Positions 1 through 64,000 of a stretch of 64,000 nt of DNA are shown here, piece after piece (position 1 is the first letter of the stretch; each line of letters starts with the position of its first letter). The position numbers and the translations under genes are program-made. The notes under the pieces are model-generated. The model was not told the DNA's origin and ran no database searches. It saw nothing but the letters and a program-made list of their open reading frames with translations. Source of the stretch: a virus. The stretch lies in IMG/VR virus record IMGVR_UViG_3300044712_000810, positions 62,001-126,000 of that record; one strand, 5' to 3'.

Positions 1-1536
1 CAGTTTAAATCTATCAATATCAGATAAATTAATAACTGAACCCCAACTTGTTCTCATAAAGATTTTATGAGTATCTCTACCGACTAATCCTAATGCTAAT
101 TGATCCGAAATAATATGTTTAATTATACAACGTACATATGATAATAATTGCGCATTATCAGAATATTTGGAAGTCATTTTAAATAAATAATCTATACCCA
201 TATCAACAAAATCAAATCTGAATAATGTAAAGATGAAACTGTAAGGATCATCAATCATTACGTCATTAAATTTATCGTCAACAATTATGGATGATGTTGA
301 CTTTGTTACAAGTTCGACGTGATATGGTTTTAAATTATAAATGATTTTATAAGTAACTGTATCTTCCACATGTAATGTTAATTTAGGTAAGAAATCCATA
401 AAATAAGAAAAATACTTTTTAAAGTGAATATCAGTTGTTGTATGTTCATACAACATTAATGAATTATAAATATCATTCATTATTTGTCTGTAGTCTTCTT
501 TTACATTTGAACTGTTTCCAATACGTTGTTGTAAATAATAAAAGAATACAGGGTCAATTATTTCAATAATATCAAGCATATTATCCGGAGTATAATCTTT
601 ATCAGTTGAATAAAACTGATTGAAAAATATAGATATCTTTTCATTAAAGAACTTATCAAGTGCTGTTCTTGTTTTGATTTCATTGTATTCACTAATAAGT
701 CCATCTAAATCTGATACAGAATATGGATTATTATAATCTATCCAACTTAATATACGTTTAAGATCAAAATGTTCCCAACTAATATTATGATAAACAGATG
801 CCAAATAAACCCATATGTAAACTATATTTCCCAGTGTCATCGAAAAGTTTTGACCATCGCTGAAATACATAGTGAAAAGATTATCTCTATATTCTTTAAT
901 AAATGTGCATGTTATTAAATCACGCATTAAAGATACTTTGGTTGTAATATTATAATCAAGTAATAACATGTTAGTCTTACTTGGTAATATAATATTTTCA
1001 GAGTCTTTTAATTCGGACAAATGTTCCGGACTAATAAGTAATGTAGGAACTTGATTGTAAATTTGAAGATAATCAAGTGGAGTATCTTTTATATCTACTT
1101 GATCATTCTTATAAATTAAAACAGGTTTTAAAACCCATTTCGATTGATTATTATCCCAGTCCGCATATAATTCATAAATGTTCATTTGATCATCAAACGA
1201 GTTACCGACTTTATCAAGGAATTGAATAGTTCCTTTATAACGCATAAAATCAGATAACGCTTTTAGAAAAATAACTTTTGAATTGTATGTAAACTCATCT
1301 GCTAATTCTTGTGGTACACCAACCGCGACTAATAACTGATCGTAAATGTTTTCAAGTATATCACTATTTTCATATAGTGTCTTTAATTCAATAGGATCAA
1401 TATTATATGCATTATTAAAATATGTATTTTCTAAAGTTGTAAGTATGGCTTGATATAAATTTTCATCTTTAAAAGGTGTATACGTTTTCAAATAATCATT
1501 AAAATACGTTTTAAGTTGATCAATTGTGATCGCCAT
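1..1536 (-). CDS. Hypothetical virion-type protein, partial (C-terminus off left edge)
   Basis: An uninterrupted minus-strand frame of 512 codons starts with ATG at 1536 (MAITIDQLKTYF...) and runs off the left edge without a stop. I do not recognise a family. The visible part is rich in Tyr, Phe, Leu and Asp and has no membrane segment or catalytic motif. It overlaps the end of the upstream gene by 17 bases, which points to translational coupling in the same operon. The neighbourhood (gp25-like wedge, capsid gene) makes a structural or assembly role likely, but that is inference from context only. Confidence 0.8.
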   Translation of the reverse strand, partial: MAITIDQLKTYFNDYLKTYTPFKDENLYQAILTTLENTYFNNAYNIDPIELKTLYENSDILENIYDQLLVAVGVPQELADEFTYNSKVIFLKALSDFMRYKGTIQFLDKVGNSFDDQMNIYELYADWDNNQSKWVLKPVLIYKNDQVDIKDTPLDYLQIYNQVPTLLISPEHLSELKDSENIILPSKTNMLLLDYNITTKVSLMRDLITCTFIKEYRDNLFTMYFSDGQNFSMTLGNIVYIWVYLASVYHNISWEHFDLKRILSWIDYNNPYSVSDLDGLISEYNEIKTRTALDKFFNEKISIFFNQFYSTDKDYTPDNMLDIIEIIDPVFFYYLQQRIGNSSNVKEDYRQIMNDIYNSLMLYEHTTTDIHFKKYFSYFMDFLPKLTLHVEDTVTYKIIYNLKPYHVELVTKSTSSIIVDDKFNDVMIDDPYSFIFTLFRFDFVDMGIDYLFKMTSKYSDNAQLLSYVRCIIKHIISDQLALGLVGRDTHKIFMRTSWGSVINLSDIDRFKL

Positions 1537-2485
1537 TTTTTACTATCTCCGTATAAAACTCATGTGCCAAAGTAATTAGTTTATTAATGCCATAACTATT
1601 ATTGTCGTGATGTATATTAAACTTACAAATATCGATACGTTTAGATTTCAAATTTAAACATTCATATTCATACGTCTTTAAAATATCAAATGGGATTTCA
1701 CCTATTGTTTGATATTTTAAGTTTGGAAAGTTATCTATGTATCCGTATGGACTTGGATAACTTTCAAAAATACGAACGAATTCTTTATTAAATTTACGTT
1801 TAAAAAGAATTACTAGTTCATTGACGATGATTGGCGCGAGATCTCCAACTTTATAGAAATCGTTGTATGGTTCATAAAACTCAAAGAGTTGTTTTAAGAA
1901 ATCCTCATATCTAGCATACTTTTCCATTTGCAATTTATAATCATTGTATTCTAAATATTTTTCAACGGATAAATCATATATAAAGTGTTTAAATATTTTA
2001 AGTTGTCCAGGATCTTTTAATGGTGCAACTTCGAGATCTAATTCAAACCAATCAACATTTGGATCAGAGTGTAATGCATTTGATGCTACACGCAATCCAT
2101 TAACACGATAAATCTCACCAGACTTAATCGGGTCATAAAATACAACAAGGTCATTAACGCGAGGACGCTTAAGTGTATAAATTGTTATGGATGTTGCGGC
2201 ATCCATCATCTGTCCTCTCATATCCTGTACACTCGACGCGGTATTAACAATTGGTGCAAGATAATAACTCGGAGTGTAATCGTATATGTTAAATCTAACA
2301 TCAGAATACTTATAAATGTCATATGTCGATTCGCTTTTACCGTCGTATGTACTGTTTTCACGATCAATATTATAATAGCGAACAAAACTACTAGGTCTTT
2401 TAAGATTCTTATAATAGTTAATTAGTTTTAAGTATTCTGTATGATAGTTTTTTACCAATGTTGGTTCGTGGAAAATATTAAACAT
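1520..2485 (-). CDS. Putative neck or head-completion-type structural protein
   Basis: 321 residues from ATG 2485, which follows a GGGGGAAATC ribosome site; an in-frame GTG at 2497 is less likely. No confident family match. A segment around residues 115-160 (RPRVNDLVVFYDP, then GEIYRVNGLRV) is hydrophobic-polar beta sequence of a kind I associate with head-completion or neck proteins of large myoviruses. The C-terminal half is Tyr/Phe-rich and helical. It overlaps the next gene by 17 bases and lies a few genes downstream of the capsid block. It could equally be a baseplate component. Confidence 0.55.
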   Translation of the reverse strand: MFNIFHEPTLVKNYHTEYLKLINYYKNLKRPSSFVRYYNIDRENSTYDGKSESTYDIYKYSDVRFNIYDYTPSYYLAPIVNTASSVQDMRGQMMDAATSITIYTLKRPRVNDLVVFYDPIKSGEIYRVNGLRVASNALHSDPNVDWFELDLEVAPLKDPGQLKIFKHFIYDLSVEKYLEYNDYKLQMEKYARYEDFLKQLFEFYEPYNDFYKVGDLAPIIVNELVILFKRKFNKEFVRIFESYPSPYGYIDNFPNLKYQTIGEIPFDILKTYEYECLNLKSKRIDICKFNIHHDNNSYGINKLITLAHEFYTEIVKNGDHN

Positions 2486-2499
2486 GATTTCCCCCACAA

Positions 2500-2530
2500 A
2501 ATTTCTCGTTTTTTATAGAAATAGTTTAAA
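2500..2530 (+). promoter_or_regulatory. Candidate phage promoter for plus-strand gene at 2560
   Basis: TTTTTTATAGAAATAG lies in the divergent gap between minus gene 1520-2485 and plus gene 2560. The TATAGAAATA core (2514-2523) is identical to the core upstream of the plus-strand genes at 21531 and 45969. It sits about 36 bases before the GTG start. The promoter role is inferred from recurrence and position. Confidence 0.5.
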
Positions 2531-2559
2531 TAAACCAAATACACGGGGGCACACATAGA

Positions 2560-2955
2560 GTGTTAAAAAATATTGCCATTTGTGAAAAAAATGAAAAATT
2601 TATATCAATAATACAAAAAAATGATCATATAAGCATATTAACATTTTTTGAAAAAATAAACGATTCATATATATGTGAAATGAAATTAAAACATAATGAA
2701 ATTTTCAAAGCACAACAAATAGTTAATGTTGTACCACACTTATGTGATTATGAAATAAAACACACACATGTATTATTCAGATTAAACATACCGGATGAAT
2801 TCTTTGAAAATTATAATAAAGGATATTTAAATATAAATGTCTATCAATATAAAGAAGACAATCAAGAATACGTTGATATAGATCCCGTTTCAATAATCGA
2901 GTATGAAAATGAAACACAGTCTATATCACTATTAAATGAATTTTGGGGCGGATAA
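2560..2955 (+). CDS. Hypothetical protein, plus-strand cassette
   Basis: 131 residues from a GTG start (GTG TTA AAA AAT), preceded by a GGGGGC run about 12 bases upstream. The sequence is Asn/Lys/Ile-rich with alternating polar and hydrophobic stretches, no signal peptide, and ends LLNEFWGG. No family recognised. It is one of few genes opposing the dominant strand, with its own TATAGAAATA element upstream and a strong hairpin terminator immediately after the stop, so it looks like an independently expressed insertion. Unlike the other plus-strand cassettes at 21.5 and 46 kb, its base composition is as AT-rich as the rest of the phage. Confidence 0.75.
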   Translation: MLKNIAICEKNEKFISIIQKNDHISILTFFEKINDSYICEMKLKHNEIFKAQQIVNVVPHLCDYEIKHTHVLFRLNIPDEFFENYNKGYLNINVYQYKEDNQEYVDIDPVSIIEYENETQSISLLNEFWGG

Positions 2956-2970
2956 TTTCCGCCCCATTTT
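2945..2970. terminator. Bidirectional hairpin terminator
   Basis: GGGGCGGA-TAATT-TCCGCCCC followed by ATTTTTAG on the plus strand. It sits between the converging ends of the genes at 2560-2955 and 2970-3503 and can serve both. Confidence 0.8.
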
Positions 2971-3503
2971 TAGCCAATTACGGTAATATTTAATAACTTA
3001 CTTTTATTACTTATACTAATATCTATATATACAGTATACTCTGTATATGCACCCATAGAAATTGGTGTAATATCAACGCTATTTAAAACAACGTTAACAC
3101 CAAGATCCGCACTTATTACTAATAAAATCATTTGAATTTCAGCTTCAATCAACTGTTTTGATGATTCCGTATCTTTCGAATGCAAGTATTTCTTTAATAA
3201 TGTACCAATTGACGCATCGAAAGGATAATCACCTACCATTGTTTGGAAAAAATTCTTAATATACGTAATAACAGTTTCATCAACAGTCTTTAAAGCACGG
3301 AAATCACCATATTCAGAAATTTGTGGAACAATATCAAATACTAAATCGTAATTGATTTGTTTCAGTTTTTCAATATAATCCCGAATCAAATATTGGATCG
3401 GTGATGGAAGTTCATCTAACTCATACAAATTCCGATACGATTTGATAGATCTCGGGATTTGATCTAATATTTCTTTCGGTAGTTTCGAGATATCTACTTC
3501 CAT
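2970..3503 (-). CDS. gp25-like baseplate wedge protein
   Basis: 177 residues. The C-terminal two thirds follow the gp25/lysozyme-like wedge pattern: an entry helix (YIKNFFQTMVGDYPFDASIG) with the Gly-x-x-Pro-Phe-Asp and Gly residues typical of the family, then a helix of the LIEAEIQMILLVI type, then two beta strands ending in ISNKSKLLNITVIG. In T4, gp25 joins the wedge to the central hub and tube. Here it lies directly after a gp26-like gene; T4 also keeps 25 and 26 adjacent. The N-terminal extension of roughly 80 residues is longer than in the shortest family members. The family call is from pattern recognition by eye. Confidence 0.65.
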   Translation of the reverse strand: MEVDISKLPKEILDQIPRSIKSYRNLYELDELPSPIQYLIRDYIEKLKQINYDLVFDIVPQISEYGDFRALKTVDETVITYIKNFFQTMVGDYPFDASIGTLLKKYLHSKDTESSKQLIEAEIQMILLVISADLGVNVVLNSVDITPISMGAYTEYTVYIDISISNKSKLLNITVIG

Positions 3504-3504
3504 T

Positions 3505-3744
3505 TTATCCCGCCTTTTGACCTACCCGCCTTTTCTTCTCCATTTCCTTCTTTTCTTTGACCTTTGCATTATATTGCTTTAATACAACATCATTATAAAG
3601 TGGATAAGGAATATCTGCAATATTTACGAGATCAGCAGGATTGGTTTTATCAAATAAATTATGATCAGATAAAAACAATTCAGTAAAATACTTATAGGCT
3701 TTCGACGCCCTCTCCGGTATTAAAAATGCTTCTGCGAAAAAATT
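3505..3744 (-). CDS. Start-less +1-frame extension of the gp26-like gene (probable programmed frameshift product)
   Basis: A reading frame of 79 codons opens just after a TAG (3745-3747), overlaps the last ~50 bases of the gp26-like gene in its +1 (equivalently -2) frame, and continues to a TAA at 3505, two bases before the gp25-like start. It encodes coding-like sequence (AYKYFTELFLSDHNLFDKTN..., ending in a Lys/Arg-rich tail). There is no ATG or GTG before its last dozen or so codons and no ribosome site before the only TTG. A T6 run (3737-3742, GAA TTT TTT CGC in the zero frame) lies in the overlap and could be the slip site. A sequencing or mutational frameshift is the alternative. Confidence 0.6.
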   Translation of the reverse strand, partial: NFFAEAFLIPERASKAYKYFTELFLSDHNLFDKTNPADLVNIADIPYPLYNDVVLKQYNAKVKEKKEMEKKRRVGQKAG

Positions 3745-4600
3745 CTAATTCAATATTCACCTCTCTGTCAAATTTGTGTTGACAAATTGGACATTCGATG
3801 GATGCATAAAACCGAGGATCATATTTTTTGAATCTTTCGGTGTACTTATTAAAATAAGTTTCAGAAACAGTTTTTGGAATGTATGAATCAAAAGCAATAG
3901 CAATTTCTTGCATACTTTCAGTTCTTACAAATTGATCACTACCTTTTGGTTTTAATACGATAGCACGAGTAAGAAGAGTCATTTGTTCATGAAGAGCAAA
4001 TAATGATCCACCCTGCTCCAGATTCTTTTGTAGCATATCGGTACTAAGCATTGATAGTACACGGTTATTATCTTTGATTGTTGGAATTCTAGTATCAAAT
4101 GAATATACATATTTATCATAATCAATATCAATCTGGAATGAATACTTTGTAAAGGGAACGGTTTCACCATTCTCATCAACTTCATCCCACATTGTAAGAG
4201 TATCATCATGAAGTAAATCTTCAGCTATGATTTCTTTTTCAAATTCTTGACGACATTCAGGATTTTCACAAATAATTTTGCGTTTTCCAAGTGTTTCATA
4301 TGTATTTCTATAGATGCCCCAAATTAAACAGATTTTATCGATGTTTGAAACTTCACTAATAAATCTATCAAAATTTGGTTTTTCATCTTTATCTTCATTA
4401 TTAAAGACCATATGCTTATGAAGCAATTTAATCATTTCTCTATCATAACCATGAGGATTAGTAATAGATGTTCTAAGTGCAAGATCGTCACCAACAACTA
4501 ATGGTGTAACCGTAGCTGCTTTACGAGCAATCGGTAATGGTACTTGCAGTTTTTTAATTTCCATAATATTTTTAGCTGTTTCTAAAAACTGTGAAAGCAT
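3692..4600 (-). CDS. gp26-like baseplate/tail assembly protein with two zinc-knuckle motifs
   Basis: 302 residues, start ATG 4600. It resembles the T4 gp26 baseplate-assembly family: an N-terminal region (PLVVGDDLALRTSITNP) like the stretch seen before the conserved helices of that family, a helical middle, and Cys pairs that look metal-binding (CENPEC near residue 111; CPICQHKF near residue 270). In T4 gp26 helps assemble the hub and is not a stable virion part. The gene ends in overlap with a +1 reading frame that lacks a start codon. Tail chaperone genes of many phages make a long form by frameshifting, and the arrangement here suggests the same. The gp26 assignment is moderate, the Cys motifs are plain to see. 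Confidence 0.55.
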   Translation of the reverse strand: MLSQFLETAKNIMEIKKLQVPLPIARKAATVTPLVVGDDLALRTSITNPHGYDREMIKLLHKHMVFNNEDKDEKPNFDRFISEVSNIDKICLIWGIYRNTYETLGKRKIICENPECRQEFEKEIIAEDLLHDDTLTMWDEVDENGETVPFTKYSFQIDIDYDKYVYSFDTRIPTIKDNNRVLSMLSTDMLQKNLEQGGSLFALHEQMTLLTRAIVLKPKGSDQFVRTESMQEIAIAFDSYIPKTVSETYFNKYTERFKKYDPRFYASIECPICQHKFDREVNIELEFFRRSIFNTGEGVESL

Positions 4601-4613
4601 TGTCCCTCCAAAC

Positions 4614-4907
4614 TTACATATTAGGCATGTTAATTGAATAATTAATCTTATTCATTGCGTGTTTAAAATTTTGCATTGATTTAATAGATTTTAATATCTC
4701 TAAAATTTGTATTGCTGGAATCTTTGCTACACTAATATATGTAGGTGGATCATTTGCTACGCGGACGAATCCACGTGCATATAAAAGATTATCAATGTCT
4801 GTAAGTAACATCCCAAAGACCTTACGGTCATGACCTTTTTTTGGTTCAAAAATTACTGTGGATGCCATATATTTTCCAACTTTAATAGGGAATGATATAT
4901 TGAACAC
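4614..4907 (-). CDS. Hypothetical small protein downstream of capsid gene
   Basis: 97 residues (MFNISFPIKVGKYMAS...), ending in NMPNM. No family recognised and no membrane segment. It lies 13 bases upstream of the gp26-like gene and is separated from the capsid gene by a strong hairpin, so it is probably expressed with the baseplate-assembly genes that follow. Role unknown. Confidence 0.7.
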   Translation of the reverse strand: MFNISFPIKVGKYMASTVIFEPKKGHDRKVFGMLLTDIDNLLYARGFVRVANDPPTYISVAKIPAIQILEILKSIKSMQNFKHAMNKINYSINMPNM

Positions 4908-4917
4908 ATAAAATCAC

Positions 4918-4945
4918 GCCCAGGGGGCATTTCTACCCCCTGGGC
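4918..4945 (-). terminator. Hairpin after major capsid gene
   Basis: Perfect 10-bp stem GCCCAGGGGG/CCCCCTGGGC with an 8-base loop, 15 bases past the capsid stop. The trailing T-run on the minus strand is short (GATTTTATG), so it may terminate partially or stabilise the capsid mRNA 3' end. Confidence 0.7.
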
Positions 4946-4959
4946 TTAGATCAACTTAA

Positions 4960-6510
4960 TTAGCCGATGTAGTTTTCCATACCGTCGACTTTAATGAGTC
5001 CAAGACCTTCGGTACGAGCAACTTCGATCATTGTACGGGAACGAACGAAGTGTCTCATGTTACCATCGGTGATTTCTTGTACGATGTACAGTGGTTGATA
5101 GATAAGATCGATAATTGTGGCTTTCTCAAGAGCATTTTGTGGTGCTTTTGTTGAAAGATACATTTTACCATCATCAACTGCTGGACATTCAAGAACACGC
5201 ATTTGAGCGAATTGTGCGTTAGCACCAGACCAACCGATTTGACCCTTGTTATCAGGCATATTAACCATCATATCCTGAAGTGACTTCAGAAGAGCGGCTG
5301 TACGAAGACCTGTAACAATGTATTGTGGGTACATACGGAAGTTACGGTAAATGATACCGTTAAGAGTAGCAATACGTGGGATAATTGTACGAATGATATC
5401 AAGAACGTTAGCTGGAGCAAAATCACCAGTTCCGCCGCCACGATTGTAGTTACGGAGATCTACGTTTTGAATAGCATTGTTATTAGCCATATCGCCTTCA
5501 GCGGCTTCAAGGAAGTACTTAAGGTCGAAGTCTTTGTTTAAAAGAACCTGACGTTTAATAGCTTCTGAAAGTGTACGAGCAAGGTCAATCTTAAAGATTG
5601 ATTTGTAGTCTTGAATATCTTCTTGTGTAAGTTCAATTAAGAAGTCTTCGTTTGGATCGATTGTTACGTCGGTCATTTCAGTTGTAATCTTAACTTTTGT
5701 ACGACCCTTCATTGATGTTACTGGAGTAAAGCGACATTGGAATGTCATGCTTGAAAGAGTAACAGTGTTGGTTGTACCAGTTGTATCAAGAATTACAGAG
5801 TAAACAACTTCGCCTGAATCCCAGTTTACGTTACCATGCAGTGAACCTGTGACTACGCCACCGTCTGTTGCTTGATAAGTAAATGTGCCTTTAAGACCTG
5901 CACGGTTGTCAGGACGGATTGTTACTGGAATAACTTTAGCAGCACCATTGTCAACAAGGTTTGCCTTGTTAACCATGAAGTAACGACGATTCATTTTGAA
6001 CTTAGCAGCATCAGCACCAAGAGCTGCTGTAAGCAGATTCTCTGGGTTGTTTGGTGCTACGTTGTGCTCGAAGAAGTCAGCACGAACAAGGCTACGAGCT
6101 GTAGGAATAATTTGCTCAGAAACTGTTCCGTCGTAGTTTGTTGTTTTGGCTTTAATACGAACACGTGGGATAGATACAACAGGTGAATCTGTTGGGTATA
6201 CGTTGCAAAGTTCTGAGATGATTGGTTCAGCATAAATGTCTACGAGAATTGGGAAGCTAAGAACGGTCCAACCAAAGCCGAAGCTAGATGCTGGTACGTT
6301 TGCGGCTTCTGTAAGAAGATATTCACGTTGACGATCGGCAATAGCCATAACAACGGCACGACGACCTGCATCAAGACCCTCTGTTAAAGAATCCATGTAT
6401 GCGCGATACATACCGTTGTCAGTGATCATTTTAAGAGCACCGGTAGGACTATTGATGTCATCTGCATGTTCGCGGATAAATAATTCATAGTTTTCGAACA
6501 AAGTCTTCAT
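4960..6510 (-). CDS. Major capsid protein, T4 gp23-like
   Basis: 516 residues, close to T4 gp23 in length. The N-terminus (MKTLFENYELFIRE) looks like a prohead-targeting helix, and E68-A69 in LLTE-AANV fits the (L/I)xE-(A/G) cleavage rule of T4-type prohead proteases; a second match is LTE-G at residues 42-45. The body has the mixed alpha/beta pattern of HK97-fold gp23 homologues (SFPILVDIYAEPIISELCNV near residue 90; MRVLECPAVDDGKMYLS near 435). Base composition is richer in G and C than flanking genes, consistent with codon selection for very high expression. It follows the protease gene as in T4 and is closed by a hairpin. Confidence 0.85.
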   Translation of the reverse strand: MKTLFENYELFIREHADDINSPTGALKMITDNGMYRAYMDSLTEGLDAGRRAVVMAIADRQREYLLTEAANVPASSFGFGWTVLSFPILVDIYAEPIISELCNVYPTDSPVVSIPRVRIKAKTTNYDGTVSEQIIPTARSLVRADFFEHNVAPNNPENLLTAALGADAAKFKMNRRYFMVNKANLVDNGAAKVIPVTIRPDNRAGLKGTFTYQATDGGVVTGSLHGNVNWDSGEVVYSVILDTTGTTNTVTLSSMTFQCRFTPVTSMKGRTKVKITTEMTDVTIDPNEDFLIELTQEDIQDYKSIFKIDLARTLSEAIKRQVLLNKDFDLKYFLEAAEGDMANNNAIQNVDLRNYNRGGGTGDFAPANVLDIIRTIIPRIATLNGIIYRNFRMYPQYIVTGLRTAALLKSLQDMMVNMPDNKGQIGWSGANAQFAQMRVLECPAVDDGKMYLSTKAPQNALEKATIIDLIYQPLYIVQEITDGNMRHFVRSRTMIEVARTEGLGLIKVDGMENYIG

Positions 6511-6546
6511 ATCTTTCCTCCGAAATAATTATAAGTATTTTTTTTA

Positions 6547-7314
6547 TTAAAATTTAAAGACTAATCTTCTACCGATGACTTCAAGGAACTGTTCATTGAT
6601 AATATCATCGATAAATTTAACAACACAAGAATCACCATCACAAATGCGAAGATGATCATTTTCAATAATTGACATTACATCGGCGTTTTCACAAATCAAA
6701 GTCTTTGGATTCTCAGGAATAAAATCCCCTGCACTTTCTGGAAGGAAAGTAACAACACGAGCATTTTGATGTGATGGATTTGTAACAATGTCATAAGTAA
6801 TAGGCATGATTGGTTCAGTTACAACCAATGTACCATCTTGAAGTGGTTCAACTCCACCTAATGCGCGTAATGAGAAACCAATATTAATCTTGTCTTTCGT
6901 AATAAGATTTGCAAGATCAGGTCCTTTAAATCCAGAAAGAGTTTCGATTTCACCAATAATTTGGCCATTTTTCAACTCTAATTTTCTTAAAACAGCGGCG
7001 CAATTATTTAACTCAACAATTGCAGCTCTTTTCTTAAGAGTATCTGGATCTGAAGAAACAAACATTGGATGGTCTATCTCAAGAAGACATGATCTATTGT
7101 TAACTCTTGGAGCAAGTCTATTAACAATAGATTCACAAATTGCTTGTGAATAACGACGCTTATTAGCATTAAGAACATCTTGCTCTTGAAGAAGAGCTGA
7201 GAATGCTAATTTTGGTTTGCCACCAACTGTAGTTTCTTCAATAATCTTAATCTGATCGTATGGCACTACCGATGTCTGTTCAAAAATCAGATTGTACTTT
7301 CCGTTTGCTGGCAT
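6547..7314 (-). CDS. Prohead core protease, T4 gp21-like (serine protease, S77-type)
   Basis: 255 residues. It should cleave scaffold and capsid precursors inside the prohead. Visible catalytic landmarks are a His in LLEIDHPMF (residues ~77-85), a Ser in IGFSLRALGG (~145-154), and YDIVTNPSHQNA (~173-184), which corresponds to the conserved Tyr-Asp-Ile-Val...Pro-Ser stretch of the family. It starts at ATG 7314 after GAGAGGG, overlapping the preceding gene by 35 bases, and lies 36 bases before the capsid gene. Target sites that fit its expected specificity occur in the capsid protein and in several small proteins elsewhere in the window. Confidence 0.8.
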   Translation of the reverse strand: MPANGKYNLIFEQTSVVPYDQIKIIEETTVGGKPKLAFSALLQEQDVLNANKRRYSQAICESIVNRLAPRVNNRSCLLEIDHPMFVSSDPDTLKKRAAIVELNNCAAVLRKLELKNGQIIGEIETLSGFKGPDLANLITKDKINIGFSLRALGGVEPLQDGTLVVTEPIMPITYDIVTNPSHQNARVVTFLPESAGDFIPENPKTLICENADVMSIIENDHLRICDGDSCVVKFIDDIINEQFLEVIGRRLVFKF

Positions 7315-7648
7315 TTTGTTGCGCCCTCTCTATTTCTGCATTTAATGTATTTATAAGATTATTACTTAACGATACAAGTGTCTCATATGAAAGAACATCG
7401 ATAAATTTAAGGACTGTTTCCAGTGCCTCATTTCTCATATTATATTGTTTCATTTTGACATTAAAATCACTCAATTTCTGAGCTAAATAATATTTCTTTA
7501 ATGATGTATATTCAACAGGTTCTTCTGGTTGAACTTCTTGTTGCATATCTTGCTGATCTATTGGTTGCCCATTTTGATCAAGCTGTGGAGGTTGTTGGAC
7601 CTGTTGAACTTGTTGTGGATATAACGGAACTTGTTCAACTAGGAACAT
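7280..7648 (-). CDS. Small Gln/Pro-rich head-block protein (possible scaffold component)
   Basis: 122 residues from ATG 7648 (MFLVEQVPLYPQQ), which follows GGGAGGATAAC; an upstream in-frame start inside the portal gene has no such site. The N-terminal third is low-complexity Gln/Pro/Val, the C-terminal two thirds is a predicted coiled helix ending in a basic tail (ASKRKVQSDF). It lies between portal and protease, the position where T4 keeps small prohead-core genes 67 and 68. A prohead-core role is inferred from position and composition only. Confidence 0.7.
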   Translation of the reverse strand: MFLVEQVPLYPQQVQQVQQPPQLDQNGQPIDQQDMQQEVQPEEPVEYTSLKKYYLAQKLSDFNVKMKQYNMRNEALETVLKFIDVLSYETLVSLSNNLINTLNAEIERAQQNASKRKVQSDF

Positions 7649-7649
7649 G

Positions 7650-9737
7650 TTATCCTCCCATATCTCCACCAAGCTGACCAGTTGCAGCAAGTGCATCTGC
7701 TTGAGCTTTTTGTTGTGCTTTCATCATAATTTCATTTTTAACTGCAAGTTCAGTAGAGTATTCCTTAGACTTCTGAATAAACTTATCCCAATCAACGTGA
7801 GGAACGTATGATTTAAGGAAGAAGTAAGGATCAACTTGCATTTGCATTCCTGTGAATACGCCTGCAATGTTACCGACAGAACTCATTGTCATTTCAATTA
7901 ATTGAAGAATCAGAACAACAGGTGGAATTAACGTAAACTTAGCATAGTCAGATGGTTTAAAACCAATTTCTAACATTTCAGCAACAGTGTCTATAACTTC
8001 ATTAAAACCTTTAGTAACTGTTTCTTGAATATCTGTAATCTCCGTCGAGAATGAAACGTTAGCATGGACTAATTGCTCACGTAATTCAACAGTATCCATG
8101 TATCCGAGATATGGTGCAGGAATACCAGATAAAGATATAATTTCACGTCTAGCATCTTCTAAGTCAGCAACTTTAATTGATGCATCGCCCATTGGTTGTA
8201 TTTCTACATCAACTGGACGTTTACCATCTTTTACAATAGCAAACATGTCTTTAAAGTCTGAAAGAATCTTAGGGATTGCTTTAAATGAAGCTAAATCTTC
8301 AAGTGTCACACGAGTATTATACAATTCACGTTTAAGTTGTTGTATATATTTTGTATGCATCTGTGTAGATCCTACGTCAATTGACCATTTACGGATAACA
8401 CTTGCGCGAGATAATTTAGTAATTGTATTTGCAAGCTGTGCTAATGTATATAACTTCGACGGAAACACTAATGGATCAACGACTGATTCGCCATATGGAG
8501 CAAATTCTGCAGAAGCCATTGAAAATGGAACCATGCGGTTAGATGGAATAAAGCGCACTTTCAATTGTTGATATTGCGCTTTGCGGTTCATTCCCTGTTC
8601 AATAAGCATACGCTTAATGAATCGGTATGTATCTTCACCTAATGATTTCAATGCAGCTTCTGGATTTTGCATTTTAGATTTCTTACTGCTTATAGCTTTC
8701 TTTAGAACGTAGTAGATCAGTCTGTTGACGACTTTTTCTTGTGTCAAACCTTGCGGGTTTGCCATGTTTGTAATTCGTCCAATAATAAGTGATAAGTTTT
8801 GTGTCATGTTTGTTGTATTGAATTCTTGTTGTTTTTGAATCTCAAGATATCCAATACGCGATCCATATTCTGTCTCAAGAACTAATATGTTATGAGGTTT
8901 ATGAATTTTTAAAAGGACATTATCAAAAGGATTATCTGTTTGTTCATCTTTCGATGGACCAGAATCCTCTTCAACTATTAAACAGTTTGCACATTCCTGT
9001 AATAAACTATCAATCTCGTAAATATTAGATCTGGCAAAATTTAGATTATTTGTTCTTGTCTCTAAATCTTTTACTCTAGCTTCAGTAATAATACTTCCGC
9101 GTAAAGCCGGTTCTAACATTTCACGAATTTCACCATTATACTTTAATGGTGGTGTATCTTGTTCATTGAGAACGTTAAGTGCTGCAAGCGTTTTTGACGC
9201 TTCGAACTTTTTAGATTCTGCTTCAACATCAACCGTTTCAATAAATACATCACCATATAATAGTTGCGAATGCAATACGATGTTTTTTAATTTCTCAATC
9301 AAATTAAAGTTTTTAATAACATCGTCAATGAATTGTTTTGCTTTTTCAATCTTCTCTTTATCTTCTTCTGTATCCTTTACAACCTTTGAATCTTCAACAT
9401 CCTTAATCATGTAACATTTTCCAGTTACCGGATTCTTTTGTAGAATGTTTGGTTTATAAACCTTGAAAATACGTTTGATCATTGGAACAGCACGATAAAG
9501 TTCTTCATAAGTCGCATATCGCATCAGTCTATCACGAGGAATTGTAGCTTCTTCTAGTATTTTATTAATTTCATCATCTTTTGTGTTTTCAGTGAACAAA
9601 TTAAGAAACTTTCCAGTCTCTTCTTCACTTTCAGTTTTACTATTTATACTAGGGATTGTTTGTAAAATCTTATCTATGTTTTGTTCTAAGTCTGATAGGT
9701 TTTTATCCGCAAAGACCGAACCACCAAATAATGGCAT
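7650..9737 (-). CDS. Portal protein, T4 gp20-like
   Basis: 695 residues, longer than T4 gp20 (524). It forms the dodecameric DNA gate at the capsid vertex. Family-like features are IPRDRLMRYATYEELYRAVP near residue 67, a wing/stem core with IGYLEIQKQQEF near residue 295, the stretch FIPSNRMVPFSMASAEFAPYG near residue 397, and the helix YTLAQLANTITKLSRASVIRK before the crown. The C-terminus is Gln/Ala/Gly-rich. It opens the head block (portal, small protein, protease, capsid), with 1-2 base spacing to the next gene. Confidence 0.8.
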   Translation of the reverse strand: MPLFGGSVFADKNLSDLEQNIDKILQTIPSINSKTESEEETGKFLNLFTENTKDDEINKILEEATIPRDRLMRYATYEELYRAVPMIKRIFKVYKPNILQKNPVTGKCYMIKDVEDSKVVKDTEEDKEKIEKAKQFIDDVIKNFNLIEKLKNIVLHSQLLYGDVFIETVDVEAESKKFEASKTLAALNVLNEQDTPPLKYNGEIREMLEPALRGSIITEARVKDLETRTNNLNFARSNIYEIDSLLQECANCLIVEEDSGPSKDEQTDNPFDNVLLKIHKPHNILVLETEYGSRIGYLEIQKQQEFNTTNMTQNLSLIIGRITNMANPQGLTQEKVVNRLIYYVLKKAISSKKSKMQNPEAALKSLGEDTYRFIKRMLIEQGMNRKAQYQQLKVRFIPSNRMVPFSMASAEFAPYGESVVDPLVFPSKLYTLAQLANTITKLSRASVIRKWSIDVGSTQMHTKYIQQLKRELYNTRVTLEDLASFKAIPKILSDFKDMFAIVKDGKRPVDVEIQPMGDASIKVADLEDARREIISLSGIPAPYLGYMDTVELREQLVHANVSFSTEITDIQETVTKGFNEVIDTVAEMLEIGFKPSDYAKFTLIPPVVLILQLIEMTMSSVGNIAGVFTGMQMQVDPYFFLKSYVPHVDWDKFIQKSKEYSTELAVKNEIMMKAQQKAQADALAATGQLGGDMGG

Positions 9738-9739
9738 GG

Positions 9740-10123
9740 TTAAATACTCCTAAGATTGGAAATTATAATATATAAAAGAGCTTCTCGTGAATAGTAGTTT
9801 GCTAGATTTTCTAATACTTGTGGCGACATATGTTTCATTATTTCAATAGTCGCAGCATTTATCATTTTATCACGTTCTTCATTATAAACATGTGAAGAAT
9901 TCATTTTTGACTCAGGATTAAGATCGTAATTCTTTTTAATAGATTCAATCTTAGGTATCAATATAATTTCTTTATAATTATGCATTACATCTTCAAGAAC
10001 TTTTAATGATATCATGTATTGATCTTTATCCATCACTACTTTCGGTTTCCTGGACATAAATGAATAAATACTTAATAATATAATGATAATTGCTAGTTCA
10101 ACACATACAAAAACTTCGATCAT
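9740..10123 (-). CDS. Hypothetical protein with N-terminal membrane anchor
   Basis: 127 residues. Residues ~3-24 (EVFVCVELAIIIILLSIYSF) form one strong membrane segment followed by SRKPK, so the rest is probably cytoplasmic and helical. No family recognised. It ends two bases before the portal gene and starts four bases after the preceding gene, so it is part of the head operon. A membrane-bound protein here could anchor early prohead assembly, but that is speculative. Confidence 0.7.
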   Translation of the reverse strand: MIEVFVCVELAIIIILLSIYSFMSRKPKVVMDKDQYMISLKVLEDVMHNYKEIILIPKIESIKKNYDLNPESKMNSSHVYNEERDKMINAATIEIMKHMSPQVLENLANYYSREALLYIIISNLRSI

Positions 10124-10126
10124 AAA

Positions 10127-10429
10127 TTAGCCAACAAATCCTTCCTTTTCAAGTTCATCAAGGATGGCATCAACGGCTACGTGATCAATGTTGTCGTCTG
10201 TGAGTTCTTCTTCTGTTGATTCTTCAACAACTTCGGAAGCTTCAATAGCTGGAAGATCAAATTCTTCTTCCATCAGTGCGTTAATTGTTCCATCAACTCC
10301 GCCGAATTGTTCAAACACGGCTTCCTTTCCCATTGTCTCTTCAAGATTTTCCAAGAAGAGGTTAACACCACGTTCAAAACCTGCGTCAACAGTGTTTTCA
10401 ACCAGTTGGATGAATTCTTTACGTAACAT
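10127..10429 (-). CDS. Small acidic protein at head of the capsid operon
   Basis: 100 residues, strongly acidic in its second half (EVVEESTEEELTDDNIDHVAVD). The N-terminus (MLRKEFIQLVENTVDAGFERG) is an amphipathic helix like those at the start of other small proteins here. SD GGAGGAAAATG-type spacing is clear. No family recognised. As first gene of the portal-protease-capsid operon it may be a prohead-core or internal head protein. Confidence 0.7.
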   Translation of the reverse strand: MLRKEFIQLVENTVDAGFERGVNLFLENLEETMGKEAVFEQFGGVDGTINALMEEEFDLPAIEASEVVEESTEEELTDDNIDHVAVDAILDELEKEGFVG

Positions 10430-10542
10430 AGTTCATTTTCCTCCAAAATATTTTTTGTGGATGTGATATTTTCCCAAATTACAAACCGACTCCCGTACCA
10501 TTAATAGTATAGGATTTTCGGTCTTATCATATACGTCATATC

Positions 10543-10562
10543 GTTTTTAGTATAGAAACTAA
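10543..10562 (-). promoter_or_regulatory. Candidate phage promoter upstream of head operon
   Basis: Minus-strand TTTAGTTTCTATACTAAAAA resembles the elements at 12457 and 40198 (TCTAGTTTCATATA...). It lies 114 bases before the ATG at 10429 and just downstream of the helicase terminator. A weaker match than the others. Confidence 0.35.
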
Positions 10563-10574
10563 AGGGTTTAAAAA

Positions 10575-10599
10575 TGTTCCCAGGGGTTTCCTGGGAACA
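10575..10599 (-). terminator. Rho-independent terminator after helicase gene
   Basis: Minus strand TGTTCCCAGG-AAACC-CCTGGGAACA followed by TTTTTAAA, six bases past the helicase stop. Confidence 0.85.
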
Positions 10600-10604
10600 C
10601 CCGA

Positions 10605-12404
10605 TTACACGTCAAATGACATATCATCACCAGCAAAAACATCAGTTACATCACTGAAACTCATTGCTGTAAGTGCGTCCAGTTCTTGTTCAAGCAATGC
10701 ACTCTTCTTTAAGATTGTAGGTGCATCTGCAAGATACTCACGAATATTATTATAAATCTTACAGTTGTCAGTGCAGAATAGTAGAAACTTTTGTGTGTCT
10801 TTACCAGTTTCTTTTGATTTAGTAATTTTAAGTTCAAATGGAATAAGAACTTTTCTATTAATAATGTCATCTTTAATTTTAAGTAATTCGGCACTAAGAC
10901 CATTAACTTCATCATAATCATTATGATCTAAAACGTTACGTCTAACTTGATCACTTAAGAAAGTTAAATCGTTACGCATACGACACATATAAACAAAGTC
11001 ACAATATCTGATTTTCTTATAACTGTCACCGATTTGTGAGTTATCTAATGAAATGCCAATGTTCTCACTTGTCTTAGCATTCTGTGATGCTGTGATTACA
11101 GGAATTTTAAAGTTTCTAGCAAGGTTACGTAATTCTTGAATAATAACACCTTGAGAATTATAGTCATCAAAGTTGGTATACTTAGACAATGTCGGAACTA
11201 ATGGATCAACATAGTCGATGAAAATTGCTTTAACTTTGAGTCCGTTAGTTTTAAGTAAATCAATCCAATGACCAATATCACCAGGTGAGAAGGTATTTTC
11301 ATTTTCGTGTCTTAAAATTAAATTGACTTTACCGTTTGTTACCTTTGCAACACTCGTTTGTAAAAGTCTATCAAATAAATTTTCAACAGTTGCGGCTGAA
11401 TACGCATCGTTATTCTTTGCTTGTTGGAATTCACGAGTACGGTTAAACAACTCACGACATAAGTTATAAGTATAGTCGCCAAATACTGAAATAAACTTAC
11501 GAACTAACTTATAGATATCGTCTTCTACTGTTAAATATAAAATCGCATCATCCTTATCAAACGTATCAATGTTATCACGAATAATGGTATGACAAAGATT
11601 TAAAAGTAAAGTTGATTTACCATTGTTTGATGGTGCTGTAATCATATGAATAGACGAAGATTCAAAACCACGAATACCAGTATCAAAAATCTCGAAACCA
11701 GTTTTGAAGAAACTATAATCGTCTTTTAAGTATGAAGAAATTGTTTTGGCCAAAGATCTACATGAATGTTTATCACTAATAGTAAACCAGTTACTTACAT
11801 TCTCTTTTTTATTTAAAGATTGTAATTTTGATAAATCGTTAAATTGATTAATAATATTTTCTTTATAAACTTTCATCGCTTCAAACAATGCGAGTTTACC
11901 ATCAGAAATCGACTCACACAATTCATCATTGAAAATAAGACCAGTCTTAATAGAACAAATCTCATAATATGCCTGAATTAATGATGCGATTTCATTTACA
12001 ACTTCTTTAAATTCAGTAACATTCTGAATTGGTTGTGTACATGCCAAATTTAAAAGATCTTTACTAGCAACAGATAATGTGTTTGATGCTACATACACAT
12101 TCACGTTTGAATAGTTAATAAGAGCTTTACTTTGACGAATGTTTAAAATCGTATTTGCTAAATTACAATAGTTGACAATGTTCTTTTCATTTTCAAGTTT
12201 ATACTTTCTACATACGTTGGCAAGATCCTTTAAAAATTCTTGAACATAAGAAATAAAATCCTGTTGATTATTAGTCAACACACCAAAGTTAGAAGGATAT
12301 AAACTTACTCGAATAAGATTAATAAAGAAGTCATTTGAAGCATGATACTTAATGAACGCTGTAAATAATGATTTATTCGTTTGTTTATTCGAAATCGTCA
12401 TCAT
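10605..12404 (-). CDS. Replicative DNA helicase, DnaB/T4 gp41-like
   Basis: 599 residues from ATG 12404, preceded by GGGAGGGGGAACGA; an in-frame GTG at 12422 would place the start before that site. The C-terminal RecA-like domain shows Walker A (APSNNGKST, ~257-265), Walker B (VKAIFIDYVDPL) and the sensor stretch IPVITASQN, the signature of SF4 hexameric helicases that unwind the fork in front of the polymerase. The N-terminal ~220 residues are helical and diverged from DnaB. It has its own promoter-like element and terminator, so it is a single-gene unit set among late structural genes. Confidence 0.8.
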   Translation of the reverse strand: MMTISNKQTNKSLFTAFIKYHASNDFFINLIRVSLYPSNFGVLTNNQQDFISYVQEFLKDLANVCRKYKLENEKNIVNYCNLANTILNIRQSKALINYSNVNVYVASNTLSVASKDLLNLACTQPIQNVTEFKEVVNEIASLIQAYYEICSIKTGLIFNDELCESISDGKLALFEAMKVYKENIINQFNDLSKLQSLNKKENVSNWFTISDKHSCRSLAKTISSYLKDDYSFFKTGFEIFDTGIRGFESSSIHMITAPSNNGKSTLLLNLCHTIIRDNIDTFDKDDAILYLTVEDDIYKLVRKFISVFGDYTYNLCRELFNRTREFQQAKNNDAYSAATVENLFDRLLQTSVAKVTNGKVNLILRHENENTFSPGDIGHWIDLLKTNGLKVKAIFIDYVDPLVPTLSKYTNFDDYNSQGVIIQELRNLARNFKIPVITASQNAKTSENIGISLDNSQIGDSYKKIRYCDFVYMCRMRNDLTFLSDQVRRNVLDHNDYDEVNGLSAELLKIKDDIINRKVLIPFELKITKSKETGKDTQKFLLFCTDNCKIYNNIREYLADAPTILKKSALLEQELDALTAMSFSDVTDVFAGDDMSFDV

Positions 12405-12456
12405 TCGTTCCCCCTCCCACAAGGGCTAGATGTTTAAACTGTTTCATGGACACGGG

Positions 12457-12479
12457 TATTATTTTTATATGAAACTAGA
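12457..12479 (-). promoter_or_regulatory. Phage promoter element for helicase gene
   Basis: Minus-strand TCTAGTTTCATATAAAAATA, 53 bases before the helicase ATG and just before the end of the upstream gene. Identical to the element at 40198-40217 except for one base (A for G) in the core. Confidence 0.55.
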
Positions 12480-12480
12480 A

Positions 12481-14205
12481 TCACGCCATGAAAACTTGCA
12501 TAATTTTATAACCGGTTTCCCTTGTCAAAGTCGAGTTCATTAAATTTTCCACAAATCTGTAAATATTCATGCTATTTGCGGATATCAAATTCGTCGCGGT
12601 AATCTCCATAGTCCTAGTCTTGAATTGCGGTGGACTTGAAGTGTCTAACACATGAGTTAACGCATCATTAATATTTGAGTATGATTGTGTTAATATTGTT
12701 TCTTCTAATAATGATTTACGCATCAACGCTTTAAAATAACAATATATAAATGGTTCATAATCAAACCAACTGAAATTAAAATTAGCATGTCCATTATCAC
12801 GTAGTACTCTAAAGATTTTTTCAAGTATGTTTTGAACATATTTTTTAAAATCTGCTGTTGCAAAAAATTCATCAAACATTTTAGAGAAATGATAAGAAAA
12901 TGCAAACTTTTGAGGTTTGTAGTGATTTATGATTGATTTAATAAAAACTATATTAATAACTTCATCTAACCATGACTTTAAATACTCATGATTCATATTT
13001 CTATCAAATGCTGTTTGGAGAATAGAAATTAACTCATAATATGGAATCATACTTTCAGATTCTGGTTTAACATAATCGTCAATATATGCTCTCATAGTTG
13101 GCAAGATAACATTTATAAACTTTTCTGGATGTTCTTTATATTGATATAAAACATCCATATAATCACGTAAATAAATCTCACTAGAAGCTTTATCATTAAA
13201 ATTATAATATGCGGTATCTTCATAATAAATCAAATCAGTCATTGGATTGTTTTCATAATTTAAATATGGAAAAAGTTGAGGATCTTGACTCAAAGGATAT
13301 TGCTTATTTGGAAATTTAGATCCGATTAAATGACATGCAATAATATTGTAAATAGATTCATCTAATATTCTAGATATCTCAAAAATAGATTTAGAACTTC
13401 TGCGAGTAATATATTTATTAAATACATTTTTTAATTCAGCAACATCATCATTAATCATTGGAGCTAATGAATCCTTAAAAGATGCTGAACTTCCACTAAA
13501 TTTATATAAACATTTAACAACTATTCTAAATAAATCGCGAGACATTGTATTTAAATTCGAATCAATAAAATTATTAAAATCATTTGATATAACATCACTC
13601 GATAATGCTTTGGTTGAATCAAGATAACGAACCATAGGAATTGCTATTTGAACTCCAGATGATGCTACAAGTTTAAAGAAGGTATGTAGAAAATATAAAT
13701 AAATGCCACTTGTAGTTTTTATATTATTAGCTTCAAATCCATATTCTGTAAATATATCTTGAAAGAAATTACGTAAATTCTTTTCATATCTAAAAGAATA
13801 AAATGACGATATATAACCAAATACTTCTTCGGTTGTATTTAATGAAGTAAATTGAAAGTTCGAGTCGTTTGTAATATGTGATATTTTTAATGGAATTCTA
13901 TCTAATTTAGTTTTAAGTACTTTAGCACCTTCAGTATTAATTTCAGGAATTAAATATGACGGTACATCCGGTGTAATTCCATAAATTTTAAGAAAATTGA
14001 ACTTTCCTTTACTATCAACTATCATCATATTGTTTTGATATTTTGGATATTCTGATAATGACTTAAAAATAGCATCATCAAAAAACTTCTCATTAACCAA
14101 CATATCATAACAACCATCAAATATAATTTTTAATGAATTTAATTTAGTGGCAAAATTAAAATGCGTTTGTAAATAACGTGAATAGTTTGCTGCTAGTACA
14201 CTCAT
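12481..14205 (-). CDS. Hypothetical large protein, helical
   Basis: 574 residues, start ATG 14205. Rich in Tyr, Phe, Asn, Ser and Ile, with no membrane segment, catalytic motif or repeat I can identify. It is encoded directly after the tail/baseplate gene (9-base gap) in the tape-measure operon, so a tail or virion role is the simplest guess. Other large unknowns of similar composition are at 31388-33481 and 38875-40152. Confidence 0.75.
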   Translation of the reverse strand: MSVLAANYSRYLQTHFNFATKLNSLKIIFDGCYDMLVNEKFFDDAIFKSLSEYPKYQNNMMIVDSKGKFNFLKIYGITPDVPSYLIPEINTEGAKVLKTKLDRIPLKISHITNDSNFQFTSLNTTEEVFGYISSFYSFRYEKNLRNFFQDIFTEYGFEANNIKTTSGIYLYFLHTFFKLVASSGVQIAIPMVRYLDSTKALSSDVISNDFNNFIDSNLNTMSRDLFRIVVKCLYKFSGSSASFKDSLAPMINDDVAELKNVFNKYITRRSSKSIFEISRILDESIYNIIACHLIGSKFPNKQYPLSQDPQLFPYLNYENNPMTDLIYYEDTAYYNFNDKASSEIYLRDYMDVLYQYKEHPEKFINVILPTMRAYIDDYVKPESESMIPYYELISILQTAFDRNMNHEYLKSWLDEVINIVFIKSIINHYKPQKFAFSYHFSKMFDEFFATADFKKYVQNILEKIFRVLRDNGHANFNFSWFDYEPFIYCYFKALMRKSLLEETILTQSYSNINDALTHVLDTSSPPQFKTRTMEITATNLISANSMNIYRFVENLMNSTLTRETGYKIMQVFMA

Positions 14206-14214
14206 GTATTACTC

Positions 14215-15933
14215 CTATGCTAATGGAACACTACCATCAGTTAACATTGGTGATGGCCCAATATCTTTTGATGCTACACTTGTTGAACTTGTTGATGGAG
14301 TATCCGGAACTGAATTCTCTAAAGGATTTGGTGCTGTTGGCTGTTTAGTTCCGGCAACTTCTGATGAATTTTGTGTTGTATTCGGTTTAGATTCAGATGG
14401 CTTATTATCATTACCTTCTGCTAATTTTTTCTCCACATTAAATGTATTTTTTGCTGCATCTGCAATAGCACCAGAAGCTGAATCAGCTTCAGCTCTAGGT
14501 CTATTGGCCGGCGTTATTGGATTATTAGTTGGAGATTCAATAGGTTGTAATGATGCTTCTGGTGAATCATCATATGGCATCATTGAACGAACAATATCAC
14601 CAAGAGTTGGCATAACAATAGTAACAGGCGAAGGAGGTTGTTTAGATCCTTGAACTGATACTGAGTTGTAAATATTTTTATCATATGCCATTTTATTATT
14701 ATCTGGATTAACAACAGAAAATCCATCAACTATATTTTGAAAATCAATAGAAACATCAACTGTAAGTGGTTGACGATATATATTGAAACTAGTATCTGAT
14801 CCACCACGACGAAGTGTAATTGATGTAATTGCGCCGATATTTATATGATTAAGACCATGTGCCCGAATACTTACAAATGGTGGGTTTCCATATGTTATGC
14901 CATCGGTTGTTTCTGGAGCAGCTAATAATATTAAATACATTAATGGTCTAATAATTGCTTGTTGAATAGCATCAGGATGACCATATGGTGAAAATAATTT
15001 TAAGTTAACACTTATGTTTGGTGAATATGCAGATGAACTCCAAACTTTAGGAAAACTTATTTGGGTTCCATTAATAGCCATATTACCAATAATTTTTGTA
15101 GCATGTTCTGCTATATCACCGATTCTAGCATTTGTTCCTTCTGAAAATCCAGTAACCGGCGAAATTAAACCAGCACCAGCTCTTGCACCTTGTCCTACTT
15201 TTGTAGATGCATAATTAACAGCATCCACACCAAGTTGTTGGCCTTGTTGACCAAACGATTTAAGAATATCACGAATACTACGCGATCCTTGTAACATTCT
15301 ATTAATTGCACCTTCAACTAAGTTAGTCTCATACGAGTTAACAATGTTATCAGATGCAGTAGTTTCATCAGTTGCAAATAATTTAAGACCATAATAATCT
15401 GATTTAGGCAATCCATAATGCGCACATTTCTTTTTAAAATTATCAATAGCAACTTTATATTGAATCTTTGGTAAAAAACCTTCAACACCAGCACCTGCTA
15501 ATTTTCCAGAATTAGCCATATCAAATATATCAAAAGTAAATGCACAAGGAATCATATCAATAACAGTCATCTTCTTTGTATAATAATCCGATAACCAATT
15601 ATTAGGATCTACTTGCGGACGATATCTCATTGGCATACCAATACGTACTAATCCACCACCATAACTATTAGAAGCAGAATCACGAGTACTTACAGAGTTT
15701 ATAACTTTAGATCCTGCATTAGTATTCATCGCAACTTGTTGTCCTGGACTACCGGATACAAGTGAACTTTGTCCTGTATTTTCAGCAACTTGTTTAATGT
15801 TATTATCATTATTATAATTTAATTGTTGATTTGATTGTTTTAAAGATCTTAAATCATTTGTATATTGTCGTTTTTCTGTTGATGATAATTCATTAAGTGA
15901 AGTTCCACCTTTGACTTCATCAAATGGTGCCAT
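14215..15933 (-). CDS. Tail tube/baseplate-associated structural protein
   Basis: 572 residues. The N-terminal ~90 residues are Gln/Asn/Ser low complexity. The core (~300-420) has the beta-rich pattern seen in tail-tube or tube-initiator proteins of myoviruses: NISVNLKLFSPYGHPDAIQQ, then PPFVSIRAHGLNHINIGAITSITLRRGG, then PLTVDVSIDFQNIVDGF. The C-terminal ~130 residues are a disordered Pro/Ser/Thr/Asn tail. It is transcribed right after the tape measure, where baseplate-tube initiators (T4 gp48/gp54 type) would fit. The exact homologue is uncertain. Confidence 0.6.
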   Translation of the reverse strand: MAPFDEVKGGTSLNELSSTEKRQYTNDLRSLKQSNQQLNYNNDNNIKQVAENTGQSSLVSGSPGQQVAMNTNAGSKVINSVSTRDSASNSYGGGLVRIGMPMRYRPQVDPNNWLSDYYTKKMTVIDMIPCAFTFDIFDMANSGKLAGAGVEGFLPKIQYKVAIDNFKKKCAHYGLPKSDYYGLKLFATDETTASDNIVNSYETNLVEGAINRMLQGSRSIRDILKSFGQQGQQLGVDAVNYASTKVGQGARAGAGLISPVTGFSEGTNARIGDIAEHATKIIGNMAINGTQISFPKVWSSSAYSPNISVNLKLFSPYGHPDAIQQAIIRPLMYLILLAAPETTDGITYGNPPFVSIRAHGLNHINIGAITSITLRRGGSDTSFNIYRQPLTVDVSIDFQNIVDGFSVVNPDNNKMAYDKNIYNSVSVQGSKQPPSPVTIVMPTLGDIVRSMMPYDDSPEASLQPIESPTNNPITPANRPRAEADSASGAIADAAKNTFNVEKKLAEGNDNKPSESKPNTTQNSSEVAGTKQPTAPNPLENSVPDTPSTSSTSVASKDIGPSPMLTDGSVPLA

Positions 15934-15947
15934 ATTATACTCCTAAA

Positions 15948-15969
15948 AGAGGGGGATTTCTCCCCCTCT
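15948..15969 (-). terminator. Intercistronic hairpin after tape measure gene
   Basis: AGAGGGGGA-loop-TCCCCCTCT with TTTTAG on the minus strand, squeezed into the 40-base gap before the ribosome site of the next gene. Probably attenuates or punctuates rather than ending transcription completely. Confidence 0.65.
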
Positions 15970-15973
15970 ATCT

Positions 15974-18900
15974 TTATACTAAACTGTGTATTGCATAATT
16001 AGTAGAATCATTTCTAAAACTATTTGAATTTGCTGAGAATAATTTATCAACAATATCTGTAATACTACCAGCGCCACTGTCTTTAATTGATTGTTGTTTA
16101 CTACTTCCAGTCTTATTCGCCGCAGCACCAGCTGCAACAACTTGTGTCATTGAAGACATCATGCCTTGCATACCAGAAGCCATCGACGACATTAACTGTC
16201 CAAGATTACCCATTTGTATTTTATTATTTGAAGTGTCAGCAATAATTGTATTTGGATCGAATCTAACTCTTGCATTCATTGATGACTGTGGATCAACTGG
16301 AATATTTCGCATATTTGTATTAATATCACTAATCATAGCATTGCGATATACTGCTGCGCGTTGTGCTGCTTCTTGTGCTTTTTGTAATACTTCAGATTTT
16401 AGATTGGCAAATGCATCACCAACTTTTTCTGGAGAATCTGACATATTATCAGCCATTTCTTGTTGTGCTGTAGTTGGTGTATTTTGTGCGACTGCACTTG
16501 AAGCGTTCATTGGTTTTAAATATTGTGCATATGCTGTACCTGGTTTTGTTCCTGATTCTCCCGCAGATTGGAACTGCTTTATACCTGCGAAATCAATACC
16601 AACAGGTTGAATATGCCACGGTTCATGTTTCATTGGTCTATATAAGCCATACTTTGCAAATAATCCGGCTTTATCCATTGCATCAGCAGCTTTAGGATCA
16701 ATATCCATTGCTAAACCAAAACCATGCATTGATGTACCAGGTGTGGCCGCGAGATTTGGTTTTTCTTGTTTTAATCTTTGTTGGACAGCTAAACTTCTCC
16801 ACCCATCTGTTACTTTAACTTGTTGACCAAATTCCTGTTGTGCTGCATTAAATCTTGCTAAGAAATCAGGGTTAACACCACCAAGGGCAGAACCACCAAT
16901 ACCAGCAACGTTTGCAGTATTACCAGATAAATTATTCATTGCGGCTGATGCTAATTGAGATCCACCTGCCATCTTATCACTTGCCCAACTAACTAATTGA
17001 TCTGCATTTTTACCAGCAAATATCTCTTTATTTGAACCAGCAGCTTTTGGTAAAATATCTGCTGCCAATTGACCAGTACCTTGTGCGGCGAGCATTTTCT
17101 TAGCACCTTCAGCACCAAGAAAGTGTGCGAGATATAATTTACCAGGATCCATCGATCCTATGGCTTTTGAGTTATCAAGCGTAAGTGCAGCAGCCATATA
17201 TGCTTGAGCACGAGGATCAAGAATATCTCCATCTTTTACATTATATTTAGATCCATATTTTTGTACTACACCTTTCCATGTTTCTTCTGTAAACTGGAAT
17301 AAACCTGTAGCAGAAGATGTTTTTGCTTTCGCTTTTGGATCTAAACCGCTTTCTTTTGTCGCAACAGATAATAAGTATTCAAATGGAACACCAGTTTCAT
17401 CACTAGCTTGTTTAATTGCAAGTAAAACATCTTGTGGTGCACTTGAAGCTCTACCAACATCTGTTTCATTTTGCTTAGTTTGTCTTTGTTGCATCTTATT
17501 TGCATTTGCTAAAGTGTCACTAGCAAATGCTGTATTCATATATCCAGCTTTATCGAATGTATTTGCTGCAATATTTTGTCTAGCAGTTTGCACTCGTTGT
17601 GCACGATCAGATTTAATTTGATCTTTGTATCCAGCCGTATCAAATTTATCACCAGCAGATTTGATTTCACTCTTTTCAGATCCGCCAACCATCCATTTCA
17701 AACTATCTGGAATTTGATCAAGTATCCAATTTCTTAATCTTGCACCCATATTACTAAAATCGAAACTCATAAAGAGATCAACTATACTACCAATTAATCC
17801 ACCAGCCAATGGAGATAAAAATGGTATTCCATTTTTTGCACCTGCATTAGAAAGTTTCAATGCATATTCTCCATCGAATAAATCAACAATAGGATCTTGC
17901 CATTCTTCAGTTTTAGCTTTAATTATCGTTGCCCAATTTGGCAAATCTGTAAATAACCATGCAATTCCATCAATGAGACTACCAATAGTTCCACCAACAA
18001 GAGGACCAAGGACTGGAATGGCATTAAAACCATGCGCCATCTTTGTTCCCCATTCACCAGGGAATATATCTACTATATTTTTAAGTGACCATGTTTTTAA
18101 TTGGTCATATGTGTCTTCAATTTTGTTTGCGCCAAAATAACCAATTAAACCACCAATAGCACCACCAACTAATAAACCGGCGATGTTACCGATGCCTGGT
18201 ACAACAGATCCTATTGCCCAACCCATTAATGCATATTTACCAAAACCTTTTAATCCAGACATTAATCCACCTTCATCGTTTCCGAGAAAGAATTTCTTTA
18301 ATGCTCCAGATATACCATCTTCTTTATATCCTGATATTAAATCATATATACCAGCAACAGCTCCACCAATAAGAATTCCACCAATACCAGCCATAAGACC
18401 AGCAGATCCTGCTGCAGATCCAAACATGGCACCAAGAGTAGGACCAAGGGCAGATGATAATGCTCCACCAATCTTAGATGTAATACCAGAAAATAATTCA
18501 CCAATTTTACCAATACCAGAAAATAAGAAATCAAGTATACCACCATCTTTACCAGTGCCAATTTTTGGTGTACGTTTTAAAATTTCTGCAATATTTTTAG
18601 ATATAGTTGGTAATTCTTTAGTATTTGCATCAATATCTTGTTGTGTTTTTTCTTGTTCTTTTTCTTTTTGACTTTGGCGAGTTTCACTTAATTCTTTAAT
18701 TGTTGAATGGACCTTATCATTTGGAACTACAGTTCCAGGTGTTTTTGGTACTATTACTTCCGGACCTTTTTCACCTACAAGATATGCTCGATCTGTTTTA
18801 ACAGGACCACCCTTTGCTGCTGCTTGTCCTGATCTATTTCTAAAAATATCATAAACATTATTAATACCTGTAACAACTTCTTGTACTCCAGAAGCTGTTA

Positions 18901-21403
18901 ATTCTGTAGATTCGGCAACCGTTGGATTTCTAGACTGCGGATTTGGTCCACGTTCAAGATTTTGTTTTGTCTCTTTTATCCAATATGCGACACTTTGAGT
19001 GTCAGCATATAATGCATCTAAAATTTGTTCTAATAATTGAATATCAGGACCACCAGAAATACCACTTGTTTGTATACGATGAAAATCAGTATTCTCATCG
19101 TATAATGATCCTCTTGGTGTATTATTAATCATACTAAAATTACCAAGTTGATCTTCTAAATTGCTAGACACATTATTTCTATATTTATCTAAAACTTTTT
19201 GTTTTTTCTTACCAGCAAATCCTTGAAGTAAATCACCAGCCTGTCCACCAAGTTCTGAACCTTTAATAATACCAGATGCCGCTAATAATGCAGCAATTAT
19301 ACCACCAACGGGTCCACCTAATGCTAGTCCAGCGCCAACTAATGCACCGCCACCAACACCACCAGTAAGACCACCAAATAATTGCCCGTATTCTTTAATA
19401 TTAACAGATTTAGACAATTTACCAAACATGGATTTATCATATTGCGATTCAATAAATTTTGATTTAATATCATCTAATTCTTGTTGTTTTTCATCTGTAT
19501 TTTTGAATCCACCACTTTCAAAATCCCATGCTCGATCATCTTTATAAAATTGGCGTCTATCAACTTTACCAGTACCAGCCAATTTCGATATATCTTCTTG
19601 AATCGCTTCTAAGAATTCTAATTGATGTTCTAATAATTCATTTGATTTCTTAACATAATTAGGCCATTCATTACCGGCAAACATATAGAATTTTTCTTGA
19701 TCGTTGCGTTCATACTGTTTCTTAAACTTATCAAATTCTTCAGTATCAGTATGACCCATTCCAAAACCAAGAAAATTCTTAACACCGTGATATGCGCCTT
19801 TTACTTTTCTTCCAGCACCTGTAATAGCATCACCTAAGTGAACTAATGCAGCAAGTCCTGGAACTTGAAGTGCCATATCATGAAAAAACCCACCAGGTGT
19901 TTTTGGTTTACTTTTTGATATCCATAAATTAGATGCTGCGCCAGAATGTACTCTTGCGTTTGTTGATTCTTTTGCTGTAATTTGTGTTGTACCAAAAATA
20001 CCTTGTAAATACATTATTACTTTTTCTTCCCATGATTGGCCGATTCGCCCAAGATCTGATGGCTTCATTGTAAGTAATCTGTATTCACCAAGAGTTAATC
20101 CAAGTAATGCTGAGTTTGTTTCTTCATCTTTCGAGAATGATTTAGAACCACCATATGCAAGTTTTAAATCATCCAACATGCCTTTAGGTGTTTGGCCAGT
20201 AGCAATAAAATTGAATAATTGACCAAATATATCATATTTTGCTAATGTTTTAGAAATACCATATTCAAATTTATCAAGACCACGTGAAAAGATTCCTTGT
20301 TGTCCAGGACCATCTAATCTTTTATCAAGAGTTGATGTTGATCCTTCGACTTGTTTTTCTTTCTCTTCGCGTACATATTCCATTTCAGAATAAATTGCAG
20401 GAAGAACACTAAGATAATCAATTTGAATCTTCATCATCTGTAATTTTAAATATTCTACAGAATTAAGACCCGGTTGACGTTGTGCAGCCATTTGTGATAT
20501 ATATGTAGTTAAGTTTCTTCCAGGTGAATGTTCATCAATAATTTTGTCAGATGATTTTCTTTGTGCTGTAATCTTTGAAAGTCTTGCAGATTTTGCCATT
20601 GATAAAGCTATCTGTGTTCCAATCAATGCTACCATCGGTCCAATAGTACCGGCACCAGCAATGGCAGATCCAACACCTTTCATACCCATCATGTTTGCTG
20701 CACCTGCAGCACCAGTAGCCATGCCTTTGTACATCATCATAGATGGGTTTACTGCGGAAAAAGCAGAACCAAGTGGAGCACCAGCCATCATACTTGCTGC
20801 GATTGGTAAACCATGAGTTATTTTACTTACTCTCATAGTATTATCAATAACGCGTGAAGCTTTTCCAACTCCACCTAAATGTTCTGAATATTGTCTCTCT
20901 TTAGCCATGCGTTTCATTTGGTTTACGTTACGAATACCGCGCATAGAACCATAAAGAGCACCAATACCAGGTGTAATAAAATCCATTGCATCAAGACCAG
21001 GTTTAGATGCAGCTTTAGCTGAAGAAAGTGCTGTGTCTAATTGTGCTTTAATTTGATCATTTGCAACATCTTTTGCAGCATCTTTAGTTCCTGGCTTTGT
21101 AATAGATCCACCAATAAATTTACGAACACTGGCAACATGTTTAGCAGCAGTATCTGGAGATAATCCAATTCCACGAAGAGCTTTGGCTAAACCAACATCG
21201 CTGATTTGTCCGCGAATATACATACTAGTTAAAGTTTCAGCAGTAACTAAAGGTAAATTTTGTGAAGCTTTATATGTATTAGAATTTTTAAACTGTTGAT
21301 GTTGATATGCAAAATAATCATTTGGTCCGCCACCTGATACTGACGGATTGCGCATTGCTTCTTGCGCTCTCATTTGTGCTTCTAAAAGTTTTGGATTCAT
21401 CAT
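15974..21403 (-). CDS. Tape measure protein with SLT transglycosylase and M15 peptidase domains
   Basis: 1,809 residues, the longest gene here. Hydrophobic Gly/Ala segments occur near residues 190-270, 670-740 and 980-1100, typical of tape measure proteins that set tail length and cross membranes during DNA entry. Two cell-wall enzymes are embedded: a lytic transglycosylase-like domain (~1322-1441; catalytic Glu candidate E1351 in TKESGLD, then SSATGLFQF), and an M15/VanY-like peptidase (~1511-1602; SMHGFGLAMDID supplies H1560 and D1567, EPWH supplies H1597). Start ATG 21403 follows ACTGGAG. The tail probably cuts both glycan and peptide bonds at entry. The C-terminus is Met/Gln/Ala-rich and helical. 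Confidence 0.85.
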   Translation of the reverse strand: MMNPKLLEAQMRAQEAMRNPSVSGGGPNDYFAYQHQQFKNSNTYKASQNLPLVTAETLTSMYIRGQISDVGLAKALRGIGLSPDTAAKHVASVRKFIGGSITKPGTKDAAKDVANDQIKAQLDTALSSAKAASKPGLDAMDFITPGIGALYGSMRGIRNVNQMKRMAKERQYSEHLGGVGKASRVIDNTMRVSKITHGLPIAASMMAGAPLGSAFSAVNPSMMMYKGMATGAAGAANMMGMKGVGSAIAGAGTIGPMVALIGTQIALSMAKSARLSKITAQRKSSDKIIDEHSPGRNLTTYISQMAAQRQPGLNSVEYLKLQMMKIQIDYLSVLPAIYSEMEYVREEKEKQVEGSTSTLDKRLDGPGQQGIFSRGLDKFEYGISKTLAKYDIFGQLFNFIATGQTPKGMLDDLKLAYGGSKSFSKDEETNSALLGLTLGEYRLLTMKPSDLGRIGQSWEEKVIMYLQGIFGTTQITAKESTNARVHSGAASNLWISKSKPKTPGGFFHDMALQVPGLAALVHLGDAITGAGRKVKGAYHGVKNFLGFGMGHTDTEEFDKFKKQYERNDQEKFYMFAGNEWPNYVKKSNELLEHQLEFLEAIQEDISKLAGTGKVDRRQFYKDDRAWDFESGGFKNTDEKQQELDDIKSKFIESQYDKSMFGKLSKSVNIKEYGQLFGGLTGGVGGGALVGAGLALGGPVGGIIAALLAASGIIKGSELGGQAGDLLQGFAGKKKQKVLDKYRNNVSSNLEDQLGNFSMINNTPRGSLYDENTDFHRIQTSGISGGPDIQLLEQILDALYADTQSVAYWIKETKQNLERGPNPQSRNPTVAESTELTASGVQEVVTGINNVYDIFRNRSGQAAAKGGPVKTDRAYLVGEKGPEVIVPKTPGTVVPNDKVHSTIKELSETRQSQKEKEQEKTQQDIDANTKELPTISKNIAEILKRTPKIGTGKDGGILDFLFSGIGKIGELFSGITSKIGGALSSALGPTLGAMFGSAAGSAGLMAGIGGILIGGAVAGIYDLISGYKEDGISGALKKFFLGNDEGGLMSGLKGFGKYALMGWAIGSVVPGIGNIAGLLVGGAIGGLIGYFGANKIEDTYDQLKTWSLKNIVDIFPGEWGTKMAHGFNAIPVLGPLVGGTIGSLIDGIAWLFTDLPNWATIIKAKTEEWQDPIVDLFDGEYALKLSNAGAKNGIPFLSPLAGGLIGSIVDLFMSFDFSNMGARLRNWILDQIPDSLKWMVGGSEKSEIKSAGDKFDTAGYKDQIKSDRAQRVQTARQNIAANTFDKAGYMNTAFASDTLANANKMQQRQTKQNETDVGRASSAPQDVLLAIKQASDETGVPFEYLLSVATKESGLDPKAKAKTSSATGLFQFTEETWKGVVQKYGSKYNVKDGDILDPRAQAYMAAALTLDNSKAIGSMDPGKLYLAHFLGAEGAKKMLAAQGTGQLAADILPKAAGSNKEIFAGKNADQLVSWASDKMAGGSQLASAAMNNLSGNTANVAGIGGSALGGVNPDFLARFNAAQQEFGQQVKVTDGWRSLAVQQRLKQEKPNLAATPGTSMHGFGLAMDIDPKAADAMDKAGLFAKYGLYRPMKHEPWHIQPVGIDFAGIKQFQSAGESGTKPGTAYAQYLKPMNASSAVAQNTPTTAQQEMADNMSDSPEKVGDAFANLKSEVLQKAQEAAQRAAVYRNAMISDINTNMRNIPVDPQSSMNARVRFDPNTIIADTSNNKIQMGNLGQLMSSMASGMQGMMSSMTQVVAAGAAANKTGSSKQQSIKDSGAGSITDIVDKLFSANSNSFRNDSTNYAIHSLV

Positions 21404-21436
21404 TGACTCCAGTCTCTAAAATAATTTAATATTCAT

Positions 21437-21454
21437 TTTTTTCATATAGAAATA
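21437..21454 (+). promoter_or_regulatory. Phage promoter element for plus-strand gene at 21531
   Basis: TTTTTTTCATATAGAAATA, a full match to the shared core, in the divergent gap between the tape measure gene and the plus-strand gene, 77 bases before its ATG. Confidence 0.6.
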
Positions 21455-21530
21455 TATAATTAGTAAGTAAGGATTTACATGAATTAGCAACTTAACCCTG
21501 CGATCAAGCAGGTCAAGGAGGCAAAACACC

Positions 21531-21995
21531 ATGGCCAAGAACGAAAACAAGAACGTTGAAGGACAGGAAAATCCCACCAACGCCCAGAAAATGGGCGCAA
21601 TGGTCGGAAGCTTCTGGACCAAGGTCAAGTCGTTCGACTACAAGAACATGTCGAACTACCAGTTCATGTGCGTCGGATTCCTCATCGGAATCTTGATGGT
21701 CGGCGGTCTGTTGACCTACAAGGTCTACACCGATCCCGAAAACTTCAGGCAGGACGCCGTAAAGGCGGCCAAGACCGGAACTGTGGAAATCACGGTATCT
21801 GGCAAGTCTCTGGACGTGGTCTACACCACTTCCAAGACGACTGAAAGCTGGAACAATCTGTCGACCGAACAGGCCGTAAAGGTCATTCGTGGCCTCAATC
21901 CGGCCAACGTGAAGATCAACGCCAAGGAATGGCCGTTGATCGGAACCACGGATTCGACAAAGCTGACGATCCAACAGATTCGCCAGCAACTGTAA
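21531..21995 (+). CDS. GC-rich single-pass membrane protein, moron-like cassette
   Basis: 154 residues, ATG preceded by the strong site AAGGAGGCAAAACACC. A hydrophilic N-terminus (~44 residues) is followed by one membrane segment (~46-66, FMCVGFLIGILMVGGLLTY) and a soluble C-terminal domain of ~85 residues (KTGTVEITVSGKSLDVV... and a Thr/Gln-rich end). Predicted N-in, so the C-terminal domain would be periplasmic. Base composition differs sharply from its neighbours: two 60-base lines inside it hold 29 and 30 G+C against 20 in a flanking line. It has its own promoter element and terminator and opposes the surrounding genes. Family unknown; a host-envelope-modifying cargo gene is the likeliest reading. 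Confidence 0.8.
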   Translation: MAKNENKNVEGQENPTNAQKMGAMVGSFWTKVKSFDYKNMSNYQFMCVGFLIGILMVGGLLTYKVYTDPENFRQDAVKAAKTGTVEITVSGKSLDVVYTTSKTTESWNNLSTEQAVKVIRGLNPANVKINAKEWPLIGTTDSTKLTIQQIRQQL

Positions 21996-21998
21996 CAG

Positions 21999-22046
21999 CG
22001 CCTGCGCAACCCAAGAAGGGGTGCGCAAGCGCCCTTTCTTTTTTTA
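21999..22046 (+). terminator. Strong rho-independent terminator
   Basis: GCGCCTGCGCAACCC-AAGAA-GGGGTGCGCAAGCGC forms a 15-bp stem with two mismatches, followed by CCCTTTCTTTTTTT. It starts 4 bases after the stop at 21995. Confidence 0.9.
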
Positions 22047-22047
22047 T

Positions 22048-23925
22048 TTATCCACCAAAGAAAGGCATAAATGGTAAAACATCTGGATCATTACCATAAT
22101 TATTTTCACCAATATCATACATATCACGTTCGCCAGTTGTTATAAATAGATCTGGATTAAGCGATGCATTGCGAGGATTATATGTTCCTTTCTTAGGATC
22201 TGAAAGACCTATAAGCTCACGCATATTGGTTGAAAAGTTATTTGTAATTTCCCTATTTGATAAATTAAGCATTGGCATAATTTCCAAAGCTTTTCTTTTT
22301 CTTGTATATGCACAGAAACAGGCAGCCATAAATAAGTCACTAAAACTATTTGATCTGATTGTTCCTGCAGATGAACGTTCAATTGATGACATTTGGTTTA
22401 TTAATTCTTGCGATTTAATACACTTTGGATTTCCATCAATCGCTTCTTTTAAACAACCAATCATCATATCTTTTGAAATACCAGTAGTCATAATACCTGG
22501 TTCTTTATCATTATCTGAATACATAAATGGAGAATAATCAAATTCTCTAACATGATATAATAAGTGTTCAATTGGTGCAAGACCAATAGTGTTCTTTTCA
22601 ATTGCTAATATAATTCTTGGACCGACTTGACGATATAACCATTGAAATACTTCATGGATAATATCACCATATTTAGCAAAACTTCCAAGGCGAACTCCGA
22701 TTTCAGCAATCTGATTAAAGTCTTTAAAGCTAAATATTTGAATAGCGTTAAATGCACCTTTAATCGATCTAGCTGTATCTACACCAATTAAATAATAATC
22801 TAATGGATCAATATATTCAGAAAATACTTTCATTGTTGATCCATATTTAAATGGAACATTCTGAACTGAATTAACAGCTTCAAGTTTTGATAATTGATCG
22901 TCGTCGAAAATACAGTTAGATGTACCAACGAATATTAAGTCAAGTTCTTGGTTAATCTTACGTTGGTCTGAAAGTTCCTGACATTGTTCTTTATACCATT
23001 TTTCAGTTTTACGAGGATCTTCACTCCAATGATATTGAACTTTAATAAAACTGTTCTTACTTTCATCATGTGCAATTTCATCAATATCAACATCGGATCT
23101 CCAATCTTCATGTAAAGGATCATCTGGATCAGCAATAAACATATCTTCGGAATCTACAGCTTTTGACCAACGATCATAAAACCATTCACCGTTACCCGCG
23201 ATACCGTTTGGAGTACTTGTAACAAATTGAAAATATGGATAATTGTTTGATATTGCTTGGTCTTTAGCAGTTGCTAATGTTTGTTGTGCAGAACCGAAAA
23301 TTTCTCTCATGTGAGGTATGAATGCTGCTTCGTCGATATATAAACATGAACTTGTAAGTGAACGAGCAATAGTTGATGGGTGTGCGGTTGATGAAGGATA
23401 GAAAGAGTCAAGACGTGAACCATTACGAAGTTCAAGATATGTTAATCTTTCACTCTTTGTATTTTGTACACAAGTCCATCTTAACCAATCTGGCAAATTA
23501 TTAATAACAAACTTAACCATTGCTAAGTTTTTAATGGCAGGACCTTTTCTAAAGTTAAGAATAAGAGGTTTATTATATGGAAAGAAAATAGTGGACCATG
23601 CAAGAATACACGCAGCAATAGTGGACTTACCTAACTGACGTGAAGCCATGAATACACATTTATGATATCTATTTAATACGCGCACTACGCGTCTTAATTT
23701 CGGTCTTAACATTTCTTCTGAATATTGACGCATACCACCAGTTTCTTCTATATATACATAGTTTTGAATAAAATAAAGTGGATTACGTCTGCATTGAAGC
23801 CACTCAAGGGCATAATGATCATTAATTTTTATATTAGTATCTTTTGATAACATATCCAAACATTTTAAATCTGTTGTTGATAAATCATCATCTTCAATAC
23901 TTAAATCTATACTTTCACGAAGCAT
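22048..23925 (-). CDS. terL: Terminase large subunit, T4 gp17-like
   Basis: 625 residues. ATPase domain: Walker A SRQLGKST (95-102) and Walker B with catalytic acid LYIDEAAF (~195-202), followed by the coupling motif stretch TSTPNG (~236-241). Nuclease domain: D383 in LIGVDTARS, E443 in ILAIEKNTIG and a C-terminal Asp in SFSDLFMAA fit the RNase H-like metal site of gp17. It packages DNA through the portal and makes the headful cut. Start follows AAGGAGTTTTTTGA. No small terminase subunit was recognised nearby. Confidence 0.9.
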   Translation of the reverse strand: MLRESIDLSIEDDDLSTTDLKCLDMLSKDTNIKINDHYALEWLQCRRNPLYFIQNYVYIEETGGMRQYSEEMLRPKLRRVVRVLNRYHKCVFMASRQLGKSTIAACILAWSTIFFPYNKPLILNFRKGPAIKNLAMVKFVINNLPDWLRWTCVQNTKSERLTYLELRNGSRLDSFYPSSTAHPSTIARSLTSSCLYIDEAAFIPHMREIFGSAQQTLATAKDQAISNNYPYFQFVTSTPNGIAGNGEWFYDRWSKAVDSEDMFIADPDDPLHEDWRSDVDIDEIAHDESKNSFIKVQYHWSEDPRKTEKWYKEQCQELSDQRKINQELDLIFVGTSNCIFDDDQLSKLEAVNSVQNVPFKYGSTMKVFSEYIDPLDYYLIGVDTARSIKGAFNAIQIFSFKDFNQIAEIGVRLGSFAKYGDIIHEVFQWLYRQVGPRIILAIEKNTIGLAPIEHLLYHVREFDYSPFMYSDNDKEPGIMTTGISKDMMIGCLKEAIDGNPKCIKSQELINQMSSIERSSAGTIRSNSFSDLFMAACFCAYTRKRKALEIMPMLNLSNREITNNFSTNMRELIGLSDPKKGTYNPRNASLNPDLFITTGERDMYDIGENNYGNDPDVLPFMPFFGG

Positions 23926-23952
23926 TCAAAAAACTCCTTAATAAAAATTATA

Positions 23953-23968
23953 GGGGCCTTTCGGCCCC
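23953..23968 (-). terminator. Hairpin upstream of terminase gene
   Basis: GGGGCC-TTTC-GGCCCC between the gene ending at 23981 and the terminase start; the minus-strand tail is TATAATTTTTATTA. Confidence 0.65.
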
Positions 23969-23980
23969 TTTGTAGATAAT

Positions 23981-24481
23981 TTATGGAGTGCCTTTTCCTT
24001 TACCTTTACCCTTTCCACCACCTTTCTTTCCACCAGGTGGTGGAGGCGTTGGAGCAGGACGTTGTGGCTTTGGCGATGCTAATGGACCCATAACTCTTGA
24101 TGCGTCACTAATTGTTGCTCTTTTTGTTTTTAAATTATGACGCATTGCATGTACTAAACCAACTCGTTTTTCACGAGCATCAGTATAATCAGCGCGAGCT
24201 TTTAATTTATCAGATTCAGATGCAGTTGGACTATTAATTGTATCTTGATGTTGTTTCATTGCATCTTTTAAACTCTTATGTTGTTGTTTCATTGCTGTAT
24301 GTTTTTCTTCCGCACTTCTTGCACCGCTTAAAACAAATTTACCAACTGCGCGTCTTGCTGTTGGAACTTTACTTTTAAGATGTGAAATACCCATAGCAGC
24401 ACCAACACCAGCAGCAAGTTTTGTATATGGACTTAAACTATCTTCATCTGTTTCATTTAAAATTAAATCTATAATTCCCAT
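23981..24481 (-). CDS. Hypothetical protein with Pro/Gly/Lys-rich tail
   Basis: 166 residues. The N-terminus (MGIIDLILNETDEDS) is a short amphipathic helix followed by a small Gly/Ala segment (TKLAAGVGAAMGIS). The middle is a charged helix. The last ~35 residues are Pro then alternating Gly and Lys (GKKGGGKGKGKGKGTP), which would bind nucleic acid or be disordered. It lies 8 bases from the glycine-zipper gene upstream. No family recognised. Confidence 0.7.
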   Translation of the reverse strand: MGIIDLILNETDEDSLSPYTKLAAGVGAAMGISHLKSKVPTARRAVGKFVLSGARSAEEKHTAMKQQHKSLKDAMKQHQDTINSPTASESDKLKARADYTDAREKRVGLVHAMRHNLKTKRATISDASRVMGPLASPKPQRPAPTPPPPGGKKGGGKGKGKGKGTP

Positions 24482-24489
24482 ATATACTC

Positions 24490-24972
24490 CTACATGTGGA
24501 ATACTGGAAGTGATTTAGAATTTGTTAAATTCTCTTCTGCTGTCCATTTATTTAATATCTCATTGACTTTACTAAATAAATAACCAATGGATACACCACC
24601 AAGTGCTGCACCTAAAAGTGCCAATGCAGCAACTAGAATACCTCCACCAGTAAGAGTTCCAACTGCCATACCAGCACCGGCACCAACAACCATGCCTGTT
24701 GGGACTCCATGAAGCCAACCATTTCTACGACCAACAGCTTTTGCTGCTTCTAAGTATGCTTTTACTTTTGGATCTTCAAATAAACTATTAAACGCTTTAT
24801 CTTCTTCTTTTGATAAATCACTAGTTAATTTCTTTTTACTCAAATCAATAAAACGTTGAACAGCAGAATCCTTAATCATATCCTTTAAACCTGAATCGAT
24901 TTCTTTTGGATGTGATGTTTCATGTAATGAATAAATCAATCCAGATTGTATAGCTTTATATAATTGTTCCAT
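24490..24972 (-). CDS. Glycine-zipper membrane protein with AIxxGLI N-terminus
   Basis: 160 residues from ATG 24972 after GGGAG. The start, MEQLYKAIQSGLIYSLHE, aligns with the starts of the genes at 41349 and 41936 (AIxxGLI). Residues ~95-140 are a long Gly/Ala membrane hairpin (TGMVVGAGAGMAVGT, then GGGILVAALALLGAALGG). Such glycine zippers can form pores or insert during infection. With the possible capsid-targeting start, this could be an internal head protein delivered to the cell, but that is inference. Confidence 0.7.
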   Translation of the reverse strand: MEQLYKAIQSGLIYSLHETSHPKEIDSGLKDMIKDSAVQRFIDLSKKKLTSDLSKEEDKAFNSLFEDPKVKAYLEAAKAVGRRNGWLHGVPTGMVVGAGAGMAVGTLTGGGILVAALALLGAALGGVSIGYLFSKVNEILNKWTAEENLTNSKSLPVFHM

Positions 24973-24983
24973 CACAACTCCCT

Positions 24984-27965
24984 TTAAAATTCGATACGAA
25001 GATCAATATTATCCACATCCCAATTAAAGAAATGTGGTGTATACTTAACAAGACGCAATTTATATGGACGTAACGATTCCATTAAATCAATTTCTTCTAA
25101 TAATTCAATTCCGGAAGTTATAACATTCTGATGAATAGAACTATCACGAACTGTTACTTTAACAGAAAGTATATAAGAACCAATACTATGAATAATATCT
25201 TCAATCTGCGAATTGTAATATTTAAGATTATATCCAGTTGAAGTAAATTGTAAGTAAGACGATACATCAGTTAGTATTTGTTCTCTAACATCACTAAGAT
25301 TAATATTATTCTTAGTAACATATGTTTGATCTGCCAACACTTCGATTTGCATCTTAAGTGGGAAAATCATATTATATGTATTATATTTTTGTCTAGTAAC
25401 AAGTTCAAGATATTCAGTATCAACAGCATGTGTATTCATAAATCTGAATTGAACGTTATCAGTTTGCATACGATTTTCTCTAAATGAAAATCCTACAACA
25501 AAGTCATATAGTTTTTGTAAATAATATTGCTGTTCATAATCAAATGTTGCAGATTCGATGGATGGAATGGTAAGAATCCATTTACCATCCGCTTGAACAA
25601 ATGACAATAAACGAAGTTGATCTGATATAGATTTCACTTGTAAAATCTTATCAGTAAGGACTTCAAACTTATCTTTATTATCTTTTGTTGCTTTGATTCT
25701 TGCCTGTATTGGAATTTCAAAACGTCCAGTATCTAATGTATATTCATATTTGAATGTATTATCATCAACTGGAGTCATAACAATATCATAAAGACTAAGA
25801 TCTTCAATTGTTATCGTAAATGTCAAATCACTAATAAGTTGATATGATTTTAAATAAATTGTAGTTTTTTTATTTTCAAAATCGTAATCAAGATTTAGAT
25901 ATAATGATGGTGGAGTATAATATTGTTCTTTAAGAGTAAACGTATTAAAGTTTACCAACATGAACTTAAATACAACATATGCATCATACCATGTCATAAG
26001 ATCATTATATTTATATAAGAATGGACTAATAAATTCTTTTGAATTGATTAAATTAACTTTAAGATAATTTTCATCATAAACACTTGGTGCTAAATCTGCA
26101 AGTGTTCTAACATATAAAGTATTATATCCAATATTATCATTATCGCCATATGCCCATTGACTTTGTTGTAAAGAACCAATGTCACCTTCAAATATTTCAA
26201 GTCCCGCTTCTAAAACGTGTGACGGTTTAATCAATTGTGGATTACCACCTTGATTTAATTGTAAATAGAATTCACCTGTTCCATTAGCAGATGGCATCCA
26301 ACGATAATCGGATGTTACTAAACTAAATACATTATCCAAGTCATATCTAAATCTTGGCCACCAAATTTCATTGTTAACAACACCAGTTCCGGGAATACCA
26401 GTCTTTGCATTAGTATCAGAACCATTATCAGTGAAGAAAGTATCGTATGTTTCCCAGTATAATGTTTGTGAATTTTGTGTTCGGCCGAAGATCTTATAAC
26501 ATTCAGCGCCAGTATGTTTTGGCCATGATAATTTAATGACACTATTAGGATCAGTAACAGTTACAGCAACTTCTGATGATGAAGTTGTTGTGGAAAAACG
26601 ATTACATGCTACGATCTTATAATAATAAGTTCCAGGCGCTAATGTTGAAGTACCAGTTTTAATCGTTGCAACTGGAGCGACTGGAGGAATATTAACGTCT
26701 ATAACTTTTACTGACTTGTTAATACTTGGAATGACTTGTTGATATCTATTTCTAAAAGTTCTACATAAATGAAACGTATTGTCCATTACATGTGATTTCT
26801 TAAATAAAAATTTAAAGTCATTTAAGTATTGTTCAGTAATATTATAAAAATCACGTTGATTAATCATATTATCACGAGTTTGAATAAACTTAACAATTTC
26901 TTGTCTAAGATTTTCTCCCTCGTTTGGAATTGTTCCATTTTCACTATATTGAAAGTCTACCAATACATACTTTGGATCAAAATATGTTTCAGTAGATGCT
27001 GTTAAATTACCATTAATATATGAGTAATTAACAGAATATACATGACTCATCATTGTTGATTGATATGACAATGTATTAGAATCACGTGTAACAGTCTTTG
27101 TATTCTTATTAAGATTTCCTTTTTCGCCATATGTGTATTTAGCATTTATTTTAACTGTGGCATTAGTTACCCATTCACCACGAACACCAGAACCAAATTC
27201 TAATTCAAATTTAGTATCTGATATTTTTCTAAAAAATACAACCTTTGAAAATGGTTGTTCAAAATACTTAACACGACGAAGTGCATACTGTTGAAAATCA
27301 GTATCCGTTGGTTTCTTAATAAAAACTTCAAGATCTGTAATATATGGTTGTTTAATTTCGAATTGAGTAGTTGTAAATGATCCAAATGGATATGAATCCA
27401 ACTCAGGTATTGTAACTTCCTCAATTGAATATTGATAAACACCATACATAGGAACAACAATTCTAGATGATGATGATGGAACGTCAATAATCTTTCCATC
27501 ATTTGTAAAAACAATACATTTAAATTGATTATTTTCTTCAATGAATTTATATCTAGCAGTTGATGTGAATGTATAACCATCAACATCAAACTGAACTAAA
27601 CTAGTGTCAGTTCCGAAATATACTTCACGCTTAACAACATTATCAGGTTTCTTTGGTAAATCGGCAAAGTCAAAAATAAAGTTACCAACAGCAATTGATG
27701 GTGTACAAAATCCAGGAATATATCCATATGTTCCAGCATGTACAAATAAGTTTTTATCTTCTTGTGCTGTTGCTACAAAAGACTCTTTAAACAAAGAATC
27801 ATAATATTGTTTTGTATCAAAATTTGTATGACCAAGAATATTTAAAAAATATCCAAGAAAACCAAATTTGTTTGCTTGGATATCATAAACATTAAGATCT
27901 TGTTGAAGTTGATTGAAATAATATGAAATATATTCGTCTGGCGTAGTTAATTTGAGATCTGCCAT
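24984..27965 (-). CDS. gp6-like baseplate wedge protein with an inserted Ig/Fn3-like domain
   Basis: 993 residues. The first ~100 residues (FGFLGYFLNILGHTNFDTKQ, AQEDKNLFVHAGTYGYIPG) match the start of T4 gp6-type wedge proteins, which form the ring linking the six wedges. An immunoglobulin/fibronectin-like module lies near residues 420-515 (APGTYYYKIVACNRFS, ECYKIFGRT), absent from T4 gp6. The C-terminal part contains further beta-rich domains and RQKYNTYNMIFPLKMQIEVL near residue 865. Larger than T4 gp6 (660). Start ATG follows a weak AAAGGTG site. Confidence 0.65.
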   Translation of the reverse strand: MADLKLTTPDEYISYYFNQLQQDLNVYDIQANKFGFLGYFLNILGHTNFDTKQYYDSLFKESFVATAQEDKNLFVHAGTYGYIPGFCTPSIAVGNFIFDFADLPKKPDNVVKREVYFGTDTSLVQFDVDGYTFTSTARYKFIEENNQFKCIVFTNDGKIIDVPSSSSRIVVPMYGVYQYSIEEVTIPELDSYPFGSFTTTQFEIKQPYITDLEVFIKKPTDTDFQQYALRRVKYFEQPFSKVVFFRKISDTKFELEFGSGVRGEWVTNATVKINAKYTYGEKGNLNKNTKTVTRDSNTLSYQSTMMSHVYSVNYSYINGNLTASTETYFDPKYVLVDFQYSENGTIPNEGENLRQEIVKFIQTRDNMINQRDFYNITEQYLNDFKFLFKKSHVMDNTFHLCRTFRNRYQQVIPSINKSVKVIDVNIPPVAPVATIKTGTSTLAPGTYYYKIVACNRFSTTTSSSEVAVTVTDPNSVIKLSWPKHTGAECYKIFGRTQNSQTLYWETYDTFFTDNGSDTNAKTGIPGTGVVNNEIWWPRFRYDLDNVFSLVTSDYRWMPSANGTGEFYLQLNQGGNPQLIKPSHVLEAGLEIFEGDIGSLQQSQWAYGDNDNIGYNTLYVRTLADLAPSVYDENYLKVNLINSKEFISPFLYKYNDLMTWYDAYVVFKFMLVNFNTFTLKEQYYTPPSLYLNLDYDFENKKTTIYLKSYQLISDLTFTITIEDLSLYDIVMTPVDDNTFKYEYTLDTGRFEIPIQARIKATKDNKDKFEVLTDKILQVKSISDQLRLLSFVQADGKWILTIPSIESATFDYEQQYYLQKLYDFVVGFSFRENRMQTDNVQFRFMNTHAVDTEYLELVTRQKYNTYNMIFPLKMQIEVLADQTYVTKNNINLSDVREQILTDVSSYLQFTSTGYNLKYYNSQIEDIIHSIGSYILSVKVTVRDSSIHQNVITSGIELLEEIDLMESLRPYKLRLVKYTPHFFNWDVDNIDLRIEF

Positions 27966-27995
27966 ATTTTATCACCTTTAAAACACGTTCCTATT

Positions 27996-29249
27996 TTAAG
28001 CATAGTTATCAGAAACTCTTTCAGAACCAGCCAACTGTGTTGATTTATTCGGGTCTTTCCATGTACTTGTTGCATATGGTTTTTGTTGTGCGTCTGAAAT
28101 TCCTTGTGTCAATTCGATACTACTTCTAGTATCACCAAATGCAGAAAGAACATTAGTAAGTTCTTCAAATATCCACATATTTCTACCAGTTTTAATAGTA
28201 GCTTCTCTAAATCCAGCACATGAATATGTAATAGGTAAAGTTGTAATCTCACTTTGTCCTCTGGTTCCAATTAACTCTTTCGATGGCATAGTAGTTGGAA
28301 ATATACCAATACATTTACATGCATAAGTAATTTTACTTTGATTCGGTAAATACTTAACTATATATGCAGCACCCATATAATCAAACATCATTGATTGTTC
28401 ATACTGTGTTTGTTGTAAATCCATATACTCCGAAGACGGCTTAACATAACCATCTAATACATCACGCATATATTCAGTCCAAATCAAATGATAAGTATAA
28501 ACATCAAGATTATAATTATCAATACATGTCAATGATAAACTATCAGAATGGTTAACTTCCGTTGGATATGGTGAATTCGCAACACGGTTAGCATGGTTTG
28601 CTGTATTAACTGTACTGGCCGGAGGTGTAAAATCTATAGCTGAAAATGTTAAAAATCGTGAGATGTCGGCCAAGTTATTAGATTGTCCAGAACCGATAGC
28701 AAAATTATATGAGTCGGCTCTTAAATTAACAGAATTTCTTCCACGTCTTCCATCAATACTATCTTTTAATGTTGACGAATCAACATTTCGATATCCACTT
28801 AAATCTGGCGGAACAAGAAAAACAAAAGTAAATCCGTTTATATCCGGATCATATACACGAAACATTTGGTTCATAAAATACTTTAAGACAGGATTATCTT
28901 GAAGATATTCTTCAACCATTTCCGAATATGAAAAACGAAAATTACCATCTTTTCCACTAGAAGCTACAGTTGGTGTAGGTCTACCTGGTGTAAATGTACC
29001 TAAACCACCACGATTTACTCCAAAAATACTCTGGACTTGATTGTAACCTCCAAGTCCAGAGTATCCACCAGAACCAAAAGAAGGTCCTGGATTTAGAATT
29101 CCACCAGTGGCTTTATTTATAGCGGATGCACCGATATTTAAACCGGTATTTACTGCGGTATTGATAGCAACGTTTCCAATTGTAGATAATAGATCTTTGA
29201 TAATTGCAGAAGATGATCTAGGAGAACCACTAATATATTCGTCGGCCAT
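27996..29249 (-). CDS. Tail-associated structural protein
   Basis: 417 residues. The N-terminal ~95 residues are Gly/Ser/Pro-rich. The core contains FTFVFLVPPDLSGY (~140), the aromatic stretch YTYHLIWTEYMRDVLDGY (~253) and a beta region VKYLPNQSKITYACKCIGIFPTT (~299) followed by EITTLPITYSCAGF, a pattern I associate with tube or tube-terminator-type proteins. The C-terminus is low complexity. It precedes the gp6-like gene in the operon. An exact T4 equivalent cannot be named. Confidence 0.6.
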   Translation of the reverse strand: MADEYISGSPRSSSAIIKDLLSTIGNVAINTAVNTGLNIGASAINKATGGILNPGPSFGSGGYSGLGGYNQVQSIFGVNRGGLGTFTPGRPTPTVASSGKDGNFRFSYSEMVEEYLQDNPVLKYFMNQMFRVYDPDINGFTFVFLVPPDLSGYRNVDSSTLKDSIDGRRGRNSVNLRADSYNFAIGSGQSNNLADISRFLTFSAIDFTPPASTVNTANHANRVANSPYPTEVNHSDSLSLTCIDNYNLDVYTYHLIWTEYMRDVLDGYVKPSSEYMDLQQTQYEQSMMFDYMGAAYIVKYLPNQSKITYACKCIGIFPTTMPSKELIGTRGQSEITTLPITYSCAGFREATIKTGRNMWIFEELTNVLSAFGDTRSSIELTQGISDAQQKPYATSTWKDPNKSTQLAGSERVSDNYA

Positions 29250-29264
29250 ATTAAAACTCCGCTA

Positions 29265-30551
29265 TTAAAATGATTGACCTTTGCAAATATTCTTTCTAAG
29301 GTTATGATGTAAACCATAAATAATTACGTTACGAATTTGTATTTTATTTACATTACTATAATTATTAAAATTTACTCCAATTTTTGATTGGAATATATCT
29401 TCAAGTAATGAATTTAACAATGATTGAATTTTATTAGTTTCTTCATTATTTTTACTACTAATTACATTTTTCTTAAGATTTAAGAAATAATCTGATTTAC
29501 AAATGTCAGTTTTATCATTAACGTTTGTTCTGGATAAAACTAATGTTAAAAGGTCATGAACAGTATCATAATATTTATGACTATGCATAGATATTAAAAT
29601 CTTTTCAATTACTTTCATCGACACTTTAGTTGTTGAGTTGATTGTAGAGATTAATGCCGGTGGATATTGTGGGTTACTATTCATTGTAATATAGTCTGTA
29701 ACTGTAGTCGCAATTTCATCACGATTACTAATTGTACTATATTCTTCAAATCCAGCTTCATTATCCTCATCACCTTTAACAATTTGAGTTGACATTTGCA
29801 TACCTTGTTCTCTTGCTTTCATGTACATTGGAAGCAAGCCACCAAGCGCTTCACTTTTACCAGTCTCAACATTTGTTCTCATATTGAAAACGAATATTTG
29901 ACGGATACGTGAGTGTGCTTGTTCGAATAAACGTTTCATCATTCGTGGACTTTTAAGAATTTCTGGAGCATATTTTTCTAAAATAGATGGAGCAAAATAA
30001 TCTTTAAGTAATGTTACCGGTGTTTCAAACTTACTAACTTTATGTTTATTGTTTGTCATATGCGTAACAACATATTTCATAACACGCTTATCACAGAATT
30101 TTAAATAACGATGTTTACGTCCATTCCAAAGCTTCATCATCATTAACATGAACGCATTTTTTGTAAAGTTATCTTTCTTATTTACTAAACCCCAGTAAAT
30201 AAGTATTGATAACATTTGATAATATGGATCACTAAACATTTTAGCATTCGATGGATGACCCCATTCTTCAGTAAATGCTTGTGATGATACTTTTTGGTCT
30301 AAATTTAATCTTGTATAAAATTTTAAAACGACCGTTTCGGGAACTGTGAATTTAAAGCAGAAACCTTCATCACTAGACATCATTTGAGTATATGCTTGCG
30401 CAATAACTTTTGACATCTCTGAATAGATTTCAGCTTCTGCTCCTTTCTTCATTTCCCCATCGATCATATGATATAATCCAACGACACCAGACGGCTTTGT
30501 TTCCTGACTTTCTTTTTCTGTCAAATATATTTGTTTTAGTAAAGTAGACAC
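29265..30551 (-). CDS. Hypothetical protein, helical
   Basis: 428 residues from a GTG start preceded by CGGAGGGTTCAC. Mostly helical, Met- and Lys-rich, with a basic middle (KLWNGRKHRYLKFCDKRVMK) and FEQAHSRIRQIFVF near residue 209. No motif or membrane segment recognised. It lies between the tail gene at 27996 and another unknown at 30579. Confidence 0.75.
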   Translation of the reverse strand: MSTLLKQIYLTEKESQETKPSGVVGLYHMIDGEMKKGAEAEIYSEMSKVIAQAYTQMMSSDEGFCFKFTVPETVVLKFYTRLNLDQKVSSQAFTEEWGHPSNAKMFSDPYYQMLSILIYWGLVNKKDNFTKNAFMLMMMKLWNGRKHRYLKFCDKRVMKYVVTHMTNNKHKVSKFETPVTLLKDYFAPSILEKYAPEILKSPRMMKRLFEQAHSRIRQIFVFNMRTNVETGKSEALGGLLPMYMKAREQGMQMSTQIVKGDEDNEAGFEEYSTISNRDEIATTVTDYITMNSNPQYPPALISTINSTTKVSMKVIEKILISMHSHKYYDTVHDLLTLVLSRTNVNDKTDICKSDYFLNLKKNVISSKNNEETNKIQSLLNSLLEDIFQSKIGVNFNNYSNVNKIQIRNVIIYGLHHNLRKNICKGQSF

Positions 30552-30578
30552 GTGAACCCTCCGAAGTTTATATTATGA

Positions 30579-31376
30579 TTAAACTATAGAGGCGACAATC
30601 TTACTGAGGTTGTGAATTTTTGTTTCAAATGACTCAATGAGATTAAGAAGTTCGCCTTGATCAAATACTAGACCGTAATCATCACTTTCACTAAGATGCT
30701 TTACTCTTGTCCATGTAGTAAATGGAAATGCTATTTTTGTAAGAAGCGTTTCAATAACTACACATTTAACTGCGGACTCAATTGCTTTTTCTGGCTGTAC
30801 ACCTTCTTGAATCAGTTGTTTTGTTAACGATCTAGATTCTTCTAAATACTTTGATTGTCTTTTTTCTGGCGAAAGATTATAAAAGTTCTTATCAATATGT
30901 TCAAATATTTTCTTAGATAATTTTTCATTTGCATCTTTAATTGATTCTTCTAAAATGTCAGATGTAATTCCTGATCCATAAATCTCAGGACGAACATTAA
31001 CAAACTCATAGATTTGTCTGACAGTTCTGAACATATCTACTAACAATGCTTGTGTACCTTCAATATGAATATCGTCAAGTTTTCTTAACATGTTTTGATA
31101 ATACATCATATCGACTCGCGCTTTACTTTCATAAGCAAGTTGATCATATTCTTCATATAATTCTTTACCCATGTCTGCGCGCTTCAAACCTTCATACAAC
31201 ATGTTTGTTGTGGGCTGTTTTGTTTCTTTTTGTTCTGTAATTGTTTTAAGAGCCTCTTTGGAAGCTTTCATAAACTCAAGTGCACTACTATCAAGAATAC
31301 TGCCTTCATTAAGATTGGTGGCTATATTATTCTTATCGAATAATGCAAATCCTTGTGGTTTTGTATGAAAAAACAT
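30579..31376 (-). CDS. Hypothetical coiled-coil protein
   Basis: 265 residues, start ATG 31376 after GGAGATAAGAT. Long charged helices dominate (KASKEALKTITEQKETKQ; ELYEEYDQLAYESKARVDMM). No family recognised. Spacing of 11 bases to the gene at 31388 and 27 to the next indicates one operon. Confidence 0.75.
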   Translation of the reverse strand: MFFHTKPQGFALFDKNNIATNLNEGSILDSSALEFMKASKEALKTITEQKETKQPTTNMLYEGLKRADMGKELYEEYDQLAYESKARVDMMYYQNMLRKLDDIHIEGTQALLVDMFRTVRQIYEFVNVRPEIYGSGITSDILEESIKDANEKLSKKIFEHIDKNFYNLSPEKRQSKYLEESRSLTKQLIQEGVQPEKAIESAVKCVVIETLLTKIAFPFTTWTRVKHLSESDDYGLVFDQGELLNLIESFETKIHNLSKIVASIV

Positions 31377-31387
31377 ATCTTATCTCC

Positions 31388-33481
31388 TTAATAATAATTT
31401 TGATTTTGATTCATTGGTTTATTTAAATGCGATTGAATAAATGTTTCTAATGTCGTAATACTTGTGGCGTTTATCGCAGTCATGAATTGGAATTTATAAT
31501 ATAATTTTCCTTTCTGTTCATCAATAACGATTATGTTTGGTACGCCAAGTCGCAAATTAATAAATTTGACTATATTTTTCACATAGTTTTCAGTAAGCGT
31601 AGTCATGTTTCTAACATCTGTATCATTCTTTACTAAATCTTGCCATGATTTAGCTAATACTACAGAATACAACGCGCTTACAACTTGTAATGGTAAAATT
31701 AAAGTATAGTTTGGAAGACTTAATACATCATTCTTTGTTGCATCTAATTCTACATCCAAAATTTTTACATATTCACAAAGTGCTACTTGTAATGAATATA
31801 AAAATAAAAAATAAAATGGCTGAATTATTATTCGTTTCAATTGTTTAATTAATGTATTTACAACTTGATCCGGATGAACACCAATATAATCGGTTGCTGC
31901 TGAACCATATAAACGTATTTCTTTAATATATGGATCAAAGAAAGAATCAATCGCGCCATAAATTTCTTGTTGAATGTTTTGAAGAATTGGTCCAGAATCA
32001 GTAATAAGTTCACTAATTTGACGTTCAATAGCTTTATTATGCGATGCACATGTTGATGCTATTTCTTCCATTTTAGATACAAATGATGAAAACTGTCTAT
32101 GATCATATGATGCGGATGCAATATTATTTGAGGAGTCTGATAATTCTGTAAACATTTTCTTAACTAATGATTGAGACTCTTCACCCAATGAATTACAAAG
32201 GTAAGTTACAGTTTTAACTTTATCAGAAGCTATTTCTGGACCTGAATCGGCTAAACTTGTTTCAATTTTTTCCATTAACTGATCTGCAATAATTGCTTGA
32301 ATCCTTGAATTCAATCGAGTATCAATTACATTTTCTTTAATAACAATATAATCAATATCATTTGATTTCGGATGAATAACATTCGCAGATGATCTTAAAA
32401 TTAAAGTACCAGTATTAGAAACTAACTTCATAAAATTTTGATGCATACCGAGGAAAATATTTTTTGTGTTTGGTGATAGTGTTCTTATTGTTGAAGATAT
32501 TTGTCCAGGTGAAACATCTAAACCGGTTTGTGATTTAATTAAATCTGGATTTAGCATAAATTTAAAAAATAATTTAGCTTGATCTAAATCTTGTTTAACT
32601 AATGTTAACATTCCAAAGATTTTATCAGATTCGAACTTATCTTTTAATTTCATTAATTGAGCATCTGGTTCTGCATATTGTGTATTAGGAATAGACAATT
32701 TTGGTTTAAATTTCATAACCGAAGATTCAAATTTCTTATATAATGCAGACATTGCTGGATGAGACTTTAACCATTCATCCATTGTTTCTTTAAATGATTT
32801 ATTAGGTTTAATAATATTATTTACTAATTTATACCACTCTGCTTGCGGCATACTTTTTAATTTTTCAATTATCTTATTTATATTTGCTTCACTATCTAAT
32901 TTTATATTAAGACCAATAGCAGCAATAAGAATATATGTTAATGATAATGTATCAATGTCAAATGTTTTTGTTCCGACAATAACAGGAATATCAATTAAGT
33001 TATCCATTGTAATTAATTCAACAAATGGCATTAATGCACTTAATCTAGGGTCAACATTTACTAATTGTTGAATAACTGCTGTACGTTCATGAATTCTACG
33101 TTGAATTTCATTTTTTGCACCAAAATCAGAAATATAATTTGGTGCAGGAATTCTATTAGCTTGAACTCTATCTTCAGCATACATTCCTGTTAATTTAGCC
33201 ATACCAATAACTGTTGCGACTTCAACTTCTTGGCCTTGTTCGTCAATAATAGGTTTGACTTGAGCACCAAGAGACATTAAGTTTAAACTATTACTAATAA
33301 AAATCTCTTTTAAAAATGTTATTGTTTGAAATTGACGGACAAACGTTTTATACTTACCTAATTTATCCGCAAACAACATCGGATAAACAAACACCATTTT
33401 TAAATGCTGATCTAACAGTTTACCCGGTTGGCGAAGACCAACTGTTGCTTTAGAATATTGCTTTAAACCTGTAATATTCAT
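31388..33481 (-). CDS. Hypothetical large helical protein
   Basis: 697 residues. Predominantly alpha-helical, with hydrophobic stretches around residues 560-600 (IIQPFYFLFLYSLQVALCEYV) and 620-640 (YTLILPLQVVSALYSVVLA) that may touch a membrane or form a buried core. The Asn/Gln-rich tail ends NQNQNYY. No family recognised. The gene directly follows the M48-like protease gene, which may link them functionally. Confidence 0.75.
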   Translation of the reverse strand: MNITGLKQYSKATVGLRQPGKLLDQHLKMVFVYPMLFADKLGKYKTFVRQFQTITFLKEIFISNSLNLMSLGAQVKPIIDEQGQEVEVATVIGMAKLTGMYAEDRVQANRIPAPNYISDFGAKNEIQRRIHERTAVIQQLVNVDPRLSALMPFVELITMDNLIDIPVIVGTKTFDIDTLSLTYILIAAIGLNIKLDSEANINKIIEKLKSMPQAEWYKLVNNIIKPNKSFKETMDEWLKSHPAMSALYKKFESSVMKFKPKLSIPNTQYAEPDAQLMKLKDKFESDKIFGMLTLVKQDLDQAKLFFKFMLNPDLIKSQTGLDVSPGQISSTIRTLSPNTKNIFLGMHQNFMKLVSNTGTLILRSSANVIHPKSNDIDYIVIKENVIDTRLNSRIQAIIADQLMEKIETSLADSGPEIASDKVKTVTYLCNSLGEESQSLVKKMFTELSDSSNNIASASYDHRQFSSFVSKMEEIASTCASHNKAIERQISELITDSGPILQNIQQEIYGAIDSFFDPYIKEIRLYGSAATDYIGVHPDQVVNTLIKQLKRIIIQPFYFLFLYSLQVALCEYVKILDVELDATKNDVLSLPNYTLILPLQVVSALYSVVLAKSWQDLVKNDTDVRNMTTLTENYVKNIVKFINLRLGVPNIIVIDEQKGKLYYKFQFMTAINATSITTLETFIQSHLNKPMNQNQNYY

Positions 33482-33492
33482 GTGAGTCCTCT

Positions 33493-34350
33493 TTATTTAC
33501 ACTTTAAACTACTAAATATAATTGTAAGTTCTTTGTCATCTATTTTATATATATCTTTATACTTAGTAAAAATATTATTCATAAGAGCACAAATTCTAGT
33601 CTTATCTTCAGGATGTTGTCTTGTAAAAACTAAATTAGCCATGGATGCAATCATTTTATATAGTAAACTTTCATTATGTTTCTTTTTACTTGCTTCAATT
33701 TCTAAATGAAATTTGAATAATACTTTTGCTAATTCGTCTCCATAACCATATTTCACTGCATAGTTATCAGCTTTATACTCGCCTGCATGTTCAAAAAATG
33801 TAAGCGTTCGACTAACAATCATTAAAGAACCGATCAAAAAAATTGCGCCTGGTAAATGAAACCAGTCTAAAACAAAATTGGAGGCCGCCCGAACTTTGTC
33901 GGACAGCCACCAGATATAATGTGCATAATTACCTGAATGTGCATACGCATGACCTAATTCATGTAATAGAATTGCGGTCATTTGACGCGATGAACATTTA
34001 TCAATTATTTTCTTACCGAAACAAATATATACAGAATCGATGTACTTAGATAAGTCGGCATCTGCTACTTGTAAATTTGCTTCAGGTTCTTTTTTCTGTT
34101 TTATTAATTTACCCATATCAAGAACAAATGTATTCTTATATATAGGTATAATCCATGAATCTGCTGTTGATTTTTTAACAAATACAACAACTTTTTCAAT
34201 ACCTGTAAATTCTTTAATATGTTGTACTAATTTATTTTTAGCATCAACGTCGCCAATATTAATTTTTAATTTATCGAAATCACCATCTATTTGTCTTAAA
34301 ATAGATGATCTTTCTTGTGCTACTTCTAATAAAATTTTATCATCATACAT
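33493..34350 (-). CDS. M48-like membrane zinc metalloprotease
   Basis: 285 residues from ATG 34350 after TTGGAGATAATC; the longer frame upstream lacks a ribosome site. HELGH (130-134) gives two zinc ligands and the catalytic Glu, and E191 in GEYKADNYAV is the expected third ligand of HtpX/Ste24-type (M48) peptidases. A membrane segment (~166-184, LPGAIFLIGSLMIVSRTLTF) lies between the two motifs, as in M48 proteins. HtpX degrades misfolded membrane proteins in bacteria. A phage copy may process a phage membrane protein or host envelope proteins. The family call is firm, the substrate unknown. Confidence 0.75.
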   Translation of the reverse strand: MYDDKILLEVAQERSSILRQIDGDFDKLKINIGDVDAKNKLVQHIKEFTGIEKVVVFVKKSTADSWIIPIYKNTFVLDMGKLIKQKKEPEANLQVADADLSKYIDSVYICFGKKIIDKCSSRQMTAILLHELGHAYAHSGNYAHYIWWLSDKVRAASNFVLDWFHLPGAIFLIGSLMIVSRTLTFFEHAGEYKADNYAVKYGYGDELAKVLFKFHLEIEASKKKHNESLLYKMIASMANLVFTRQHPEDKTRICALMNNIFTKYKDIYKIDDKELTIIFSSLKCK

Positions 34351-34363
34351 GATTATCTCCAAT

Positions 34364-35329
34364 TTATTTAACTGGACAATTCGAAGAATATAAACAAAAG
34401 AAACATGCTTTTTTATTAATAAAAGGATCTTGAGGAGATGGTATTTTATTATTATCAATATACCAATTGATACACTTTAACTTCTGGTCAATGAAATCCA
34501 TATATGGTTTCGGATCAAAAGTAGATAAGTCAAGTGTAAGACTTTTAATAAAGTAAAATGGATCTGACTTTGATGACAATGCCTTTTTAATAGTGGTTAC
34601 GGCCGCTAAAGCTTCACCAATATTTTCAACATCAGCAGCAATAATATCGTGTGCGATATATAAAAATTGAATTTTCTTAATATCGTATTTTTTATATTTT
34701 GGTTTTGGTGAACGCGTAACAATTTCAGGATTACGAATTTCATCAATATAATTTTCTAAAATGTATTTATAAACCATCGTTTGATAAAAGTCTGGAGTTC
34801 TAGGCTTTTGACTTCTTATAATGGATTCATAATCTTTATATGTACATGTTTTAATTTCAACCAACACGTCAGTACCAATTAAACAGTCAATACGACCACT
34901 GAAACGAACACTTGGAACTTTCATTGATACTTCTGTTTCTGTAAATTGATCTGTATTACATTGAATAAAATCATGAACAGCAGAACCGATTGTATTTCTC
35001 ATAAATATTGGAAGCCATTTATCTGCATAATTCTCAACAGGCACATTTAAAATTTTATTAACAATACTTAGGATGCAACCGTGGGCAACATCGTGACCAC
35101 TTATATTCGATGCAACTTCCATATACGCTTTGTTTTTGGCCTGAGATTTATGATATAATTCTCTTGAAAAATCTTTAATATCAAATAATGCACCACTTGG
35201 AAGATCATCAGATTCTTCCATCACCATCTGTTGTGATTGTTCCGGTGTTGCTGTATTTACAGATTTTTGTGTTGTGATGTTTTCATTTGTATTTTCAATA
35301 ATATCTAAAATTCCATTAAATTCACTCAA
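34364..35329 (-). CDS. Cas4/RecB-like PD-(D/E)XK nuclease with Fe-S cysteines
   Basis: 321 residues. Nuclease motifs in order: H119 in GSAVHDFI, D148 in SGRIDCLIG, EIK (158-160) in VLVEIKTC, and a Q183-x3-Y187 motif (YQTMVYKYI). Cysteines C309, C312 and C318 at the C-terminus (CFFCLYSSNC) plus C85 fit the 4Fe-4S arrangement of Cas4 and AddB-type nucleases. It likely trims DNA ends in recombination or replication. A UvsX-like recombinase is three genes upstream in the same orientation, and a promoter-like element lies 38 bases before its start. No CRISPR array is nearby, so a recombination role is favoured. Confidence 0.75.
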   Translation of the reverse strand: MSEFNGILDIIENTNENITTQKSVNTATPEQSQQMVMEESDDLPSGALFDIKDFSRELYHKSQAKNKAYMEVASNISGHDVAHGCILSIVNKILNVPVENYADKWLPIFMRNTIGSAVHDFIQCNTDQFTETEVSMKVPSVRFSGRIDCLIGTDVLVEIKTCTYKDYESIIRSQKPRTPDFYQTMVYKYILENYIDEIRNPEIVTRSPKPKYKKYDIKKIQFLYIAHDIIAADVENIGEALAAVTTIKKALSSKSDPFYFIKSLTLDLSTFDPKPYMDFIDQKLKCINWYIDNNKIPSPQDPFINKKACFFCLYSSNCPVK

Positions 35330-35366
35330 AACGCGCCTCCAAAATCCGTTATGTATTTACTAAACT

Positions 35367-35386
35367 TATTTTTTTATAAAAGTAGA
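35367..35386 (-). promoter_or_regulatory. Candidate phage promoter for nuclease gene
   Basis: Minus-strand TCTACTTTTATAAAAAAATA matches TCTAGTTTCATATAAAAATA at 17 of 20 positions. It lies 38 bases before the ATG at 35329, just after a terminator. Confidence 0.45.
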
Positions 35387-35399
35387 ATTTTTTTGAAAT

Positions 35400-35425
35400 G
35401 GGGGAGGAAAATTCATTCCTCCCCC
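35400..35425 (-). terminator. Hairpin terminator after small basic protein gene
   Basis: GGGGGAGGAA-loop-TTCCTCCCCC; minus-strand tail CATTTCAAAAAAATT is not a clean T-run, so efficiency is uncertain. Confidence 0.65.
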
Positions 35426-35434
35426 TGTAAAACA

Positions 35435-35689
35435 TTATTTATGCTTTGGTGCAGCCTTTGGTGCCATTCCTGCTTGACCCATGGCAATCTTACGAGCAGC
35501 CATAAGTGCTTTAGAACTATACTTTTTCATAATAGCCATTTTAACAGTTAAGTATGCGCGACGAAGTTTTTGATATTTTGCGAGAAGTGGATCATTACTG
35601 CGAGCAGCAAGTTTAAGAGCAAGACCACCAACAAGTGCATTCAATTTAGCAGCGCGTGTACGCTTGTGCATAGTATCTCTAAGAGCCAT
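35435..35689 (-). CDS. Small very basic protein
   Basis: 84 residues, rich in Lys, Arg and Ala (MALRDTMHKRTRAAKLNALVGG..., ending APKAAPKHK). No acidic stretch to balance the charge, so nucleic-acid binding or packaging with the genome is plausible. G+C is higher than in neighbours, suggesting strong expression. It is closed by a hairpin. Family unknown. Confidence 0.75.
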   Translation of the reverse strand: MALRDTMHKRTRAAKLNALVGGLALKLAARSNDPLLAKYQKLRRAYLTVKMAIMKKYSSKALMAARKIAMGQAGMAPKAAPKHK

Positions 35690-35709
35690 TTTAAAAATCC
35701 TCCATTTAA

Positions 35710-36633
35710 TTATCTATATTTATTAAAATCTTTACTGCCTTCGATTTCTTTTTTAGATTGATAAAGTTTTGATCGAAGAGTATTTATCCATTTTGTTTTT
35801 TCCGCTTCTTGTTCATCTTTATAGATGAAACTTAAAACTCTTTCAAAATTTTTAAAAGCTTCATGTGCTTGATCATACATTGGTTTACAATGAGCACTAA
35901 TATTAGTTTTTGAAATAACTTTCATTATTTCATCTGGATCAAATGATCCAATATTATTATCACCACCTGTAGTTTTCATACAAATGAAATAACTTTTCAT
36001 ATATAATGCAATAACATCAACCAATGATGAAAGATAACATTCAGATAAACAAGTACCTTGTTTAAGTCCTTCTGTTGTAGTTAACATACCCTTAAACAAT
36101 GGCTTCTTTTCACTAACAGCAAAATAACTTGTCATTGATAAGTTTTCGGCAGTTATACCACATCTGACGTAACATTGTTTTGAATTTTGTTGAATTATAG
36201 CATATCTAAATTTAAAATAACGACCTTGTTTAGATACTGCTTTTCCAAAAGATTCAAAGAAATGTCCGACTTTAGATAACGTGCCAAATAAAACTTTAGG
36301 TATATCCTTATATGTAAAATAAGCAATAATCATTAAGATTCCATATCCAATACTTTCAAGTCCAAACTCAGTTAATACTTCTTCAGTATTTTCTTGAGTT
36401 GGTCTAATTTCTTCAAAAACAGAATCTAAATATGTTTTAAATATTTGTTGTTGTGTGACCTTACTACGATCATACAACATATCATATAATTCAATATCGT
36501 TTTCACGTAGATCCACGACTAATTCATACAAGTGTGTCGCAATACTATCCGAATCACAGGTTGGATCAATTTCTTTTAATTTATTATCCAATATGTAGGC
36601 TTCGGATATCTCTTTAAGAAATCTGACATCCAT
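35710..36633 (-). CDS. Hypothetical protein with central hydrophobic segment
   Basis: 307 residues. An N-terminal helical domain is followed by VLTEFGLESIGYG and a hydrophobic stretch (~96-106, YGILMIIAYFTY). A Cys-containing middle region follows (CYVRCGITAEN; GTCLSECYLSS) and a charged C-terminal helix. VLTE could be a prohead-protease-like site but lacks A/G at the next position. Downstream of the recombinase by 18 bases. Function unknown. Confidence 0.7.
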   Translation of the reverse strand: MDVRFLKEISEAYILDNKLKEIDPTCDSDSIATHLYELVVDLRENDIELYDMLYDRSKVTQQQIFKTYLDSVFEEIRPTQENTEEVLTEFGLESIGYGILMIIAYFTYKDIPKVLFGTLSKVGHFFESFGKAVSKQGRYFKFRYAIIQQNSKQCYVRCGITAENLSMTSYFAVSEKKPLFKGMLTTTEGLKQGTCLSECYLSSLVDVIALYMKSYFICMKTTGGDNNIGSFDPDEIMKVISKTNISAHCKPMYDQAHEAFKNFERVLSFIYKDEQEAEKTKWINTLRSKLYQSKKEIEGSKDFNKYR

Positions 36634-36651
36634 CTTAATCTCCTACGTTAC

Positions 36652-37986
36652 TTATTCAAAAGGATTTTCATTACTTTCAACAGTATCTGTATCATTGTCT
36701 ATATCAACGAATGAATCAGATGTATCTGCACCATCAGTACAGTCGCACTGACTTACATTTACAGTTTCTGCGCTAAACCAACCTTCTTTGATTCGTTTAT
36801 GTACCGAAATATTAACGGCATAATCAAACCATTGACGGAAAGTCTCACTTGTTTCATAAAGATGTTTTGCATCTTTCCTATAAAATGAATCAGAAGTAAA
36901 TGCGATTTCACCCGTTTGAACATTTGGAACTTCAAGATAATATCTTGAACCGTTCTTTTTAACGAGAAGCGGATAAGTAGTTTTACCAAAAAGTTTTTCT
37001 TCGGTATAAGTTGCTTCTGAAAGGAATATAAATTCGCTCCAAAACTTATCAATTCCTGTCTTTTTATCAAAGACACAACGAACTGTAAATTTTGAAGGCG
37101 CATGTTTATTCTTTTCTGTATAGATATCAAGATACCAACCATCAATTCCAAGTCCATCAATAGGAGCAATTGCTTTCTTTTTACTCAAGAATAGCCATTG
37201 CGCAAGTCTATGATTTAATGCCGCAATTGAACTTGCCGCTTTAAAATCTTTAAAGGCACCAACAGATTTTTCTTTCTGTACATATGGTCCTTCAATAGAT
37301 ATATTTGCACGGACTTGATCGATTGCGAGGAATGTAATTCTTTTATGGGCAAGTAATGGTGCATATTTTTCTAGACAGAATGTTAACTGTCTAGCCTTAG
37401 TACCAACAAGTTTCTGTGCTTCTTCGGCTTCTTCAACTTTGCTACTAGGGGTTGCAGCAATACTATCCCAAATAATCATGACATAGAATTGTGTTCCTGT
37501 CTTCTGTTCAAATGCATCTTTAATTTGTGCTAAACGTTCAATAAGTTTAAACACGTTAGGTACATCGAATATAATAGGTTCATATTTAAATCTATTAGCA
37601 TCAAGTCCAAATGATTCAATGCGTGATATTTGGAATTCTTTACTCTCACTTGAATTACCAGAACCTTCAATATCAATATAAACAACAACGCCGTTTTGAT
37701 ATTGATTCAAAAATGCTTTACTAAATTGAAAAGCAAATGTTGATTTGCCTGTTTCTGGTGTGCTGGAAATCATAACTGGTGCCGATGAAATAATACCACC
37801 ACCAAGAATTGCATCCAAATGGCGAATTCCAGTTGGAGTTAAAATTGGTGAAGGAGCAATATAGTCACCATATTCTTGCGAAATAATCGCTTGAAATGCC
37901 TGACCTAATTTCTCGGCATGTTCTGTAGTTCCAGTATCAAATGTAGATGATTTAATAGTATCATTCGATGTTTTTTTGCGAGCCAT
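36652..37986 (-). CDS. uvsX: UvsX/RecA-like recombinase
   Basis: 444 residues. Core motifs: Walker A STPETGKST (75-83), the ATP-contact strand VVYIDIEGS (~101-109), Walker B VMIIWDSIAATP (~169-180) and the switch region FLAIDQVRANI (~227-237). It forms filaments on ssDNA for strand exchange and recombination-dependent replication. The C-terminus is Asp/Glu/Ser-rich (DNDTDTVESNENPFE), as in RecA/UvsX proteins where the acidic tail tempers DNA binding. Upstream is a small acidic protein, downstream are a membrane protein and the Cas4-like nuclease. Confidence 0.85.
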   Translation of the reverse strand: MARKKTSNDTIKSSTFDTGTTEHAEKLGQAFQAIISQEYGDYIAPSPILTPTGIRHLDAILGGGIISSAPVMISSTPETGKSTFAFQFSKAFLNQYQNGVVVYIDIEGSGNSSESKEFQISRIESFGLDANRFKYEPIIFDVPNVFKLIERLAQIKDAFEQKTGTQFYVMIIWDSIAATPSSKVEEAEEAQKLVGTKARQLTFCLEKYAPLLAHKRITFLAIDQVRANISIEGPYVQKEKSVGAFKDFKAASSIAALNHRLAQWLFLSKKKAIAPIDGLGIDGWYLDIYTEKNKHAPSKFTVRCVFDKKTGIDKFWSEFIFLSEATYTEEKLFGKTTYPLLVKKNGSRYYLEVPNVQTGEIAFTSDSFYRKDAKHLYETSETFRQWFDYAVNISVHKRIKEGWFSAETVNVSQCDCTDGADTSDSFVDIDNDTDTVESNENPFE

Positions 37987-38035
37987 AAAAGAAAAAACTC
38001 CTTAATGTCTACCTGACAGATTAATTAGAACACAA

Positions 38036-38389
38036 TCAGTCATCGTTATCGTTTTCTGATTCTTTTGACTCTTCTTCAGAGCCTTCACCACAAAGTTCAT
38101 CAAGAACTTCTTCAATTTCTTCTTCTGACATTGGTTCAAATTCAACTTCCCGAGGATCTTCATCTAACTCATGTTCTTCGGGTTCACCATGTGGCATTGA
38201 GTCGTCATCACCATCGCCATCAGGATCAACTGCACCTGAATCGATATCTGACATTACTTCATCGATTTCATCATCAGACATTGGTTCAAAGTTTTCTTCT
38301 GATGGGTCTTCATCTAATGGATGTTCTTTAGTAACATCATCTGCTTTGACCATAGTGATTCTTAACATTGCTTCATTAAGCTCATCCAT
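38036..38389 (-). CDS. Acidic protein with an internal 27-residue duplication
   Basis: 117 residues, nearly half Asp/Glu. Residues 22-48 and 72-98 are a direct repeat: EHPLDEDPSEENFEPMSDD versus EHELDEDPREVEFEPMSEE, each ending in EI(D/E)EV. Between them is a Gly/Asp linker. The starting helix (MDELNEAMLRITMV) is the only hydrophobic part. It lies 49 bases upstream of the recombinase gene. It may be a DNA mimic, a recombinase modulator or a prohead-core protein; none is proven. No family recognised. Confidence 0.75.
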   Translation of the reverse strand: MDELNEAMLRITMVKADDVTKEHPLDEDPSEENFEPMSDDEIDEVMSDIDSGAVDPDGDGDDDSMPHGEPEEHELDEDPREVEFEPMSEEEIEEVLDELCGEGSEEESKESENDNDD

Positions 38390-38399
38390 GAAAAATCTC

Positions 38400-38894
38400 C
38401 TATAAATCGTATTTCTTCGATTTCTTTATGGATGGTGTATCAAGTGCTTCATTAGCCGCTGTAGGATTTTCTTTAAGTCTTTCCATAAGCGATCTAAAGA
38501 TGCCTGCAAGTTCATCAGAACCAGCTTTGCGTTGATCATCCATCTTTGGAATATCAAGATAAACAAGTTTATTTTTCTTAAACTTCGTATCTGTTATTAA
38601 ACTAAGATATCTAATCTTAGTATCTTCAAACTCTCTATATGTACTATATAATCGAGTAAGACGATCAATATTATATGAAATAGCAGTATAATATTTTGAT
38701 TTTGTTGCTGCATCACTTGCCGTTTGAATTGCTTGTTCTAAATTATTATTTGCATTTTCCAATGTAAGAATAATATTAATCAATTCTGCTTGACGCAAAT
38801 CAACCATCGATAAATGTTTATTTGAAATATCTATATCGGCTTCGAATTCTTTTGATACTTGAGCCGGTATATCATTAGGATTTATTACAGCCAC
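38400..38894 (-). CDS. Hypothetical helical protein
   Basis: 164 residues from GTG 38894, set 6 bases after GGAGG; an in-frame TTG at 38900 is too close to that site. Mostly long helices (LINIILTLENANNNLEQAIQ), with a Lys-rich end (KKSKKYDL). Overlaps the upstream gene by 20 bases, so the two are translationally coupled. Function unknown. Confidence 0.7.
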   Translation of the reverse strand: MAVINPNDIPAQVSKEFEADIDISNKHLSMVDLRQAELINIILTLENANNNLEQAIQTASDAATKSKYYTAISYNIDRLTRLYSTYREFEDTKIRYLSLITDTKFKKNKLVYLDIPKMDDQRKAGSDELAGIFRSLMERLKENPTAANEALDTPSIKKSKKYDL

Positions 38895-40152
38895 AAACAA
38901 CCTCCGGCGTTAGACACAATCTAACAAACTTTTTAATTTGTTGTATAAAACTAATTTGGTTTATCTTCACTGAAGTTAGAGTTAGTAAATTAATATATTC
39001 ACCACTCAAAATGTTCTTCGTAAAGTTATCTGCAATTTTATCTAAAATTTCATGCATATAACTATCACTAAAGAAGTTTCTAAAAGGATAGCATAATTCT
39101 TCAAGCACTGCATTTCTAACCATTTCTGGTTTAATTAACATTTCGTTATATGCTTTTGTTTTAGGGGAAGCAATATGAACACATTTCAAAAGTTTATAAA
39201 TTGATGGTAATTTCTTAATCTCTTCAATTATTGTATCTTCTGAAATATCTTCATTATAGAATTTAACTAATTTATATTCATCATCATTAAGAGTAAATGA
39301 ATCTTTCTTACGACTAAAATAAACACTTTGTAATTCGTTAGGAATAATAACATTTCTGAAAATGTTAAAATTGTAACTTATCTGACTCAGTGTTGGCGAA
39401 TCAGAATATAATTTTTCAACTTGAAGGGCATAACTAACGTCTTTATAAATACTAAGACGGGTTGGACTATTTGAAAATCCATCCATAGAATCTTCAATGT
39501 CAAATAAGGAAACAACACAAGAAGAATACTTCTGATTTCCTTTGAAAAAGAAATTAAAATAATATTTAAATGCGTTTCTATAAAACGCATTAACATTATC
39601 AACATTCAACGGATTGTATTTCTTCAAACCATCAGATAAAAACTTGTATAGAATGTCACTTTTAATAACATCTTCATCAACATCCAAACAACTAGTATGT
39701 ACTTTGACTAAATCGGCCGAAGATTTCTTAAACTGTTGATACACTAATCGTATATTTGATTGTAAGAAATTTTTAGCATTGGGACAAAGTCTCATAAGTA
39801 AATAAATAATATTAGGATATAGTACTTTTTGCTTATACTTTAAATTAGATAAGTTAAGTGTACTATGATTAAAATCTTCAAGACCTTTTACTGTTTGGTG
39901 TAACAAATAAAGTTCTCGAACTATTGATGATTTACCAAGAATATTAGCAGCATGACATTTTTCAAATTTATCTATGTATGATTTAAGTGAAGTAACAGAT
40001 GCTGTAAGAGATGAGTTTTTACTTGTTTTTGATCTAGCAATCCGTTGGAGTTCGTCACCAAGATACGTTTGGATCAGTTTTTGTGTTATTTGACAACTAA
40101 GAGAATCCATATCCTGGTGTGCTAATTGAATGTTTGCTGGATCAAGTAGCAC
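38875..40152 (-). CDS. Hypothetical helical protein
   Basis: 425 residues from GTG 40152 after AGGAGACACCT. Helical, Leu/Lys/Tyr/Asn-rich, with a Cys-rich end (CLTPEVVCGCNKS). No motif recognised. It is the first gene behind the strong promoter element at 40198-40217, heading the run into the recombinase and nuclease, so it may be a replication or recombination accessory. Confidence 0.75.
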   Translation of the reverse strand: MLLDPANIQLAHQDMDSLSCQITQKLIQTYLGDELQRIARSKTSKNSSLTASVTSLKSYIDKFEKCHAANILGKSSIVRELYLLHQTVKGLEDFNHSTLNLSNLKYKQKVLYPNIIYLLMRLCPNAKNFLQSNIRLVYQQFKKSSADLVKVHTSCLDVDEDVIKSDILYKFLSDGLKKYNPLNVDNVNAFYRNAFKYYFNFFFKGNQKYSSCVVSLFDIEDSMDGFSNSPTRLSIYKDVSYALQVEKLYSDSPTLSQISYNFNIFRNVIIPNELQSVYFSRKKDSFTLNDDEYKLVKFYNEDISEDTIIEEIKKLPSIYKLLKCVHIASPKTKAYNEMLIKPEMVRNAVLEELCYPFRNFFSDSYMHEILDKIADNFTKNILSGEYINLLTLTSVKINQISFIQQIKKFVRLCLTPEVVCGCNKS

Positions 40153-40197
40153 AGGTGTCTCCTATTGGTTAAAATTTTACTTCCATCCCAATTGCAC

Positions 40198-40217
40198 TAT
40201 TTCTATATGAAACTAGA
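40198..40217 (-). promoter_or_regulatory. Phage promoter element upstream of recombination-gene operon
   Basis: Minus-strand TCTAGTTTCATATAGAAATA, the best consensus copy, 46 bases before the GTG at 40152, in the 71-base gap after the upstream gene. Confidence 0.6.
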
Positions 40218-40223
40218 GAAAAT

Positions 40224-40850
40224 TTACTTTCTGTTAAATCTTACTAATAAATCCTTATTAAATTTTTTACCCATATTGAAAAAATACGTCCTTTGAAATA
40301 CTCCAGATGGAATTTTAAAATATCGTATGAATGGCGAAATACAATATTTACCAATGGCTTCGTATGTTCTCTTGGTATAAATATCCAAGTTACTGTCACC
40401 AACAATGACAATATGTATACACTCGGACACATCAACAATATTTTCGTAAAGAAATTTATTAACTTCAGCATCTTGTTCGATTACATTTCTATTTTTTAAT
40501 TCAACATTGGTTAATGGAAATTTCATATCAATAGGTCTCGTATTAAATACATAATATCTATCTTCAACTAATTCTACCGTGAAATGCCAAGGAAGCATAT
40601 TATGTTCAAACTGACCATATAACTCACGATATCGTTGATTAATTTCATGCAAATCTATTCTATGAGTATCTATTCTAGGCTTTGGTCTAATTGGAAACGC
40701 GAAATGATTATAGGAGTCCGATATAATTAAGCCTTTTGGTTTAGTATCTATTTTATTAATAACGCTAGAATCATCTTTACTTATACTAATTCGTTGCTGT
40801 CCAGCTTCATCAGCAAAGAAATTGTTAATATCTTCATACATTACAAGCAT
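40224..40850 (-). CDS. Hypothetical protein
   Basis: 208 residues from ATG 40850, preceded by TTGGAGCCGAAC. Contains a predicted alpha/beta core with IHIVIVGDSNLDIYTKRTYEA near residue 145 and an aromatic basic C-terminus. No family recognised. Upstream lies a 115-base leader with a long inverted repeat that may regulate it. Confidence 0.7.
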   Translation of the reverse strand: MLVMYEDINNFFADEAGQQRISISKDDSSVINKIDTKPKGLIISDSYNHFAFPIRPKPRIDTHRIDLHEINQRYRELYGQFEHNMLPWHFTVELVEDRYYVFNTRPIDMKFPLTNVELKNRNVIEQDAEVNKFLYENIVDVSECIHIVIVGDSNLDIYTKRTYEAIGKYCISPFIRYFKIPSGVFQRTYFFNMGKKFNKDLLVRFNRK

Positions 40851-40871
40851 GTTCGGCTCCAATAAAAAGTT

Positions 40872-40958
40872 GGAAGGTCAAATTACAGAAATCCAATAAA
40901 CAATTATATTATAAGGCAAACTTAAACTGTGGGCATTCCACAAAATCTTTGACCTTCC
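40872..40958 (-). repeat. Perfect 11-bp inverted repeat in the leader of the gene at 40850
   Basis: GGAAGGTCAAA (40872-40882) and TTTGACCTTCC (40948-40958) are exact inverse complements separated by 65 bases. A nested element, TGTGGG...CCCACA, lies at its edge. On the minus strand the outer stem is followed by AACTTTTTATT and then the ribosome site. It could be an attenuator, an operator pair or a weak terminator for the upstream gene. Confidence 0.6.
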
Positions 40959-40964
40959 CACAAA

Positions 40965-41141
40965 CTATTTTTTATAACGACGTTTCATGTCTTCTTTTTT
41001 CATTTCTTTTAAATGTTCTTTTATTGCTAATGCTGTTCTGGCAGATAATCCACCGATCGCAGCACCAATAACAAAACTTTTACTATCCATATCTTCAATT
41101 GATTTTTTAATACTTTCGAATTCATTGATTATACATATCAT
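40965..41141 (-). CDS. Small Gly/Ala membrane-type protein (58 aa)
   Basis: 58 residues, ATG 41141 to TAG 40965. Starts with MICIINEFESIKKSIEDMD, has a short Gly/Ala hydrophobic segment (SFVIGAAIGGLSARTALAI) and a very basic end (KEMKKEDMKRRYKK). The start lies one base past the end of the upstream gene, so it is translationally coupled. Similar in design to the other glycine-zipper proteins of this block. Function unknown. Confidence 0.65.
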   Translation of the reverse strand: MICIINEFESIKKSIEDMDSKSFVIGAAIGGLSARTALAIKEHLKEMKKEDMKRRYKK

Positions 41142-41142
41142 A

Positions 41143-41349
41143 TTAATGCTCTTCTATTTTATGACTATGTACATGTTTAGCTAATTTAGCTAAAGCTCTC
41201 ATATGACCATTAAGTTGTTCTTTAGACATCTTATGACCATGTAATTGAATTCTTTTATTAATTCCATTAACTAAATTTCTTGCACTATTTGGATGTAACA
41301 CACGCTCAAATATCAGACCACTATTAATGGCAGTTTCTAATAAGGTCAT
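41143..41349 (-). CDS. Small basic protein with AIxxGLI N-terminus
   Basis: 68 residues from ATG 41349 after GGAGGTCATT. Start MTLLETAINSGLIFER aligns with the genes at 41936 and 24972. The rest is His/Lys/Asn-rich (HGHKMSKEQLNGH, ending HVHSHKIEEH). Too small for a known enzyme. It sits in a run of four coupled small genes. A packaged internal head protein is possible if the shared N-terminus is a targeting peptide. Confidence 0.65.
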   Translation of the reverse strand: MTLLETAINSGLIFERVLHPNSARNLVNGINKRIQLHGHKMSKEQLNGHMRALAKLAKHVHSHKIEEH

Positions 41350-41360
41350 AATGACCTCCA

Positions 41361-41936
41361 TTATCGATCTTTATTATTTTGTTTTGCTATATCTTTTTTA
41401 ACTGCGTCAGGTTTTGCAAAACCACCTAATGGAGTAATTGCTGATATTGTTCTTCCCAGTTTTCCATAACCCATTTGTTTAGCGGCAGCATGTCTATCTT
41501 TTATACCTTTAGCAATATACCCAATACCAGCGCCGACTTTTGCACCAGCAATAGCACCTGCTGCAGCGCCAGCTTTCATCATCTCTGGATCACCATGCCA
41601 TGCAGCAGCTCCTAATGAACCAAGTGCAGCAGCACCAATACCTGCACCAATACCTGCATGTTTTAATGTTTGTAATGAATTAGATTTATCTAAAAGTGCA
41701 CCAACACGATGAGATGCTTTTTTAGTATCTATATCTTTATTTGGATTATCTACTGCGTCCTTACCAATATAATGACCAGCAACCATTGTCGCGGGCGCAA
41801 CAACTGGAACTAAACTTCCAATCATTTTACCCCAACCAGATCCGACATGTTTCATTTTTAATTTTTGATCGTGGTCATTTTTTTCAATTTCATTAAGTAT
41901 TAAGCCTACTGAAATTGCTTCGAATAATTTTTCCAT
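41361..41936 (-). CDS. Glycine-zipper protein with AIxxGLI N-terminus and LFE-A site
   Basis: 191 residues from ATG 41936 after AAAGGATATAAA. Start MEKLFEAISVGLILNE shares the AIxxGLI motif and has LFE-A at residues 4-7, fitting the T4-type prohead protease rule. Two Gly/Ala segments (~92-112, HAGIGAGIGAAALGSLGAAA, and ~120-145, AGAAAGAIAGAKVGAGIGYIAKG) could insert in membranes. It lies 11 bases after the PrsW-like protease gene. Confidence 0.7.
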   Translation of the reverse strand: MEKLFEAISVGLILNEIEKNDHDQKLKMKHVGSGWGKMIGSLVPVVAPATMVAGHYIGKDAVDNPNKDIDTKKASHRVGALLDKSNSLQTLKHAGIGAGIGAAALGSLGAAAWHGDPEMMKAGAAAGAIAGAKVGAGIGYIAKGIKDRHAAAKQMGYGKLGRTISAITPLGGFAKPDAVKKDIAKQNNKDR

Positions 41937-41947
41937 TTTTATATCCT

Positions 41948-42682
41948 TTAATGTCCCATTACGGCCATGAAATTCCAAAGACCATGAATTAAAATACCTA
42001 GCTTATAACCTGTATATTTTTTATTTTCATCTTTAGGATATTTATCATAATAATATTTCTGTATAAGTGTGGTTGTCGCATGTAAACCAACAGCTAAAAG
42101 TCTAGCAACTGTTGCTGTTACAATATCCATTCCAGCACCTAATAATCTAACCATATACATAGAAAATTCAGCAACGTTAAATACAACAAAAAATGTACCT
42201 GTAAAACCACCTTGAATAGATATCATCTTTGCTGTTTCTTCAGTTAATGGTGCAACAAATATTGAACCCATAGCATAACCTAACGACGGTGGTAAGCCAA
42301 TTATCATACAAACAACAGCAAGAAAATTATGAAGAAATGTATTTATGATTAAAATAATAGAAAGTAAAACTAATGATTTTCCAATTTTATTAAATGCAAC
42401 TTCAATACTAGATTCTTGAACTGCCGCTTGAAAATTTCGTTTTAATATAATACCAATATCGGCTTTATCTTTTGATTGTTTAAATTCAACAACAGCACGT
42501 TTAGAATATTTCTTAGCAATATTCTCAAGTTTGGAAGTTTCAACATTTCCATCTTTTAACTGTTGTGTTATTTTTTTAATTTTATTATCTTTCTGTTCAA
42601 TTAATGATTCTTTAAATGAACCAATTGAAAACGATTCAAGAAAAAGTTCATTAGTATACATATTTTTGGCGACCGAATACAT
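41948..42682 (-). CDS. PrsW-like intramembrane protease
   Basis: 244 residues. An N-terminal cytoplasmic helical region (~95 residues) is followed by several membrane segments. Motifs in order match the PrsW/CPBP-type glutamic intramembrane protease scheme: PLTEETAK (E148, E149, K152), FNVAEF (E172), H201 in VGLHATTT, and HGLWNF (H233, N237). In Bacillus, PrsW cleaves an anti-sigma factor to start envelope stress signalling. Here the substrate is unknown. Neighbours are small glycine-zipper proteins, any of which could be the target. No catalytic residue appears missing. Family assignment is from motifs by eye. Confidence 0.65.
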   Translation of the reverse strand: MYSVAKNMYTNELFLESFSIGSFKESLIEQKDNKIKKITQQLKDGNVETSKLENIAKKYSKRAVVEFKQSKDKADIGIILKRNFQAAVQESSIEVAFNKIGKSLVLLSIILIINTFLHNFLAVVCMIIGLPPSLGYAMGSIFVAPLTEETAKMISIQGGFTGTFFVVFNVAEFSMYMVRLLGAGMDIVTATVARLLAVGLHATTTLIQKYYYDKYPKDENKKYTGYKLGILIHGLWNFMAVMGH

Positions 42683-42700
42683 TTTTTAACTTTCTCCAAT

Positions 42701-42715
42701 TTGATATACAAATTA
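42701..42715 (+). promoter_or_regulatory. Possible promoter for the 41-aa plus-strand gene
   Basis: TTTGATATACAAATTA resembles TTTCATATAGAAATA (core TATACAAATT, 8 of 10). It is only ~22 bases before the ATG, so the leader would be very short. Confidence 0.35.
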
Positions 42716-42736
42716 GTTATTAAAGGAGGTAATAAC

Positions 42737-42862
42737 ATGTTACGATCTGCAATACAAGCGGTCATTGCGTTAATCGTCATATGTACACTTATCTACATGA
42801 TAAATGAAAACCCAATCATACAATGGATAATAAATCAAATATCCAAGATTGGGCAGTTTTAA
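42737..42862 (+). CDS. 41-aa single-pass membrane peptide
   Basis: ATG 42737 follows an ideal AAAGGAGGTAATAAC site. The product MLRSAIQAVIALIVICTLIYMIN... has one membrane helix (~5-22) and a short tail ending ISKIGQF. It opposes all neighbours and is closed by a hairpin right after the stop. Small size and one membrane helix fit a holin-like, antiholin or envelope-modulating peptide, but nothing proves a lysis role and no endolysin gene is adjacent. Confidence 0.65.
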   Translation: MLRSAIQAVIALIVICTLIYMINENPIIQWIINQISKIGQF

Positions 42863-42867
42863 AAAGA

Positions 42868-42889
42868 ATGGGGGCTTTCGCCCCCATTT
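42868..42889. terminator. Bidirectional hairpin terminator
   Basis: GGGGGC-TTTC-GCCCCC followed by ATTTTAATA on the plus strand, between the converging genes at 42737 and 42895. Confidence 0.8.
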
Positions 42890-42894
42890 TAATA

Positions 42895-43095
42895 TTAATC
42901 AAACTTTGTTTTACCAAATGATCCTAAGATTGCTTTTTGTGGAGGATTAAATCTTCCCATTTCAACCCCAGGAGGCATCTTCTTTTTAAGACTTGAAGGC
43001 ACACCATCAGATGATGCGCCACCAATTGGTGCTTTCGCAAAATCAGCTGATGTATCTTCGTCTAAGTAATATAATTGTTCGAAGATACTTAACAT
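42895..43095 (-). CDS. Hypothetical small protein
   Basis: 66 residues (MLSIFEQLYYLDEDTSAD...). The N-terminal helix has IFE-Q, reminiscent of but not matching a prohead protease site. The remainder is Pro/Gly/Lys-rich and probably disordered (GVPSSLKKKMPPGVEMGRF). Start lies 4 bases after the upstream stop. Function unknown. Confidence 0.65.
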   Translation of the reverse strand: MLSIFEQLYYLDEDTSADFAKAPIGGASSDGVPSSLKKKMPPGVEMGRFNPPQKAILGSFGKTKFD

Positions 43096-43099
43096 AACA

Positions 43100-43384
43100 T
43101 TAGAACTTTACGTTTTCTTGGCTGATTGAATTATCAACCTTTGTGTTTGTTGCGCCTGGACTTGACTTTGCCCATGAATTTGTATTAGGAATTCCATCAG
43201 TTGTTGAAGCAACATTCAAAGATGTTTTAAGAACTTGATCAAGAGCTGATTGAACGTTTCCGTCAAGTTTACCTTTTTGACCTTTGTTTTCAGTACCCAT
43301 ATCAATTGTGGTACCTTCGGCTTCTGTAACTACTTCTTCGAATTCACCTGCAAAAATGTTTGATACACTTAACATTTCATACAC
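43100..43384 (-). CDS. Hypothetical small protein with VTE-A site
   Basis: 94 residues (MYEMLSVSNIFAGEFEE...). The first ~25 residues are an acidic amphipathic helix ending in VVTE-AEG, similar to prohead protease sites, followed by a Gly/Asn/Thr/Ser-rich tail. It is encoded between a beta-rich virion-type protein and another small protein. It could be an internal head protein. No family recognised. Confidence 0.65.
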   Translation of the reverse strand: MYEMLSVSNIFAGEFEEVVTEAEGTTIDMGTENKGQKGKLDGNVQSALDQVLKTSLNVASTTDGIPNTNSWAKSSPGATNTKVDNSISQENVKF

Positions 43385-43404
43385 TCCGTTATTTATTTTG
43401 TTTA

Positions 43405-44514
43405 TTAAAGTCTGTCAGTTGTTATTGGAAGATTTGAAAACCAAGCCTGTTCAAAAATACCATAAATGAACTTAGTCTCTGGACGTACATAATATGTTCC
43501 AGCAAGAGGACCATCAACAACAACTTTATAGTATGCTGTTACACTTGGACCTTTCGCTTCGAAAAGAATTGATTTAACAAAAGCACCGTTATTATAAACA
43601 GCACGATCAAAAACAATCTTCCATTCTTTTGTGAACTTAAATGTATTGTCAGCAAATGTCATTGGAATAATTCCAATGATATCAAGTGAATTAAATGTTT
43701 CAGGATGAACTGTTTCAATTTCTGTATTTACGAATACAAAACTTGCAGATGTTACTGCATTTGTTTTTACATAATTCATAAACCAGTCATATTCAACAAT
43801 TGGAGTAGGAGCACCAACTGCTTCTGCAACTTCAAATTCGAATGCAGCAAACATGTCAATACTTACAGCATCGCCTGATTCGGCAACTGCAGAAACTTTA
43901 ATATCTGTTTTAGAAGCAAATTCTAATGGAACATCAAAAGATAGAATTTGTGATCCAGGAGCATTAGTGAAAATACTACGAATTGTTTTAAATGAACCAC
44001 CAACTTCACGTGCTTCAAGTTTTACATTAACATTGGTTGCAGCGGCATTGTTTGCATAAACTTCAAGTTTCTTAAGTTTACCAACAAATCCATCAGGAAT
44101 TGTTACAACACCTACTTTTGATTCCGTATCACCAATGGCGATAACTGACTTAATAAGACTTGCAGTTTGTGGAACGCCAGCAGTTAAAGTGTCAGTGCTA
44201 TCAAATACATAAACAGTACCAGCACATGGCGCAGAAACTTTTACATCATTAATTCTGAAAAACTTATTAACTGTCTTAACTAATGTCTGACCGTTAAGAA
44301 TAACTTTTTCAGTGATTGGGTTAAAGAATAAACCAGTACCGACGATTTCAACGATTTGTGTTTTGTCTGTGGCCGAAGAGCTAGTTACACCTAACACAGT
44401 TTCTGTTGGAAGAAATGTGTAGGTATCAGCTGGTGAACCACTAATGTCTTTTGCTACATCGGCAATAGCTGATTTACTACCAGACACGGCAACATTAAAA
44501 AAAGTTCTTGGCAT
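43405..44514 (-). CDS. Beta-rich virion-type protein
   Basis: 369 residues from ATG 44514 after TGGAGGATATTATA. The sequence is Val/Thr/Ala-rich with alternating beta strands and few charged helices (IVEIVGTGLFFNPITEKVIL; GVVTIPDGFVGKLKKLEVYAN), like capsid decoration or fibre proteins. G+C is above its neighbours, consistent with an abundant structural product. No specific family could be named. Confidence 0.65.
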   Translation of the reverse strand: MPRTFFNVAVSGSKSAIADVAKDISGSPADTYTFLPTETVLGVTSSSATDKTQIVEIVGTGLFFNPITEKVILNGQTLVKTVNKFFRINDVKVSAPCAGTVYVFDSTDTLTAGVPQTASLIKSVIAIGDTESKVGVVTIPDGFVGKLKKLEVYANNAAATNVNVKLEAREVGGSFKTIRSIFTNAPGSQILSFDVPLEFASKTDIKVSAVAESGDAVSIDMFAAFEFEVAEAVGAPTPIVEYDWFMNYVKTNAVTSASFVFVNTEIETVHPETFNSLDIIGIIPMTFADNTFKFTKEWKIVFDRAVYNNGAFVKSILFEAKGPSVTAYYKVVVDGPLAGTYYVRPETKFIYGIFEQAWFSNLPITTDRL

Positions 44515-44535
44515 TATAATATCCTCCAAAGATAT

Positions 44536-45498
44536 TTACTGAATTGATGAAGTATCAAATTTGATACTTTCTACATATTTTTTCATAATTTCCTCAACGC
44601 CATTATGAATTTCCTCATTAACCAAACAGTCCTTACTAAAGATACTAAATGGATATTTGGTTGTTACGACTAAACCAATTAATTGATCTAATGGTCCAGT
44701 AAAACAATAAAAACCAGAAGTTTTTAATGTTCTTAAAAGACTTAAAATTATTTGATTTGGATTTTCAATTAATGCTCTTGTATCAATAAACATTTTTGGA
44801 ATATCTTTAATATCGTTATATCTTTCCAAATCATCCATTCTAGGTTCAAATTCTTCATATACTTCTAACATCTTAATTGTTTTAAAATGATCATGAATTA
44901 CTTTCTTAATATACGCATGTTTTTCTTTTAAGAAATGTTTATAATAAGCATACATACAAACAATATTTATAAACATTTTTTGTTTTTGATTGTATACTGT
45001 TGTTTTACCAATAGATTTCATAAACATTAAATAAATATATGTACTTAATAACTTATGTAAATCTTTATCTTGTCTTATCTTTTCTTTATTTAATATCGTT
45101 GCGGCTCTCATAAGTCCAAAATAAGACGAATATATACAATCATCTATCTTTGATGAATGACCATCGCGAATATTAATTTCAAGATCGGCAGAATCTAAAA
45201 TGATACCAACAAGTTTATCTTTGTCATATGCAACTCTAACAAAAACGCCATCATCTTTAATAGTTGAAATACCAATATAAATCTGATTTTTATTATATAA
45301 ATCAGAAACATAATGTTTTACATTATTGTTTGGTAGTTTACTTAAATAAAGATGAAAGTCTTCATTAAAATTATCATATACATGCTTATTAGTATCAGTC
45401 TTTTTAAAAATTACGATTTTAATTTCCTTCTCGCTTAACACTCGATTCATTGAACTGTCTGAAAAATATAATGGAGGAAATTTAGTTTCATCACTCAT
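44536..45498 (-). CDS. Hypothetical protein
   Basis: 320 residues. Helical with Lys/Tyr/Ile richness (TYIYLMFMKSIGKTTVYNQK) and no clear motif. It lies between the gp53-like gene and the beta-rich protein with short gaps, so it is probably structural or an assembly factor. Function unknown. Confidence 0.7.
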   Translation of the reverse strand: MSDETKFPPLYFSDSSMNRVLSEKEIKIVIFKKTDTNKHVYDNFNEDFHLYLSKLPNNNVKHYVSDLYNKNQIYIGISTIKDDGVFVRVAYDKDKLVGIILDSADLEINIRDGHSSKIDDCIYSSYFGLMRAATILNKEKIRQDKDLHKLLSTYIYLMFMKSIGKTTVYNQKQKMFINIVCMYAYYKHFLKEKHAYIKKVIHDHFKTIKMLEVYEEFEPRMDDLERYNDIKDIPKMFIDTRALIENPNQIILSLLRTLKTSGFYCFTGPLDQLIGLVVTTKYPFSIFSKDCLVNEEIHNGVEEIMKKYVESIKFDTSSIQ

Positions 45499-45512
45499 AT
45501 GAACATCTCCCT

Positions 45513-45863
45513 TTAAGTACTACTCATTGATAACACTTTATATATTATATCCTCATTAGGAGTTATAATCAATCTTTTATAAAAGTTCTCAGAAGTAAAT
45601 TCAAAGATACTATTTATATTATTAACGGTAAGTATAACAGGATAAAAATATTGTTCGCCATAAATATCCTGACAAAACTCATGTGGGCGCATAACCCACC
45701 GATCATTATCAAACAATTCATATTTACACTGTTGAATAAGCAATTGTTTGTTATTAAAAAACACATTATCAAATATCGGTTTTTTATATTCCAAAAAAAT
45801 ATTTTTTACATCATACGTTTGTCCTGAAAAAAATTGAAACAAATCGGTTGTTCTTGTTTCCAT
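45513..45863 (-). CDS. gp53-like baseplate wedge protein (candidate)
   Basis: 116 residues from ATG 45863. The stretch WVMRPHEFCQDIYGEQYFYP then VILTVNNINSIFEF follows the gp53/LysM-type wedge pattern, in which R-P-x-x-(I/F)...Y-G-...-Y is followed by a strand and an N-N/N-x-x turn. T4 gp53 is longer (196) and stabilises wedge association. It is the first minus-strand gene of the block left of the MoxR cassette. The call rests on one short motif, so it is tentative. Confidence 0.5.
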   Translation of the reverse strand: METRTTDLFQFFSGQTYDVKNIFLEYKKPIFDNVFFNNKQLLIQQCKYELFDNDRWVMRPHEFCQDIYGEQYFYPVILTVNNINSIFEFTSENFYKRLIITPNEDIIYKVLSMSST

Positions 45864-45890
45864 TTTAAATCTCACAATTTAATATTTTAA

Positions 45891-45907
45891 ATTTTCATAT
45901 AGAAATA
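45891..45907 (+). promoter_or_regulatory. Phage promoter element for MoxR cassette
   Basis: ATTTTCATATAGAAATA, a full core match, in the divergent gap between 45863 and 45969, 61 bases before the ATG. Confidence 0.6.
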
Positions 45908-45968
45908 ATGTAAATGCAAGAAGTCGTACAAAACCTTTTTTTTCAACACATCAAAGGAGTTACTACAA

Positions 45969-47204
45969 ATGGCAAAGAATGAACAAACTGAAAACAGAGT
46001 CGAAATGCCATTGGCAGATCTGATTCAAAACTTTGTCGTTCCGAACTGCTATTTGCAGTGCGACAAAGACACGTCAGATAAAGGCGGCGTGGCAATTCCA
46101 TACATCGTGTCGAAGCCTGGCGCCGGTAAGACATCAGTTATCGAGGCGCTTTGCAAGAACAATGGATGGGGACTCATGTCCGTTCACTTTGCCCTCAAGC
46201 CTATCGAAGAGCTTGGTGGCATTCCGAACTTCACCAAAGTTCACATCAACGGCAAGGAAGTTTCAGGTACCGAATGGACCGTTACCGATATGGTAACGAA
46301 ACTGTGGGAGATGCACAACGAAACCAAAGAGGTTTTGGCGAAGGACGGGTCAACCGTTACCGAACCCAAGTACAAAATCATCATACTGCTGTATGACGAT
46401 GCTCACCTTTGCGGTCCCGGACACATGGCATTCTTCTACGAACCTTTCACCGAAAGAACAATTCGTGGGCACAAGTTGCCTCCGAACTGCGCACAAGCAA
46501 TGGCAGGAAACGACAGCAACAAAGCAGGCGCAAAAGCCTTCTTCTCCGCTATCACCAACCGTTGCGCTCGTCTCTATGCAAGAGCAGAATTCAAACCTTG
46601 GAAAGAAATGTTCGCTCTTCCCAAGCAGGTTCACCCGGCAGTTGTTTCTTTCCTCGGAAAGGACAACTATCAGTTCCAGTTCTTCCATGGCGAAGAAGTT
46701 CAGGATTCTCCTTGGGCATCACCCAGATCCTGGACTCGTCTCGCAAACTTCATCGAGGCGTATGAAAAGTGGAATGGTGGAAAAGCAATGCCTGCTTCCG
46801 AACTGCGCTTCTACGCTGAAGCTCACGTCGGAAAATCTGCAGGAAACGAATTTTCCAACTACTATTCCGTATTCACCAAATTCAATCTGGATCGTGATCT
46901 CGATAACTTCAAGAACTTCCAACTTCCCTCAAACGATATCGACAAATACGCATTCGCATTTGCGATCACCGCGCATTACTGCGGCAACAAGGAACTGAGA
47001 AAGGTCAAGAGCGAAAACTTCGCTCACATCCTTTTCCGTTACCTTGAAGACTGCCGTGAAGTCGGCATCGTCATGATGAAGGATATCATGTCCCTCGAAA
47101 AGATCGTCAAAGATGAAAACATCTTCGGCGCTGTCGCGAAGCATCTGGAAAAACTGAAGCCCACTTGCGTTACCGCGCTGTTGCAAGAAGTCGCTCGCCT
47201 GTAG
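45969..47204 (+). CDS. MoxR-type AAA+ ATPase
   Basis: 411 residues, ATG preceded by AAAGGAGTTACTACAA, ending in TAG. Walker A KPGAGKTS (49-56), Walker B with Asp-Asp (IIILLYDDAH, 137-146), sensor 1 Asn in AMAGNDSN (~178-184), a likely Arg finger in NRCARLY, and SPRSW near residue 251-255. MoxR ATPases pair with VWA-domain proteins to remodel or mature targets; the next gene is such a partner. Base composition is near 50% G+C in several lines counted by hand (32 and 29 of 60), far above the phage average, and the gene opposes its neighbours. It looks recently acquired or under strong codon selection. Confidence 0.85.
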   Translation: MAKNEQTENRVEMPLADLIQNFVVPNCYLQCDKDTSDKGGVAIPYIVSKPGAGKTSVIEALCKNNGWGLMSVHFALKPIEELGGIPNFTKVHINGKEVSGTEWTVTDMVTKLWEMHNETKEVLAKDGSTVTEPKYKIIILLYDDAHLCGPGHMAFFYEPFTERTIRGHKLPPNCAQAMAGNDSNKAGAKAFFSAITNRCARLYARAEFKPWKEMFALPKQVHPAVVSFLGKDNYQFQFFHGEEVQDSPWASPRSWTRLANFIEAYEKWNGGKAMPASELRFYAEAHVGKSAGNEFSNYYSVFTKFNLDRDLDNFKNFQLPSNDIDKYAFAFAITAHYCGNKELRKVKSENFAHILFRYLEDCREVGIVMMKDIMSLEKIVKDENIFGAVAKHLEKLKPTCVTALLQEVARL

Positions 47205-47212
47205 GATAATAC

Positions 47213-48553
47213 ATGAGTGCGAATCTGGCGAAAGTCAAAAAAATAATCGAACAAGCCAGATTGAAGCTGATCCGTAAAGAATACTTATTCTTCGGTCTCT
47301 TCTGCGGCAAGTTCGTGTGGAAGCATTACGATTTCGGTGATGAAATGAAGGATATCGAAGGTTGTGTCTATCTTCCGAACGACCCAAAGAATCCTGATAA
47401 AGAAGTGATGGATAACGCAATCCATCTCAATGATAGATTCATTTCAAAAGACGATTATACATATTTGAATCTTTGCGATCTTGTACTGCATGAATCGCTA
47501 CACATCATAAACAAACACGGAATACGTCGCGGATCGAGAGATCCAAAACTTTGGAATATTGCAGGTGACCATGTCATCGACAGATTCCTCCGTGATTTGA
47601 ATATGACTAAACCATATCATAGGTGGAACGTAATTCCAGAACTCGACAAAGCACTTCCAAAGTGTTCTGCCGAGGAAGCCTATATGTGGCTTGAAAAAAA
47701 TCAAAAGAAATTCACAATATCACAAGATCCTGCATCAGGACAAATTACTATTACAGATGGGCAGGGAAATACATTCCATGTCAATCCATCGCAAGGTGGT
47801 GTGACATCTGGTAATGTTGATCCCAAAGTAAAACAAATGGTTGAAGAACTTGTTGCAGGCGCCAGAGCAATTCACGAGTCATCGAAAGATCGTGGTGTTG
47901 GTTCCGCAGCAATTTCTGCATATCTTGATGATGTTCTTAAGGTTGTGATTCCATGGCAAGAACTGCTTGAAATCGCGATCAAAACAAATATCATAATGAA
48001 ACCGGACGATTATGGTTGGGCAAACCCCAACAAACGCCTCAGATGTCATGGCCTTGTGCTTCCTGGAAGCATAATGACAGAAACAAATGAAGGCGTTGGA
48101 ACTCTCATAGTTCACGTAGACACTTCTGGATCAGTTAACGACACACAGCTTAAAGAAGCTGCTGGAATAATCTGCGAATCTATGAGATATTTCAAAACAA
48201 TTAAACTCATTACTGCCGACTGGAACATTCAACAGGAAGTTGATTTCGACAGCGACAGTATTAGTGATTTCCTTAACTTCTGTCAAAAAGAAGGATTTAA
48301 AGGTCGTGGCGGCACATCACATAAACCAACGTTTGATCGAATCAATGAAATCTGGGAAGACAACATTGATGATCTCTCGATGGTAATTTCAATAACCGAT
48401 GGATATTCTGATATTGAACAAATATATACAGTATATCCATTCATAACAAACCACGTTCCGTTGGTTTTCCTTCTCAATGGCGGATCGAGGGAACTAAATC
48501 TCAATCCTGATATTGGGAAAATAAAACAAATCGTCATGGACGATGCAAAATAA
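47213..48553 (+). CDS. VWA-like protein with N-terminal HExxH metallopeptidase domain
   Basis: 446 residues, starting 9 bases after the MoxR stop, so the two form one operon. Residues 93-97 are HESLH, a zinc-peptidase motif, and AGDHVIDRFL (~117-126) may give the third ligand. The C-terminal VWA-like domain has a MIDAS set: DTSGS (303-307), GGTS (366-369) and TDGYSD (395-400). This arrangement corresponds to the COG3864/DUF2201 type often found next to MoxR ATPases. A likely model is that the ATPase delivers or unfolds a target for the peptidase. G+C falls along the gene, from foreign-like at the start towards phage-like at the end. Confidence 0.8.
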   Translation: MSANLAKVKKIIEQARLKLIRKEYLFFGLFCGKFVWKHYDFGDEMKDIEGCVYLPNDPKNPDKEVMDNAIHLNDRFISKDDYTYLNLCDLVLHESLHIINKHGIRRGSRDPKLWNIAGDHVIDRFLRDLNMTKPYHRWNVIPELDKALPKCSAEEAYMWLEKNQKKFTISQDPASGQITITDGQGNTFHVNPSQGGVTSGNVDPKVKQMVEELVAGARAIHESSKDRGVGSAAISAYLDDVLKVVIPWQELLEIAIKTNIIMKPDDYGWANPNKRLRCHGLVLPGSIMTETNEGVGTLIVHVDTSGSVNDTQLKEAAGIICESMRYFKTIKLITADWNIQQEVDFDSDSISDFLNFCQKEGFKGRGGTSHKPTFDRINEIWEDNIDDLSMVISITDGYSDIEQIYTVYPFITNHVPLVFLLNGGSRELNLNPDIGKIKQIVMDDAK

Positions 48554-48559
48554 CATTCA

Positions 48560-48590
48560 GGGAGGCCTTTCGGCCTCCCCATTTTTTTTA
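48560..48590. terminator. Strong hairpin terminator after MoxR cassette
   Basis: GGGAGGCC-TTTC-GGCCTCCC followed by CATTTTTTTT on the plus strand, 7 bases after the stop. It also faces the minus gene ending at 48588. Confidence 0.9.
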
Positions 48591-48809
48591 TTGCTTTCCA
48601 TGTGGATACTTTGTATAACCGGTTCCACTATCTGTTGAGCTTTGAATTGACGCCACTCTAGGACCAATTGGAGCCGGTCTCGAAGGAGTCGGCGGTGGAT
48701 GTATTTGTTTATCCATTGGTGATAGTGACGTAACTTTACGCTGATTAGCAGCTGATTGAATATATCCACCAGGCATTTGTCTGGTAAGTTCAAATAATAC
48801 ACTTATCAT
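48588..48809 (-). CDS. Hypothetical Pro/Ser-rich small protein
   Basis: 73 residues. ATG 48809 overlaps the upstream stop (ATGA-type coupling at 48806). Mostly Pro/Ser/Gln (QIHPPPTPSRPAPIGPRV), probably disordered, ending YTKYPHGKQ. An alternative frame over the same bases reads through the terminator hairpin and was rejected. Function unknown. Confidence 0.55.
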   Translation of the reverse strand: MISVLFELTRQMPGGYIQSAANQRKVTSLSPMDKQIHPPPTPSRPAPIGPRVASIQSSTDSGTGYTKYPHGKQ

Positions 48810-49111
48810 TTCGAACTCCCATTTAACGCCCTAGCGGCAATTAAAGATTGTAGATGTTCGGGATAATCATCCATAAATCTTTCTCGAACTTCTTTTTTCT
48901 GACGATCATGTTGCTTTAATCTTTCAAGTTCTTGCTCCATACTAGACGCACGATGACCATGTTCATCAGTATGTGCAGAACCCACTCCATATTTTTCATC
49001 AATCTTTTTATTTTTATGTTTATTATACAAGTGCTTTGCACTTAAAATTGCGGCGACAGCCAATCCTGCCGCCGCACCATGTTTAAGGAGATCCTCTGAT
49101 TCAAAGGGCAT
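48806..49111 (-). CDS. Small protein with N-terminal membrane segment
   Basis: 101 residues from ATG 49111 after GGAGGGCAAC. One membrane segment (~9-28, KHGAAAGLAVAAILSAKHLY) followed by a long, charged, helical cytoplasmic tail (MEQELERLKQHDRQKKEV). No family recognised. First of a series of small membrane-anchored proteins in this block. Confidence 0.65.
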   Translation of the reverse strand: MPFESEDLLKHGAAAGLAVAAILSAKHLYNKHKNKKIDEKYGVGSAHTDEHGHRASSMEQELERLKQHDRQKKEVRERFMDDYPEHLQSLIAARALNGSSK

Positions 49112-49124
49112 GTTGCCCTCCATA

Positions 49125-49424
49125 TTAAAGATAGGTATTAATTTCGTTTTCTACAATAGCTTTTTGGTCTACGAGAAAATTTGAATTGAATGATGTTACT
49201 TCATGAATATATTGTGCTGTAGCAGCTTCAGTAAATACATTAATATTTTTGATTGTTTCAGCAATATTTTCGCCAAGGAATTCGCCAGGATTGGCAAGAA
49301 CGAAATTCTTTAATGTTTCTTTAAACTCAACAGCAGCACCCATTGTTGCTTCTACGAGTTCTTCATTTTCTGACAATACACGTACTACATCCTCGTTTTC
49401 AAAAAGAGCTTTAACTTGGCTCAT
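49125..49424 (-). CDS. Small acidic protein with LVE-A site
   Basis: 99 residues from ATG 49424 after TTGGAGGAATTTAAT. The N-terminal acidic helix MSQVKALFENEDVVRVLSEN ends near LVE-A (23-26), with a second match FTE-A near residue 68, both fitting the T4 prohead-protease rule. Remaining sequence is helical. Candidate prohead or internal head protein; family unknown. Confidence 0.65.
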   Translation of the reverse strand: MSQVKALFENEDVVRVLSENEELVEATMGAAVEFKETLKNFVLANPGEFLGENIAETIKNINVFTEAATAQYIHEVTSFNSNFLVDQKAIVENEINTYL

Positions 49425-49479
49425 ATTAAATTCCTCCAAGACTTTATTTTTGTTCAATTAAACTATATTACCAAACAAC

Positions 49480-49959
49480 TTATTTTTTCAGTTTTGAAAG
49501 ACGCTTACGAAGAGCAACAGCACCAAGACCAGCAGCTAAAGCTGAACCAGCGGCATACTTTGCCCATGGATGATCTTCATCAAAATCCTTAGCAGCAGTG
49601 CCAGCATCTTCAGCAGCACGTTTTGCTTTTGTTGCAAGACTACCACGATCTGGGCCAGGAGTATCTAAATCTTCAGCCTTACGTTTAATAGCTTTACCAG
49701 CATCACGGGCTACACGACCACCTTTCTTTGCAAGTTCTTCAGCTTTTTCTTTAGCTTCACCAGCAAGTTCTTTGCCACCTTTTATTACTCTATCTACATC
49801 TTTCTTGTGATCAGAAACATCTTCCATTGGATCGCCTGAAGATGATTCATTAAGTGCCTTATTAAGTTCTTCTTTTACGCCCATATCGGTTTCCCCATTT
49901 CCTTTCTCAATGTTTTCTTGAAGAGATTCCATGATAATTTTGTTAACATCAAATGACAT
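49480..49959 (-). CDS. Lys/Glu-rich protein with C-terminal membrane anchor
   Basis: 159 residues from ATG 49959 after GGAGGATAATACT. A long Lys/Glu/Ala helix (late-embryogenesis-like composition; KGGKELAGEAKEKAEELAKK) is followed by a short hydrophobic segment (AAGSALAAGLGAVAL) and a basic end (RKRLSKLKK). The anchor has the same design as those of the next two genes. Function unknown. Confidence 0.7.
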   Translation of the reverse strand: MSFDVNKIIMESLQENIEKGNGETDMGVKEELNKALNESSSGDPMEDVSDHKKDVDRVIKGGKELAGEAKEKAEELAKKGGRVARDAGKAIKRKAEDLDTPGPDRGSLATKAKRAAEDAGTAAKDFDEDHPWAKYAAGSALAAGLGAVALRKRLSKLKK

Positions 49960-49991
49960 AGTATTATCCTCCACTATAATTTATTTATTAT

Positions 49992-50540
49992 TTAACCTGC
50001 TCTACGACGTGAAAGTAACCAACCTGCTCCAAGACCAGCTGCTGCTGCTAATGGTGCAGGAGAATCCTCTAATGCTTTATAACCTTTTGAGGCTATATTT
50101 TTTACACTATCATATACACCTGGATTTTCACCTGTTACAGGCGATGTTAACGGTTTAGCAATCGCACTGGGCATTCCTTGAGGAGTTGCATCACGATTAC
50201 CAATTCCTTCTGATTGTTTAATATTTCCAGGATTAGGTACTGGTTGAGTTGGTGTAGGCATTGTTTGACCTCCAGCCTTTACTTGATTGTCTGCAACTCT
50301 TTGTGCTCCTGGAATTGCAGTATTTTGTGGAACTTGATTATCTATTGATCTGACTGATCCAGGAACTGCACTTGGACGTTGCACAAAGTTTGGATCATTT
50401 TGCAAATTCGTTGGTGTTACTCCAGGATTAGGAGAACCAGTCATTGCACCACGACCACGAGCTAAATCTTGTTTTTTCAAAAAATCAAATGTTTCTTGCG
50501 CTCCAGGCGATAAAGAACCTCCACCAATTGGTCCAGCCAT
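49992..50540 (-). CDS. Disordered protein with C-terminal anchor, paralogue of next gene
   Basis: 182 residues, ATG 50540 after AGGAGGCTAATT. Long Gly/Pro/Asn/Gln-rich disordered region. The last ~40 residues (YDSVKNIASKGYKALEDS, then PAPLAAAAGLGAGWLLSRRRAG) are nearly identical to those of the upstream gene at 50543-51118. The end is a short hydrophobic helix plus an Arg cluster, like a tail anchor. Confidence 0.75.
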   Translation of the reverse strand: MAGPIGGGSLSPGAQETFDFLKKQDLARGRGAMTGSPNPGVTPTNLQNDPNFVQRPSAVPGSVRSIDNQVPQNTAIPGAQRVADNQVKAGGQTMPTPTQPVPNPGNIKQSEGIGNRDATPQGMPSAIAKPLTSPVTGENPGVYDSVKNIASKGYKALEDSPAPLAAAAGLGAGWLLSRRRAG

Positions 50541-50542
50541 AA

Positions 50543-51118
50543 TTAGCCTCCTTGACGACGACGGCTAAGGAGATATGCGGCACCAAGTCCACCGGCAGCA
50601 GCTAATGGCGCTGGTGAATCTTCTAATGCTTTAAAACCTTTGGCAGCAATATTTTTAACATTACCATATACTGAATCATCATGTTGCACTGGTGCTGCTT
50701 GTGCCACTTGTTGTGGTGAAGCAACTGGAGCAACATCAGCCGGATGATTAACTTTTACACCACTTTGTTGAGCATGATATTCAGCTTTAGCTTTCTGTGC
50801 TACTGCTTCAGCTTCTGCTTTTTTTGCTTTTGTTAAAGCTTCTGCTTGTTCTTGTGCACTTTGTTGTTCGTGTTTTTGTAATGGTGCGTTTTTATCAGGA
50901 TTTGCTCCACGACCACGCATCATTTCTTGTTCAGCAGGTGTTGGTACTGGTTGTTGATCATTTTTCTTATTCATAGCATTATAAATACCATAACCAAGAC
51001 CACCGGCAGCACCAGCTCCAAGACCAACCATTGCAACTTTTTTTCCAGTTCCAGTTCCAGATTTAGTAGTATCAACCGCAATCTCATACATATTTTTTAA
51101 TGCATTTAAAACGCTCAT
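50543..51118 (-). CDS. Protein with two hydrophobic anchors, paralogue of next gene
   Basis: 191 residues. An N-terminal Gly-rich membrane segment (GKKVAMVGLGAGAAGGLGYGI, ~26-46), an Ala/Gln/Lys coiled middle, and a C-terminal block (YGNVKNIAAKGFKALEDS, then PAPLAAAGGLGAAYLLSRRRQGG) shared with the gene at 49992-50540. Two bases separate the genes, suggesting duplication of the C-terminal module. Function unknown. Confidence 0.75.
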   Translation of the reverse strand: MSVLNALKNMYEIAVDTTKSGTGTGKKVAMVGLGAGAAGGLGYGIYNAMNKKNDQQPVPTPAEQEMMRGRGANPDKNAPLQKHEQQSAQEQAEALTKAKKAEAEAVAQKAKAEYHAQQSGVKVNHPADVAPVASPQQVAQAAPVQHDDSVYGNVKNIAAKGFKALEDSPAPLAAAGGLGAAYLLSRRRQGG

Positions 51119-51131
51119 ATTTGCATTTCTC

Positions 51132-52412
51132 CTATGATACTGAAATATTTAACCATCCACCTTTACCCATAATTTTTGTAATTGTTGGATCATATATTTG
51201 AATTAACAGTGGATTGGTTGGAGTGGGTTTACATTTATCCCAAAATTCTGATGAAAACTTAAATGTTACTTTATTATCATCAGGATTTAAAGTTTCAATT
51301 GGGTAATTATAATTATATTCATCTTTTCCAGAAATAACATTATAAGAATAATATTTCTGAATTTTAAAATCCTTCGGATCAAAATGAACAATTAAATATA
51401 TACCAGATTGAGTTTCATGCACTTTAAATTGATCTGTTGTTGAGATCAATAAATTTCTACGAACAATGCCCATGAAGTCATTAATATCAAGTCCGAGTTT
51501 TTTAGCTTCCCCAATTATTCTTAATGCAGTTTCATCAAGTATTTTACTATCAAATACATAACCAGAGGCTTCTTGAATCTCTTGTTGTGTATATTTACGA
51601 GTACGTTTCTTAATAAATTCATCAGAAAATAAATATGGATTTATATACTTTTGGGCCGGGAAATCTAAAATAGGAGTATCGCGACCCATAGACATAGAAA
51701 CGTTAAGTGTTTCAATTGGTTTATCATCTTGTGTTGAGAATAAGAACATTGGCCACTGCATCATATATGTCATATCAAATTGACATGAATATGAACGCTG
51801 TGTTGAATCTGGACTTGATGCACTTATAGACTCTAAACGAATCATTGGAGTATATTTAAGTGAAAAACAATAATCAACTTGACCAAGAACATCATTAGGT
51901 TTAACAAATAAATTGAGGATATCATGTTCATTTGGATCAAAGTTAAAATTGCTAAGGAAAATGTTTGATACTTCAATGAATGAAGTAAAATCAAAAATGG
52001 AAATCCATTTGTTCAATGGTAAATATCTCTTTATAACATGAGACAATTCCTTAGCTTGGAATTGTGATTCACAATTTATACTTACAGTGATTGGAATATT
52101 TGCAGATTCTTCTTGTAAGAAAAGAACTCTGTTATTAGTTCGATTATACAATACCGGTAACTGATTCATATTGAACATTCGTTGTTGCAATAATGTTTCA
52201 GTTCTTTGTCCAAATGATGGTGTTTCATCATTTATAGTAACCATACATGTAGGTAAATCAAAATTAACTTTATAGTCTTTTTCTAATTGGAATGTTCTAG
52301 TACCGGTATTAAACTCATAACGTTTGATATATTTTGAATCTTGTAATATATAATTATCTAGTAATGCACTTACAGATAATCCAATATCATTGAAAAGACT
52401 ATGTATATACAT
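51132..52412 (-). CDS. Hypothetical virion-type protein
   Basis: 426 residues. Beta-rich, with many aromatic residues (YSCQFDMTYMMQWPMFLFS near residue 218; YLIVHFDPKDFKIQKYYSY near 351). No family recognised. It leads into the tail-fibre block, so a baseplate or fibre-connector role is plausible. Confidence 0.7.
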   Translation of the reverse strand: MYIHSLFNDIGLSVSALLDNYILQDSKYIKRYEFNTGTRTFQLEKDYKVNFDLPTCMVTINDETPSFGQRTETLLQQRMFNMNQLPVLYNRTNNRVLFLQEESANIPITVSINCESQFQAKELSHVIKRYLPLNKWISIFDFTSFIEVSNIFLSNFNFDPNEHDILNLFVKPNDVLGQVDYCFSLKYTPMIRLESISASSPDSTQRSYSCQFDMTYMMQWPMFLFSTQDDKPIETLNVSMSMGRDTPILDFPAQKYINPYLFSDEFIKKRTRKYTQQEIQEASGYVFDSKILDETALRIIGEAKKLGLDINDFMGIVRRNLLISTTDQFKVHETQSGIYLIVHFDPKDFKIQKYYSYNVISGKDEYNYNYPIETLNPDDNKVTFKFSSEFWDKCKPTPTNPLLIQIYDPTITKIMGKGGWLNISVS

Positions 52413-52425
52413 TAATTACTCCAAC

Positions 52426-52566
52426 TTATTTAATTACCTTTTCAGTTGAATCTTCTGAAGGATTAATTGTTACTGTATTATTTTTAGTATTCTGTTTTGA
52501 TACTTTACCGCAACGTTTTGCTTCAATAATCAATGAAGCCTCTATTGCTTCTTGTAGATTTTTCAT
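52426..52566 (-). CDS. Small hypothetical protein (46 aa)
   Basis: 46 residues, ATG 52566 to TAA 52426: MKNLQEAIEASLIIEAKRCG... then a Lys/Asn/Thr tail. It fills the gap between the genes at 51132 and 52578 with 11- and 13-base spacers and has typical phage codon use. The ribosome site is weak (GGTAAAATAAT). Function unknown. Confidence 0.5.
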   Translation of the reverse strand: MKNLQEAIEASLIIEAKRCGKVSKQNTKNNTVTINPSEDSTEKVIK

Positions 52567-52577
52567 ATTATTTTACC

Positions 52578-53378
52578 TTATAATTGTGTAGTTTTAAGAG
52601 TACCATCATCTTCAACAGTGATTTTGAAATTGGTACCATTGGGAGAAGTTAGAATAATACCAGATTGTACTTGAGAAGGAGTATTAGAACGAACAAATAA
52701 ATCTTGATCTATTTGCCATTGTTCTGCTGTTTCTTTCCAAGTAAGTGATACATTCTGTTCTGTACCACGTTCAATTTCAATACGACAATCACTATTGGCT
52801 ACACCAGTAAGATCTTTATTTAAAGTAAATGTTGGTGAAGTTGTTCCATCAACATCTGACTTATTCGCTAATTCAGTCGCCAAACCTGTCATTGTTGGAC
52901 GATCAGTTAACGCTTGACTAAGATCTGTAATTGCATCAATTGGATGACAATTTAAATCATCACGGCCTTTCATTCCATTATGAAGACTTGAAAAGACACT
53001 AGCACCAATAAATGGTCTTGCATCAAAAATCGCATCATCATAAATAGCAGTAACACCACCATCGACATATACGATGGCAAGTGGAACATGTCCTTCTGGA
53101 ATGGCTGGAACTACAGGATTTGCAGATTCTAAACCATTAACTAAAAGAACATTAGCACGTTTGTCGATAACAACTACGACCCATTTTGCAGCAGAAGAGC
53201 TAGCAGTAATAGTAGGACTTGTACCGCCAGAATATTCAACAAAAGTTATACCATCATGCCAAAATGAACCTTCTGTTACTTTTACTTTCATAGAAGGAGT
53301 TGCGGTTGCATGAACTTTTAAATTTGCAAAGTATGCTCCTGCACGATTAAGTGAATCGCCTTTTGGTGGAAGTCCCAT
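52578..53378 (-). CDS. Tail fibre/receptor-binding-type protein
   Basis: 266 residues, ATG 53378. The N-terminal half (KVHATATPSMKVKVTEGSFW; GHVPLAIVYVDGGVTAIYD) resembles the particle-binding or upper domain of small tail-fibre proteins. A middle helix (ITDLSQALTDRPTMTGLATE) fits a trimer stalk, and the end is beta-rich. It belongs to the fibre block. Exact receptor role unknown. Confidence 0.6.
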   Translation of the reverse strand: MGLPPKGDSLNRAGAYFANLKVHATATPSMKVKVTEGSFWHDGITFVEYSGGTSPTITASSSAAKWVVVVIDKRANVLLVNGLESANPVVPAIPEGHVPLAIVYVDGGVTAIYDDAIFDARPFIGASVFSSLHNGMKGRDDLNCHPIDAITDLSQALTDRPTMTGLATELANKSDVDGTTSPTFTLNKDLTGVANSDCRIEIERGTEQNVSLTWKETAEQWQIDQDLFVRSNTPSQVQSGIILTSPNGTNFKITVEDDGTLKTTQL

Positions 53379-53388
53379 ATTACTCCTC

Positions 53389-53736
53389 CTATTGATCTAA
53401 TTTAGCAGTTACAATTTTAATCTCAATTGGTTCACTGTTTGGATTTGTAATGAAAAATGTTTGTGGATCACCAGTATATACATATACAAATGTATTAGGC
53501 ATGGCTTGTGCACCAATTGATCCAATCTTTAATGTAAATTTCTTGGTTGAAGTAGCAATAAATGTATTTACGCCTTCAGCCATTTTAGAATCTGCTTCAT
53601 TAGCAGTTAAGAATTCTTTTCCCGAATAATATGATTTAGGTGTTGTTAAATAAACCTCATCTAAATATCTATGAACTTCATTTGTATCTGTCTCAGTTAA
53701 CTGAGCTAACAATTGAAGTTTTAATTGATCGGCCAT
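53389..53736 (-). CDS. Hypothetical protein in fibre block
   Basis: 115 residues, beta-rich in its second half (KFTLKIGSIGAQAMPNTFVYVY; IEIKIVTAKLDQ). No family recognised. It sits one base from the next small gene and 10 bases from the fibre gene, so all are likely co-translated. Confidence 0.65.
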   Translation of the reverse strand: MADQLKLQLLAQLTETDTNEVHRYLDEVYLTTPKSYYSGKEFLTANEADSKMAEGVNTFIATSTKKFTLKIGSIGAQAMPNTFVYVYTGDPQTFFITNPNSEPIEIKIVTAKLDQ

Positions 53737-53737
53737 A

Positions 53738-53929
53738 TTATACCTCTTCTGGTTTTTCTTCTACTTTTGATTCGTCAGTAGGAGGATTTACACGTCCTAC
53801 AGGATTCTGAAGTGAACTTACAACACTTTGAAACATTGCAATTTGTTCACCTGTAATTTGCGATTTCATAAGTTGATTATACACAAATTGAATTTGTTGT
53901 TCAGTCATTGCGATTACATAAGTTTGCAT
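53738..53929 (-). CDS. Hypothetical small protein
   Basis: 63 residues from ATG 53929 after ATGGAGGGGAACCTA. A short helical start (MQTYVIAMTEQQIQFVYNQL) and an acidic Pro-rich end (DESKVEEKPEEV). Function unknown. Confidence 0.65.
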   Translation of the reverse strand: MQTYVIAMTEQQIQFVYNQLMKSQITGEQIAMFQSVVSSLQNPVGRVNPPTDESKVEEKPEEV

Positions 53930-54015
53930 TAGGTTCCCCTCCATAATGCTAAAAAATTGTTGGATATATTAATGTTACACATTTAAACACGCCCATATAT
54001 AACCAAGGGATACAA

Positions 54016-54669
54016 TTAATTCCCAGCAGTATAAATTTTACTAGTCAAGCGATAATTAGAATCATAATTATAAGTATAACTATGTATTATGGTTGTTCCA
54101 TTAAAATCATAAAAGGTTTCTTTTGAAACAAATCCATGTGAATTATATAGATATTTAATTAATCTTCCAGTTGAAAATGTAATAGTATCAACAAATCCAT
54201 TCGCATTATATGTTAATGTTGTTGATGATGTATCTGCAAAAAGTGTATCCTGTGTTATATATGTAAAACACGATGATGGATAAAATGGAAAAAGGTCAGC
54301 ACGTTGTAAGTGTTTTTCTTGATCAGATGTGTGTGTTACGATATTTGTATTTAATGTATTTAATTTATCTGGTGTTAATGGAGATCCTTTTCCCCAATAT
54401 GTAATAGAATAAGTATTTCCTGATTCAGATTCGTTAAAAAATATATCTGCATTTTTATAGTTTATAAAAAACGACCCACTTTGCGGTGGATATGAAGTCG
54501 TTTGCGATAATCCTATGATTACTGGTGATACTTTAAGTTCACCATTATCTGGCATTTCAGTTAATTTTAAACTATAAGGAGGATCAACCGGAACTATAAG
54601 TTGTTCAGTTATTTCCACTAATTGCCAGATACCATCAGGTGATTTTCTTAATGGAACTAATGGAAACAT
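54016..54669 (-). CDS. Putative fibre protein with YD-type repeats
   Basis: 217 residues. The C-terminal ~75 residues carry repeated Tyr/Asn/Gly beta units (LTYNANGFVDTITFSTGR, IKYLYNSHGFVSKETFYDFNG, YTYNYDSNYRLTSKI) like YD/RHS repeats that form beta shells. The N-terminal part is beta-rich. It neighbours fibre genes and the HD-GYP gene. Role in the fibre is inferred from context. Confidence 0.6.
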   Translation of the reverse strand: MFPLVPLRKSPDGIWQLVEITEQLIVPVDPPYSLKLTEMPDNGELKVSPVIIGLSQTTSYPPQSGSFFINYKNADIFFNESESGNTYSITYWGKGSPLTPDKLNTLNTNIVTHTSDQEKHLQRADLFPFYPSSCFTYITQDTLFADTSSTTLTYNANGFVDTITFSTGRLIKYLYNSHGFVSKETFYDFNGTTIIHSYTYNYDSNYRLTSKIYTAGN

Positions 54670-54680
54670 GTAAGTCTCCC

Positions 54681-55757
54681 TTAAATATTTGGATTAAATT
54701 TAAAACCTGAAGTAAGTACTTGTATACAAGCATCTACAATGTCATCATCTAACTTGATTCCTCGTTCTTCATTAATTATTGACATAGCCTTATCAATACC
54801 AAGACCAGCACGATACGGTCTATGATTTGTAACTGCTTCAACAACATCAGCAACTGAAATTATTCTAGATAAGAAATGTATTTCATCACCTTTCAGTCCT
54901 AATGGATAACCGGAACCATCTAATCTTTCATGATGTTGATGTATAATTTCATGAACCGGTATCGTATATTTAAATGGAATCTTTTCAACTATTTTAGCAC
55001 CAACTTCTGAATGTAATTTAATAAAATTCATCTCATGTTCAGTTAATTTTCCTGGACGGACTAAGATCTCTGTTGGTGTATAAAATTTGCCAATATCATG
55101 AAGTATTGAAGCTATCTCGAGGCATTCCATATCTTCATCATTTAATTTAAACAATTTCCCAATTTCAAGAGAAAGATGTTTAACTCTCATTTGATGACCA
55201 TATGTATATGGATCTTTAATTTCACCCATTTTCGAAAGTGTTTCAACAGTTGAAACTATAACATCTTTCGAATAATGATTTGTTTTTGTTAATCGCATTT
55301 CAGTATCTTCTAAAACTATAATCGCTCGTTTTAAAGCATCTATATATTTTTTTTCTTTAGATAAATCAACAATAATTCCATAAATTAAATCATTATGTAA
55401 TAACATTGAATCTTTAGCTTCAAATTCTTTACCTGTTTTAAAATTAATAAAAACAGACTCGAGTGAATAGTATTTATTCTTTTTTAATTCTTCAATTGCT
55501 GTAAGTCGAACATTTGAATCGACATATACTTTCGATGAATTAAAATCGTAATCTATCATATGATTAACATCATTATAACCAAATAACTCACAAAAAAATG
55601 AGTTAGCATATAATATATCACCATCAATTGATGTAACATAAACACCAATCTCGGCATTATCAAAAACATCGAAAAACTTTTTTGGGATGCATTTATGTTC
55701 GCAATTAACATTAAGAACATCTCGAAGTTTTTCTAACAACTGTTTTTTATTTTGCAT
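54681..55757 (-). CDS. PAS-HD-GYP protein (probable cyclic-di-GMP phosphodiesterase)
   Basis: 358 residues. PAS domain ~28-135 (IGVYVTSIDGDILYANSFFC), a linker helix, then an HD-GYP domain ~165-355. The catalytic set is intact: H188 (YGHQMRVKHL), H220-D221 (ILHDIGKF), H249 (LHSEVGA), H275/H276-E277 with DGSGYP (280-285), and D304 in SVADVVEAV followed by NHRPYR. HD-GYP enzymes hydrolyse the bacterial second messenger cyclic-di-GMP; related ones also act on cGAMP-type dinucleotides. The PAS part may sense a ligand. It sits among fibre genes, 11 bases from the next, so it is probably made late with the structural genes. Very unusual for a phage; the family call is firm. Confidence 0.85.
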   Translation of the reverse strand: MQNKKQLLEKLRDVLNVNCEHKCIPKKFFDVFDNAEIGVYVTSIDGDILYANSFFCELFGYNDVNHMIDYDFNSSKVYVDSNVRLTAIEELKKNKYYSLESVFINFKTGKEFEAKDSMLLHNDLIYGIIVDLSKEKKYIDALKRAIIVLEDTEMRLTKTNHYSKDVIVSTVETLSKMGEIKDPYTYGHQMRVKHLSLEIGKLFKLNDEDMECLEIASILHDIGKFYTPTEILVRPGKLTEHEMNFIKLHSEVGAKIVEKIPFKYTIPVHEIIHQHHERLDGSGYPLGLKGDEIHFLSRIISVADVVEAVTNHRPYRAGLGIDKAMSIINEERGIKLDDDIVDACIQVLTSGFKFNPNI

Positions 55758-55770
55758 AATAATCTCACTT

Positions 55771-55792
55771 GAGGGGAGGTTTCCCTCCCCTC
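55771..55792 (-). terminator. Hairpin between 74-aa gene and HD-GYP gene
   Basis: GAGGGGAGG-TTTC-CCTCCCCTC with no clear T-run on the minus strand; may be an mRNA stabiliser or partial terminator. Confidence 0.55.
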
Positions 55793-55796
55793 GAAG

Positions 55797-56021
55797 TTAC
55801 GCGGGTTTAGGTATTCCTACTATTGGTTTGTATACATATTTTTCATAACCAGATGATACTTTTTTAGCAGTATCTTTTTTTAATCCTACATCTCGTAATC
55901 TTGAATATATATGAAGCGGACTTCCATAATGATTAACAGCATTATGAACATTACTTTTTACTTTTTGATAAGTATCACCTAACCATCCTTCATTAATCAT
56001 ATGGTTAGATATTGAGATCAT
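55797..56021 (-). CDS. Hypothetical small protein
   Basis: 74 residues (MISISNHMINEGWLGDTYQK...), basic and amphipathic, ending VGIPKPA. Its start shares a base with the end of the upstream fibre gene, so the two are coupled. No family recognised; possibly a fibre assembly or attachment factor. Confidence 0.6.
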   Translation of the reverse strand: MISISNHMINEGWLGDTYQKVKSNVHNAVNHYGSPLHIYSRLRDVGLKKDTAKKVSSGYEKYVYKPIVGIPKPA

Positions 56022-58234
56022 TATGATTTCTCTTCAAGTGCCTCTACTCTTGCTGCAAGTTCTTGAATTGCTTTAATTATTGGAGAAATAAATTCATTAT
56101 AACGCAATCCATAGATATCATTAGCTTCATCATATACAAAACCAGCAAATGTAGATGAACATTTATTGATTAAAGTTTTTACTTCTTGTGCGATAAGACC
56201 ATAATGTTTTTGGTTGTCATTATTGTCCTTCCACTTATACGAAACAGGTCTTAATTCAAGAACAAAGTTAAGACCAAGATCTGAATTCTCGATATTTCCT
56301 TTCTTTCTTAAATCTGAAGTTTGAATTGTAGCGTTTGTTGCATAGATATCTTTCCATCTAATTCCAGGTGTACCTAAGCTATAAGTATCATCTGTTCCAG
56401 CAACAATTGCGCCTTCAACTGTTAATTTACCATTATTTGATGTTGTACCAACAAGTAAATCACCAGTATTATTAATTCTTACTTGTTCTGTGAATGTTCC
56501 GCCGGCAATACGTTTACCAAATGAAATAATAGAAGATGCATTATTATTATGTGATAATTGAAGTGAATTTGAATTTGCTTCAACTGTAATATCACCATCT
56601 GTTGCGCTTTGGAATATATTAAGTTTTCTATTATTACCATTAAGGTAGATATCACCAGTTGTATTAATAAAACCTGTTGTTCCGGCAGTTCCACCAACAC
56701 ACAATTTACCATCATTGGTAATCTTAACTTGTGTTGTGAATACGTCGGATGAGTTAATACTACCAAACAGTATTTCAGATGTTGCGGAAGTATTATGTGC
56801 AATTCTAATATCAGTTAATTCTTCATCGATAACAACGTTTCCGTTTGTTGAATCTTTTACAAAAATAACTTTATTTTCAGAACCTGTAAATAATACATTA
56901 CCATTAATGTTTAATCTTTCACTATTAGTAAAAGTATTTAAAGATAAGTTTCCAGTAGGACCTAATAACATTTCTGTTGTAAATGCTCCAGCACTATCTT
57001 TACGTCCAAACACCATACCAGCATTTGTTTTACTACTATGTGAAAGATACAATACACCACTGTTTTGATCGTCTGCAAAAATATCAATGTTACCGTTTGT
57101 TGTATCTTCTTTAATTCTAATCAATGGTAAGTTTGAAACAAGTTCAATATTACCATTAACAGTAAGATGTGACTTTTCAACTTCTGTGTTGATACTCATT
57201 TTACCACTACTAAATACACGAGCGGCCTCAACACCGTTACATGCAAAAGAAATTATACCTTTGCCTGGTGTATAAAAACCAGTATCATTGTCATTATCAC
57301 CATAGTCAAAGTATAATCTTGGCGCAGTAGCATCAATAGATGAACCAGATGTAATACCAACACGACCAGTGAATCTATCACCAGTCTTTTTAGCATAAAC
57401 AGCGGCAGCATGGAATGGACTTACTGCGCGATTTGATAAAGTTCCATCAATAACTTCTTGACGAGTACCTAAAGTAATTATACCAGCAGTAGTTTCACTT
57501 GAAAGTGGTATATTAGCAATTTTACTCCAATCAATTGATGTTACTTCATTATTTGTGTGATTGTGAGGAGGAAGCTGTTCAATTGGCATTTTACCAGTAC
57601 TATCAAGACTTGCGGTACCGTTATTCATACCAATGATTGATTTTAATGATAATGGTGAAACTGCGCGGGTATTATCTAAACCAGCCATAGTTTCAACATC
57701 TGTTGCTAACTCAACAATACCTGGAGTTGTTTGTGATGCACTTGGAATATTTTTCAGTTTAGACCAATCAATATCCACAAGAGTAGAATCACCATGAGTA
57801 TGTGAGTTATCATTAATCGCAACAGTTAATGTAGCATCGGCCATATTATTGAATATGGCAGAACCAGAAACATCACCAGTCAATGTAAGTCTTGGACTAG
57901 GAATGTTTGTTAGCATTGTAAAATCGACACTTCCCATCTCTCCACTTAAGTGTGAGTGAGGTGGAAGTTGTGCCATAGGAAGTTTTGAACTTTCGTCAAG
58001 TGATGCAATACCATTCGCAATACCACGAATACCATTTAGACTTTCACATGTAACAACCGCGTCTGTTGTTCCGGCAAAAGTTTCTTCGGTAGTCGCAAGT
58101 TTAACAATACCTGTAACAGTAGTTGTAGCACTTTTAAGGTGATCATTGTGAATAGTATCTCCGGCTTGGAATTCACTTAATGATGTAACACTTCCAGCTG
58201 TAAATACCCCTCTAAATGGTCTTTTATCAGCCAT
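56021..58234 (-). CDS. Tail fibre/spike with C-terminal S74 chaperone-peptidase domain
   Basis: 737 residues. The last ~110 residues carry the intramolecular chaperone signature: TSDLRKKGNIENSDLGLN, then LRPVSYKWKDN and KHYGLIAQEVKTLI, ending in a coiled helix. Such domains help the trimer fold and then cleave themselves off at a Ser of the SD-R motif. The rest has repeated stalk units (LPMAQLPPHSH and related PIEQLPPHNH stretches with DWSKL/IANIP) and a long beta shaft. It is a major receptor-contact candidate. Confidence 0.75.
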   Translation of the reverse strand: MADKRPFRGVFTAGSVTSLSEFQAGDTIHNDHLKSATTTVTGIVKLATTEETFAGTTDAVVTCESLNGIRGIANGIASLDESSKLPMAQLPPHSHLSGEMGSVDFTMLTNIPSPRLTLTGDVSGSAIFNNMADATLTVAINDNSHTHGDSTLVDIDWSKLKNIPSASQTTPGIVELATDVETMAGLDNTRAVSPLSLKSIIGMNNGTASLDSTGKMPIEQLPPHNHTNNEVTSIDWSKIANIPLSSETTAGIITLGTRQEVIDGTLSNRAVSPFHAAAVYAKKTGDRFTGRVGITSGSSIDATAPRLYFDYGDNDNDTGFYTPGKGIISFACNGVEAARVFSSGKMSINTEVEKSHLTVNGNIELVSNLPLIRIKEDTTNGNIDIFADDQNSGVLYLSHSSKTNAGMVFGRKDSAGAFTTEMLLGPTGNLSLNTFTNSERLNINGNVLFTGSENKVIFVKDSTNGNVVIDEELTDIRIAHNTSATSEILFGSINSSDVFTTQVKITNDGKLCVGGTAGTTGFINTTGDIYLNGNNRKLNIFQSATDGDITVEANSNSLQLSHNNNASSIISFGKRIAGGTFTEQVRINNTGDLLVGTTSNNGKLTVEGAIVAGTDDTYSLGTPGIRWKDIYATNATIQTSDLRKKGNIENSDLGLNFVLELRPVSYKWKDNNDNQKHYGLIAQEVKTLINKCSSTFAGFVYDEANDIYGLRYNEFISPIIKAIQELAARVEALEEKS

Positions 58235-58266
58235 ATTAATTCTCCCATATACATAATTTGTTATTT

Positions 58267-58290
58267 AATTACTATTATATCGTATGAGAC
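58267..58290 (-). promoter_or_regulatory. Possible promoter for S74 fibre gene
   Basis: Minus-strand TTAGTCTCATACGATATAATAG partly resembles the TCTAGTTTCATATA element and also contains TATAAT. Weak; it lies 33 or more bases before the ATG at 58234. Confidence 0.3.
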
Positions 58291-58309
58291 TAATATCTCA
58301 TTTAACATT

Positions 58310-58555
58310 CTAATTTATATAACGCGTTTTTATAACATCCACACCATCAATACGTGTTTTGTTAAATTGAACATCCTTTAAAAGTCTTAATAATCGATAC
58401 TGTTCCATAATTTGAGTTCGGAGCATATCATAATCAACCATTTGTGGATCTGAATATTTCAATACATCTTGAATACGTTCAATATTTAATATTATTCGAT
58501 CCAACCATTTACCCATTCTAATAAATTTTTGTTCCGCGCGACTTGTTACTGCCAC
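58310..58555 (-). CDS. Hypothetical small helical protein
   Basis: 81 residues, basic N-terminus (MAVTSRAEQKFIRMGKWLDR), helical throughout. It overlaps the upstream 67-aa gene by 10 bases. The pair is of similar size and composition and may act together. Function unknown. Confidence 0.65.
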   Translation of the reverse strand: MAVTSRAEQKFIRMGKWLDRIILNIERIQDVLKYSDPQMVDYDMLRTQIMEQYRLLRLLKDVQFNKTRIDGVDVIKTRYIN

Positions 58556-58749
58556 GGGTCAACTCCTTGATCTTTAATTCTAGAAAGATAAATTATATTC
58601 GTTTCTGCTTGTGAAAACATAACATGTATATGTTGAAGTTTTTCACTAAACGATTTTTTGTCGGCAAAATGCTGCCGAAGATCTTGCGCATTATTTTTTA
58701 TTTTATCTAACCAATCAATAGTTGAAAGCCGAAGTTCATCATAATTCAT
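58546..58749 (-). CDS. Hypothetical small helical protein
   Basis: 67 residues (MNYDELRLSTIDWLDKIKNN...), one long helix by composition, ending DQGVDPWQ. Overlaps the downstream gene. It follows the large fibre gene after a hairpin and could be a fibre chaperone; no family recognised. Confidence 0.6.
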   Translation of the reverse strand: MNYDELRLSTIDWLDKIKNNAQDLRQHFADKKSFSEKLQHIHVMFSQAETNIIYLSRIKDQGVDPWQ

Positions 58750-58764
58750 AAATCACCATCAAAC

Positions 58765-58784
58765 GGGGGAGGTTTCCCTCCCCC
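58765..58784 (-). terminator. Hairpin after large fibre gene
   Basis: GGGGGAGG-TTTC-CCTCCCCC in the 50-base gap; no clean T-run on the minus strand. Confidence 0.55.
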
Positions 58785-58799
58785 TTATATTAGTTATAA

Positions 58800-60848
58800 T
58801 TAAGCAATTGTTTCGGCGCTACGTACGATAACACGAATGTTACGAGCTTCTGTAAGATCAACAACAAGTGAATTATCATTGCTAAGAGTAATACCAACAA
58901 GGTCATTCTTCCAAAGGTTATCATCGTCTTTTACGAATACTGATACTTCAACATAAGCTGTACCAAGGTTGTGAGTAATTGTGTGTGAAGTTGCTTGAGT
59001 TGTTGTTTCAGTTTTGTAAACTTGTGCGTTAACATTAGACTTAAATGTTGCAACTGCATCAGCTGTTGTTTTAAGTTGAGTATCAAGAGCTGTAATACCA
59101 CTCTTAATAGTTGTTGAAGAATCAAGATAGTTCGAACCAGACCAAGCATTGAATGTGCCATTGCTATTAAGACCAACAGCAGTTTCAACTGAGTTAACTT
59201 CTGTTTGAACGGCAGCATTATTATCAGAATTGATTTTTGCTTGACCATCAAGTGCAGTAAGAGCATTGGCGATGCTTGTTGTTGAACCAAGATAGTTTGT
59301 TCCTGATGGTGCACTATATGAACCATCAATATTTAAACCAGCAGCGAGTTCAATAGCATTAACTTCATTTTGTACTGATGTAATTGTAGCAATTGTAGCA
59401 TCAGAAACTTTTAAGCCGTTTGAACTACGTGAAAGTGTTGTTCCATCAAGTTTAACAGCTAATTGTGCTGATGTATCAGTAGATGCTGCGATACCATCAA
59501 CAGTTAAGAATAAACCACCAGTATTTAAGTTTTCGATACCAACTTCGCCAGTAGGAAGTTCTGCAATACCAGCGCCAAGAAGAACAGACATTGTGTTGCC
59601 AGATTTTGTAAGACCAACACCAGCTGTGATTTGACCAGCACCTGAGAATTGTGTCCAATCAATAGGATCTGTACCAACAACAATTGCGCCATCTGAAGTT
59701 ACAACCCAACCAGAGTCGGCGTTAACTGTACCTTCTTGTACGAATGTAAAGATACCACCCTTAACTTCACTTGAAGGAGTTCCATCAGTATCAAGTGCAC
59801 GTGTCCATGCACCAGATTTAGCAACATAAATACCGTTGTCTTTAGCAGCAGTTTGGTTTTTAACAAGAACACGGTCGTTCGCAACAAGAGTAACACCGTC
59901 TACAGAAATAAGACCTGAAAGAGCTGATAAGTTACCAGTTGTTGCTGCACGAACTGCGTCTTTTACAATAAGACCTTGTGCTGTAGCATCAACATATGCT
60001 TTTGTGGCAGCATCTTGATCATTAACTGGATCTTTAAGATTGGTAATGGCAAAACCGCCCATTCCAATATCACCAGTCATTGTACCACCAGAACGTGCAA
60101 GAGCAGCCTGAGCGATTACATCGGTTGCTTTAAGTTGTGTGTCAAGTTTGCTATCTGCATCTTTTAATGATGCTGCTGTTCCAAGATAATTTGTACCTGT
60201 TGGAGCTGTATATGAACCGTTAGCATTAAGACCAGCACCAGTTTCGATTGCGTCGAGTTCTGTTTGTTGTGCTGTTTGATTTGCAATACGAGCATCATAA
60301 TCAGCTTTTACTTGTGTATCAAGTGCAACTAATGCAGCTTTAACAGTTGTTGCTGAACCAACGTAGTTAGCACCAACTGGAGCAGACCAGTTACCAGATG
60401 AATCAAGACCAACACCAGCTTCAATATTGTCAATTTCAGTTTGAATTGCTGCAAGGCTACCAGAACCAATGTCATTAATTGCTTTTGAGTTTGCATCAAT
60501 TTGTTCAACGATTGAGTCAAGAGATACATCAAGTTTACCAGCTGAAACACTGAATACACCATTAGTACCAGCAAAACCATCATAACCAACAAGTGATGCA
60601 CCAGATGAACCTACTGTCTCTGCTGCAATTGATGTTACAAATGCATCAAATTCTTCAAATGTAGCAAACGAACGAATAACAACGTTACTACCAACAACGG
60701 TAGACATTTTAAGACGTTTACTAATTGAGTTGAACCAAACACGACCTGCAACAGATACTGATGGATCAACTGAAAGTGATTCCATCATGGCGTTCTTAAT
60801 ATAACCGCCACCAGCAATCGTCAAACCATGACTTTTTGGAAATGCCAT
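58800..60848 (-). CDS. Long tail fibre protein with four degenerate repeats
   Basis: 682 residues, ATG 60848. A central block (~252-290, SGGTMTGDIGMGGFAITNLK...DQDAATKAYVDA) is a hallmark of phage tail fibres, followed by VKDAVRAATTGNLSALSG and a shaft. Four ~48-residue repeats lie at 135-182, 194-241, 491-538 and 546-593, each reading roughly Q-T/N-E-(I/V/L)-(D/N)-x-(I/V)-E...GL...G-x-(W/Y/F)-(S/T/N)-A...(N)Y(L/V)...ALD. The C-terminal ~65 residues (HTITHNLGTAYVEVSVFV) match the C-terminus of the next gene. G+C is higher than in neighbouring genes, as for other abundant proteins. Confidence 0.8.
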   Translation of the reverse strand: MAFPKSHGLTIAGGGYIKNAMMESLSVDPSVSVAGRVWFNSISKRLKMSTVVGSNVVIRSFATFEEFDAFVTSIAAETVGSSGASLVGYDGFAGTNGVFSVSAGKLDVSLDSIVEQIDANSKAINDIGSGSLAAIQTEIDNIEAGVGLDSSGNWSAPVGANYVGSATTVKAALVALDTQVKADYDARIANQTAQQTELDAIETGAGLNANGSYTAPTGTNYLGTAASLKDADSKLDTQLKATDVIAQAALARSGGTMTGDIGMGGFAITNLKDPVNDQDAATKAYVDATAQGLIVKDAVRAATTGNLSALSGLISVDGVTLVANDRVLVKNQTAAKDNGIYVAKSGAWTRALDTDGTPSSEVKGGIFTFVQEGTVNADSGWVVTSDGAIVVGTDPIDWTQFSGAGQITAGVGLTKSGNTMSVLLGAGIAELPTGEVGIENLNTGGLFLTVDGIAASTDTSAQLAVKLDGTTLSRSSNGLKVSDATIATITSVQNEVNAIELAAGLNIDGSYSAPSGTNYLGSTTSIANALTALDGQAKINSDNNAAVQTEVNSVETAVGLNSNGTFNAWSGSNYLDSSTTIKSGITALDTQLKTTADAVATFKSNVNAQVYKTETTTQATSHTITHNLGTAYVEVSVFVKDDDNLWKNDLVGITLSNDNSLVVDLTEARNIRVIVRSAETIA

Positions 60849-60906
60849 AATCTTCTCCTATTATTTAATATTAACATAAATAACAACATATTACCTACAC
60901 AATATA

Positions 60907-61281
60907 TTAAAGTGGAAAAAGTTTTCTTATAGTGATTTTTACGTTTGAGGATTCAGTTAACCAAATTTCAATAACATTATTACTAATAAATTCAACGGAA
61001 ACAGTATCTTTTGCCCACCTTAATGACTCTGGATCTTGGACTAAAACGTCCACTTGTAAATCGTAAGTGCCAAGATTATGATTAACACTATGCATGACAC
61101 TTGGAATAACCGATTCATATTTAATACATTTTGTACGTTCGTACAATTCTTCAACAACTCCATCAATATAACTAGACTGGAAATGATTAAACTGATTTGT
61201 TACTTCAATATTACTGTCTCGTAAAACACTTTTCCATGTCTGCCCCGGTGTATTTGAAATTTTGATTTGAAGTTTACTCAT
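60907..61281 (-). CDS. Small protein sharing the long fibre's C-terminal domain
   Basis: 124 residues. Residues ~63-124 (HSVNHNLGTYDLQVDVLVQD, then NVIEIWLTESSNVKITIRK) align with the last ~60 of the fibre at 58800 (HNLGT..V.V.V..D; LTE..N..V..R). The N-terminal half is unrelated (KLQIKISNTPGQTWKSVLRD). It may cap or connect fibres through the same fold. It lies directly upstream of the fibre gene. Confidence 0.7.
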   Translation of the reverse strand: MSKLQIKISNTPGQTWKSVLRDSNIEVTNQFNHFQSSYIDGVVEELYERTKCIKYESVIPSVMHSVNHNLGTYDLQVDVLVQDPESLRWAKDTVSVEFISNNVIEIWLTESSNVKITIRKLFPL

Positions 61282-61297
61282 TACGATACTCCATAAG

Positions 61298-62620
61298 TTA
61301 TTGGCCTAAATACTTTTTAGCATCTATGTCCATATTATCTAAATCAAGAACCTTAAGGGCAAAATACTCGGCACTATCTTTTCTGCCACTTTTCTGAAAT
61401 ACTCGAAAAATATTTTTAATGATAGACTTATTACCTTCACCAAATTTACCATTTATAGCTAATGCCTTTTCCAAAAAACTAGAAGAACTTTTAAATTCTC
61501 CACCTTCAGCATAAGCCATTGCAATATTATAATATAAACCTTCATCATTCTTCTTAATTGTTATTGCTTTTTCATATTCACGGATAGCATCACGCCATTT
61601 ACCCTGTTTACGATAAATTATTCCAAGTTTATTAAATACTTCAATATCGCTATCTTCATACTCATTATTTCTATATGCAATAGCTCTTGAATAATATTTA
61701 AGTGCAAGATCTGGATTCTTTTCTTCTGTCATTTCTGCAATCTTTTTAACCAAAACAACAATTTCATGAATAGCATCTTGCGCTGCTAATTTAATCGCTT
61801 CATTAAAATATGACTCAGCAACATCAACTTTACCAAGATCAAGATTTATTTTACCAATTTGCATTTTTCGTTGTGTATTTAAAGGAGATAATCGTTCTAA
61901 TTTATTTAGATATTTTAAAACTTTGTCTGTATCGTTTTTAACAGAATAAGCTTCCGCAAGCTTCTTAATCGGTTCTAAATATAATACCGATTGTCTATGC
62001 GCAAGATCATAATATTCAATAGCTTTATCCGGGTTATTTAAATGATAAAGTTCAATATCACCATATAAAATATTTCCAGTCGGTGAATTAGGTTTTTTAC
62101 TGAGTATTTGTTCGACAATTAATTGAGCGACATCATATTTTCCAAATTCCATATTAGTTTTAGCTTTATCAATAAGTTCACTCAATTCACCGTGTGGTTC
62201 TATAACATTCGATAATTTTTCAACAAGAACATCAACAGAAACTGGTTTAATTACAAAATTTTTAGCACCAAGTTCATGATAAAGTGCTAATATATTTTTA
62301 TGAGTCTCTGTAGTAACTATAATGGTTTTAACATTTTTAAAATTTGATGAAATAGTTCCCAAAATTGAAGTTACAAAACTATTTGAAAAAATCATATCAA
62401 ACACAAAAATGATATTATTACTATCACATCGTTTAAGTTTTGAATACAAGTCAAGATCATTTGATGCAAATATAATTCGATCTAAAGTTGCACCAATATA
62501 CTTAGTTACTGTAATTTTTAATAATTTGAAAAAACTACTATTTTCACCAAGATAAAATATATATCCATTATTTGAATGAAGATAATCGAAAACTGCTTTG
62601 TCGTATTTAGTGTTTTTCAT
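61298..62620 (-). CDS. Degenerate response-regulator receiver plus TPR repeats
   Basis: 440 residues. Residues ~18-140 follow a CheY-like fold: a strand at ~70 with D75 (IIFVFDM), T103/T104 (IIVTTE) and the conserved K125-P126 (NFVIKPVS). The usual acidic pair near the N-terminus is replaced by G-E-N (25-27), so phosphorylation may be weak or lost. Residues ~147-440 are TPR repeats (for example KYDVAQLIVEQILSKKPNSP and KWRDAIREYEKAITIKKNDE), protein-interaction scaffolds. Such fusions are common in environmental bacteria and rare in phages. It is the last gene of the group at 61.3-64 kb. Confidence 0.7.
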   Translation of the reverse strand: MKNTKYDKAVFDYLHSNNGYIFYLGENSSFFKLLKITVTKYIGATLDRIIFASNDLDLYSKLKRCDSNNIIFVFDMIFSNSFVTSILGTISSNFKNVKTIIVTTETHKNILALYHELGAKNFVIKPVSVDVLVEKLSNVIEPHGELSELIDKAKTNMEFGKYDVAQLIVEQILSKKPNSPTGNILYGDIELYHLNNPDKAIEYYDLAHRQSVLYLEPIKKLAEAYSVKNDTDKVLKYLNKLERLSPLNTQRKMQIGKINLDLGKVDVAESYFNEAIKLAAQDAIHEIVVLVKKIAEMTEEKNPDLALKYYSRAIAYRNNEYEDSDIEVFNKLGIIYRKQGKWRDAIREYEKAITIKKNDEGLYYNIAMAYAEGGEFKSSSSFLEKALAINGKFGEGNKSIIKNIFRVFQKSGRKDSAEYFALKVLDLDNMDIDAKKYLGQ

Positions 62621-62623
62621 CGA

Positions 62624-63088
62624 TTATCCTCCATCAGTCATTCTACGTAACTCTGTAAGTATATCTCTTACTTTGTCCGCATCTCCATCGATATCTGTAC
62701 GACGTCTTGACATTGTTTGATGAGGACTGTGAACATCACCAAGAAAAATACTTTTCTTCAACGTAGACACGTCAGCTTCTATTTCACTAACTTTGCTTAA
62801 AATGGTTTGTTGATTTGTAATAATATTATCAACTTTACCTGTTAAAAGTTTCAAATCATCTGAAACTTCTTTGACTTCGCTTTGGTTGTTTTCAACTAAA
62901 TGTTTAGTAACCTCAGTATCAACACTTATAGTTCTAACACTTGCTTCGGTTTTATCAAATGTCAATCTCCATCGAAATTTTAATTCGAATATAAGGGCAA
63001 CTAGCGGAGCCATGCAAGTAATCAGAACCCAAGAAATACCTTGCCAAAACGTCACTGAAAATATTTCTTCTTTTATTGGAAATTCCAT
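62624..63088 (-). CDS. Membrane-anchored coiled-coil protein
   Basis: 154 residues. Membrane segment ~15-36 (WQGISWVLITCMAPLVALIF) then a basic stretch, a long coiled coil (~60-110; LKLLTGKVDNIITNQQTILSK) and an Arg-rich end (SRRRTDIDGDADKVRDIL). It is four bases upstream of the receiver-TPR gene. It could dock that protein at the membrane, but no domain proves it. Confidence 0.7.
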   Translation of the reverse strand: MEFPIKEEIFSVTFWQGISWVLITCMAPLVALIFELKFRWRLTFDKTEASVRTISVDTEVTKHLVENNQSEVKEVSDDLKLLTGKVDNIITNQQTILSKVSEIEADVSTLKKSIFLGDVHSPHQTMSRRRTDIDGDADKVRDILTELRRMTDGG

Positions 63089-63090
63089 AT

Positions 63091-63399
63091 TTAATTACCC
63101 GCATTACAATTTTTATCAATCTCTGTTAAAATCAATTTATATGCATTTGGCACATGGTCCGATTTTCTCACATAAGTTTGAATTGCCCTTGGCGAATTCA
63201 ATGGATCAGACTTTTTAACACCGGTTAATTTCTCAAATACAATCTCATCAATACATAAATATATTTGTTCAGATTGTGCGGCTCTACTTTTTATTTGATC
63301 GTTAATATTTTTTGTAACTTGTTTACCATGTATACTATAATATAGCACACATATAAATAAACTTAAAATAGTCAATATAGATCCTATGTAACGTGTCAT
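63091..63399 (-). CDS. Small membrane-anchored protein
   Basis: 102 residues from ATG 63399 after TGGAGTGTAT. N-terminal membrane segment (~5-22, IGSILTILSLFICVLYYS) with few preceding charges, so the ~80-residue rest is probably outside the cytoplasm. It contains YLCIDEIVFEKLTG and a C-terminal Cys. No family recognised. It overlaps neither neighbour and is 10 bases from the substrate-binding-like gene. Confidence 0.65.
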   Translation of the reverse strand: MTRYIGSILTILSLFICVLYYSIHGKQVTKNINDQIKSRAAQSEQIYLCIDEIVFEKLTGVKKSDPLNSPRAIQTYVRKSDHVPNAYKLILTEIDKNCNAGN

Positions 63400-63409
63400 A
63401 TACACTCCA

Positions 63410-64000
63410 TTAGTAAACAACTATATCATCAGTGAGTATAAGTTTAGAATATCCTAAATAATGAATTCTATTTAAATTCATACTTATAACACTGGTTGTA
63501 TTAAAAACTTGTGGAGTAACCGGTTTTCCATTGACTAATTTAATTAAAATATCACCAGCTTCTTCACCCATTTTTGAAAAAAATGGACCCACACAAGTTG
63601 ATAATCCAATTTTTGCAAATAGTGGATTTATACTAACTTCAAGATGTCTATTATTATGTTTTAATAATTCTTTAATAATTTCTTCTTTGCTTAATGTTTT
63701 CCCAGTCTCAAAGTTAAGTAATCTTTGTGCGGTGAGCATTATTAAACCAGATGGTTTACTTTGTAATTCATTAAGTGCTTTTTTAAATTGATGTAAAGTT
63801 TCACATTTAATAATGACTGGAGTTTCATTCATACTTTTTAAAATATTTCTATATTCATTAGCTATATATGTACTAGTTTCAGAACCATCGTCCGTTATAA
63901 TATAATATTTATCAATAACAACATTATGTTTCTTTAACATTTTAAAATAAGCAGTCATATTTGGAACTTCACATACACCGTATAAATTTTTAAGATTTAA
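63410..64000 (-). CDS. ABC substrate-binding-like protein, partial (N-terminus off right edge)
   Basis: The minus-strand frame is open to the right edge, so the ATG at 63958 is probably internal; the residues before it (NLYGVCEVPN) continue the fold. The pattern resembles the C-terminal part of the ABC_sub_bind family: GVxxxP then a long helix, a strand YYIITDDGSETS like the hinge strand and Ser pair, a middle helix then PSGLIMLTAQRL, and near the end GEEAGDILIKLVNGKPVTPQ and MNLNRIHYLGY, matching the G-x-(x)2-A...G-K-x-P and N-x-x-x-A/I-x-x-L-G endings. These are periplasmic binding proteins, in some bacteria tied to signalling. A phage copy is unusual. N-terminus and signal peptide not visible. 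Confidence 0.5.
   Translation of the reverse strand, partial: LNLKNLYGVCEVPNMTAYFKMLKKHNVVIDKYYIITDDGSETSTYIANEYRNILKSMNETPVIIKCETLHQFKKALNELQSKPSGLIMLTAQRLLNFETGKTLSKEEIIKELLKHNNRHLEVSINPLFAKIGLSTCVGPFFSKMGEEAGDILIKLVNGKPVTPQVFNTTSVISMNLNRIHYLGYSKLILTDDIVVY

Follow-up and report, generated by a model that had tools for sequence, protein, structure and literature searches.

A phage PAS-HD-GYP gene lies among signalling genes that most likely form an accessory set, probably using c-di-GMP

In the relevant passages of Iyer et al. 2021 (PMC7824862), jumbo-phage HD-GYP enzymes (e.g. QDB70412.1) are predicted to act in anti-defence by hydrolysing cyclic dinucleotides or oligonucleotides. The gene described here encodes an HD-GYP domain behind a PAS sensor and sits in a late block of a phage genome, raising the question of whether its product is a lone counter-defence enzyme or one output of a signalling pathway. 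We analysed a window of 64,000 nucleotides, corresponding to positions 62001-126000 of a virus record of 314,837 bp (IMGVR_UViG_3300044712_000810), together with further stretches of that record and its relatives.

The record carries a T4-type gene set. The major capsid and tail sheath proteins were identified from sequence reading and synteny, and the phage also encodes a UvsX-like recombinase and an RNA polymerase beta-like protein. A search with the capsid protein against 50,697 phage records gave no match. At approximately 110-150 kb of the record lies a block of fibre and lysis genes, almost all on the minus strand, in which fibre- or baseplate-like proteins are interspersed with a GH108 endolysin and small membrane proteins. 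The first-pass annotation had placed the PAS-HD-GYP gene inside a tail-fibre block, and this position is borne out by the second gene upstream, which carries an S74 chaperone and has many tail-fibre PHROG matches. The gene, its parts and its surroundings are as follows (window positions unless otherwise marked):

54681..55757, minus strand: PAS-HD-GYP protein gene, 358 aa, ATG start (ORF list, Pfam)
55404..55679, minus strand: PAS sensor domain, residues ~27-118 (Pfam, NCBIfam sensory_box, model strands 38-51 and 96-131, PAS fold matches)
55215..55364, minus strand: long signalling helix linking PAS and HD-GYP, residues ~132-181 (AF2 secondary structure)
54741..55238, minus strand: HD-GYP domain, residues 174-339 (Pfam, PmGH alignment, residue mapping)
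55771..55792, minus strand: perfect 9-bp GC-rich hairpin, 13 nt ahead of the PAS-HD-GYP start codon and not followed by a T run
55797..56021, minus strand: 74-aa ORF immediately upstream, start MISISNHMINE, no Pfam match
56021..58234, minus strand: tail fibre with C-terminal S74 intramolecular chaperone (Pfam, PHROGs)
54016..54669, minus strand: 217-aa late protein immediately downstream (phrog_11315, weak)
52578..53378, minus strand: fibre/baseplate-like protein (phrog_20556, 4.9e-6), start similar to that of L007:2028-3863
L007:4401-4973: GH108 endolysin (Pfam, 1.2e-21)
G000 84888-85652: large terminase (profile match)

The start of the 74-aa ORF resembles a leader-like start common to small late proteins in kin phages, and on sequence reading the 217-aa protein begins similarly to another ORF of the block (L008:4871-5491). 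Short perfect GC-rich hairpins, of which the one at 55771-55792 is an example, number 58 in this AT-rich record, and a terminator scan of 50-62 kb scored few GC-rich hairpins as terminators.

The ORF lies exactly at the stated position, and profile HMMs confirmed the domains that had been read from its letters. HD_5 matches at 1.7e-38 over residues 174-339, covering the profile almost end to end, and HD (3.6e-18) and PAS_8 (8e-8) match as well, values that lie far beyond chance. NCBIfam adds HDIG and, under its cut-off, a NosR-type c-di-GMP response regulator, while a PHROGs search with the protein returned no match. The order of parts, an N-terminal PAS domain followed by a helix and then HD-GYP, is supported by Pfam, by the structure model and by fold matches.

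To place the catalytic residues, we aligned the protein to PmGH and took residue roles from PMC4159591. The predicted metal ligands are H188, H220-D221, H249, H275-H276 and D304, which reproduce the pattern H...HD...H...HH...D of HD-GYP phosphodiesterases and account for seven of the eight PmGH ligands. D182 and K224 correspond to the essential pair, G283-Y284-P285 form the GYP motif within HHERLDGSGYP (residues 275-285, the HHExxDGxGYP pattern), and R313 and R316 correspond to guanine contacts of PmGH. PmGH D308 is Glu307 in the phage protein, as in many of its relatives. The claim of the first-pass annotation that every landmark is present in an intact set therefore holds for GYP, RPYR and these seven ligands, but not for the eighth, since PmGH E185 is replaced by Tyr184 in the context D-P-Y-T-Y-G-H. 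The Glu or Asp of the trinuclear (E/D-T-G) subfamily is thus missing, and Tyr184 excludes only that subfamily. A Y-T-Y cluster defines the Y/F subfamily, which is predicted to be binuclear (PMC4159591), and we assign the phage domain to it because Tyr184 lies in such a cluster. As all ligands of the Y/F subfamily are kept, the predicted active site is complete for its own subfamily and is probably a two-metal site. These residues are best read as those of a phosphodiesterase competent to cleave cyclic dinucleotides.

An AF2 model built from an alignment of 15 sequences (mean pLDDT 78.8, pTM 0.53) contains a PAS domain, a 50-residue helix and an HD-GYP bundle; residues 314-320 and the termini are poorly modelled, and the relative placement of the domains is unreliable. 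By sequence, the nearest PDB proteins are V-cGAP3 (6.7e-36) and PmGH (1.8e-30), with DvhD also close. Foldseek ranks the DvhD PAS/HD-GYP, PmGH and PA4781 as the best PDB folds, followed by numerous PAS domains. In a viral structure library the significant matches are mainly PAS and kinase proteins, including a kinase of Agrobacterium phage Atu_ph07, and none bears an HD-GYP name.

The first-pass annotation overlooked the signalling genes beside the enzyme. Five such genes lie within 17 kb of the PAS-HD-GYP gene (116.7-117.8 kb of the record); they encode a sensor histidine kinase, a PAS protein standing alone, a receiver-TPR protein whose receiver half is degenerate, and two receivers that are intact:

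L007:6333-7871 (132.3-133.9 kb of the record), minus strand: sensor histidine kinase, 512 aa (HisKA 2.8e-19, HATPase_c 3.1e-26)
L007:5901-6320 (131.9-132.3 kb), minus strand: lone receiver (Pfam, 2e-24)
L007:1079-1501 (127.1-127.5 kb), minus strand: lone receiver (Pfam, 1.1e-21)
L007:444-1082 (126.4-127.1 kb), minus strand: PAS protein (Pfam), 4-nt overlap with the preceding receiver gene
61298..62620 of the window (123.3-124.6 kb), minus strand: receiver-TPR protein, 440 aa, with TPR repeats and a degenerate receiver half

The kinase has the HisKA and HATPase domains and the membrane sensor expected of a two-component kinase: two TM helices flank a sensor of ~170 residues, and its H box (SHEIRTP), N box and G1/G2 boxes (GIGIP and GTGLGL) are legible on sequence reading. 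Its gene lies 12 nt upstream of the receiver gene L007:5901-6320. Both lone receivers keep the acidic pocket, the phospho-Asp (LLD), the Thr/Ser and the Lys, while Response_reg falls under the cut-off on the receiver-TPR protein (0.0024 and 2.8e-4). The signalling genes are alike in being AT-rich (GC 0.25-0.29 vs a mean of 0.335; GC3 0.11-0.18 vs a mean of 0.233), a GC deviation of ~1.3 standard deviations or less that leaves a common origin unproven. Pfam and a kin-derived profile detected no PilZ protein in the phage, and no GGDEF domain was found there. Because kinase, receiver, PAS and receiver-TPR genes share the block, a signalling pathway is favoured over a counter-defence enzyme acting by itself.

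To see the locus in its lineage, we gathered kin from IMG/VR by capsid and sheath scans. G002 (IMGVR_UViG_3300028920_000044, 109 kb) has its virion genes in the same order as the phage, with identities of 62% for sheath, 57% for capsid and 54% for UvsX. Its block holds a hybrid kinase, an adjacent lone receiver, a receiver-HD-GYP protein and PilZ proteins; the kinase (1692 aa) combines an SBP-type ABC_sub_bind sensor, four PAS domains, GAF, HisKA, HATPase and a receiver. G008 (61 kb) has a G002-like layout, with SBP_bac_3 as the kinase sensor and five PilZ matches, four of them above cut-off. Pfam detects PilZ in kin at 2.8e-13, and among the ten aligned PilZ-like proteins of G002 and G008 all carry RxxxR and most carry [DN]xSxxG; these c-di-GMP receptor motifs were seen in kin only. 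The less related G003 (234 kb) encodes a receiver-HD-GYP protein shortly after its tail genes; its hybrid kinase lies in another part of the record. No PHROG covers the tested kin PilZ protein, nor most of the kin HD-GYP domain.

In the five kin records with the block marker, HD-GYP and receivers occur together in G000 (this phage), G002 and G008, and G037 and G039 have neither; with five records, this co-occurrence is suggestive only. G037 (286 kb) does without the signalling set, which is therefore dispensable to the lineage. Since the kin without HD-GYP are also without receivers, these genes most likely form an accessory signalling set, probably using c-di-GMP. We base our conclusions on G002 and G008, whose virion genes mark them as kin. 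The fibre block of G037, which has no HD-GYP, encodes a protein of 919 aa that has roughly six PAS domains but lacks a kinase domain (L224:7806-10565).

Single-protein scans of viral and bacterial collections found no close relatives of the HD-GYP protein, and a profile scan was then used. It returned 62 viral loci with HD-GYP and bacterial relatives spread over many phyla. We tested 36 viral records with HD-GYP, among them this phage: 19 have a large terminase and 17 show none, and some of these 'viral' records may be bacterial. Seven of the 19 terminase-bearing records, a set selected for HD-GYP, also have a HisKA match. GGDEF domains are also present in three HD-GYP-bearing viral records, G017, G011 and G012 (contigs L046, L044 and L054). 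We set aside matches in the phage collection to UNVERIFIED faecal scaffolds and to 'Microcystis phage MaAM05'. The latter match has bacterial neighbours: secE, nusG, rplK, rplA, ilvD and kdgA cluster in MW495066.1, 22559-47137, and the record appears to be a mislabelled bacterial contig.

In the HD-GYP tree, virus proteins are scattered, and the supported branches force at least four changes between viruses and bacteria. The end branch of the phage protein is long (1.18). Grouping the HD-GYPs of the three kin under a single origin is not rejected (AU test, p 0.85); they may descend from one ancestor, with an exchange of the sensor, or from several. An attempt to infer the host from this tree failed, the nearest rows coming from many phyla without resolution.

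Taken with the residue mapping, these observations lead us to favour, with moderate confidence, the reading that the phage protein is a phosphodiesterase acting on a 3',5'-cyclic dinucleotide, probably c-di-GMP, and that it is one output of the accessory signalling set. Direct evidence covers the domains, the catalytic and phosphorylation residues, the gene neighbourhood, the co-occurrence in kin and the PilZ motifs of kin. The membrane histidine kinase would sense conditions outside the cell through its extracytoplasmic sensor, and phosphate would move from it to the separate receiver proteins. The HD-GYP proteins, gated in the phage by PAS (through a ligand or a partner) and in kin by a receiver domain, would open the cyclic dinucleotide and so reduce the messenger in the infected cell. 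Expression is presumed to come late in infection, and in that phase the phage would probably gain by altering the surface, matrix or motility of the host, or the time of lysis.

The substrate assignment to c-di-GMP, which the first-pass annotation had also proposed, finds partial backing: kin with receiver-HD-GYP proteins also encode motif-bearing PilZ proteins, although none was found in the phage itself with the profiles used. Together with the base contacts, the PilZ proteins of kin make c-di-GMP the most likely substrate. A substrate call from a specificity-residue signature was dropped, because according to a review (PMC8177086) the residue fails to explain the V. cholerae enzymes. Whether kinase and HD-GYP would act in one pathway is a further matter. 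We suppose that they do, but the phage HD-GYP carries a PAS domain rather than a receiver, and the kinase is 15 kb distant; having no receiver, the HD-GYP protein is not a direct partner of the kinase by a known route.

Several other readings of the gene deserve consideration. The enzyme might destroy host immune cyclic nucleotides, such as those of CBASS or type III CRISPR, with the kinase and receivers unrelated to it. This would agree with the published prediction for jumbo-phage proteins in the passages cited above, with V-cGAP3, annotated as 3'3'-cGAMP-specific, being the top PDB sequence match, and with the report, in the same review, that three V. cholerae enzymes accept both c-di-GMP and cGAMP. 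However, a PAS sensor, or a receiver in kin, is ill-suited to a constitutive sponge for immune signals, the HD-GYP-bearing kin carry receivers and kinases too, and proteins with c-di-GMP PilZ motifs are co-encoded in kin. PADLOC returned nothing specific, giving only weak HD cross-matches to Cas3 and Cas10, and we regard this counter-defence role as unlikely. It is improbable that the protein is a receptor that binds c-di-GMP and switches a partner, as suggested by its best fold match: DvhD of Desulfovibrio vulgaris (9rc0, 9rbz) likewise has PAS, a helical stalk and HD-GYP, and its PAS/HD-GYP binds c-di-GMP without hydrolysis (PMC13090378). Unlike the phage protein, DvhD is membrane-bound and lacks the HD and HH pairs in the alignment, whereas the phage protein keeps D182/K224 and all seven metal ligands expected in the binuclear subfamily.

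There is also a slim chance that the gene is a captured host regulator without lasting use, or drifting cargo. HD-GYP is indeed accessory, as two of the five kin records covering the block do without it, and the tree demands several virus-bacteria transfers; yet all subfamily catalytic residues persist in spite of the long end branch, the base composition is phage-like, and HD-GYP occurs in three kin for which the AU test allows one origin. Packaging into the virion for delivery at entry, an idea raised by the first-pass annotation, is very improbable. The gene does sit among fibre genes, and many small late proteins of kin in the same block have a leader-like start, but this start is missing from the HD-GYP proteins of the phage and of kin, and the motif is not enriched in the phage (3 of 371 ORFs vs a shuffle mean of 1.1). 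No targeting leader of the kin type was seen on the protein, and nothing else suggests packaging. In G002 (L117-L122) and G008 (L123-L125), many unrelated small late proteins begin M[IL][SPT][IV]..LFE or similar, in 8 of 96 and 13 of 67 ORFs against shuffle means of 0.37 and 0.27. This start resembles the T4-type capsid-targeting leader ending LxE, and these could be internal head proteins.

Compared with known systems, the phosphodiesterase proposed here is close to bacterial PAS-HD-GYP enzymes of the Y/F type. It shares with them the domain order, Y-T-x-G-H, HHERxDGSGYP and RPYR, and is 32-37% identical across PAS and HD-GYP; it differs in its late-block location, its long branch and a longer helix between PAS and HD-GYP. 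Where the passages of Iyer et al. describe phage HD-GYP enzymes, they name neither PAS nor PilZ, and two-component systems enter them only to be excluded for a divergent cREC domain. A phage-carried sensor histidine kinase is shared with the agrBDC genes of phiCDHM1 (PMC3901668), but AgrC there is a quorum-sensing kinase in a phage without a response regulator and without a cyclic nucleotide enzyme. YIP peptides of PB1-like phages (PMC9145820) and virus diguanylate cyclases (PMC7785012) likewise alter, or could alter, host c-di-GMP: YIPs, which bind a host cyclase, raise it, and the virus cyclases would make it, whereas the present enzyme would lower it and has a phage sensor kinase nearby. 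The kinase and receivers match phrog_20458, 857, 10912, 5982 and 731, indicating that such proteins occur in other phages, and nearly all of these families are listed as of unknown function. In the open-licence PMC literature, we found no description of a phage two-component set linked to HD-GYP and PilZ. The parts are thus already known singly in phages, and the linked set is new within the open-licence literature as far as searched.

A broader proposal, which we hold tentatively, is that this jumbo-phage lineage carries its own c-di-GMP circuit of sensor kinase, receivers, regulated HD-GYPs and, in some members, PilZ proteins, set beside lysis and fibre genes and turning an outside cue into the course of late infection, for instance the time of lysis or a dispersal of cells. 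If this is true, the phage would decide during infection from its surroundings, using the host's own chemistry. A phage that supplies the sensor, the relay and the enzyme that degrades the messenger, with receptors added in kin, would go beyond known phage tampering with c-di-GMP, and jumbo-phage HD-GYP proteins would gain a reading other than the published counter-defence. Concrete candidate genes are named here in three related phages.

The record holds further genes of note. At 45969-48553 of the window, a plus-strand pair stands amid the minus-strand run and reads, by eye, as an AAA-type ATPase and a VWA protein; the pair is retained in kin G002 and G037 at 39-42%. A late-block protein at L007:18596-19168 has a PLD-like domain (4e-21) and a signal-peptide-like start, and could be an exported nuclease or phospholipase. 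A second HD-domain protein, at L004:11748-12530, matches HD (1.7e-19) and HDOD (6e-7) and is not HD-GYP. Three tandem paralogues of ~490 aa, starting MKLSTQENLDIS, lie in a fibre-like region at L010:6883-11328 (192.9-197.3 kb). Near collar-type tail-fibre-like genes at 191-222 kb, the record encodes four radical SAM proteins (L010:5087-6337, L011:11196-12143, L011:13404-14543 and L011:14816-16042), of which two carry SPASM; they could be maturases for fibre proteins or peptides.

Follow-up and report, generated by a model that had tools for sequence, protein, structure and literature searches.

A large phage genome carries a candidate membrane-spanning sensory module built on an old jumbo-phage envelope cassette

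The window analysed here, a stretch of 64,000 nucleotides, corresponds to positions 62001-126000 in the inner part of a 314,837-bp virus record (IMGVR_UViG_3300044712_000810), and the sequence to the right of window position 64000 was read from record positions 119000-138000 (L002; window coordinate = L002 coordinate + 56999). An operon spans this boundary. It begins outside the window with a stand-alone receiver (P0006, L002 8080-8502; Response_reg 1.1e-21) and a PAS protein (P0005, L002 7445-8083; PAS_4 1.4e-9) and continues on the minus strand with a secreted type-I periplasmic-binding-protein-like protein of 344 aa, assigned from its ORF and signal sequence (P0004, 63410..64444 in window numbering, L002 6411-7445). 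Next come a protein of 102 aa, counted from ATG, with an N-terminal TM helix and a small periplasmic domain, recognised by a family profile (P0003, 63091..63399), and a protein of 154 aa that combines an N-terminal TM helix, found by TM scan, with a coiled coil (P0002, 62624..63088). The sixth and final signalling-associated gene encodes a degenerate receiver joined to TPR repeats (P0001, 61298..62620, 440 aa; Pfam and CheY match). Intergenic gaps across the six genes range from -1 to +11 bp: P0005 most likely starts at an ATG behind a ribosome-binding site, 11 bp past the P0006 stop, and the P0005 stop and P0004 start overlap in TAATG. The original prediction, made from the window, had described four tightly spaced genes. 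All four ORFs are confirmed on the minus strand, with gaps of 10 bp (P0004/P0003), 2 bp (P0003/P0002) and 3 bp (P0002/P0001), and the sequence to the right completes the last of them and adds the two coupled upstream genes.

The TPR repeats of P0001 (~residues 150-415) are certain (Pfam TPR_2 E=3e-23). Judged by sequence, its receiver domain (~residues 20-142) is weak but real, with Response_reg matched at E=0.0044 in Pfam and at 2.8e-4 in a search of the phage's own genome, and CheY structures at 4e-5. As had been noticed from the window, the acidic pair is lost; its place is taken by Gly25-Glu26, and the Thr position (TT103-104) and Lys125 are retained. The phosphoacceptor depends on the alignment, being Asp75 in one and a non-Asp residue in another, and the domain may work without phosphorylation. 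Homologues of P0001 were not detected in phages.

P0004 begins with an N-terminal signal sequence and belongs to the jumbo-phage family phrog_31505 (E=1.6e-8); a homologue profile built without P0004 recovered it at E=2.6e-17 among the 357 ORFs searched. A signal-peptide-like stretch also opens the phrog_31505-type ORFs of several Erwinia phages and of fHe-Yen9-02, and in the Erwinia records examined the annotated starts of this family are too short. Against PF04392 (ABC_sub_bind), P0004 scores below the Pfam threshold (12.6 bits, cut-off 25.9, E=0.078). The fold was read from an AlphaFold2 model of a P0004 homologue (L016), built from its alignment to L014, L015 and that part of P0004 which lies in the window. 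The model is of modest confidence (mean pLDDT 68.7, pTM 0.66) and has an alternating alpha/beta fold. After re-alignment of Foldseek's best 1000 chains, its best matches are 3lft (a Trp-bound ABC domain), 3lkv and CD0873 (6hni), with Z values of 13.2-13.7, compared with ~10-11 for other type-I receptors. We take these three structures to represent the TrpX-like PF04392 group. The top matches span 234-239 residues with an rmsd of ~7, and this high value may stem from the two lobes being in another hinge state. The homologue model thus supports the assignment of P0004 as a type-I periplasmic binding protein, with TrpX/CD0873-type proteins as the closest. The original prediction had called the last gene ABC substrate-binding-like and had named an unrelated fold of the completed gene as a possible refutation. 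The homologue model instead shows a two-lobed fold of the ABC_sub_bind type, which upholds the claim at the level of fold but not of sequence. The profile searches proposed for the four genes gave a clear TPR match, a weak Response_reg match and a sub-threshold ABC_sub_bind match. No PF00005 match above the cut-off was found in the whole genome, and an ABC-importer role for P0004 is unlikely in a phage with no such ATPase. No relatives of P0004 were found on plasmids.

Members of the phrog_31505 family come from 59 phage records, of which Erwinia and Dickeya jumbo phages make up the greater part; Yersinia phage fHe-Yen9-02 and two Pseudomonas records including PaBG are also among them, and NCTB is a more distant member. 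In each culturable jumbo phage examined, a P0004-like gene, a gene for a ~95-aa TM protein with periplasmic cysteines, a gene for a TM coiled-coil protein and a gene for a 250-aa protein follow one another in this order between tail-fibre genes. Y3 alone has no annotated CDS for the second cassette gene; in PaBG the cassette corresponds to PaBG_00253-00255. Searched against 357 ORFs, the homologue profile placed P0003 first (E=0.024). In the reverse direction, the three top matches of P0003 among 608 ORFs are cassette members, and its Cys49 and Cys98 are common to its cassette counterparts. P0002, which corresponds in position and architecture to the phrog_31730 membrane proteins, ranked second among 357 ORFs with its profile (E=0.015). 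These E values are weak taken alone, and it is mainly gene order and topology that identify P0002 and P0003 as counterparts of the jumbo-phage cassette genes. P0003 was also considered as an antiholin like RI of the T4 RI/T lysis-inhibition pair; for a weak model of its periplasmic domain (pTM 0.38), no significant fold match was listed. The fourth slot is occupied by P0001 here and by the 250-aa phrog_19088 protein in other jumbo phages, and the two proteins gave no match. No recognised receiver, PAS or kinase gene lies at the cassette loci examined, which cover at least eight jumbo-phage genomes. Since the three-gene order is kept in phages whose loci have no such genes, P0004-P0003-P0002 is an old jumbo-phage envelope cassette to which signalling genes were added in this lineage; as far as seen, the surrounding signalling genes are lineage-specific. 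The proposal that the four genes constitute one signalling operon is therefore not supported as a statement about inheritance: across relatives, the order of P0004, P0003 and P0002 is fixed, but the slot of P0001 holds an unrelated protein.

The signalling set of the genome exceeds the four genes first noticed: a histidine kinase, a PAS protein, an HD-GYP protein and two receivers with intact motifs also belong to it. The membrane histidine kinase P0008 (outside the window, L002 13334-14872; HisKA 2.8e-19, HATPase 3.1e-26) has two TM helices ~180 residues apart and intact H, N, G1 and G2 boxes (MSHEIRTP, NLLGNAIKF, DSGIGI and GTGLGL). It is followed after 12 bp by a second receiver, also outside the window (P0007, L002 12902-13321; Pfam 2e-24), which is similar to the receiver found in LuxQ, ArcB and other hybrid kinases. 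The acidic pair, phosphoacceptor Asp, Thr/Ser and Lys are all present in both P0006 and P0007. The kinase-receiver pair lies ~4.4 kb upstream of the operon, and tail-fibre, GH108 endolysin and spanin-like genes stand between them. All three receiver matches of the record fall inside a 10.7-kb region together with its sole HisKA kinase, and the two HATPase matches are P0008 and a 626-aa ORF at 21.7 kb. On the other side, 6 kb downstream of the operon, the HD-GYP gene already reported at 54.7 kb is present and intact on the minus strand (P0009, 54681..55757, 358 aa; HD_5 1.7e-38, PAS_8 8e-8). The genome gave no second HD-GYP match, and the PAS domain, metal motif (LHDIGK) and GYP motif (HHERLDGSGYP) of P0009 mark it as a predicted HD-GYP phosphodiesterase. 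GGDEF, Hpt and PilZ domains gave no match in the genome, and neither a DNA-binding response regulator nor an Hpt protein links the receivers to an output.

That this DNA comes from a phage, as originally proposed, fits the T4-type large terminase, UvsX-like recombinase and tail genes encoded by the record. The best terminase match is LR756508, a 484-kb metagenomic phage (25.5%), and the phage collection searched contains no near neighbour of the 314,837-bp phage. The signalling genes have GC3 values of 0.11-0.22, in line with the 0.12-0.24 of the structural genes of this phage, and by this measure they are not recent foreign DNA. Recent acquisition from a bacterium or an assembly chimera is unlikely, given the surrounding tail and lysis genes, the phage-like GC3 and the comparable signalling genes of a colinear relative (G001, below). 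The closest bacterial HD-GYP domains, ~48-50% identical, come from Desulfobacteraceae and other deltaproteobacterial bins and also from unrelated phyla, which gives only a weak hint of a deltaproteobacterial host.

Scans of IMG/VR with single proteins (P0004, terminase, P0009 and P0008) returned no match, as the chosen peptides were not conserved. Alignment-based scans with the HD-GYP and kinase domains succeeded and reached only one colinear relative, G001 (109 kb, from the HD-GYP scan), with 54% identity in UvsX and 40-53% in several other proteins. Its signalling genes encode a receiver standing alone, PilZ-domain proteins, and one protein each of PAS-HisKA-HATPase-REC and REC-HD-GYP architecture; no P0004-family gene was found in its 109 kb. 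Among other large phage contigs, one of 234 kb with a terminase gene (G002) carries REC-HD-GYP and an SBP_bac_3-PAS-GAF-kinase-REC protein. In a 278-kb contig (G017), for which phrog_2 gave no terminase match, three successive genes encode a periplasmic protein of YfiR type, a CHASE8 kinase and a receiver, and a GGDEF gene is present as well. Kinase and HD-GYP matches labelled as phage in GenBank were left uncounted, being mostly unannotated faecal or wastewater contigs, with two annotated ones that look bacterial; among the kinase matches, we accepted as genuine LR756501, a 735-kb phage with an intact PAS-kinase-REC hybrid. Two-component genes with periplasmic sensors therefore recur in phages, and this exact combination has been seen once; the searches gave no close relative that carries all of its genes.

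Taken together, the genes resemble a complete sensing circuit of the bacterial kind, placed among tail and lysis genes. We propose, with a probability of about one half, that the old envelope cassette and the two-component and cyclic-dinucleotide genes joined to it form a membrane-spanning sensory module of the phage. This reading is favoured by the intact motifs of the kinase, the receivers and the HD-GYP protein, by the tight gaps and the TAATG overlap of the operon, and by the position of all three receivers and the sole HisKA kinase within 10.7 kb. It is further favoured by the membership of P0004 in phrog_31505 with a secreted, TrpX/CD0873-like modelled homologue, by a genome with no ABC ATPase over the cut-off, no Hpt and no GGDEF, by GC3 values like those of phage structural genes, by the kinase, REC, REC-HD-GYP and PilZ genes of the colinear G001, and by the pairing of periplasmic sensors with kinases in G017 and G002. 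There is also bacterial precedent: binding proteins without a transporter of their own can feed two-component kinases, and CuaD-CuaS-CuaR, in which such a protein works together with a two-component pair, is a tested case (PMC10384115).

In this hypothetical scheme, (i) P0004 would bind a periplasmic ligand after infection and serve as a transporter-less sensor; (ii) P0003 and P0002 would carry its state over the inner membrane to the TPR, PAS and receiver proteins; (iii) P0008 would phosphorylate the stand-alone receivers P0006 and P0007; (iv) the output would proceed by protein-protein contact through the TPR scaffold, which has no DNA-binding domain; and (v) P0009 would lower cyclic dinucleotide. 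The net effect could be a resetting of the host envelope or motility programme or of lysis timing. As the original prediction suggested, such a module may rewire host signalling; its ligand, wiring and output are inferred. Several observations weaken the proposal: the kinase pair lies 4.4 kb away with tail and lysis genes between, the homology of P0003 and P0002 is mainly one of position and topology, the receiver of P0001 may not be phosphorylatable, and a DNA-binding response regulator or Hpt and a close relative with the whole set were not found. The structure, moreover, is that of a homologue (mean pLDDT 68.7) and not of P0004 itself. We regard as doubtful the bolder idea of a lytic jumbo-phage circuit in which P0004 reads an external or envelope signal, the receivers, PAS protein, TPR protein, kinase and HD-GYP enzyme decide lysis timing or host behaviour, and the cassette of Erwinia, Dickeya, Yersinia and Pseudomonas phages is a stripped-down sensor.

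The main rival explanation, to which we assign a substantial though minority likelihood, holds that the envelope cassette has its own role in infection, for instance in excluding superinfection or in controlling lysis, that the host-directed signalling genes were acquired separately, and that the operon reflects shared transcription only. The cassette keeps its gene order in at least eight genomes of jumbo phages with no signalling genes nearby, so P0004-P0002 need not signal through their neighbours, and, conversely, other large phages carry signalling genes without the cassette; here, the endolysin and a spanin-like gene are situated between the operon and the kinase. Against such a separation stand the translational coupling of a receiver and a PAS protein directly upstream of P0004, the REC-TPR gene 3 bp after P0002, the finding of no transporter ATPase over the cut-off in this phage, and the ability of bacterial binding proteins to be sensors.

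It is improbable that the HD-GYP protein and the degenerate receiver are instead counter-defence nucleotide enzymes that cleave CBASS or type III CRISPR signals. HD-GYP enzymes are known in several jumbo phages, where one survey proposes such a role (PMC7824862), but P0009 carries an N-terminal PAS domain, relatives combine REC-HD-GYP with PilZ c-di-GMP receptor domains in the layout of a signalling enzyme, and the same phage encodes an intact kinase. Very unlikely, finally, is a nutrient-scavenging auxiliary metabolic role in which P0004 docks on a host ABC transporter and the kinase and HD-GYP genes are unrelated morons, because, although P0004 is secreted and its fold resembles Trp/Tyr-binding proteins, the phage has no ABC ATPase over the cut-off, the family always precedes two membrane proteins without transporter domains, and P0004 has little sequence similarity to PF04392 (E=0.078).

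Phages carry single auxiliary or counter-signalling genes. Within the searches made, a full set of kinase, receiver, scaffold and phosphodiesterase linked to a periplasmic sensor is not known from phages; if the circuit works, the course of infection can depend on envelope sensing. The presence of such a set raises the prospect that, during infection, large phages sense their host's signalling and reset it. For the function-unknown cassette of culturable jumbo phages, a secreted binding protein with a membrane relay is a first functional lead.

The closest counterparts of the core are found in Yoloswag, Y3, PaBG, NCTB, AD1 and JA13-type phages, which share the three-gene order in the tail-fibre region (phrog_31505/phrog_31730) but differ in their phrog_19088 fourth gene, in having no receiver, PAS or kinase gene nearby, and in ~20% identity to P0004. 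With TrpX/CD0873-type proteins (3lft, 3lkv, 6hni), P0004 appears to share a two-lobed type-I fold and secretion; in contrast to them, it has no ATPase partner over the cut-off and a sequence below the PF04392 cut-off. The 735-kb phage LR756501 likewise encodes an intact HisKA-HATPase kinase, but as a PAS-kinase-REC hybrid, and the P0004 family is represented there by a weak partial match only. A search for the phrases phage-encoded histidine kinase, two-component and response regulator found no paper in open-access full text, which is weak evidence, as most subscription papers and preprints lie outside that scope. The original prediction had considered the set undescribed in phages; within the literature searched, this still applies to the kinase-receiver set, whereas phage-encoded HD-GYP enzymes are already described, and P0009 differs from them in its fusion to PAS and its association with a kinase-receiver set, of which the matching passages of the survey make no mention (PMC7824862). 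In the bacterial three-component systems CuaDSR and XylFII-LytS, a transporter-less binding protein also stands beside receiver genes, and the kinase also has an extracytoplasmic domain. The phage system departs from these in that P0008 is not adjacent, lying 4.4 kb upstream of the operon, and in the absence of a DNA-binding regulator; it adds further membrane proteins, a TPR scaffold and an HD-GYP enzyme, and it is borne by a phage.

Just to the right of the window, between the operon and the kinase gene, lie genes for a GH108 endolysin and, before it, a lipoprotein (L002:11402-12617, on the stretch overlapping the window's right end and continuing beyond it). The product of the lipoprotein gene carries a C-terminal TM helix and resembles a unimolecular spanin. 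A small membrane protein encoded upstream of the kinase (L002:15407-15784) weakly matches the mechanosensitive-channel beta domain (E=0.01). The genome's second HATPase_c match (G000:C1:21666-21971 of the whole record) falls outside the window, inside a 626-aa ORF that may encode a topoisomerase subunit.

For phrog_31505, the jumbo-phage family of the operon's binding protein P0004, the annotated starts of the Erwinia phage genes (L003:7698-8687, L007:5752-6762 and similar ones) are too short; extended upstream, these ORFs gain a signal-peptide-like stretch and overlap the gene before them, which is read in a different frame. The GenBank phage record of Microcystis phage MaAM05 (MW495066.1; L004) contains rplK, rplA, nusG, secE, ilvD and kdgA. 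The stretch with this gene set looks like bacterial chromosome, and the record is therefore probably mislabelled.

The colinear relative G001 encodes PilZ-domain proteins (L191:9511-9885, L191:5186-5572 and L191:984-1346; best E=2.8e-13), which are likely cyclic-di-GMP receptors; a REC-HD-GYP gene is located near them. Periplasmic sensor and kinase sets also occur in other large contigs. Three consecutive genes of the 278 kb viral contig G017 (L195:7763-10090) encode a YfiR/HmsC-like periplasmic protein, a CHASE8 histidine kinase and a receiver, and the same record encodes a GGDEF protein at 227.9 kb. The 234 kb phage contig G002, which also carries a terminase and a REC-HD-GYP gene, combines SBP_bac_3, PAS, GAF, HisKA, HATPase and REC domains within a single 1207-aa protein (L192:9684-13307).
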